A stretch of 32,423 nt of DNA from Acidimicrobiia bacterium (GTDB lineage: Bacteria > Actinomycetota > Acidimicrobiia > Spongiisociales > SHLN01): the NCBI GenBank assembly GCA_029862065.1, contig JAOTYB010000006.1, forward strand, positions 1-32,423, written 5' to 3'. Below, in pieces: positions 1 to 32,423 of this stretch. Below the pieces are notes generated by a model, which did not search any database, was not told where the DNA came from, and saw nothing but the letters and a program-made list of their open reading frames with translations. Position 1 is the first letter of the stretch. Each line of letters begins with the position of its first letter. A program made the position numbers and the translations under genes.

Positions 1-1454
1 TCGGTGACGTCGCGCTTGGCCTCGTGGAAGACTGGATCGTCGGTCGAGACCGGGTCGGTGTTGAGGGACTTGGCCAGGTAGTTGGCGATGGTGTACGGCA
101 GTACGAAGTAGCCGTCGGCCAGGCCTTGCATGAGGGCGCTCGCACCGAGGCGGTTGGCGCCGTGATCACTGAAGTTGGCCTCGCCGATGGAGTACAGGCC
201 GGGCACGGTGGTCATCAGCTCATAGTCGACCCAGGTGCCCCCCATCGTGTAGTGGGGAGCGGGGTAGATGCGCATCGGCGTCTCGTAGGGGTTCTCATCG
301 GTGATCCGCTCGTACATCTCGAACAGGTTCCCGTAGCGGGCCTCGATGACGTCCTTGCCGAGGCGCTCGATCGCATCGTGGAAGTCCAGATACACGCCGT
401 TGTGGAGGGGACCGACGCCCTTGTTCTGATCGATCTGGCCTTTGGCGGCCCGGGACGCCACGTCGCGGGGAACGAGATTGCCGAAGCTCGGATAGCGGCG
501 CTCCAGGTAGTAGTCGCGTTCGGCCTCGGGGATCTGCCCTGCCGGTCGTGGGTCCTCTGCCGCTTCTGGCACCCAGATGCGCCCGTCGTTGCGGAGTGAC
601 TCCGACATGAGGGTCAGCTTGGATTGGAACTCGTCGCTAGCCGGGATGCAGGTCGGGTGAATCTGCGTGAAGCTGGCGTTGGCGAACTGGGCGCCTTTCC
701 GGTAGGCCCGCCAGGCGGCGGTCCCATTGCAGGCCATGGCGTTGGTGCTGAGGTAGTAAGCGTTGCTGTAGCCGCCGGTTGCCAGTACGACGGCATGGGC
801 TGAATGGGTGGAGATCTCGCCGGTCGTGAGGTCTCGCACTACCACGCCGACTGCCTGACCGTCCTTGAGCACCACCTCCAGCATCTCGGCGCGGGTGTGG
901 AGCTTGACCGAGCCAAGTCCCACCTGCCGGGCTAGCGCCGAATAGACGCCCAGCTGGAGCTGCTGGCCGGTCTGGCCCCGGGCATAGAAGGTCCGGGACA
1001 CCTGCACGCCGCCAAAGGAGCGATTGTCGAGCAAGCCACCGTATTCACGGCCAAAGGGAACTCCCTGGGCGGTGCACTGGTCGATGATCTCGTTGCTGAC
1101 TTCGGCGAGGCGATACACGTTGGCCTCGCGAGAGCGGTAGTCACCGCCCTTGATGGTGTCGTAGAAGAGCCGGAAGATGCTGTCGCCGTCACCGCGGTAG
1201 TTCTTGGCGGCGTTGATTCCACCCTGGGCGGCGATGCTGTGTGCCCGGCGGGGGCTGTCGTGGTAGGTGAAGACATCGACGTCGTATCCAAGCTCGCCGA
1301 GCGTGGCTGCTGCAGATCCTCCGGCCAGGCCGGTTCCGATGACTATGACCTTGAACTTGCGCCGATTGGTGGGAGCGACCAGCTTCATGTTGAACCGGTG
1401 GCTCGTCCATTTCTCGGCCAGCGGTCCCTCGGGGACTTTGCTGTCGAGGATCAT
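1..1454 (-). CDS. sdhA: Succinate dehydrogenase/fumarate reductase flavoprotein subunit, N-terminal part (runs off left edge)
   Basis: Reverse-strand translation from ATG at 1454: [62 protein letters not shown]...[21 protein letters not shown]...HPTCIP...[44 protein letters not shown]-binding and SdhA signature motifs, open to position 1. Confidence 0.95.
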
Positions 1455-2170
1455 GAGCCGATCAACCCGGTGGTTATCGCCAGCGGAATGCTGACATTGC
1501 CCAGCACGATGACCGCTGCGAACCCGATAGCGAAGTTACGACGCCACTTGTTGAACCGGGGGCTTGTGATCCCGATGCTCTGGAACATGCTCCAGGCACC
1601 GTGGAGAACGTGCAGCCCGAGCGCCAGATTGGCAAGGATGTACCAGCCGGCGGTGAAGGGGCTCTCCAACCCCTCGATGAGGTTCTCGCGAGCTTCCCCG
1701 CGGGTGAAACTCGGATTCAAGAAGTCGAGCCCCCAGGTGAGGTGGGCTAGGTGATACACGATGAAGACGAGAACGATGACCCCGGTGATGAGCATGTAGC
1801 GGGAGGCAAACGTCGCTTCGACCCACTGCTGGTGCTCGTACCCGACGGGCTTGGCGTTGCGGTTCTTCCACCACAGCGTGAAAGCAGCGTGCAGGTGGAT
1901 CACAAATGCCGCCAGCAAGCCGAGCCTGGCCAGCCAAAGAATGAAGGTATGAGAGAAGACGGGCGTTCCGACTTCACGCAGGGATTCTGCGTACTCATCG
2001 AACCGGGCCTTTTCCTCGAAAATATGGAGGTTCCCGAACATGTGGAAGAAGAGGAACCCGAGTCCGACGATCCCCGAGATCGCCATGACCCACTTGCGGC
2101 CCACGTTTGAGTTGTAGAACTCGAGAAACCAGGGGAGGGGGCGTTTGGTGCGGGTGGCCTGGTCGGTCAT
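1451..2170 (-). CDS. sdhC: Succinate dehydrogenase cytochrome b subunit
   Basis: [51 protein letters not shown]...; multi-TM with conserved His; 4-bp overlap with sdhA start. Start chosen at ATG 2170 rather than the track start 2350. Confidence 0.9.
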
Positions 2171-2265
2171 CGCTATGAAAGCTAGCAATGGAGCCGCGCG
2201 TTGGGGAACCAACCGTGCCCGGGGGAAACCACCTTTTGCCCCCCGGTGGGGCTGCCGGCTTCCAG

Positions 2266-2343
2266 TCGCCAGTTCTCTGGCCTGGCGATTCCCGACTGTC
2301 CAGGGGCATACATGAGGGGTGATATCCCCTGCAGGCGACAGTC
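2266..2343 (-). promoter_or_regulatory. Possible structured leader upstream of sdhC
   Basis: GACTGTC/GACAGTC and CAGGGG/CCCCTG nested pairs (2294-2343), competing AGGGG/CCCCT hairpin (2315-2330), and TCGCCAG-N9-CTGGCGA (2266-2288). Confidence 0.35.
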
Positions 2344-2466
2344 CGAACATCGAGTCAACTCGGAGCTGGCAGCTGCTCGCGACCTTCCGGACCGATCAGA
2401 TCAATGCCCCTCCGGGTGACAGACGCACTCTGAGTTGGCGGGCGGTTGGCGGTGGGCTGTCTGCCT

Positions 2467-2491
2467 CCGCTCGGCGCTTTGGGCCGAGCGG
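2467..2491. other. Hairpin upstream of the whiB-family gene
   Basis: CCGCTCGGC-GCTTTGG-GCCGAGCGG, perfect 9-bp stem, 7-nt loop, no following T-run. Confidence 0.45.
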
Positions 2492-2558
2492 ATTTGACCC
2501 GCGCGCGCGGGCACCCTAAATTACAAGAACGTAATTACACGTCTGTGAGAGGTGGGAA

Positions 2559-2840
2559 GTGGACACCAAACTGATTGAGGCTCTGGTACTCGACAAACTG
2601 TCGTGGCAGGATTTCGCCAACTGCAGCGGGGCCGATCAAGACCTGTTCTTCCCCGAACGAGGCGCTTCGACTCGCAAGGCCAAAGCCATCTGCGGTGCTT
2701 GCACAGTGAAGGACGAGTGCCTCGAATTTGCAATCACCCAGGGCGAACGATTCGGCATCTGGGGTGGGCTGTCTGAGCGCGAGCGTCGGAAGATTCGTCG
2801 TCAGCGAGCGCTGGTTGCCAGAGCTCGTGAGGTTTCCTGA
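2559..2840 (+). CDS. WhiB-family iron-sulfur transcriptional regulator
   Basis: Four-Cys pattern (NCSGAD...CGACTVKDEC) and GIWGGLSERERR motif; GTG start. Confidence 0.93.
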   Translation: MDTKLIEALVLDKLSWQDFANCSGADQDLFFPERGASTRKAKAICGACTVKDECLEFAITQGERFGIWGGLSERERRKIRRQRALVARAREVS

Positions 2841-2879
2841 CGTTCTAGGCTCGGGCCTGTAACCGGACTAGGGGAGCAC

Positions 2880-3797
2880 ATGGGCGCAGCTATCGGGATC
2901 ATTCTTCTGCTGGTTGTTGTGGCCGGACTGGCGTATTTCGCCGTCACCGCCGCGCGATCGACGAAGCCAAGCGTCGGGTCACCGCCGGCGGCTGCTGCCA
3001 CACGGCCGGGCGCACCCGTGGCCGATTTCCACGTGAAGGGCGACGTCGCCGCCGTCTACTTCGACGTTCCGCTTCCGGACAACGCCGATCCGGTCCTCAC
3101 GCAACTCCTCGTGAACGAAGCCATCGAGGTCGTTCGAGAGAAGCGCCACTCGCTCCCCATCGATCAGGTCAGCCGGGTAGTTGCTTACGGCAAGAGCGGC
3201 ACGGAATATGCCGTAGCCGGCGAGCAGAGTCTCGAGACTCCCGGCACGCTTCCGCCGCCGGCTCCGCCCCCGGTGGTGTTCAAGCAGGCAGGGCCCGATC
3301 CGTTGGCGTCGTTCTCGGGTGCCCCGCAAGGCTCACCGCCGGGCATCGCCGCTTCAGTCCCCGACGAAGGTGTCGGGCCGGCTGGGGCTGATCTACAGAT
3401 CTCAGCCCAGCTCGAGTCCGGGTTGCGGTTGCAGGGAGTTGACCCACCGTCGGCAGAAGCCGGTGAGGTCGTGCTCGGTCTGCTCCGTCTCGGCGGCTAC
3501 ACGGTGTCGGCCCCGGCCGCCAAGGAGGGGTATGAGTCGTACGTCGCTTCCAACGCCTCCGGCAGGACCTATATCTGTGTTGACCCCCTCGGGTCGTCCG
3601 ATTACCCGGAGCTGAGTGAGCAAATGATCAGTCGATTCATGGTGGATTTCGAGCAGTCTGGCACGGATCGGGGCTTGCTTGTCTCCGACAAGTTCGGCCC
3701 CTTCGTCGTCTACGAGAAGGAGCGCCGCGAGCCCCGGGTTCGATTCGTCACCCGTGAACGGCTGCAGCAATTCGTGGATTCTCTCGCTCTCGGTTGA
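2880..3797 (+). CDS. Membrane-anchored hypothetical protein, 305 aa
   Basis: ATG start; N-terminal TM (GAAIGIILLLVVVAGLAYFAVTAA), Pro-rich middle, structured C-terminal domain. Confidence 0.8.
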   Translation: MGAAIGIILLLVVVAGLAYFAVTAARSTKPSVGSPPAAAATRPGAPVADFHVKGDVAAVYFDVPLPDNADPVLTQLLVNEAIEVVREKRHSLPIDQVSRVVAYGKSGTEYAVAGEQSLETPGTLPPPAPPPVVFKQAGPDPLASFSGAPQGSPPGIAASVPDEGVGPAGADLQISAQLESGLRLQGVDPPSAEAGEVVLGLLRLGGYTVSAPAAKEGYESYVASNASGRTYICVDPLGSSDYPELSEQMISRFMVDFEQSGTDRGLLVSDKFGPFVVYEKERREPRVRFVTRERLQQFVDSLALG

Positions 3798-3833
3798 GCC
3801 ACCGGTAACCTGCGAGCGATCAAAGGAGGCTCA

Positions 3834-4010
3834 GTGCGTGGACTCGGCTGGCCGGAACTCGTAATCATTGTTGTGGTCGTGGTCGTGCTGTTCGGTGCTG
3901 CCCGGCTGCCGCTCATCGCCCGCTCCATCGGTTCGTCCGCCAGGGAATTTCGACGGGGTCTCGACTCGGGGGATGACAACGGTGAAGAGCCGTCAGATTC
4001 GACTCCCTAG
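3834..4010 (+). CDS. tatA: TatA/E-like twin-arginine translocase component, 58 aa (not in ORF track)
   Basis: GTG start with strong SD (AAAGGAGG): [60 protein letters not shown] plus F-G-x-x-[RK]-L-P amphipathic helix typical of TatA. Confidence 0.85.
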
Positions 4011-4047
4011 GGAACTCTTTGCCCCTCTCTTGCCGTTAGGTGGGTAG

Positions 4048-4557
4048 ATGGCCTCGAACGAGGCAATCCCGACCTGGGAGCAAGTAGCCACCGACTATGG
4101 GCGTGTTATCTACAACTTTGCCTACCGGCTCACCGGCAACCGCGATGATGCCTCCGACCTCGCCCAGGAGGTCCTGGTGCGGGTGCGGCGAGGGTTGGCC
4201 ACCTACCGGCCCGGCTCATTCGAGGGTTGGCTGTGGCGGATCACTCGCAATGCGTTCCTCGATGAGGTGCGACGCAAGCAGCGCCGCCCCACCACCGAGC
4301 TGCCGGCCGAAGATCGCTCGGCGCTGGTCACCTCGCCCACTCCGGATGACGTCCTGGCCGAAACCCGGCTCAGCGACGAGATGCAGGCCGCCCTACTCAA
4401 TCTCCCCTACGAGTTCCGGGAGGCGGTTGTGATGTGCGACGTGGTCGGCCTGACCTACCAAGAGATCGCCGACGCCGCCGAGGTGCCGGTGGGGACGGTC
4501 CGCAGCCGGATCCATCGAGGCCGTCTCATGCTGCGCGACGCGCTGGAGGCCGGCTGA
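4048..4557 (+). CDS. ECF-type RNA polymerase sigma factor (SigE-like)
   Basis: Sigma region 2 (YNFAYRLTGNRDDASDLAQEVLVRVRRGL) and region 4 (LPYEFREAVVMCDVVGLTYQEIADAAEVPVGTVRSRIHRGRLMLRDAL). Confidence 0.95.
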   Translation: MASNEAIPTWEQVATDYGRVIYNFAYRLTGNRDDASDLAQEVLVRVRRGLATYRPGSFEGWLWRITRNAFLDEVRRKQRRPTTELPAEDRSALVTSPTPDDVLAETRLSDEMQAALLNLPYEFREAVVMCDVVGLTYQEIADAAEVPVGTVRSRIHRGRLMLRDALEAG

Positions 4558-4955
4558 TGCACCTCGAAGACCGGTTGTCGGCTTATCTCGATTCAGAGCT
4601 CGATGCGACCCAGCAGCGGCAGGCCGAAGAGCACCTTGTGGAGTGCGCCGAATGTCGAACTGAGCTCAGCTCGGTTGCTGAGGTGCGAGATCAGCTTCGC
4701 TCGCTTCCTGTTGTCGAGGTGCGAGCCGGGACCTTCGAGGATGTGGCAGAAGTCGTTCCCCTCCGGCGGGCCCGCTTTCGGCCCATGGCGGCTGCCGCGG
4801 CGGTGGCCGCGCTGGTCGTGGGGGTCGGTTTCGGCGTGGCCGGCAACCAGTCGGTGCCGCTGCAACTGAATCAGGTGGTCGAACAACATGTGGCCCGTGC
4901 TTCGTCCGACCCGGGATTCAACGTGCTGCAAGTGCAAGCGGTGGCCAACCGATGA
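4557..4955 (+). CDS. Zinc-finger anti-sigma factor (ZAS/zf-HC2)
   Basis: HLVECAEC (HxxxCxxC) motif, one TM (FRPMAAAAAVAALVVGVGFGVA), ATGA overlap with the sigma gene. Confidence 0.9.
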   Translation: MHLEDRLSAYLDSELDATQQRQAEEHLVECAECRTELSSVAEVRDQLRSLPVVEVRAGTFEDVAEVVPLRRARFRPMAAAAAVAALVVGVGFGVAGNQSVPLQLNQVVEQHVARASSDPGFNVLQVQAVANR

Positions 4956-5863
4956 CGCTGACCGCCACCCTCCTGCTCGTGACCCTTATCGGGACACTTC
5001 CTGCTCCCGATCTGGTGGATGATCTCGACCAAGCGGGCGACGCTGAATTCGTCGGTCGCCAGCTCGTCGTCTGTTGGACCGCCGATGGTGTGCTCGCCCA
5101 TGTCACCGACGTCGAACAATCGCAGGGAATGACGCGGGTGACCGGGCGCGACGGGTCGTTCGTGATCGGTGAAGGCAAGATGATCGAGCAGTACGCCGGG
5201 GGGGTTCGCTACCTGGAGATGGCCCCGACCAGTGAGTGGCGCCTCTGGGATGGCTACGCCGTGCAGGACGGAAATAGCGTCACCGGGCTTCGGGAATCGC
5301 GGACCGTCGAGGTGCGTCAGGGCTCCTCGCTCCGGGCCAAGTTCGTGCTCGACGCCACCACGGCCGCTCCGCTCACGACAGAGGTGTATCAGGGGAACGG
5401 TTCGCTCTATCGCTACTCGACCTTCCTCGAGTTCGATGCCCGCGGCGATGATGACATGGTGGACATGGATTCGATGCCCGAGCCCGACTATCGGGAGACG
5501 GCTTCCGCCGCCACAGTGCCGCAGTCAGCCGGTCACTACTGGGCCGCCGACTCGTACGTTGCTCCCGGGGGAGTTCAGGTGTTCTTCACTGATGGGTTGT
5601 TCCGATTCTCGGTATTCGAGGTCAGCCGCAAGAGCGACGGCGGCGGCCTGGCTAAATTAGGAACGGTGGACATTGGCGGCAACGGCGGGTACCACCGCGC
5701 CTACACACCGGGTGCCGTCAGTGTTTTCTGGCGCACGCCCGATCTCGCGTACGTGTTGGTCGGGGACCTGCCTCCCGATCACCTCGTCGAAGTGTTGGCG
5801 GACCTGCCCACCCCCAGTCGCCCGGCCCTCCTCAAACGAGCCTGGCGCTGGGCGTTCGGGTAA
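4952..5863 (+). CDS. RseB/MucB-like sigma-E regulatory protein
   Basis: Overlaps the anti-sigma gene by 4 bp; signal-like N-terminus; C-terminal PQSAGHYWAADSYVAPGGVQVFFTDGLFRFSVFEV resembles the MucB/RseB C-terminal domain. Confidence 0.75.
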   Translation: MTLTATLLLVTLIGTLPAPDLVDDLDQAGDAEFVGRQLVVCWTADGVLAHVTDVEQSQGMTRVTGRDGSFVIGEGKMIEQYAGGVRYLEMAPTSEWRLWDGYAVQDGNSVTGLRESRTVEVRQGSSLRAKFVLDATTAAPLTTEVYQGNGSLYRYSTFLEFDARGDDDMVDMDSMPEPDYRETASAATVPQSAGHYWAADSYVAPGGVQVFFTDGLFRFSVFEVSRKSDGGGLAKLGTVDIGGNGGYHRAYTPGAVSVFWRTPDLAYVLVGDLPPDHLVEVLADLPTPSRPALLKRAWRWAFG

Positions 5864-5871
5864 CCGAGTGA

Positions 5872-5983
5872 ATAGTTGATAGTTGACAGTCCGCAGTTTG
5901 CCGTTAACAGGGCGTGCCGCGGTGCCACCAAGTCTCTGCTTACTGCTTAAGGCCGTCTGTCAACTCTCGACTATTACCTCACT
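5872..5983. repeat. Degenerate period-7 (heptad) intergenic repeat, locus C
   Basis: ATAGTTG ATAGTTG ACAGTCC GCAGTTT GCCGTTA ... TCTGCTT ACTGCTT AAGGCCG TCTGTCA ACTCTCG ACTATTA; the ends AATAGTTGATAGTTGACAG / CTGTCAACTCTCGACTATT are near-inverted (2 mismatches). Confidence 0.6.
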
Positions 5984-6173
5984 TTGTCCCAACGATTGAG
6001 TCTTACGACCTATCGAAGTTTCGGCGGTAACTAGTTAGATTTCTCCATGACTCCCAAACCACGTGGGGGTCCTTGGCAGGAATAGTGTTTGCAACTACGC
6101 TGAGTGAGCGACCACTAAGAGTGGGGACTAGGGTAATAGCGTGGCTAACGGGGTTAGAGGGCGGAGAATCCAG

Positions 6174-6854
6174 ATGACACAAGCAGCCGAGACCATCGGG
6201 CGCCAACCACAGGTTGCGTCGGCTGAGGCGATGGCGGGCGTACGCCACCGGGGCTTCTACGAACGGTTCGTCAAGACCCTCATCGACCGACTGGTCGGCT
6301 TAGTTCTCTTGCTGTTGACCCTCCCAATCATCATTCCGGTTGCCATCGCCGTCTTCATAGATCTGGGTGGACCCATCTTCCTCCGCCAAGAACGGGTCGG
6401 GCGCAACGGCAGGGCCTTCAAAGTCCTGAAGTTTCGTTCAATGGAACCCGACCGTCGCGGCGGGTCGGCCCCCGATTTCGTTGGCTCAGACCGGCGGGTC
6501 AATCACAAGTCGGAGGACGACCCCCGGCTCACTCCGGTCGGCCGATTCATCCGCAAATGGAGCCTCGATGAGCTCCCCCAGTTGGTGAATGTGGTCGCCG
6601 GACAAATGAGCCTTGTCGGGCCGCGACCGGAGATGACTCAGATCGTTGCCCGGTACGAGCCCTGGCAGCACGCTCGCCACCTGGTGAAGCCCGGCGTCAC
6701 CGGCCTCTGGCAGGTATCGGCCCGGGGAGAAGTTCCCATGCACGAAGCCACCCACATCGACCTGGAATATGTCAATACCGTGTCGTTTGTGACCGATATT
6801 CGTATCCTGGCCAGAACCATTCCAGCTGCGCTCGGAGAACGCACCGGCCACTAG
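6174..6854 (+). CDS. Bacterial sugar transferase (polyprenyl-phosphate glycosyl-1-phosphate transferase, WcaJ/EpsL-like)
   Basis: [57 protein letters not shown]...[27 protein letters not shown]...[18 protein letters not shown] 6141 is an alternative start. Confidence 0.95.
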
Positions 6855-6858
6855 CGGT

Positions 6859-6879
6859 CAATTCCTGTAATCGGAATTG
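6859..6879. promoter_or_regulatory. Inverted repeat CAATTCC-N7-GGAATTG between the sugar transferase and Wzc copy 1
   Basis: Perfect 7-bp arms, 21 bp in total, in an 89-bp intergenic gap. Confidence 0.45.
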
Positions 6880-6946
6880 GTTTACACTGCTACTAGCCGG
6901 GGGGTCCCGTGATGATTGCCTCCCAACACCCACCAAAGGACGATTG

Positions 6947-8932
6947 ATGGACACCCTCCGCCCGAGAGAGTTTGATGAGTTAGCCGCCCTCGAGCAGCCG
7001 AGCATTGTCGCTTCGATGTGGCGCTACCGCTGGTTGGTCGCTCTCATCGTTGCTGTGTTCATCGGCCTCGGGCTGGCGTTCCAGGCCTATGTCCCGGCGG
7101 CCTTCCAAGCCACAGCCGAGATGGTGGTTGAGGATCCGCGAGCATCGCAGCTCTTCAACATCGGCGATATCCCCCGATCGACGAGCAACCCGCAGCGGTA
7201 TGTGGCCGACCAGGTGGAGATCTTGCGATCGCCCCGGGTGGCTGATGAGGCCGCAAGGCTCATCAGCCTGTGGGCCGCCAACACTCCAGAGGCGCTTAAT
7301 GGCGATCCATTCACGATAGAAGACGACCTATGGCCCTTTTGGCTCGACCAGCGTGACATCGCCGGTGTGGCGATTTCCCAGGACGAGTTCTTGTCCAACA
7401 TAAGCATTTCCTCCAGCCGCGATAGTAACCAGGTAGAGGTTTCCTTCACGGCCGACACGGCCAAGCTATCCCGCATCGGCGCCAATGCCCTCGTCGAGTC
7501 CTACCAGGACGTGCGGTTCGAGCAGTTGAAGGACACCGCCAACAAGGCCGTGCTGCAAATCGAGCGTCGGCGAACCGGATTGCGCTCAGACCTTGACGAT
7601 CTCCAGGCGCAGATCGACAGCATTACCGACGAAGTGCGCTCGGGTTTGGACGAAGAGTTCGAAGCCGACCTCGGTACGTTCCTCGACCTCCAGCGTCAGC
7701 TCAACGGCCTCGACCCGGAGAGCGACGCCGCCGCGACAGTCCGCTTGCAATTGGATGACCTATTACAAGATTTCCAGACCACCGCAGTCATCGACACGAT
7801 CGAGGCGGGTGACTCCGAGCTACAGGCGCTCCTCGCCGAGCAAGAGGCCGGGATTGACGAGTTGGCGACGCTGTCCGGCCGGGCCAACTCCATCCTCATC
7901 GATCTGGAGCTGACCGGCAGCGGCGTTACCAACCTCTCGCTGGCCCCGACCCCCAAGACCACCACCGGCTCGGGCCCGGCTCGCATTCTCGCCGCTGCCA
8001 TCGTGCTCGGCCTGGCTGTGGCCGCTGCCCTCACCTACTTCCTGGCCTCCCGCCGCCGGGCCTTCGGCAGTCGGACATTGCCGGAGCTCGTGCTCAACGC
8101 TCCGTTGCTGGCCGAGGTCCCCGACTTCTTGTTGGAGGGAATCAAGTCGCCCCTGCCCGTCACACAAGCGCCGACGTCGGCGTCGGCTGAAGCCTTCCGC
8201 TTTGCCGCGGCTGCCGTCGACATCCGGGCTTCGGCGGCCGGCGCCAAGTCGCTGATGATGGTTTCCGCCACCCTGGCCAGCGGAAAGACCACTGCGGCCG
8301 CCAACACAGCCATCGCAGCCGCCCGTGAGGGCTTGCGAGTGCTCGTCATCGACGCCGACTTCGGCAACCAGGAGCTGACCAGCCTCTTCCTTGGAGAGGA
8401 GCAGCCCGCAGCCGGCATTACCGAGGTGGTGGCCGGCATCGTGCCGCTTGATCAGGCCGTGCGTCAGGTGGTAGTCACCGACGATCGCTCGCTCTATCTG
8501 TTGTGGCGTGGCCGCCAGCCGGTCGAAGCCGCCAACTTCTTCCGTACCGAGGACACCCAGCGGTTCTTCACCGAAGTCAAGGAGCAGTTTGACCTGGTCA
8601 TCATCGATGGTCCGCCGCTCTTGCAGGTCGCCTACGCCAGCACTCTGGTTCGCTATGTCGACGCGGTGGTGGCGATTGTTGCCCACAACAGTCGTGTCAG
8701 CGAGCTGGAAGAGGTTGCCGACCGGCTCCACTTCATCGAGACGCCGGCCATCGGATATATCTACACCAAGGCGCCTTTGCGTGCCGAGATGACGGCCTCT
8801 GAGGGCTCGATGAAGGACATCCTCGGTCTCGGTGGCGAATCCGCCGGCCGGCCCACGGTCGGCCAGACCCGCTCAACCCGCCGCTCCCGTCGGGACGCCG
8901 GCAACGGCGGTGACTCGGCTCCGAAGAGCTAG
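6947..8932 (+). CDS. Wzz/Wzc-like polysaccharide chain-length determinant fused to BY-kinase-type ATPase (copy 1)
   Basis: N-terminal Wzz TM (WRYRWLVALIVAVFIGLGLAF), Walker A (SATLASGKTTAAAN), Walker A' (VLVIDADFGNQ), Walker B (LVIIDGPPLL). ATG 6947 preceded by AAAGGA. Confidence 0.93.
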   Translation: MDTLRPREFDELAALEQPSIVASMWRYRWLVALIVAVFIGLGLAFQAYVPAAFQATAEMVVEDPRASQLFNIGDIPRSTSNPQRYVADQVEILRSPRVADEAARLISLWAANTPEALNGDPFTIEDDLWPFWLDQRDIAGVAISQDEFLSNISISSSRDSNQVEVSFTADTAKLSRIGANALVESYQDVRFEQLKDTANKAVLQIERRRTGLRSDLDDLQAQIDSITDEVRSGLDEEFEADLGTFLDLQRQLNGLDPESDAAATVRLQLDDLLQDFQTTAVIDTIEAGDSELQALLAEQEAGIDELATLSGRANSILIDLELTGSGVTNLSLAPTPKTTTGSGPARILAAAIVLGLAVAAALTYFLASRRRAFGSRTLPELVLNAPLLAEVPDFLLEGIKSPLPVTQAPTSASAEAFRFAAAAVDIRASAAGAKSLMMVSATLASGKTTAAANTAIAAAREGLRVLVIDADFGNQELTSLFLGEEQPAAGITEVVAGIVPLDQAVRQVVVTDDRSLYLLWRGRQPVEAANFFRTEDTQRFFTEVKEQFDLVIIDGPPLLQVAYASTLVRYVDAVVAIVAHNSRVSELEEVADRLHFIETPAIGYIYTKAPLRAEMTASEGSMKDILGLGGESAGRPTVGQTRSTRRSRRDAGNGGDSAPKS

Positions 8933-8941
8933 GCGAGTTCT

Positions 8942-8958
8942 GCTCGGCTACGCCGAGC
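8942..8958. terminator. Compact hairpin just downstream of Wzc copy 1
   Basis: GCTCGGC-TAC-GCCGAGC, perfect 7-bp stem with 3-nt loop, 9 bp after the stop codon; no T-run. Confidence 0.5.
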
Positions 8959-8975
8959 TTGCGCAACTCGACGCC

Positions 8976-9108
8976 AATAGGCGATAGGCGATAGGCGATA
9001 GGCAAAACCTAGTTGGTGCACCGCCTCGGGTCCCCGAGATACTGCGTACTGCGTACTGCATACTGCGTACTGCTTGCCGCTCAACTGTCAACTGTTGACT
9101 TGGCTGCC
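8976..9108. repeat. Heptad-array element, locus A
   Basis: AATAGGC (GATAGGC)x3, 35-nt core AAAACCTAGTTGGTGCACCGCCTCGGGTCCCCGAG, ATACTGC GTACTGC GTACTGC ATACTGC GTACTGC TTGCCGC TCAACTG TCAACTG TTGACTT; seven-base phase kept throughout. Confidence 0.9.
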
Positions 9109-10388
9109 TATCCGCTCGCGATGGCTGCTCTGATAGCGGCCTCGAGTGTGGCATGGGCTTCGGCAGTGTTGAGGTTGGGTGTGTTGTCGAGCCCGGAGGC
9201 CTGATAGAAGTGGGTCATCGCCGCTCCGAATTGTTCGGCGATCTCCTGGCGGGACCCGGGTGACACCAACCGCACCCGACCGGGGTCGATGGCAGATTCC
9301 GCCACGGTCTTGGCGCCACCGTTGGCGAACACGATGACCGGCGCGCCGCGCTGCATTGCCTCAGCCAGCGCGGTCCCGCCCTCCTCCCGAACGCCGGCGA
9401 ACACCACTGCCCCGGCCCGGTCGAGCAGATCCATTGCTTCCGGGTAGGGGAGCCACCCTCGGAGGTCGACCCGATCAAGGAGGCCGAGTTCCTCGATCAG
9501 GCCCTCTAGCGCCGACCGTTCCGGGCCATCGCCGACGATCACCATGCGCACGTCCGGGTGGGCCTCGGCCAACCCGCGGACGGCCAATCGAACCCCCTTG
9601 CGCGTCTCGAACGACGACAGAAACAGTATGAAGTCCTCCCGCGGTTTGGCGACCCGGTCGACCTCAGTGAACATGACATGGTTGAGAACCACGTCGGCCG
9701 GACGGGGCCTCCCGAGCCGCGCCTGGGTCTCTTCGCTTTGGGCGATGCGCACGGCTGCCTTCCGCCAGGTCCGCCGGGTAGCGGGGGCCAGCGACAAGAC
9801 CCGAACTGCGATGAGGTCGATCAACTCGGATGCGATGCCTTTCGCTCCCAGAGCCCGCCACATGTCTGACGGAGTGGTAACAGCACCGCCGACCGGGCCC
9901 CAGGCCAGAGGAATCGGGAGGCGACGCCCCGGAGAGGGCAGCCAGTAGACGGAGTAGGTGGCGTGATGGGTCACGTCGAAGGGTCGGTCCGCGTGGAGCT
10001 TTTTCGCCAGTCGCCGAGCGCTGCGCTGCCACCCCAGGTATGCGATGAAGTACCCGATTAAGTGTCTTCGCGACTTGTCGGTAGGCGCATGTGGCAACCA
10101 GCGCGCCCACTTCGGCTCGTTGACGAGTTGGAATTCGATCGTGGAATCCGGGTTCTCGCGCTCCCATTCCTGGATTGCGCCGATGTGCTCAGGTCCGACC
10201 AGCACGGTCAGTTCGCCGAACCGGGCAACCGACTGGACCAGGCTCCAGCCAACCCCTGGTTCGGATCCCCTTCCCGGTTCGCAGGCGTAGGCGATTACCA
10301 AGACACGCGGGCGCCGAGTCTCGGATGGAGCGGAGAGATTTGCTTGGCTCACCAGGCCTGTCGATTCGTGGCCGATCGACTTCGCCAT
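9108..10388 (-). CDS. Glycosyltransferase family 4
   Basis: RPRVLVIAYACEPGRGSEPGVGW...FILFLSSFETRKGVRLAVRGLAEAHPDVRMVIVGDGPERSALEGL...EEGGTALAEAMQRGAPVIVFANGG. Confidence 0.92.
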   Translation of the reverse strand: MAKSIGHESTGLVSQANLSAPSETRRPRVLVIAYACEPGRGSEPGVGWSLVQSVARFGELTVLVGPEHIGAIQEWERENPDSTIEFQLVNEPKWARWLPHAPTDKSRRHLIGYFIAYLGWQRSARRLAKKLHADRPFDVTHHATYSVYWLPSPGRRLPIPLAWGPVGGAVTTPSDMWRALGAKGIASELIDLIAVRVLSLAPATRRTWRKAAVRIAQSEETQARLGRPRPADVVLNHVMFTEVDRVAKPREDFILFLSSFETRKGVRLAVRGLAEAHPDVRMVIVGDGPERSALEGLIEELGLLDRVDLRGWLPYPEAMDLLDRAGAVVFAGVREEGGTALAEAMQRGAPVIVFANGGAKTVAESAIDPGRVRLVSPGSRQEIAEQFGAAMTHFYQASGLDNTPNLNTAEAHATLEAAIRAAIASG

Positions 10389-11791
10389 TTCCCGACCGTT
10401 CCTTCAGTGGCCACGACCGAGCCAAGTCCGTAGATGCTCCACAGCCAAACGGCAGCCTGGGGACCTTCCAAGCTGGGGTCAAAGAAGCCATTGATGAGGG
10501 CCGCCATCGCTCCCACCATGCACCACGAGAGGACGGCGGCTTTCTGTGATTCGCCCAACTGGCTCAGCCGTTTTCGAGCCCTCCATAGATACACATACCA
10601 GACGGCCCACAATGCCACCCAGAGACTCGTTCCGATCAGGCCCATGCGGGCGAGCACCGATAGATGTGAGTTATGGGGATTGCGCAATTCGGGGCCCGTT
10701 TCCGCACCAGCATAGAACCCGTATTTACCGGCGAGGTTCGGCCCAAAACCGAAACCAGATAAGAAACGCTCGTTCGTCAACGTGTCGTCCAGTACGAGGT
10801 CCCAGAGCTCGAGTCGCCATGCAATGGTGCCATCATCCTCACCGGTACCCGGCTCGGCCCGGACGTTGATGTCGGTGATATTTGAAAACAGCTGGGATAT
10901 TGAGACTTCCCGTCGCTCCAAGTCGAACCGCACATCGAATGCAAAAGCCAGCAACATCGCGGCTATGAGAACGACCAGAACGTTGCCCATTGCCGGCCGC
11001 GCCCGCTTGCCTGCCAAGTAGATCGCAAAGAGAGCTATGAAGCCGGCGACCAGTGTGCCTCGGTTTTGGGTTCCCGCCAGAGCGAGCAAGAGAAGTCCGC
11101 CGACGGTAAGAAGCACATTTCGCACACGGTCACGTCGCTCCACTTCGGGTGCGACGACCAGCAAGAGAAAGGCGATCGCAATAACCGCCTGTACCCCCAC
11201 GTTGCCCGGCTTGTGTGACGTGATCAGGACCTCCGAGTCGGGCAGGAACAACCCGGTCTGCCGGTTGGCCAGTAGAAGACGCACCGTCCCGATCATCAGA
11301 AAGGCCGGGATGATCCTCGTGTACCAGCGAATGAACAAGTCATACGCCGGCTCCCAGGCCCGGACCAATGCCCCCAGGACAATTGCGAACAACCCGTAGT
11401 AGAAGATGGCGCTGTCACGCACCGCCTCTTGAACGGGGTTGGAAGTTGCGCCCAGGATGAGGAGCATGAATCCGAACCCCATGAAAGCGACAAGAAACTG
11501 CATCGGCAGACTCAGTCGGATGAATCGAACCGCCTCACCGGATCGGATGACGACATAGAGCCCGAGCGCCAGTATGAACTCGCCGACGAACAACGGTGTC
11601 CCTGGCACATGGATCCACGCGAACGCACGGTCGAAAAAGAGGTAGCCGCCGAGCAGGACGGCCAGCGCTCTGGTCAGGAAGCGGTAGCGGGCAGTGCGGT
11701 CTTTCAGCGCACTGGCGATCAACGCCTTTGAGGCGGACCCGTGCTCATTGCGGGGCGACCGTTCAGGAGGTGAGAAGATCGAGTCGGTCAC
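10349..11791 (-). CDS. O-antigen ligase / Wzy-type polymerase-like polytopic membrane protein
   Basis: About 10 or more TM segments; periplasmic-loop motif ELRNPHNSHLSVLARMGLIG characteristic of the Wzy_C/WaaL families. Confidence 0.85.
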   Translation of the reverse strand: MTDSIFSPPERSPRNEHGSASKALIASALKDRTARYRFLTRALAVLLGGYLFFDRAFAWIHVPGTPLFVGEFILALGLYVVIRSGEAVRFIRLSLPMQFLVAFMGFGFMLLILGATSNPVQEAVRDSAIFYYGLFAIVLGALVRAWEPAYDLFIRWYTRIIPAFLMIGTVRLLLANRQTGLFLPDSEVLITSHKPGNVGVQAVIAIAFLLLVVAPEVERRDRVRNVLLTVGGLLLLALAGTQNRGTLVAGFIALFAIYLAGKRARPAMGNVLVVLIAAMLLAFAFDVRFDLERREVSISQLFSNITDINVRAEPGTGEDDGTIAWRLELWDLVLDDTLTNERFLSGFGFGPNLAGKYGFYAGAETGPELRNPHNSHLSVLARMGLIGTSLWVALWAVWYVYLWRARKRLSQLGESQKAAVLSWCMVGAMAALINGFFDPSLEGPQAAVWLWSIYGLGSVVATEGTVGKWRSRSATNRQAW

Positions 11792-11846
11792 GCGACGCTC
11801 TCCTCTCGCCGGGTCGTCGTTGCCCTAGCAGGACGGTTTGCCGCGG

Positions 11847-12809
11847 CTACGCGGCGCCTTCTTTAACCTGCTTTTCGATCCAGCGATAGGTATCGACTAG
11901 GCCTTCTTCGAGGGCAGTAGTCGGTTCCCATCCGAGGACCTCGCGCAGCTTAGTGTTGTCGGAGTTTCGGCCCCGCACGCCCTGCGGCCCGTCGACGTGC
12001 TTGAGCGTAATCCCTTGCTTGCCGGAGATCTCGATGACGATCTGCGCCAGCTCGTTGATCGTGACCATGCGGTCGCGACCCAGATTGAGCGGCTCGGTGT
12101 AGCCCGAGTCCATAAGACGGACGAGGCCTTCCACGGTGTCGTCCACGTGACAGAAGGAGCGGGTTTGCTCGCCGTCACCCCAGATCTCGATCGTTCCACC
12201 GTCTTCGACCTCGGCGACCTTGCGGCACAGCGCGGCCGGGGCCTTCTCGCGTCCGCCGGTCCAGGTGCCGTAGGGCCCGTAGATGTTGTGGAAGCGGACC
12301 ACTCGCACGTCCATGCCGTAGTCGAGGTGGTAGTAGTGGGCGGCGATTTCTGAGACAAGCTTCTCCCACCCGTAGGCGTCCTGGGGAGCTGCCGGATAGG
12401 CGTCTTCCTCTTTGAGAGGCGTGACGTTGGCGTCCTCCTGGAGGTACTCCGGGTAGATGCAGGCCGACGACGTATAGAGGTACTTCGAGACCCCATTCTC
12501 CCGAGCCGCCTCCAAGGTGTGCAGGTTGATGAGGGCGTTGTTGTGGAGAATGGTCGAGTGGTTGGCCGAGATGAAGCCCATGCCGCCCATGTCGGCGGCC
12601 AATGCGTAGACGTGGTCGACGTCCTTGGTGGCCTCCTGGCAGGCTTCCCAACGGCGGAGGTCGAGGATCTTGAACTCATCGGCGTCGATGTCACTGAATT
12701 CGGGTTCCTTGATGTCGACACCCCGGACCCAGTAGCCGCGGTTACGGAGATCGGTGACGAGGTGGTGGCCGATGAATCCGCCGGCTCCGGTGACGAGTAC
12801 TCGTTCCAT
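11847..12809 (-). CDS. GDP-mannose 3,5-epimerase-like SDR epimerase
   Basis: GAGGFIGHHL NAD motif; ADMGGMGFI, SSACIYPE, PAAPQDAYGWEKL, FHNIYGPYGTWTGGREKAPAALCRK, GPQGVRGRNSDN match remembered plant GME motifs nearly word for word. Confidence 0.88.
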   Translation of the reverse strand: MERVLVTGAGGFIGHHLVTDLRNRGYWVRGVDIKEPEFSDIDADEFKILDLRRWEACQEATKDVDHVYALAADMGGMGFISANHSTILHNNALINLHTLEAARENGVSKYLYTSSACIYPEYLQEDANVTPLKEEDAYPAAPQDAYGWEKLVSEIAAHYYHLDYGMDVRVVRFHNIYGPYGTWTGGREKAPAALCRKVAEVEDGGTIEIWGDGEQTRSFCHVDDTVEGLVRLMDSGYTEPLNLGRDRMVTINELAQIVIEISGKQGITLKHVDGPQGVRGRNSDNTKLREVLGWEPTTALEEGLVDTYRWIEKQVKEGAA

Positions 12810-12876
12810 TTTCAGTAGTTCCTTCTCTTTGGGTGGCCCTGTTCAGAGCTTGCTGGGCAAATGGCTCGGATGCCAC

Positions 12877-13692
12877 TCACTGTACTTCACTTTCCGCGGT
12901 TGTATCGGGGGCTTGGGGTCCCCGATACAACTCGGTAACGGTGACTAAACGGGGCGGTCTCCGGAGCACCCGGAACACGAACCGAGGGTTGTTTCCCAGG
13001 TAGCGCTTCCACAGCCTGCGAGGCTCCTTGAGCAGGCGATAGAGCCACTCGAGACCCCGCTTCTGCATCCATGCTGGGGCCTGGGGAAGCAGGCCGGCGT
13101 GGATGTCAAAGGCGGCTCCCACTCCGAGGAGGGCGGGAGCATTGAGCCGAGCCCGGTTGGCGTCCATCCAGCGTTCCTGCTTGGGGGTGCTGAGGCCGAC
13201 CCATACGAAGTCGGGCCCGGCGCGGTTGATGGAGCTGGTGATCTCGGTGACCTCGGCCTCGGTGAGGTCACGGAAGGGCGGCGAGTAGGTCCCGACCACT
13301 TTGAGGCCCGGAAACAGTTCGCCGAGACGGGCGGCCAGCAGTTCGGGGACACCCTCTTTGCCGCCGTAGAAGAAGTGGGTCCAGCCTGCGGCCGCCGACC
13401 GACCGAGGATCTCCAGCATGAGGTCCGGCCCATACACGCGAGACATATCGATGGCTCCGGCCCGCTTGCCCGCCCACACCATCGGCATCCCATCGGGGGT
13501 CGTGAGCCCGGATCGATTGTGGATGCGCAGCAAGTCGGGGTCGGCCTGCGACTCCATAACGCCGTGAACGCCGGTTACGCACACGTAGTGCGGCTCGTTC
13601 TCGTCCACCCAGCGGCTGAGCTCCGCCACCGCGCTCGTCATGTTGATCGCGCTGATGCCAACGCCCAAGACGTCTACTCGAGGGATTCCCAT
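12877..13692 (-). CDS. WecG/TagA/CpsF family glycosyltransferase (GT26)
   Basis: RVDVLGVGISAINM...HYVCVTGVHGVMESQADPDL...TTPDGMPMVW...VYGPDLM...WTHFFYGGKEGVPELLAARL...PDFVWVGLSTPKQERWM...GVGAAFDIHAG. The track ORF extends further upstream, but that part is a shadow of the next gene. Confidence 0.95.
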   Translation of the reverse strand: MGIPRVDVLGVGISAINMTSAVAELSRWVDENEPHYVCVTGVHGVMESQADPDLLRIHNRSGLTTPDGMPMVWAGKRAGAIDMSRVYGPDLMLEILGRSAAAGWTHFFYGGKEGVPELLAARLGELFPGLKVVGTYSPPFRDLTEAEVTEITSSINRAGPDFVWVGLSTPKQERWMDANRARLNAPALLGVGAAFDIHAGLLPQAPAWMQKRGLEWLYRLLKEPRRLWKRYLGNNPRFVFRVLRRPPRLVTVTELYRGPQAPDTTAESEVQ

Positions 13693-13699
13693 GGAAGAA

Positions 13700-14881
13700 T
13701 TATCGACGCTCGGAGGTGGGACCTGAAATGGTACGAGCGACCCTTTCATAGACCGCTTCCAGCCCGGCCAGGCCGTGCTGTTCGGAGTAGCGGTCCTCAA
13801 AGAGGCGTCGGGCGCTGGTTGATCCGGCGGCGACGTGAGCGCGATCTTGCAGGCGAGCCAGGCCCTTGGCCAGGTCGTCCGGGTCGCCCGGTCGGGCCAG
13901 CCAGTCGGGCCCGAGCGGGGCAACGACTTCGGGAATCGGGCCGATGTCGGATGCGAGAACGGGCACGCCGGCAGCCAATGCTTCCAGCAACACCATGCTG
14001 AGGCCCTCGTACCAAATCGATGGCAGAACCAGTGCCCGGGCTTCGAGCATGTGGGACCGCACCGCTGATTGGTCCACCTGACCCAGAAGGGACACACTGG
14101 GCAGACCTCTCCGTCGCAGGTCGGCCTCGAGCGGGCCGACGCCGATGATGTCGAGCTCATAGTCGAGCCCGGCTCTCTCCCACGCATTAAGCAGCACGTC
14201 GGGAGCCTTCTCGGTGGTGAGCCGGCCAACGAAGAGCACCCGGTTGGAGTCTTCGGCCGCCCGGGTGCGGGGCCCGGGGTCGGGTACGAAATTGGGTTTC
14301 ACCGCGATCCGGTCGGCCGGGATCCCGCTTTCGATGAAGCGGTCACGGGCGAAATCGGTGAGAGCAAGGATGAGGTCGAGGTCTTTGCGCCAGGTCCCCC
14401 GCCGGCGGTTGAAGGCGATCGTCGAGGCCGATGCCAATGACTGGGTGTAGCTGTCGAGGTAGCACTTGTAACGCACGCCGTACCAGGCGTTCTGGCTCGC
14501 GACACACAGTTCGCATGCCTGGTTGTCTCGCAGCAACATGGCGTTGGCGCAGGCCAGCCGGTAGTTGTGGAGCGTGAGAACGGTTGGCGAGAACTCCCGA
14601 GCTGCCCGAAACACGGAGGGGGACAGGTGGTACCAGGTGTTGTGGAAGTGGGTGACGTCGGGGGCGTGCACCCGAACCAGGTCACGGACTCGCCGGGCGG
14701 CCGCCGGGTTCCAGGGGCTTCGGATCATGTCGCCGGCGGCGGCCAGCGGTCCCGGCGGGTTCTGCTCCCGATGCTCGATGACCGAATGCCCGGCGTCCCG
14801 CAACAGTTCCGCCTCATTGGAGGCCACCGAGTCCTCTCCACCCGGCTGACGATACTGGGTGTGGATCTGGAGGATTTTCAC
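13700..14881 (-). CDS. Glycosyltransferase family 4
   Basis: MKILQIHTQYRQPGGEDSVASNEAELLRDAGHSV...NRVLFVGRLTTEKAPDVLLNAWERAG...PSIWYEGLSMVLLEALAAGVPVLASDIG. Confidence 0.94.
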   Translation of the reverse strand: MKILQIHTQYRQPGGEDSVASNEAELLRDAGHSVIEHREQNPPGPLAAAGDMIRSPWNPAAARRVRDLVRVHAPDVTHFHNTWYHLSPSVFRAAREFSPTVLTLHNYRLACANAMLLRDNQACELCVASQNAWYGVRYKCYLDSYTQSLASASTIAFNRRRGTWRKDLDLILALTDFARDRFIESGIPADRIAVKPNFVPDPGPRTRAAEDSNRVLFVGRLTTEKAPDVLLNAWERAGLDYELDIIGVGPLEADLRRRGLPSVSLLGQVDQSAVRSHMLEARALVLPSIWYEGLSMVLLEALAAGVPVLASDIGPIPEVVAPLGPDWLARPGDPDDLAKGLARLQDRAHVAAGSTSARRLFEDRYSEQHGLAGLEAVYERVARTISGPTSERR

Positions 14882-14925
14882 GGGAGGCCAGTGTACGGCA
14901 GCTCAATCCCCGGGCGTTTCAATCG

Positions 14926-15178
14926 GATACGCGATACGCGATACGGGATACGCGATACGCAATACGCAATACGCAATACGCAATAGGCAGTACCTTGTTG
15001 GTGCGCGGTCTCGGGCCTCCGCGCTACTGCTTACTGCTTACTGCTTACTGCTTACTGCGTCCGGCGTCCGGCGTCCGGCGTCCTAGCGTCCGGCGTCCGG
15101 CGTCCTGCGTCCTGCGTCCTGCGTCCGGCGTCCGGCGTCCTGAGTCCTGCGTCCTGCGTCCTGCTTCCTGCGTCGATT
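14926..15178. repeat. Heptad-array element, locus B
   Basis: Nine [GA]ATA[CG]G[CG] heptads (14926-14988), 35-nt core AGTACCTTGTTGGTGCGCGGTCTCGGGCCTCCGCG (14989-15023), CTACTGC (TTACTGC)x4, then about 16 GTCC[GT]GC-type heptads to 15171. Confidence 0.92.
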
Positions 15179-15279
15179 TCCGCCACTTTCCCCCCGCTCT
15201 GGCTGCTAACGGTTGGCTCAAGATATCACTCTCCGTGGTCGATAACGCTCTGAGTAACACATACAGACCACTGTGAGGG

Positions 15280-17574
15280 ATGTACATGAAACGCCTAGCT
15301 GCGGCTATCGCTGTCTTTGCCATACTCGTACCACTGCAAGGAGCCATCGCCGGCGCCGACTCGACTTCCGGTACTGAGGTGGCCTTCTACGATCCGGGCT
15401 CGTCCAGCTGGCACATTCCCGGTGGCGACAGCTTCTACTACGGAGCCCCCGGCGACACCCCACTGTTGTGCGACTGGAACGGCGACGGTATCGCCACTGT
15501 CGGCGTGTATCGCGAGACCACCGGGTATCTGCTTCTGAGCAACGGACTCAGCACCGGAGTCGCCGACTATGAGTTCTACTACGGAAACCCGGGCGACCGG
15601 CCGCTGTGCGGAGACTGGAACGGCGATGGTGTTGACACGATTGGCATCTTCCGTCCGTCCGAGTCGCGGTTCTATCTGCGCGACACCAACTCGCTGGGAT
15701 TTGGGGACCGGGACTTCCAATTCGGTTTCTCCAAGGGGCTGCCGTTTGCTGGGGACTTCAATGGCGACGGTTACGACACCGTTGGTGTGCGTGATCCCAA
15801 GAACGGGTTCGTGGCCATCGCCCGCGGGCATGTGTCAGACGCGCCGGTGATGGAGGCCTACTTCGGGTCGTCCTCCGACACCCTGGTCGTCGGTGACTGG
15901 GACGGCGACGGCACCGATCGCATCGGCGTCTATCAGCCGGCCACCAAGACCCTGGCGGTCACCAACCTGTTCGGCACCGACAAGATCGCCCACGTCTATG
16001 ACCTGGGTGCTGTGACTGGCATCCCCCTCGCTGCCGAATTCGATGGTTCCGGCGGAGTCCAAACCAAGCATCCCGAGTACACGGGTGAGCTGGCCGACGT
16101 CGTCAAGCCAAAGGCGCAACCCGCTCCGGCAGCTCCGGCTCCGGCTCCGGCTCCGGCCGAGGAGCCCCCGGTTGAGCAATCGGCCACTCCTGTCCCAAGC
16201 GCCGCCCCGGCCTCCCCGATCGTCAAGCCGGCGGTTTCCATTCCCGGCAACGCGATCCGGATCGCCCCGGGCACCAGCATTCAGTCTGTAGTAGATCAGA
16301 ACGGTGGCAGTGCCACGTTCTTGATCGGCGCAGGTGTCCATCGCGAACAGTCGGTGAAGCCCAAGTCCGGCCAGACCTTCATCGGAGAGTCGGGTGCGGT
16401 GATGAGCGGTGCCCGGCTTCTCGAGGGTTGGCAGCGCGATGGCAATCTGTGGTTCGTCGGCGGACAAGGTCAGTCTGGCCGCTTGCACGGCGACTGTGTC
16501 TCGGGAGCTCCTCGGTGCAACTACCCCGAGGAGCTGTTTGTCAACGATGCCCGCATGAAGCATGTTTCGTCCAAGGGCTCAGTCGCAGCCGGTAGTTGGT
16601 TCTTTGACTACGGTTCCGACCGGATCTACATCGGCCAGGACCCGGCAGGCAAGCGAATCGAGACTTCGGTAACCGAGAGCGCCTTCACCGGTCAGGTGTC
16701 GAATGTCACGATCACCGGATTGGTTATCGAGAAGTACGCCAGCCCGGCCCAGGTCGGCGCGATCGATACGCGGGCCAACCCGAGCGGCAACACCAACGGC
16801 TCGGACTGGTTCATTGCCAACAATGAGGTCCGCAACAACCATGGTGTCGGCATCAAGTCGACCAACGGCAGCCGGGTGGTTGGCAACTACGTCCACCACA
16901 ACGGCCAGCTTGGCCTGGGTGGCGACGGTCCCGGAATGTTGATCGAGAACAACGAGATCTCCTACAACAATGCCTCGGGCTACGCCTACGGCTGGGAGGG
17001 TGGCGGCACCAAGTGGTCGAAGTCGACCGACCTGGTGGTTCGGAACAACTACTCGCACCACAACGTCGGTCCCGGCCTGTGGACTGACATCGACAACATG
17101 AACACGCTGTACGAGGGCAACCGAGTCACCAACAACGTTGGCATCGGTATCTTCCACGAGATCTCGTACAAGGCGGTCATCCGCAATAACTACATCGAGG
17201 GCAATGGCGCAGGCCACTCGGCGTGGTTGTGGGGAGCGGGCATCGTGGTGGCGGCTTCGCCCGATGTTGAGATCTACGGCAACGAGGTCATCAACAACGC
17301 CGACGGTATCGCCGGTATCCAGCAAAACCGCTCGGATGCTCCGGCCAGCTTCGGCCCGCAGATTGTCGCCAACCTGTACGTGCACGACAACAAGATCACG
17401 ATGAGTGAAGGTCACACCGGCCTCGTGCAGGACGTCGGTGACAACGCGGTGTTCACCAGCCGCAACAACCGCTTCGAGAACAATGAGTACACGCTCAACG
17501 GTTCCGACCGTCGGTTTGAATGGAACAACGGAGAGCGCAGCTTGCAAGAGTGGAACTCGTTCGGCCTGTCTTGA
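15280..17574 (+). CDS. Secreted protein: FG-GAP/VCBS-like DWNGDG repeats + Pro/Ala linker + right-handed parallel beta-helix (paralog 1)
   Basis: Signal peptide (MKRLAAAIAVFAILVPLQGAIAGA); repeats CDWNGDGIATVGVYR, GDWNGDGVDTIGIFR, GDFNGDGYDTVGV, GDWDGDGTDRIGVYQ; C-terminal N/G-rich beta-helix rungs (NNEVRNNHGVGIKSTNGSRVVGNYVHHN...). Confidence 0.9.
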   Translation: MYMKRLAAAIAVFAILVPLQGAIAGADSTSGTEVAFYDPGSSSWHIPGGDSFYYGAPGDTPLLCDWNGDGIATVGVYRETTGYLLLSNGLSTGVADYEFYYGNPGDRPLCGDWNGDGVDTIGIFRPSESRFYLRDTNSLGFGDRDFQFGFSKGLPFAGDFNGDGYDTVGVRDPKNGFVAIARGHVSDAPVMEAYFGSSSDTLVVGDWDGDGTDRIGVYQPATKTLAVTNLFGTDKIAHVYDLGAVTGIPLAAEFDGSGGVQTKHPEYTGELADVVKPKAQPAPAAPAPAPAPAEEPPVEQSATPVPSAAPASPIVKPAVSIPGNAIRIAPGTSIQSVVDQNGGSATFLIGAGVHREQSVKPKSGQTFIGESGAVMSGARLLEGWQRDGNLWFVGGQGQSGRLHGDCVSGAPRCNYPEELFVNDARMKHVSSKGSVAAGSWFFDYGSDRIYIGQDPAGKRIETSVTESAFTGQVSNVTITGLVIEKYASPAQVGAIDTRANPSGNTNGSDWFIANNEVRNNHGVGIKSTNGSRVVGNYVHHNGQLGLGGDGPGMLIENNEISYNNASGYAYGWEGGGTKWSKSTDLVVRNNYSHHNVGPGLWTDIDNMNTLYEGNRVTNNVGIGIFHEISYKAVIRNNYIEGNGAGHSAWLWGAGIVVAASPDVEIYGNEVINNADGIAGIQQNRSDAPASFGPQIVANLYVHDNKITMSEGHTGLVQDVGDNAVFTSRNNRFENNEYTLNGSDRRFEWNNGERSLQEWNSFGLS

Positions 17575-17651
17575 GCTCCGCCGCTCTCCGGATTGGCGTT
17601 AGTGACACAGAGCGCTTATTGTCCCGGTGCGCTGACATGGGTTTTTGAGAA

Positions 17652-19805
17652 ATGGGCTGGAGAAAACGGATATTGCGTCGCCCCTTGCTGGTGGCATTTG
17701 CCCTGGTAGCGGCCGCGGTGGTGGGAGTTCCCCCCGCTGCGGCAGTCGATGGTGGGCCACAGGTGGCCTTCTACGACTCAAGCCTCGGACTGTGGCGCAT
17801 GGAGGGCATCGGGGACTTTTACTACGGCATCCCGTCCGACCAGCCGATGCTCTGCGATTGGAACGGTGATGGGACCGAGACGGTGGGGCTGTACCGTCCG
17901 ACTACCGGGTTCCTCCATCTTCGCCAGCAGAACAACTATGGATTTGCCGACGTCTCGATCTACTTCGGGATCCCCGAGGATCGCCCGGTCTGCGGTGATT
18001 GGAACGGCGACGGCATCGACACCGTTGGCGTGTACCGATCGTCGAACCGAACCTTTTACCTGCGGAACTCCAATGTGACCGGGATCGCCGAGCAGCAATT
18101 CACGTTCGGTGACGGTAACGGCACGCCGATCGCCGGCGATTGGAATGGCGACGGAAAAGACACCGTTGGCCTGTGGAAGCAGGGGAACGCGTACTACGAG
18201 CTCTCAAACGGGAACACGAGCGCCATCGGCCCCCACGCGTTCCTCGGTAATCCCGGGGACCCGGTGGTGGTAGCCGACTTCGACCAGAACGGTCGCGACA
18301 CCCTTGGCGTGTACCGGACCACCAATGGGCGCCTGTACCTCAGCGGTCTTGGTGAAGATGGCGGGACCCCTCGTGAATACTCGGTCGGGCTCCATGTTGG
18401 GATTCCGGTCGGTGGCGTAACCGGCGGAACTCCCGCCTCACCGGTCGGCGGTGCTGGCGGTGGTGGTGGCGGCACCGTGCCACCCGGAGCAATCAGCGTG
18501 TTCCCCGGCTCCAGCATCCAAGACGCCATCAATGCGGCCTCCGATGGATCGACCCTGTACATCCGGTCGGGCACCCACCGCATGCAGCGTTTCTCGCCCA
18601 AGTCCGGTCAGACAATCATTGGGGAGCCGGGAGCGGTTCTTAATGGATCGAAGGTGCTGAGCGGCTGGTCGCAAGACGGCGGCCAGTGGTGGGTGGGTGG
18701 CCAAAGCCAGCAGGGCGCTCAAGTTGGCGTTTGCGAGAACGCCAGCTCGCGTTGTCGCTACCCAGAAGAGCTGTTCATCAACAATGCTCGTCTCGAGCAC
18801 GTCAATAGTCGCTCGGCAGTTGGGCCCGGGAAGTGGTTCTTCGACTACGGCGCCGACCGCATCTACATAGGGGACAACCCCTCGGGCAAGACCGTCGAGA
18901 CCAGCGTGACGGAAGGGGCCGTTTACGGGAATGCCCCGAACGTCACCATCACCGGCCTGATCGTCGAGAAGTACGCCAACCCGGCCCAGCACGCCGCCAT
19001 CGACAACCGCCGCCACAACGGGGACGGCGGGGCCGACAACTGGGTCATCTCCGGCAACGAAGTCCGCTGGAACCACGGGGTGGGGATAAAAGTCGGCAAG
19101 AACGCCCGGGTCGAGAACAACAACATCCACCACAATGGGCAGCTCGGTGTGGGCGCAGTGGGGAGCGGGGCCGTCTTCAGTGGCAACGAAATCGCCTACA
19201 ACGGCCAGCTTTCGTTTCTGCTGGATTGGGAGCGGGGTGGATCCAAGTTCGCCGACACCACCAACATCCAGCTTCTCAACAACTACGTTCATCACAACTG
19301 GGGCCCCGGTTTGTGGGCCGACGACAACGCCAAGGACATGGTGTTCGCCAACAACACCATCAAGAACAACACCAAGGCCGGCATTTACTTCGAGATCAGC
19401 TACGACGCCCTCATCCGTGACAACTACATCGAAGGCAACGGGTTCGGGTTCACGCCCTGGCTGTGGGGCGGGGGGATCGTTATCTCGTCTTCTTCCGGAG
19501 TCGAGATTCGCGGCAACACCGTCGTCAACAACGCCGATGGCATCGGGGCGGTCGAACAGGATCGCTTTGAAACGGCCAAGTACGGGCCGCACATCATTCA
19601 GAACCTCTACGTCCACGGCAACACGGTCACCATGTCCGATGGGCTTACCGGCGTTGCCCAGGATGTCGGCTCAACCGCGGTGTTCACCAGCCGCAATAAT
19701 CGGTTCGAGAACAACACCTACAACCTGAGCGGCTCAGGCAACTGGTTCGAGTGGGACAACCGCCAGATGTCCTTCGACGCCTGGCGTGGCTACGGTCTCA
19801 ATTAA
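17652..19805 (+). CDS. Secreted protein: DWNGDG repeats + Gly-rich linker + parallel beta-helix (paralog 2)
   Basis: Same architecture as 15280-17574; signal peptide LLVAFALVAAAVVGVPPAAA; repeats CDWNGDGTETVGLYR, GDWNGDGIDTVGVYR, GDWNGDGKDTVGLWK, ADFDQNGRDTLGVYR; collinear beta-helix. Confidence 0.9.
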   Translation: MGWRKRILRRPLLVAFALVAAAVVGVPPAAAVDGGPQVAFYDSSLGLWRMEGIGDFYYGIPSDQPMLCDWNGDGTETVGLYRPTTGFLHLRQQNNYGFADVSIYFGIPEDRPVCGDWNGDGIDTVGVYRSSNRTFYLRNSNVTGIAEQQFTFGDGNGTPIAGDWNGDGKDTVGLWKQGNAYYELSNGNTSAIGPHAFLGNPGDPVVVADFDQNGRDTLGVYRTTNGRLYLSGLGEDGGTPREYSVGLHVGIPVGGVTGGTPASPVGGAGGGGGGTVPPGAISVFPGSSIQDAINAASDGSTLYIRSGTHRMQRFSPKSGQTIIGEPGAVLNGSKVLSGWSQDGGQWWVGGQSQQGAQVGVCENASSRCRYPEELFINNARLEHVNSRSAVGPGKWFFDYGADRIYIGDNPSGKTVETSVTEGAVYGNAPNVTITGLIVEKYANPAQHAAIDNRRHNGDGGADNWVISGNEVRWNHGVGIKVGKNARVENNNIHHNGQLGVGAVGSGAVFSGNEIAYNGQLSFLLDWERGGSKFADTTNIQLLNNYVHHNWGPGLWADDNAKDMVFANNTIKNNTKAGIYFEISYDALIRDNYIEGNGFGFTPWLWGGGIVISSSSGVEIRGNTVVNNADGIGAVEQDRFETAKYGPHIIQNLYVHGNTVTMSDGLTGVAQDVGSTAVFTSRNNRFENNTYNLSGSGNWFEWDNRQMSFDAWRGYGLN

Positions 19806-19829
19806 CCGCAGGGCCATAGACTCGACCCC

Positions 19830-21371
19830 GTGAAACCTTCACCCGGCCTGCTGGCCTTACGTCGCGACCTGGCTATTCCGCTGGCCATCCTGGGGGCGAC
19901 AATTCTGGTGGTAGCGGTGGTGGCCTGGCAGTCGGGAGCCGACGCCGGTCCGGCGGACGCCGCACCGCCCGGGACCGTCCCCGACGAGCGTGGATCAACC
20001 CAATCCGAGGGATCCACCACCACTCTTGCCCCGCTCGTGGCATCCGGGCCACCCACCCTGGTGGTGACGCCCGACGATGATCTCTCGAGCCTGGTGGCCA
20101 CCAGCCCGCCCGGATCCACCTTCGTCCTTGCCCCCGGAGTCCATCGGGGCGAGCTGCTGGAGCCCAGAGACGGGCAGGTGTTCACCGGCCGGCCCGGGGC
20201 GGTGCTCAGCGGTGCAGTGGTGGTGACCGGTTTTCAAGCTCGGGGAGCCATGTGGGTGGCGCAGGGGTTGGAGGCCGAAGGCCGGATTCATGGTCAGTGC
20301 TCGGGCGACAGCCCACGATGTTCATACCCGGAGGATCTGTTCATAGACGACCAGCTGCTGACTCATGTCGATTCGGCCGCACGGGTGGGGCCGGGGAGCT
20401 GGCACTTCGACCGAGGTGCCGACACCATCTACCTGGGCGAGAATCCGACAGGCCGAATCGTTGAGTTGAGTGTGGTGACTCACGCCTTCCGAGGCGACGC
20501 CGACGGGGTGACCATCGCCGACCTGGTGATTGAGAAGTATGCGGTGCCCGCCCAGGAAGGTGCCATCGACAGCCGTCGCGACACCAACGACCTGATCGGT
20601 GGCTCCGGCTGGGTGATCCGCGACAATGTTGTGCGGTGGAATCACGGAGTGGGCATCGCCGCCACCACCGGGGCGCTCGTCGAGGGAAACCAGGTCTACG
20701 AGAACGGCCAGCTGGGGATGGCCGCCAAGGGGGCAGGCGTGACCATTGTTGGAAATGAAGTGTATGGAAACAACACCGTCGGCTTCAGCACCGGCTGGGA
20801 GGCGGGTGGCAGCAAATTTGCCTTCACCCAGGGCCTGGTGGTTCAGGACAACTTCATTCACGACAATGACGGGCCGGGGTTGTGGACTGACATAGACAAC
20901 ATCGACACCACCTACGAGGGCAACCGGGTTATCGACAACACCGGCGCCGGGATCTATCACGAGATCAGCTATGACGCAGTGATCACCGGCAACGAGGTGC
21001 GCGGCAACGGATTTGGCTTCGATGCCTGGGTGTGGGGGGCGGGGATCCTCGTGTCGACCTCGGTGAACGTAGAGGTAACCGACAACCTGGTCTCCGGCAA
21101 CGCCGACGGCATCGTCGGCGTCGACCAGGACCGTTCTGATGCGCCAGCTTCCTACGGGGCACTCTCGCTGCAAAACCTGTCCGTCAGCAACAACGTGATC
21201 GCCGACAACGGTGGGTGGAGTGGGATAGGTCAGGACCGTGGCGACAACGCCGCTTTTAACTCGGCCAACAACCGCTTCTTCGACAACTCGTATACCCAGG
21301 ACGGTCGGCACTTTTTCTGGTTGAACGACCCTCGTACCTACGACGAGTGGGTGGCCTACGGCCAGGGGTGA
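19830..21371 (+). CDS. Membrane-anchored parallel beta-helix protein (paralog 3, no DWNGDG repeats)
   Basis: GTG start; N-terminal TM (LAIPLAILGATILVVAVVAW); beta-helix domain collinear with the two upstream paralogs. Confidence 0.88.
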   Translation: MKPSPGLLALRRDLAIPLAILGATILVVAVVAWQSGADAGPADAAPPGTVPDERGSTQSEGSTTTLAPLVASGPPTLVVTPDDDLSSLVATSPPGSTFVLAPGVHRGELLEPRDGQVFTGRPGAVLSGAVVVTGFQARGAMWVAQGLEAEGRIHGQCSGDSPRCSYPEDLFIDDQLLTHVDSAARVGPGSWHFDRGADTIYLGENPTGRIVELSVVTHAFRGDADGVTIADLVIEKYAVPAQEGAIDSRRDTNDLIGGSGWVIRDNVVRWNHGVGIAATTGALVEGNQVYENGQLGMAAKGAGVTIVGNEVYGNNTVGFSTGWEAGGSKFAFTQGLVVQDNFIHDNDGPGLWTDIDNIDTTYEGNRVIDNTGAGIYHEISYDAVITGNEVRGNGFGFDAWVWGAGILVSTSVNVEVTDNLVSGNADGIVGVDQDRSDAPASYGALSLQNLSVSNNVIADNGGWSGIGQDRGDNAAFNSANNRFFDNSYTQDGRHFFWLNDPRTYDEWVAYGQG

Positions 21372-21416
21372 TCGCGGCCGGCCGGGCCGTGAGGACGTCT
21401 AACGCTTGGGCTGCTC

Positions 21417-23336
21417 CTACGGCGCCGGGCTGTCGGTGGCGGCGGGTCGCTCGGGGGCGGGGGCGGGATTGGCCTGCCGCTTCTTCGGCATCGACCCCGG
21501 GGCGGCAGCCGCTCCCGGTACCTTGGACCATCGCTTCAGCAGGCCTTTGCTCGGTTCGCCGTTGCTGCGCATAGTCGCGACGCCTCCGCCGAGAATGTCC
21601 TTGAGGGAGCCTTCGATGTCGGTCTGATCAGCCCGCAGGGGTGACCGGTTGTAGATGTACCCGACCGGCTTGGTGCCGATGAACTCGAGCCGGTCGACGA
21701 CCTCTTCGAGCTCGGATACGGCTCCGCCGTGATTGACGACCAGCAAGGCCCCGTCGGCGTAGCGAGAGATGATGCTCGTATAGGCAACATGCAGCAGCGG
21801 AGGAGTGTCGATGAGGACGAGGTCGAACTCGTCGCGAATGCCTTCGAAGAACACCCGGGTGGCCGCGCTGCGAAAGAAGTTGGCGGCGATAACCGGACGG
21901 TGGCCGCGGGACAGCAGGTTGAGAGAGGCACCGTCGGCGACGGGGACTGTGACGATGGCCCGGCGCAGATCGGCCCCGGTCTCCACGACCTCGGTGATGC
22001 CCGTGGCGGGCGGGATGTTGCCTACCAGGAGCTGGCTGAGGTTCTGGCTGCCAAAGTCAGCGTCCACCACCAGGACCCGATTGCCCTCACGGGCAGCTGC
22101 CATGGCGGCGTTGGCCAGCACTGTCGTTTTGCCATCGCGGGCGCTGCCAGAGATAACGACCAGGCTGCGGGCGCCGGAGGAGGCCGACTGAATGTCGAGG
22201 GCGGCGGCGGCGAATCGGAACGCCTCCGCCGTTCGGGTCTGTGGCATGTCCTGCACGGGGAGGGCGGAGGTGATGCCTTCGTCGGCGAAGCGTGGGACTT
22301 CGGAGATGATCGGGGCGTCGATGACGATCTCAGGCTCGGCGCGGCTGGTGAAGCTGCGGCGGCGGATGGCGATGGAGTAGGCGGCGCCCATTGCCAGGAA
22401 AGAGGCAGCCACGGCGCCGATAATCCCGGCCCGGGTCGCTTCGCGCCCGTCACCTTTCGGCAGCGGGGCAGGCGAGGTGAGCGATATGCCTCGGGTCACC
22501 AGCTTGGAGTCGACGGCGATCTCGTCGCGGCGGGTCTCGAGGGTTGAGCGCCGAGCGATGGTGCTCTCCAGTTCCTGAATCAGCGGGCTGAGGGTGGGGT
22601 TGGTGCTCTCAACACTCTGGATCTCTTGATAGGTCTGTACCTGCAGCAGGAGGTCGGACAGCTCGAGGCGGATGGCGGCAGCCCGGATGTCGGAGGTTGT
22701 GTCTGCCAGCTCATCCTGCAATGCGACGATCCGGTCGACGGCGCGGGTGAACTGTCCATCGAGATCGGCTCGGAGCAGGCTGGATGAGCGGGCGACGGCC
22801 ACTCTGGCCTGAATATCGAGCACCTGGTTGTCCACCTCGGCCAGGGAGGCGTCGAGCTCGGCCAGGGCAGCTTCGGCGCTGGTCTCGGCCGTCTCTTCCT
22901 TCACCTGTTGATAGGCGGCAACGAGGGCATTGGCCACGATCTGCGCCTCTTGCTTGTCCGGACCGGAAACCCGAATCGTGATGAGGCTGCTGTCGGAGTC
23001 TCCGTCGATGGTCGACATGTCGCTGACGTCGTTGTCGAAATCGGGAAGTTGGGTGAGAACGATGGCCTCAGCACTGTTCTCCACAGCCGGTGAGTCGAGG
23101 ATCTGAACCTGATCCGCTGTGTAGCGGTCGGATTGGGCCGACCGAGTCGAGTCGAAGACGGTGATCGCGCCGGGATCCTCCACGATCAGCTCGGCCTTGG
23201 CGGTGAACACCGGCGAGGTAAACGTCGCCCAGGCGACACCGAGTACGGCGCCGACCATGACCAGGAATAGGACGAGCCACTTGTAGCGCCATACGGCGCC
23301 CGGAATCGTCGGATCGAGCGGTGAAATGTCGTTCAT
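21417..23336 (-). CDS. Wzz/Wzc-like chain-length determinant/ATPase (copy 2)
   Basis: WRYKWLVLFLVMVGAVLGVAW; Walker A (SGSARDGKTTVLAN), A' (VLVVDADFGSQ), B (LVLIDTPPLL); collinear with copy 1. Confidence 0.92.
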   Translation of the reverse strand: MNDISPLDPTIPGAVWRYKWLVLFLVMVGAVLGVAWATFTSPVFTAKAELIVEDPGAITVFDSTRSAQSDRYTADQVQILDSPAVENSAEAIVLTQLPDFDNDVSDMSTIDGDSDSSLITIRVSGPDKQEAQIVANALVAAYQQVKEETAETSAEAALAELDASLAEVDNQVLDIQARVAVARSSSLLRADLDGQFTRAVDRIVALQDELADTTSDIRAAAIRLELSDLLLQVQTYQEIQSVESTNPTLSPLIQELESTIARRSTLETRRDEIAVDSKLVTRGISLTSPAPLPKGDGREATRAGIIGAVAASFLAMGAAYSIAIRRRSFTSRAEPEIVIDAPIISEVPRFADEGITSALPVQDMPQTRTAEAFRFAAAALDIQSASSGARSLVVISGSARDGKTTVLANAAMAAAREGNRVLVVDADFGSQNLSQLLVGNIPPATGITEVVETGADLRRAIVTVPVADGASLNLLSRGHRPVIAANFFRSAATRVFFEGIRDEFDLVLIDTPPLLHVAYTSIISRYADGALLVVNHGGAVSELEEVVDRLEFIGTKPVGYIYNRSPLRADQTDIEGSLKDILGGGVATMRSNGEPSKGLLKRWSKVPGAAAAPGSMPKKRQANPAPAPERPAATDSPAP

Positions 23337-23390
23337 GAGCCTCAGTGGGTAGAGCCTGGATATCGGACGAAACGGCGGTGCAATTGAGCG

Positions 23391-24455
23391 TTACGAGAGC
23401 AGCGTCCGTGCCGCCCAAGCAACCGGATCGGCCAGTTCTGCAGAGGTGGGGAGGCCATTTTCCCCTTCCCACACTGTAGTCGGAGCTTCCGAACCCCACC
23501 TACGCTCGATCTCTTCGAAAAAGCTGGTTCCGGCCTGGGGTCGCCCGAGCTCGAGGCCCAGCATTTTCTGGAGGAACGTCTCACCCGGGGAGGGCTCCGC
23601 TCGGCGTCGATCGACCGCTTCTCGAATACGCGGCAGTTCTGGGATGAAGTTGTGGTCGAGGTGGTTGAGCAGGAAGCCGGTGTAGCCCTCGATAACGGCC
23701 AGGAACGCTTGTATCTCGGCCAGGTCCTCGTCCTGGTGTGGCCCGGAGAACATGCCGGTGAGGAATGACGGATCCTGCATCATCTGGCCGATTTGCTCGG
23801 GGTCGAACCCGGCCTCGCTCCCGCCCAGGGACATCGCGTCCGGGTTCAGCTCGAGGCCGTCGACGTAGGTCGCGATGAGAGAGCGCAGGCGGGCTGAGAG
23901 CAACGGCTCGGCCAGCAAGCGGGTCTGTACCACTTCGTGGGCTACCACCCAGAAGCGTGCCTGGTCGATCTCCAGCCCGTGCGACGAGACGAACTCCTCG
24001 ATGTTGGGGGCGATGAAACGGTGATGGCTTCCAGCCAGTGGCGGCAGAGCGGCATCGAAGCTGGCGAGCGCCCGGTGGCTCATTGAGCCGACCATTGACC
24101 CGATTTGCAGGCCGACCATGATCGAGAAGATCGGACCGAGTGGTCCGGCGGTCTGGCCTGCGCTCAGCTTCGCCGCCAATGGCTCGGCAAGATAGTCGAA
24201 CTCGGGGATAGTGGCGGCGGTCCAGTCGCGCCGGTCGAGAACCGCGGTGGGCACGGACGGGAAGTCGAGCGGCGTGTGTTGGGCAAGCATCCGTTGGACG
24301 GTGTCGACCAGGCCAAGCCAATAGTCCTGGGCTCCGGCCGGCACGGTGCCCGGTTCGCCTGCCACGCTGGCGCCTAGCTCGGTGGCGAGTTCCCAATTCA
24401 CCGGTCCCGACGATGCCAGTAGCTCTGCCAGGCGGTCGAAAATGTTGTCGGTCAC
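23391..24455 (-). CDS. DUF2342-like (zincin_2 / 'zinc-dependent metalloprotease') protein
   Basis: GPIFSIMVGLQIGSMVGSMSHRALASFDAALP; FWVVAHEVVQTRLL; IEGYTGFLLNHLDHNFIPELPRIREAVDRRR; EKxLGLELxxxQ-like tail. Confidence 0.7.
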   Translation of the reverse strand: MTDNIFDRLAELLASSGPVNWELATELGASVAGEPGTVPAGAQDYWLGLVDTVQRMLAQHTPLDFPSVPTAVLDRRDWTAATIPEFDYLAEPLAAKLSAGQTAGPLGPIFSIMVGLQIGSMVGSMSHRALASFDAALPPLAGSHHRFIAPNIEEFVSSHGLEIDQARFWVVAHEVVQTRLLAEPLLSARLRSLIATYVDGLELNPDAMSLGGSEAGFDPEQIGQMMQDPSFLTGMFSGPHQDEDLAEIQAFLAVIEGYTGFLLNHLDHNFIPELPRIREAVDRRRAEPSPGETFLQKMLGLELGRPQAGTSFFEEIERRWGSEAPTTVWEGENGLPTSAELADPVAWAARTLLS

Positions 24456-25615
24456 TGGTTGATCCGATCGCCCAACTCGAGGCGCACCCGTAGCGGCGAC
24501 CCATCGCGCTGGACCTCGACGTCCACGCTGTCGCCGGGGCCGAACCGGCGCAACTTGGAGACGAGCCCTTCCATGGTGGTGACCAGCCGTCCGTCGACGG
24601 TAGTGATGACGTCGCCGGCCTCGATGCCCGAGATCCCGGCGCTCGACCCCTCAAGCAGCTCCGATACGAGCACTCCGATTGGGGCCTGGCCGCCATCGGG
24701 CTGGGCCGCCAGCTGGGTGGTTCCGAGGATGCCCAGGAACCCGTGTCCGCTCGACCCGGTGGCGATGATCTCAGCTGTGACCCGATTCATGACTTCTACT
24801 GGAGTGGCGAAACCCAGGCCCTCCGGACCGAGCTCTCCCACCCCGACGGCGGTGGTGATTCCGATGAGCCGCCCGAGGCTATCGACGAGGGCACCTCCGC
24901 TGGATCCACTGGTGAAGGGAGCGTCAGTCTGAACCATGCCGTACAAGTCTTGCTCGGCCGTCGACCCTTCGACGAGGCGGTCGAAGGCCGACACCACGCC
25001 AACTGTGACGGTTGGACCTCCCCGCAGACCGAGCGGGTTGCCGATCGCGATGGCCACATCGCCGACCGCCAGGCCATCGGTGCTGCCCCGCTCTATTTCC
25101 ACCAGGGCGTCGGCATCAATGCGGACGACGGCCAGGTCGGTGAGCGCGTCCCGGCCAAGAACCTCGCCCTCGTAGCGACGGCCGTCGGCCAGAACGATGC
25201 CAACCGTCGTGCTGTCGTCGATGACGTGCTCGTTGGTCACCACGTACCCCTCCTCGGCGTCAACGATCACCCCGGATCCAGAGCTGGTCAGCGCCGGCCC
25301 GTCAAAGACCTCGACCGTCACCACCGACGGAACTACTCGGAGGGCGACGGCCGCCGCCGTTGAGCTGGCGGAAATGTTCTCGGGTGTGACGATCTCGGTC
25401 CGTACGATCTCGGTGATCCGCTCCACCGGGGGGTCGCTCGACCGGCCCAGGTCGGTGACCAACACCGTTCCCATGGCCAGGCTGGCGCCGAGGACTCCCG
25501 CACCGAGCGGCAGCAGCCAGCCGCCGCGCGGCTTGGACGGCGGGAGCGCCTGCGTGGGTGGCAGAGTCTCGATCGGCTCAGGCCAGGTGATGGGTAATCG
25601 TTGGTGGTCGCGCAT
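24452..25615 (-). CDS. HtrA/DegP-like trypsin-type serine protease with PDZ domain
   Basis: Catalytic triad contexts TNEHVI (His), DLAVVRI (Asp), GSSGGAL (Ser); C-terminal PDZ (GISGIEAGDVITTVDGRLV); N-terminal TM. Confidence 0.93.
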   Translation of the reverse strand: MRDHQRLPITWPEPIETLPPTQALPPSKPRGGWLLPLGAGVLGASLAMGTVLVTDLGRSSDPPVERITEIVRTEIVTPENISASSTAAAVALRVVPSVVTVEVFDGPALTSSGSGVIVDAEEGYVVTNEHVIDDSTTVGIVLADGRRYEGEVLGRDALTDLAVVRIDADALVEIERGSTDGLAVGDVAIAIGNPLGLRGGPTVTVGVVSAFDRLVEGSTAEQDLYGMVQTDAPFTSGSSGGALVDSLGRLIGITTAVGVGELGPEGLGFATPVEVMNRVTAEIIATGSSGHGFLGILGTTQLAAQPDGGQAPIGVLVSELLEGSSAGISGIEAGDVITTVDGRLVTTMEGLVSKLRRFGPGDSVDVEVQRDGSPLRVRLELGDRINQ

Positions 25616-25628
25616 TATCGTGAATTGT

Positions 25629-26063
25629 ATGGTGCAGGAGAATCATCGGGACGTCGTTCGAGTAACTGAATCGCCGCTCGACCCGTCGGCCCTCCTGGGG
25701 GCCGTCTCTGACGAAACCGCCGGAGCGGTCGTCGCGTTCCTCGGCACCGTGCGCAATCACTCACCCGGCAAGGAAGGGGTCACCCATCTCGTATACGAGG
25801 TGTATGCCGAGCAGGTGGAGGCGAAAATCCTCGCCCTGGTGGCTTCGGCCCGGGATCGCTGGCCGCTCATCGCAGTGGCCGTCGAGCATCGGAATGGCCC
25901 GGTCGAGGTAGGGGAGGCATCGGTGGCCGTTGTGGTGAGCTCGGCCCACCGAGCCGACGCCTTTGAGGCTGCCCGCTTTCTCATCGACGAGGTCAAGGCC
26001 AACGCTCCGATCTGGAAGCAGGAGCATTGGGCAGGGGGCGTCGAATGGATTGCGGGTAGTTAG
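25629..26063 (+). CDS. moaE: Molybdopterin synthase catalytic subunit
   Basis: GAVVAFLGTVRNHSPGKEGVTHLVYEVYAEQ...RDRWPLIAVAVEHRNGPVEVGEASVAVVVSSAHRADAFEAARFLIDEVKANAPIWKQEHW. Start at ATG 25629, not the track start 25197. Confidence 0.94.
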   Translation: MVQENHRDVVRVTESPLDPSALLGAVSDETAGAVVAFLGTVRNHSPGKEGVTHLVYEVYAEQVEAKILALVASARDRWPLIAVAVEHRNGPVEVGEASVAVVVSSAHRADAFEAARFLIDEVKANAPIWKQEHWAGGVEWIAGS

Positions 26064-26653
26064 GACGTCGTTCCCGGCCGGCCCATCACCATCTCGGCCA
26101 CTTCCCGCACCATCGGATTGCGATCCATGCGGGCGGCCAGCAGGGCTTGTTCTACCTCCGGGCCATCGAAAGCCGTCAGGGCGACCACCGCTCGCCGCCG
26201 GATCTGCGGCTTGCCCCCGGTGGCAGCCTCCAGAATCCGCGGCAGCGCCCGCTCGTCTCCGATGGCACCAAGGGCGGCCACCGCCGCCTCTCGCACAATG
26301 GGCTCGGGGTGGTCGGCCAGCATTTCGCTCAGCCACTCAACCGCCCGGATGTCGCCGATCTCGCCCAGGGCGGTGGCGACAGCCTCAACCACCGTCGTCG
26401 CCGGGTCGCGGCGGGCAGGCCACACCACCGCAAACGCTTCTGAGCCGAGGCCTCCCAGCACCTCTATTGCTTCGGCTCGGGTGTGGGCGTCGGGCTCTTT
26501 TTCAATCAGCTCGGTCAGCGGGGCGAGGGCGGCCAAGCCCAGGCCGGCGCAGCCGGCTACGGCCAGCCTTCGTATGTCTGCCTGTGGACTCGCCAGATGA
26601 GGGATCGGGTGGCCGGCTGCGATCTGTTCCAGAATTTCGCGACCTTCGCTCAC
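26060..26653 (-). CDS. HEAT-repeat protein
   Basis: Repeated alpha-helical units (ADIRRLAVAGCAGLG..., DPATTVVEAVATALGEIGDIRAVEWL, HPEPIVREAAVAALGAIGDERALPRI). GTG 26653 preferred over the track start to limit overlap with livF. Confidence 0.8.
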   Translation of the reverse strand: MSEGREILEQIAAGHPIPHLASPQADIRRLAVAGCAGLGLAALAPLTELIEKEPDAHTRAEAIEVLGGLGSEAFAVVWPARRDPATTVVEAVATALGEIGDIRAVEWLSEMLADHPEPIVREAAVAALGAIGDERALPRILEAATGGKPQIRRRAVVALTAFDGPEVEQALLAARMDRNPMVREVAEMVMGRPGTTS

Positions 26654-26706
26654 GACACGCAGGTTAGGCCGTTGGTAGGGTGGCCTGGCTGCTGACAAGG
26701 AGACGT

Positions 26707-27489
26707 TTGCTCGCTGTCAACAACCTGGAAGTTGTCTACAACGACGTGATTCTGGTTCTGCGCGGCGTGAGCCTGGAGGTGCCCGACGGCCAAATCGTTG
26801 CCCTGTTGGGTGCCAACGGCGCTGGGAAGACAACCGTGCTGCGTTCGATCTCAGGTTTGCTCGACGTGCACTCGGGCGACGTCACCAAGGGCGGCATCAC
26901 CCTGGATGATGCCCCGATCGAGAAGTTGCCGGCCTCAAAAATCGTTGAATCGGGGATCACACAGGTAATGGAGGGACGGCGTATCTTCGCCGAGTTCACC
27001 GTCGACGAGAACCTCCGGGTCGGCGCCCACACCAACCGGAGTGCCATGCCCGACAATCTCGACCGTGTCTACGGCCTCTTTCCCGTGTTGGCGGGCCGCC
27101 GCAAAGCCGTGGCCGGATATCTCTCCGGCGGAGAGCAGCAAATGCTGGCCATGGGCCGGGCCCTCATGTCTGGGCCGCGCTTCTTGTTGCTTGACGAGCC
27201 CAGCCTTGGGTTGGCGCCACTGTTGGTGGCTCAAATCCGCGACCTCATCGTCGAGATCAACGCTCAGGGCACCGGCGTGCTGCTGGTGGAACAGAACGCC
27301 ACCATGGCTCTGTCGATCGCGTCGCATGGCTACGTGATGGAGACCGGCAAGGTGGTCATGGACAAGCCGGCGACCGAACTGCTGGCCGACGATGACGTGC
27401 GTGAGTTCTATCTGGGCCTGGGTGGCGAAGACGAGTCCAAGTCATTCCGGGACATCAAGCATTATCGGCGAAGGAAGCGGTGGGGATGA
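26707..27489 (+). CDS. livF: Branched-chain amino-acid-type ABC transporter ATPase
   Basis: TTG start 4 nt after AAGGAG; GANGAGKTT Walker A, YLSGGEQQMLAMGRALM signature, LLLDEPSLGLAPLL. Confidence 0.92.
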   Translation: MLAVNNLEVVYNDVILVLRGVSLEVPDGQIVALLGANGAGKTTVLRSISGLLDVHSGDVTKGGITLDDAPIEKLPASKIVESGITQVMEGRRIFAEFTVDENLRVGAHTNRSAMPDNLDRVYGLFPVLAGRRKAVAGYLSGGEQQMLAMGRALMSGPRFLLLDEPSLGLAPLLVAQIRDLIVEINAQGTGVLLVEQNATMALSIASHGYVMETGKVVMDKPATELLADDDVREFYLGLGGEDESKSFRDIKHYRRRKRWG

Positions 27490-28337
27490 AGTCGCACGAA
27501 CGAAGCCTGGCCACCCATTTGCAGGCCGATCGGGGAGAGCAATCGGGACCCATCCTCGAATTCTCGGGCGTCCACCTGAGCTTCGGTGGGTTGAAGGTGC
27601 TCGACGAGGTTTCGTTTACCGTCGAGGGTGGGGAGCTCTTCGCCATCATCGGTCCGAACGGCGCGGGCAAGACGTCGATGTTCAACTGTCTATCGGGGGT
27701 CTATCACCCCCAGGAGGGGTCGATGCGATTCCTTGGAACCGACATCCTCGGTATGCGACCAAACAAGATCGCGGCTCTCGGAATGGCCAGGACCTTCCAG
27801 AATGTCGAGTTGTTTGAACGCCTTACCGTGCTCGACAACCTGATGCTCGGCCGCCACCTTCACTTCGGATATGGAGTTCCGTCTGCTGCCCTATTCGCCG
27901 GTCGCGCCAAGCGCCAGGAGTTGGCCAACCGGGAGGTCGTTGAGGACATCATTGACTTTCTCGAGATCCAGCCGTTCCGCAAGTCGTTTGTCGGGTTCCT
28001 CCCGTACGGCATCCAGAAGCGGGTGGAGCTGGGTCGGGCCCTGGCGATGGAACCCCGCTTGTTGCTGCTCGATGAGCCGGTCGCCGGCATGAACCTCGAA
28101 GAGACCGAAGACATGGCCCGGTTCATGCTCGACATCCGCGATGAGCTCGGAATCGCCATGATCCTGGTCGAGCACGACATGCGCATGGTGATGGACCTGG
28201 CCGACCGTGTCCTCGTGGTCGACTTCGGGCGGCCGGTTGCGCTCGGGCGACCGGCCGAGGTACAGAGCAATCCGGACGTCATCCGGGCGTATCTCGGACA
28301 GGAACACACAATCGTTGGAGAGGGAGGATCGGCATGA
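27486..28337 (+). CDS. livG: Branched-chain amino-acid-type ABC transporter ATPase
   Basis: GPNGAGKTSMFNCLSG, GMARTFQNVELFERLTVLDNLMLG, LLLDEPVAGMNLEE; ATGA overlap with livF. Confidence 0.92.
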   Translation: MKSHERSLATHLQADRGEQSGPILEFSGVHLSFGGLKVLDEVSFTVEGGELFAIIGPNGAGKTSMFNCLSGVYHPQEGSMRFLGTDILGMRPNKIAALGMARTFQNVELFERLTVLDNLMLGRHLHFGYGVPSAALFAGRAKRQELANREVVEDIIDFLEIQPFRKSFVGFLPYGIQKRVELGRALAMEPRLLLLDEPVAGMNLEETEDMARFMLDIRDELGIAMILVEHDMRMVMDLADRVLVVDFGRPVALGRPAEVQSNPDVIRAYLGQEHTIVGEGGSA

Positions 28338-30172
28338 CGCTGCTTGAAACGAAGCTGGTGACCAACCCGCGGCGGTTGCGCGACCGGGCGACGCAAACGC
28401 CCGATCAGGTAGCCCTGCGCGAGAAGTATTTCGGAATCTGGCAGGACATCACCTTCGCCGAGTACTGGGCGATGGCCGAATCCGTTGCCAATGGCTTGCT
28501 GGCTCTCGGGATCGAGCCGGGCGACCGGGTGGCGATTCATTCGGAGAATCGTCCCGAGTGGCTGTACGCCGATCTGGGGATCCAGGCGGTCCGGGCGGTC
28601 AGCATGGGCCTGTATCCCACCAATCCCTCTGCAGAGGTCAAGTATCTGCTCGAGAACTCCGAGTCGCGGGTGTTGTTCGCCGAGGACCAGGAGCAGCTCG
28701 ACAAGACGCTCGAAGTCATCGACCAGCTCCCGGCGCTCGCGCACATCGTCTACCTGGAGCCGCGGGGCATCCGTGGCCACTACGAGGACCCACGCCTCAT
28801 GTCGTGGGGAGACTTCCTCGCCCTCGGGCAAGAGCATCAGGCCGCCCACCCCGAAGCGGTAGACGAGGTGATGAGCTCGGCCCAGGAAGATGACCTGGCC
28901 ACCCTCATTTACACGTCGGGCACAACCGGCCCCCCCAAAGGAGCAATGCTGTCGGTCAAGAACGTCAACGCGGCGATCGCCATCGCCGGGGCAGATTCAG
29001 GCTTCGTCAGCCCGGAGCCAAACGAGAACGACCTCATCGTTTCCTATCTCCCGCTCTGCCACGTCTACGAACGAGCTTTCTCTGAGTGGTTCGGCCTTAG
29101 TGCGGGTACCGTCGTCAACTTTGCAGAGTCGATCGACACCATCCAGACCGATCTGCGTGAGATCCAGCCGTCGATCTTTCAGGCCGTCCCCCGTATCTAT
29201 GAGAAGATGTACGCCGGAGTGCTCATCCGGGCCGCCTCGGCCTCCCGGCTCAAGAAGCTCAACTACGTGGTCTGGATGAAGGCCGCCGATCGGATTGGCC
29301 ATACGCTCGAGCGCACCGAGGGCCGCCACACCTTCCTCTCCCGGCTGTTGTATGCGGCCGGTTCTCTGTTTCTGTATCGAGCGTTGAAGGAGCGCTTGGG
29401 CCTGCGCCGCTGTCGCCACGCCATCTCCGGGGCGGCCCCGATTGCTCCCGAGATCCTCCGGTTCTTCATGGGCATCGGCGTGCCCATCTTTGAGGCGTAC
29501 GGCATGACGGAGAACTCGATTGTGGCAACTACCAATAGGGCCGGCCGGGTCAAGCTCGGCACGGTCGGCGAGGCCTATCCGGGCATCGAGATCAAGATCG
29601 CCGAGGACACCGGGGAGATCCTTGTTCGCCATGAAGGGGTGTTCGAGGGCTACTGGCGAATGGCCGAGGCCACTGCCAGCACCATCACCGACGACGGGTG
29701 GTTGCACACCGGGGATGTTGGTGAGTGGGTGGACGGCACTCACATCAAAATCGTCGACCGGATGAAAGACATCATCATTACCGCCGGGGGGAAGAACATT
29801 TCGCCTTCCGAAATCGAGAACACCCTCAAAACCTCACCCTTCATCGGCGAGGCGGTCGTCATCGGCGATCGCCGCAAATATCTGACCGCTCTCATCGGCA
29901 TCGACTACGACGTGGTCTCGGGCTGGGCCCAGGCCAAGGGGATCAATCACACGACGTTTGCGGACCTGACCGGCAAGCCGGAGGTGCGCAAACTCATCGA
30001 GAAGGCGGTGGAGGAGACCAACGAGAAGTTTGCTCGCGTCGAGCACATCCGGAAGTTTGACTTCTTCACCAAGGAGCTGGACGAAGACGATGGGGAGTTG
30101 ACGGCCACCCAGAAAGTGAAGCGTTCGGCCATCGAACAACGGTTCAGCGCTGTTATCGAGGCGATGTATTGA
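28334..30172 (+). CDS. Long-chain fatty-acid-CoA ligase-like AMP-binding protein
   Basis: IYTSGTTGPPKGAMLS, EAYGMTENS, GWLHTGDVGEW, KIVDRMKDIIITAGGKNISPSEIEN; ATGA overlap with livG. Confidence 0.94.
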   Translation: MTLLETKLVTNPRRLRDRATQTPDQVALREKYFGIWQDITFAEYWAMAESVANGLLALGIEPGDRVAIHSENRPEWLYADLGIQAVRAVSMGLYPTNPSAEVKYLLENSESRVLFAEDQEQLDKTLEVIDQLPALAHIVYLEPRGIRGHYEDPRLMSWGDFLALGQEHQAAHPEAVDEVMSSAQEDDLATLIYTSGTTGPPKGAMLSVKNVNAAIAIAGADSGFVSPEPNENDLIVSYLPLCHVYERAFSEWFGLSAGTVVNFAESIDTIQTDLREIQPSIFQAVPRIYEKMYAGVLIRAASASRLKKLNYVVWMKAADRIGHTLERTEGRHTFLSRLLYAAGSLFLYRALKERLGLRRCRHAISGAAPIAPEILRFFMGIGVPIFEAYGMTENSIVATTNRAGRVKLGTVGEAYPGIEIKIAEDTGEILVRHEGVFEGYWRMAEATASTITDDGWLHTGDVGEWVDGTHIKIVDRMKDIIITAGGKNISPSEIENTLKTSPFIGEAVVIGDRRKYLTALIGIDYDVVSGWAQAKGINHTTFADLTGKPEVRKLIEKAVEETNEKFARVEHIRKFDFFTKELDEDDGELTATQKVKRSAIEQRFSAVIEAMY

Positions 30173-30185
30173 TGGCGGCTGCGTT

Positions 30186-31079
30186 GTGACCCAGTTTCTT
30201 CAGGCAACCATTAGCGGGCTAAGCCTGGCCGCCATCTATGCCCTGATCGCCGTGGGCTTCGTCGTGATCTACAAGTCGACGCAGGTGCTGTCGTTTGCCC
30301 AGCCTGCACTTGTCATCACCGGCGCCTATTTCGTCAGCTACTTCGCGTTTTCGCTGGGTTGGAATTTCTGGTTAGGGCTGGGGCTGGCCATCTTTATCGC
30401 GGTCGCGCTGGGCTTGACGGTGGAACGGACTGCCCTCAGACCGATGATCGGCAAACCGGTCTTCTCTGTAGCCATCCTGACGATCGGGCTCGACATTGCG
30501 ATCAGGACCGTTATCAACGACCTCATCGGGGTTGACTTCCGCGGAGTGGCTGCCCCCTGGACCGGCCAGTGGGATTGGGGTGACCTGCTGGTACTGCACT
30601 CCCAGGTGGCGACGGTCGTCATCACCCTGATCCTCGTGGCCGGGGTGGTCATGTTCTTCCAGTACTCACGATTGGGGCTGGCGATGCGGGCTGCCGCCTT
30701 CGATCAAGAGGTGGCGTTAGCTCAGGGCATCTCGGTGGCGGTGGTCTTCGCCGTCGCCTGGGGCATGGCCGGCGGTCTGGCGGCCGTGGCCGGCATGCTG
30801 ATCGGGACAAGTTTTGCGGGCGTTTCGGCCGGCAGCGCCTTCGTTGCCTTGAAAGCGCTGCCGGCGATTGTCGTCGGAGGGATTGATTCGCTTCCCGGCG
30901 CCATTGTCGGTTCCCTGATCGTCGGTCTGGCCGAGGCCTACACCGCTACCTACCAATCCGGGAACTTCGACTTCCTGGGTGCCAACTTCTCACAGGTGAC
31001 CCCGTGGCTGGTGATGTTCATCGTTCTGCTGGTTCGGCCCTACGGGTTGTTTGGAACCAAGGAAGTCGAGCGAGTATGA
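30186..31079 (+). CDS. livH: Branched-chain amino-acid-type ABC transporter permease
   Basis: Polytopic; GLSLAAIYALIAVGFVVIYKSTQVLSFAQ, ALPAIVVGGIDSLPGAIVGSLIVGLAE typical of LivH. Confidence 0.92.
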   Translation: MTQFLQATISGLSLAAIYALIAVGFVVIYKSTQVLSFAQPALVITGAYFVSYFAFSLGWNFWLGLGLAIFIAVALGLTVERTALRPMIGKPVFSVAILTIGLDIAIRTVINDLIGVDFRGVAAPWTGQWDWGDLLVLHSQVATVVITLILVAGVVMFFQYSRLGLAMRAAAFDQEVALAQGISVAVVFAVAWGMAGGLAAVAGMLIGTSFAGVSAGSAFVALKALPAIVVGGIDSLPGAIVGSLIVGLAEAYTATYQSGNFDFLGANFSQVTPWLVMFIVLLVRPYGLFGTKEVERV

Positions 31080-32188
31080 GGGGCCGCCCCGGGCTCATCA
31101 CGTCGTACAAGGCGGATATCGCCTTGTTCCGGACGGGCACGCAACGCTTCTGGCTCATCGTTCTCCTGGCAGTGGCGATGTGGCTGCCGCTGTGGATTTC
31201 CAACGATTGGCTGTTTCCGGCGACGATCGCCATGTTTGCCGCCATCGGGGCCATCGGTCTTAATCTGGTTACCGGATATGCCGGTCAGGTGTCCCTGGGG
31301 CATGCTTTCTTCCTGGGCGTTGGGGCGTATGTCGGTACGGCGCTGGCGACGCCGGAAGGCCCCGGCACCCGCGGCCTTATCGCCATGGGGCTCGACATGG
31401 TGGTGTGGCTCCCGGTCGCCGGACTGGTGGCGGCAGTGCTGGGGGCGATCGTGGCGCCGGTGGCCTTGCGCTTGCGCGGGCTCTACCTGGCGTTTGTCAC
31501 CCTCGGTCTGGTGTTTCTGGGCGAGCACGTCTTCCGGTCGTGGAGGGAACTGACCGGCGGGACGGGGATTGGACGGCGGGCGGCCGAGTTGAGCCTGTTC
31601 GGTTTCCGGTTCGATGAGGACGGCGAGGTGTTCGGCATCTTCATGAGCGACACCCAGAAGCTGTATTTCCTGGGCTTCGGCTTGCTGGTGGTCATGGCGC
31701 TGGTGGCCAAGAACCTGGCCCGGTCGCGGATCGGTCGGGCGTTCTCGGCCATTCGCGATCGCGATATCGCCGCCGAGATCATGGGCATCGATCTCACACG
31801 CTACAAGGTGATCGCTTTCGCCATCTCGTCGTTCTACGCAGGCATCGCTGGAGCGCTCCTGTTCACCGTCACGGGGTTCCTGGAACCGAATTCCTTCAAC
31901 CTGGAACTGTCGATCTTCTATGTGGCCATGGTGCTCATCGGTGGTGTCGCGACCATATCCGGGTCGATCATGGGGGCGTTCTTCGTGACGATGCTGCCCC
32001 GGTTGATCGAATCGGCCAGCGAGTACCTCCCCTACGATCCGGTCACCGGCCCCCTCAATACCGGCCAGCTAGAAGCGATCCTCTTCGGACTGCTCATCAT
32101 CGGTTTCCTAATCCTTGAGCCCCTTGGCCTATACGGCATCTGGATCCGCATCCGCAACTATTGGAAAGCCTGGCCATTCAGCTATTGA
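31076..32188 (+). CDS. livM: Branched-chain amino-acid-type ABC transporter permease
   Basis: GLNLVTGYAGQVSLGHAFFLGVGAYVGTAL, GRAFSAIRDRDIAAEIMGIDLTRYKVIAFAISSFYAGIAGAL; ATGA overlap with livH. Confidence 0.92.
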   Translation: MRGRPGLITSYKADIALFRTGTQRFWLIVLLAVAMWLPLWISNDWLFPATIAMFAAIGAIGLNLVTGYAGQVSLGHAFFLGVGAYVGTALATPEGPGTRGLIAMGLDMVVWLPVAGLVAAVLGAIVAPVALRLRGLYLAFVTLGLVFLGEHVFRSWRELTGGTGIGRRAAELSLFGFRFDEDGEVFGIFMSDTQKLYFLGFGLLVVMALVAKNLARSRIGRAFSAIRDRDIAAEIMGIDLTRYKVIAFAISSFYAGIAGALLFTVTGFLEPNSFNLELSIFYVAMVLIGGVATISGSIMGAFFVTMLPRLIESASEYLPYDPVTGPLNTGQLEAILFGLLIIGFLILEPLGLYGIWIRIRNYWKAWPFSY

Positions 32189-32263
32189 GAGCCTGTCATT
32201 GCAGATTTCTCAGCCGCGTAACAAGGTGGCGCTTGGCACTGAGCCTGACCTGATTCCAAGCGT

Positions 32264-32368
32264 GGAGTTGCGGAGCAACTCCCAAGCAACGCCGCAGGCG
32301 TTGCCGGCGCCGCCGGCGCCAAGTCCAGGGAAACCACGTTGACGGTTCCCAGCAACGCTGTTGGGACC
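32264..32368. repeat. Chain of short hairpins downstream of livM
   Basis: GGAGTTGC-GGA-GCAACTCC (32264-32282), GCAACGCC-GCA-GGCGTTGC (32286-32304), GGCGCC-GCC-GGCGCC (32306-32320), CCCAGCA-ACGC-TGTTGGG (32348-32365, one G.T pair). Confidence 0.8.
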
Positions 32369-32380
32369 GAACACTCTTCG

Positions 32381-32423
32381 CCGGATGCCGGATGCCGGAT
32401 GCCGGATGCCGGATGCCGGATGC
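32381..32423. repeat. Heptanucleotide tandem array (CCGGATG)n, truncated by window edge, locus D
   Basis: Six perfect CCGGATG units 32381-32422 plus the first base of a seventh. Confidence 0.95.

Follow-up and report, generated by a model that had tools for sequence, protein, structure and literature searches.

The locus

The window considered here, meaning the whole stretch of DNA that was analysed (32,423 nucleotides from an Acidimicrobiia bacterium), carries an exopolysaccharide (EPS) island in which three adjacent genes on the same strand, BH1, BH2 and BH3, encode paralogous beta-helix proteins, just as a first-pass annotation of this DNA had proposed. Pfam matches also confirm the flanks it had described, with glycosyltransferase and Wzy genes on one side (9108-14881, all on the - strand and reading GT4, WecG, epimerase, Wzy_C and GT4 away from BH1) and a Wzc paralog, Wzz plus AAA_31, on the other, again on the - strand. 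The features are as follows.

6141-6854, + strand: initiating sugar transferase (Bac_transf; PF02397, E 5e-61)
6944-8932, + strand: Wzz plus AAA_31 (Wzc-like) protein, copy 1 (Pfam)
9108-10388, - strand: second GT4 glycosyltransferase (Pfam)
10349-11791, - strand: Wzy_C polymerase/ligase family membrane protein (PF04932, E 2e-17)
11847-12809, - strand: NAD-dependent sugar epimerase/dehydratase (Pfam)
12877-14229, - strand: WecG/TagA/CpsF glycosyltransferase (Pfam)
13700-14881, - strand: GT4 glycosyltransferase, divergent from BH1 (Pfam, synteny)
15280-17574, + strand: BH1, 764 aa; signal peptide, five-repeat FG-GAP-like propeller and GH120-like beta-helix
15370-16065, + strand: propeller module of BH1 (its BH2 equivalent was modelled with AF2)
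16243-17571, + strand: beta-helix domain of BH1; predicted nucleophile D603 (17086-17088) and acid/base E627 (17158-17160), with E573 and K578
17652-19805, + strand: BH2, 717 aa; signal peptide, propeller and GH120-like beta-helix
17748-18437, + strand: propeller module of BH2 (AF2, pLDDT 93.8)
18474-19802, + strand: beta-helix domain of BH2; predicted nucleophile D557 (19320-19322) and acid/base E581 (19392-19394), with E527 and K532
19830-21371, + strand: BH3, 513 aa; N-terminal transmembrane anchor and GH120-like beta-helix, no propeller
20049-21368, + strand: beta-helix domain of BH3 (modelled); predicted nucleophile D354 (20889-20891) and acid/base E378 (20961-20963), with E324 and K329
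21417-23336, - strand: Wzz plus AAA_31 (Wzc-like) protein, copy 2 (Pfam)

Since the BH genes lie on the strand opposite to the Wzy operon, their co-transcription with Wzy is not shown in the window; they have neither a sugar transporter gene nor a catabolic gene next to them there.

A predicted beta-helix related to GH120

The C-terminal ~440 residues of the three proteins align end to end, including the motifs from which collinear, closely similar beta-helix domains had been read, and that reading is well founded: PF13229 (Beta_helix) matches BH1, BH2 and BH3 (E 1e-20 to 5e-38), and the pairwise identities (53% for BH1-BH2, 50% for BH1-BH3 and 46% for BH2-BH3) lie far beyond chance. The AF2 model of the BH3 domain, in which C157 and C164 are disulfide candidates, reached a pLDDT of 93.8 and a pTM of 0.92, and its first Foldseek match in the PDB is the GH120 enzyme XylC of Thermoanaerobacterium saccharolyticum (3VST; E 7.5e-16, TMq 0.68), the next following at 3.6e-9; a GH120-type Asp/Glu pair had been noted down ahead of this fold search. 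As in XylC, the model, Foldseek and hhalign agree on a right-handed beta-helix into which a beta-sandwich is inserted close to the N-terminus. The hhalign alignment to a true GH120 protein, itself aligned to 3VST across D382 and E405, is collinear over ~300 columns including this insert and scores 84-91, where an unrelated CEMIP beta-helix reached ~20 and the controls, shuffled or reversed, 14-20. It is this profile alignment that places the conserved Asp of the family on the XylC nucleophile Asp382 and the conserved Glu on the acid/base Glu405, the pairing in BH3 being D354 with Asp382, E378 with Glu405, E324 with E353 and K329 with K358, so that the GLWxD nucleophile, the Glu one coil on and the E and K conserved one coil earlier are all features shared with XylC. 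Mutagenesis backs the equivalents of Asp382 and Glu405 in GH120 (PMC8954004).

However, BH1-3 do not match PF21258, the GH120 insertion-domain family (E<=0.01), which the same true GH120 protein matches at E 8e-29; straight membership was therefore rejected, and I regard them as relatives of GH120. They also differ from it in lying beyond the reach of phmmer and hmmsearch, in a D-E spacing of 24 versus 23, in their long loops, and in context, being found in EPS clusters where GH120 serves xylo-oligosaccharide use; a paralogous subgroup of the family dispenses with the beta-sandwich insert altogether. Single-sequence searches of the genome contigs and the PDB returned nothing relevant, but profile searches did give matches. 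A PF21258 search found no GH120 in 120 genomes of the phylum and none in the controls either, so this null says nothing on its absence; one GH120 (PF21258) was found in a Terriglobia genome. GH141 (BT_1002, PDB 5MQP; Xyn141E; fucoidanases) is also among the top Foldseek fold families and has a PF13229 core (PMC5593877), but its published catalytic residues are two Asp, D523 and D564, 41 residues apart (PMC5593877, PMC12786026), as opposed to the Asp/Glu pair 24 apart in the BH family, and on these published residues and their spacing GH141 membership was tentatively set aside.

Conservation, Wzy linkage and phages

Among 120 homologous sequences from several phyla, the Asp is present in all, the Glu in 118 and the Lys in 119, with the D-E spacing constant at 24, and all three paralogs have these residues. 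Four other genomes carry the BH triple in their EPS locus too, and BH1, BH2 and BH3 each have an orthologous lineage that is kept in synteny in five genomes under purifying selection (dN/dS 0.07-0.17). More widely, Wzy_C is an immediate neighbour of homologs in 26 of 120 cases as compared with at most 2 of 120 for distant ORFs, on a background of ~4 Wzy_C genes per genome, with homologs directly downstream of Wzy_C; this direct linkage was seen in Acidobacteriota, Actinomycetota and Pseudomonadota, and annotated plasmids agree with it. Culturable bacteria with a homolog include Kribbella steppae and Bradyrhizobium sp. URHD0069. Homologs are not always beside Wzy_C, as some adjoin Wzz, Poly_export or glycosyltransferases and others lie near no obvious EPS gene in the sequence available around them. 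The window, the synteny, the homolog neighbours and the plasmids all place the family in polysaccharide biosynthesis clusters. A lack of conserved cleft residues, or homologs consistently found without EPS genes, had been named in the first-pass annotation as telling against a polysaccharide-processing cassette, and, as far as tested, neither was seen.

Homologs occur on 15 IMG/VR contigs, several of them flanked by phage genes, which indicates that the sharing with phages is real, and the Asp and Glu pair is intact in five of the six phage-contig copies inspected. A phage-tailspike origin was considered and rejected, as PHROGs gave no match for BH2 or BH3 and 50,697 phage records yielded one weak match.

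Secretion and a propeller module

Read from sequence and hydropathy, the N-termini of BH1 and BH2 are signal-peptide-like, and that of BH3 is hydrophobic but lacks an evident cleavage site, which agrees with the prediction that two copies are secreted and one membrane-anchored. Sequence inspection extends this picture to the family, which is predicted to be secreted or surface-exposed by virtue of signal peptides, transmembrane helices or lipoboxes. In BH3-type copies the membrane tether is a transmembrane helix in this genome, while other families use a lipobox. The accompanying idea of soluble versus tethered forms stands for BH3 but needs revision for BH1 and BH2, since their N-terminal ~230 residues form a separate five-repeat FG-GAP-like propeller, absent from the earlier annotation. 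The same module recurs on ~20 other secreted proteins of this genome; it probably retains its bearers at the surface or in the matrix and may serve as a common surface-retention tag. Some of the other propeller-bearing proteins have apiosidase- and GH26-like domains. The module resembles the propellers of FG-GAP/VCBS type (integrin alpha, PVL lectin and the Streptomyces griseus secreted esterase 9OEE) in its GDWDGDG repeats and in its best Foldseek match, and yet it is unlike them in being compact, with five ~46-aa repeats, and in having many different passengers in one genome; the BH2 propeller stays below the FG-GAP Pfam cut-off (PF13517, 18.9 bits versus the curated 26.9).

A proposed role and its rivals

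I consider it probable that BH1-3 are three specialised paralogs, secreted GH120-like glycoside hydrolases of the retaining type whose target is the exopolysaccharide made by this Wzy/Wzc-type island. The GLWxD Asp would serve as nucleophile and, on the next coil, the xEISY Glu as acid/base, assisted by the conserved W-E-x-G-G-x-K on the preceding coil. A division of labour would follow this scheme: BH3, at the membrane where the fresh polymer chain emerges, may trim or release the chain, and BH1 and BH2, which their propellers would keep on the cell surface or within the matrix, may remodel the finished polymer. The computation itself reaches as far as the predicted fold, the residue match to GH120, the conservation, the synteny, the Wzy linkage and the module architecture; catalysis, the EPS as substrate, the linkage that is cut and the division of labour are inferred. 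The extracellular polysaccharide-processing cassette that was originally suggested gains support from the EPS synteny, the Wzy_C linkage across phyla, the enzyme-like residue cluster and the phage homologs. More tentatively, and with slightly less than even confidence, the family could be seen as a sister to GH120 that forms a polymerase-plus-glycanase pair with Wzy_C in several phyla, acting co-synthetically on chains as they exit Wzy to set their length or their attachment to the surface, and split in this Acidimicrobiia lineage into one membrane-tethered and two propeller-borne forms, with the propeller as a general retention tag.

Other readings of the same fold deserve consideration. Mannuronan C5-epimerases such as AlgE and AlgG are also beta-helix enzymes of EPS metabolism, an HMM search of the PDB by sequence alone ranked AlgE4/AlgE6 best (E 1e-7) and did not find XylC, the same epimerases come second in Foldseek, and RbmB, another EPS beta-helix enzyme, is a lyase (PMC11637428); BH1-3 might then be alginate-type polysaccharide lyases or C5-epimerases, a chemistry envisaged at the outset. 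However, the region of the catalytic AlgE DPHE/DPHD motif aligns to NHGVGIKS/NHGVGIAA(T) in BH1-3, without the DPHE residues, the Foldseek E-value favours XylC by ~7 orders of magnitude and the conserved acidic pair matches GH120, and so this very unlikely chemistry was set aside on the missing motif and the Foldseek ranking in favour of a GH120-like retaining glycosidase. A retaining Asp/Glu mechanism would equally permit transglycosylation, as in the transxylosylation shown by GH120 enzymes (PMC8954004), whereby a chain is cut and passed to a surface acceptor (protein, lipid or another chain) so that EPS becomes cross-linked or anchored; the membrane tether of BH3-type copies, the surface-type propeller on BH1 and BH2 and the tight association with Wzy_C, whose family has ligases among its members, would all suit such a role, but cutting agrees better with the phage homologs and with the known hydrolases of EPS clusters, and the analysis gave no sign of an acceptor site, which leaves it unlikely.

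A position near EPS genes could also be incidental, the enzymes foraging on foreign polysaccharide such as plant xylan, given that GH120 enzymes are xylosidases, that a xylan-type CBM60, which counts for the main reading too, is fused to a relative and that apiosidase- and GH26-like domains accompany the propeller elsewhere in the genome. I find this distinctly improbable, as direct linkage to Wzy_C, Wzz or glycosyltransferase genes recurs across phyla, the synteny is kept in relatives of the window and the neighbouring genes there include none for sugar transport or catabolism. Beta-helix repeats can bind glycans, and BH1-3 might accordingly have kept the fold as catalytically dead EPS-binding or scaffold proteins; against this stand the Asp, Glu and Lys in 118-120 of 120 sequences at fixed spacing, in several phyla and all three paralogs, with the Asp and Glu surviving in most of the phage-contig copies inspected, and I give it hardly any credence. 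Hydrolysis of the island's own polymer is the preferred reading.

Comparison with known EPS-cluster enzymes

Glycanases that cut the polymer of their own cluster are known for few systems, mostly in pathogens (PslG, PelA, PgaB, WceF and RbmB), and the BH family would add one that is broad, apparently uncharacterised, predicted to use a retaining mechanism, directly tied to Wzy_C and found in phages too. Searches of open-licence papers turned up neither the family nor its pairing with Wzy, and no characterised enzyme of the family was found. Its members would be EPS depolymerase candidates, with the adjoining genes pointing to the polymer that each would cut, and they would offer a handle on the trimming or anchoring of Wzy-made polymers in uncultured bacteria. 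A beta-helix gene, Bcam1339, is also found in the Burkholderia Bep cluster (PMC3584217).

Like PslG, PelA, PgaB and RbmB/VexL, BH1-3 are predicted to be polymer-degrading enzymes encoded alongside the machinery that synthesizes the polymer. PslG, PelA and PgaB have glycosidase folds other than the beta-helix. Closer in design is WceF, the stewartan hydrolase of Pantoea stewartii, whose knock-out leads to longer EPS chains (PMC7949094) and which, as predicted for BH1-3, combines a beta-helix fold and glycanase activity with a gene position in an EPS cluster that has Wzc; unlike BH1-3, it is a trimeric tailspike-like protein and a single gene. RbmB shares the beta-helix but is a lyase (PMC11637428), whereas BH1-3 are GH120-like.

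Beta-helix triplet within an EPS island

The first-pass annotation placed three tandem beta-helix genes amid EPS genes, and this is borne out by PF13229 matches, by the flanking genes and by end-to-end alignment of the beta-helix domains, which share many invariant residues and identities of 53% (BH1-BH2), 50% (BH1-BH3) and 46% (BH2-BH3). The features are as follows.

6141-8932: initiating sugar transferase and first Wzc-type gene
9108-14881, minus strand: GT4, WecG, epimerase, Wzy_C and GT4 block, one flank of the triplet
15280-17574, plus strand: BH1, C-terminal right-handed beta-helix of ~440 aa (PF13229)
17652-19805, plus strand: BH2, C-terminal right-handed beta-helix of ~440 aa (PF13229)
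19830-21371, plus strand: BH3, C-terminal right-handed beta-helix of ~440 aa (PF13229)
21417-23336, minus strand: Wzz+AAA (Wzc-type) gene, the other flank

The island has two Wzz+AAA (Wzc-type) genes (6944-8932 and 21417-23336), the second convergent with the triplet. Beyond that annotation, BH1 and BH2 bear an extra domain in the first ~230 aa past the signal peptide, built of five ~46-aa CDWNGDGxxTVGVYR-like repeats; in BH3 a hydrophobic N-terminal segment takes its place.

A predicted GH120-like mechanism

A likeness to GH120 in two invariant residues set one coil apart, the GLWxD Asp and the xEISY Glu, was recorded ahead of the fold search. For the BH3 domain, the AF2 model (pLDDT 93.8) has its best PDB match in the GH120 xylosidase XylC (3VST; E 7.5e-16, TMq 0.68), with AlgE6 (3.6e-9) and GH141 BT_1002 (7e-9) ranking lower. 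Apart from this search, the sequence-level link comes from a single GH120 sequence, L167, a genuine GH120 protein of a Terriglobia genome (PF21258, E 8e-29) whose alignment to 3VST spans the nucleophile D382 and acid/base E405. Profile alignment of the family to L167 scores 84-91; an unrelated CEMIP beta-helix gives ~20, and controls made by shuffling or reversal give 14-20. The alignment to L167 pairs BH3 D354, E378, E324 and K329 with XylC D382, E405, E353 and K358, respectively. Mutation of the Asp382 and Glu405 equivalents abolishes activity in GH120 enzymes (PMC8954004). Across the family, D is conserved in 120/120 domains, E in 118/120 and K in 119/120, with a constant D-E spacing of 24; because the seed pattern of the second genome scan stops at the W of GLW, conservation of this W is biased and that of D, E and K is not. 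By homology, a retaining glycoside hydrolase mechanism is the prediction that follows for the family.

Conservation of the triplet

The window's MAG is fragmented and 79% complete, and its near relatives carry the names Acidimicrobiia or Acidimicrobiaceae. The domain occurs in 18 of the 99 genomes searched, the window's own included (E ≤ 1e-20), and four others (G002, G003, G004 and G006) have BH1, BH2 and BH3 in identical order, sharing the glycosyltransferase, Wzc, zincin and trypsin genes at the flanks up to contig ends, except that G002 has no listed Wzc match in the interval from BH3 to the zincin gene and that a short Wzc-like fragment alone represents Wzc in G004. In a tree of 120 domains, built by a quick method with SH-aLRT support only, each copy forms one orthologue clade across the five genomes, with the BH1 and BH2 clades as sisters; the triplet therefore predates these genomes, and none of its three copies has been lost. 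Orthologue pairs give dN/dS values of 0.07-0.17, with dS exceeding 1 and only approximate.

Linkage to Wzy across phyla

Eighty loci from many phyla were surveyed for neighbours, leaving 61 loci and 120 immediate-neighbour ORFs once duplicates were removed. Wzy_C accounts for 26 of these 120 and GT group 1 for 10, alongside Wzz, WecG, sugar transferase and polysaccharide deacetylase, while among ORFs >7.5 kb off in the same loci Wzy_C reaches at most 2 of 120 (outside the 25 commonest families; Fisher p 8e-7 with the far count set at 2, a value that overstates independence as loci are related within genera). With ~4 Wzy_C genes per genome on average (sixteen of the surveyed genomes) and several thousand genes in each, a figure estimated from genome size, chance adjacency would be about 0.1%. 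The adjacent Wzy shares the homolog's strand in all 19 cases recognised by the Wzy profile and is almost always directly upstream, often with overlapping ORF coordinates, although mechanical ORF calling inflates overlaps and misses some neighbours. Taxa include Kribbella, Pseudonocardia, Bradyrhizobium and Bosea, with Acidobacteriota added through Pfam.

The EPS linkage is also seen on annotated plasmids from Azospirillum and Skermanella, one having an O-antigen ligase family protein and a glycosyltransferase, the other a WecB/TagA/CpsF transferase, a sugar transferase and a UDP-glucuronic acid decarboxylase. In the Skermanella cluster the decarboxylase (L170:1024-2034) is of the UDP-xylose synthase type, which, taken with the xylosidase activity of GH120, hints weakly at a xylose-containing polymer.

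Cellular location and the propeller module

The repeat domain is modelled as a 20-stranded propeller (pLDDT 93.8) resembling FG-GAP propellers, the closest being 9OEE, a secreted Streptomyces griseus esterase. In the window's own genome, the five-repeat CDWNGDG propeller sits N- or C-terminally on about 20 different secreted proteins, including peptidases, an L,D-transpeptidase, GDSL esterases and apiosidases (loci L071-L086; contigs C3, C6, C44, C65, C66, C77, C131, C144, C152, C211, C214, C218, C242, C248 and C255). The range of its passengers (SpoIID, CAP, GH26, subtilase, GSDH, M23, G8/CEMIP, CHRD, DUF3048, YkuD, GDSL, M15, apiosidase and PASTA) marks it as a module common to secreted proteins in general, and it may keep them at the surface or within the matrix, perhaps as a general tag. 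BH3-type copies carry an N-terminal TM segment in the window's family and, in other families, a lipobox-like LxxC (signal peptides, lipoboxes and TM segments being judged by eye and hydropathy), so that tethering is preserved through different means.

Other architectures and phage-like homologs

Several further arrangements were observed. In G003 (contig C8, L070:3297-11647), a protein of 2783 aa or more adjoins a Wzy homolog and joins a GH120-like beta-helix to apiosidase, GSDH, GDSL esterase, F5/F8, FG-GAP, PKD and fn3 domains. A Luteitalea MAG has four consecutive beta-helix genes (L092:5322-16022), and in a Nitrospirales MAG a double-domain protein adjoins a single-domain one (L093:5481-10489), with the acid/base Glu replaced by Met in one domain. 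Paralogs without the beta-sandwich insert (profile columns ~56-142; L058, L060, L066, L067, L068, L101, L104 and L108) frequently share a locus with another copy, several times an insert-bearing one, which suggests open and closed active-site variants in joint use.

Homologs with the D/E pair are also present on IMG/VR contigs. Those on the phage-like contigs L173, L174, L177 and L179, the first with a head-maturation protease nearby, are likely phage depolymerases of the same GH120-like family.

I found no description of this family or of its Wzy pairing in the open-licence literature. The triplet is real, conserved and EPS-linked, and its members are predicted to be GH120-like glycanases; as such, it is a new form of an already known class, the glycanases of EPS clusters.
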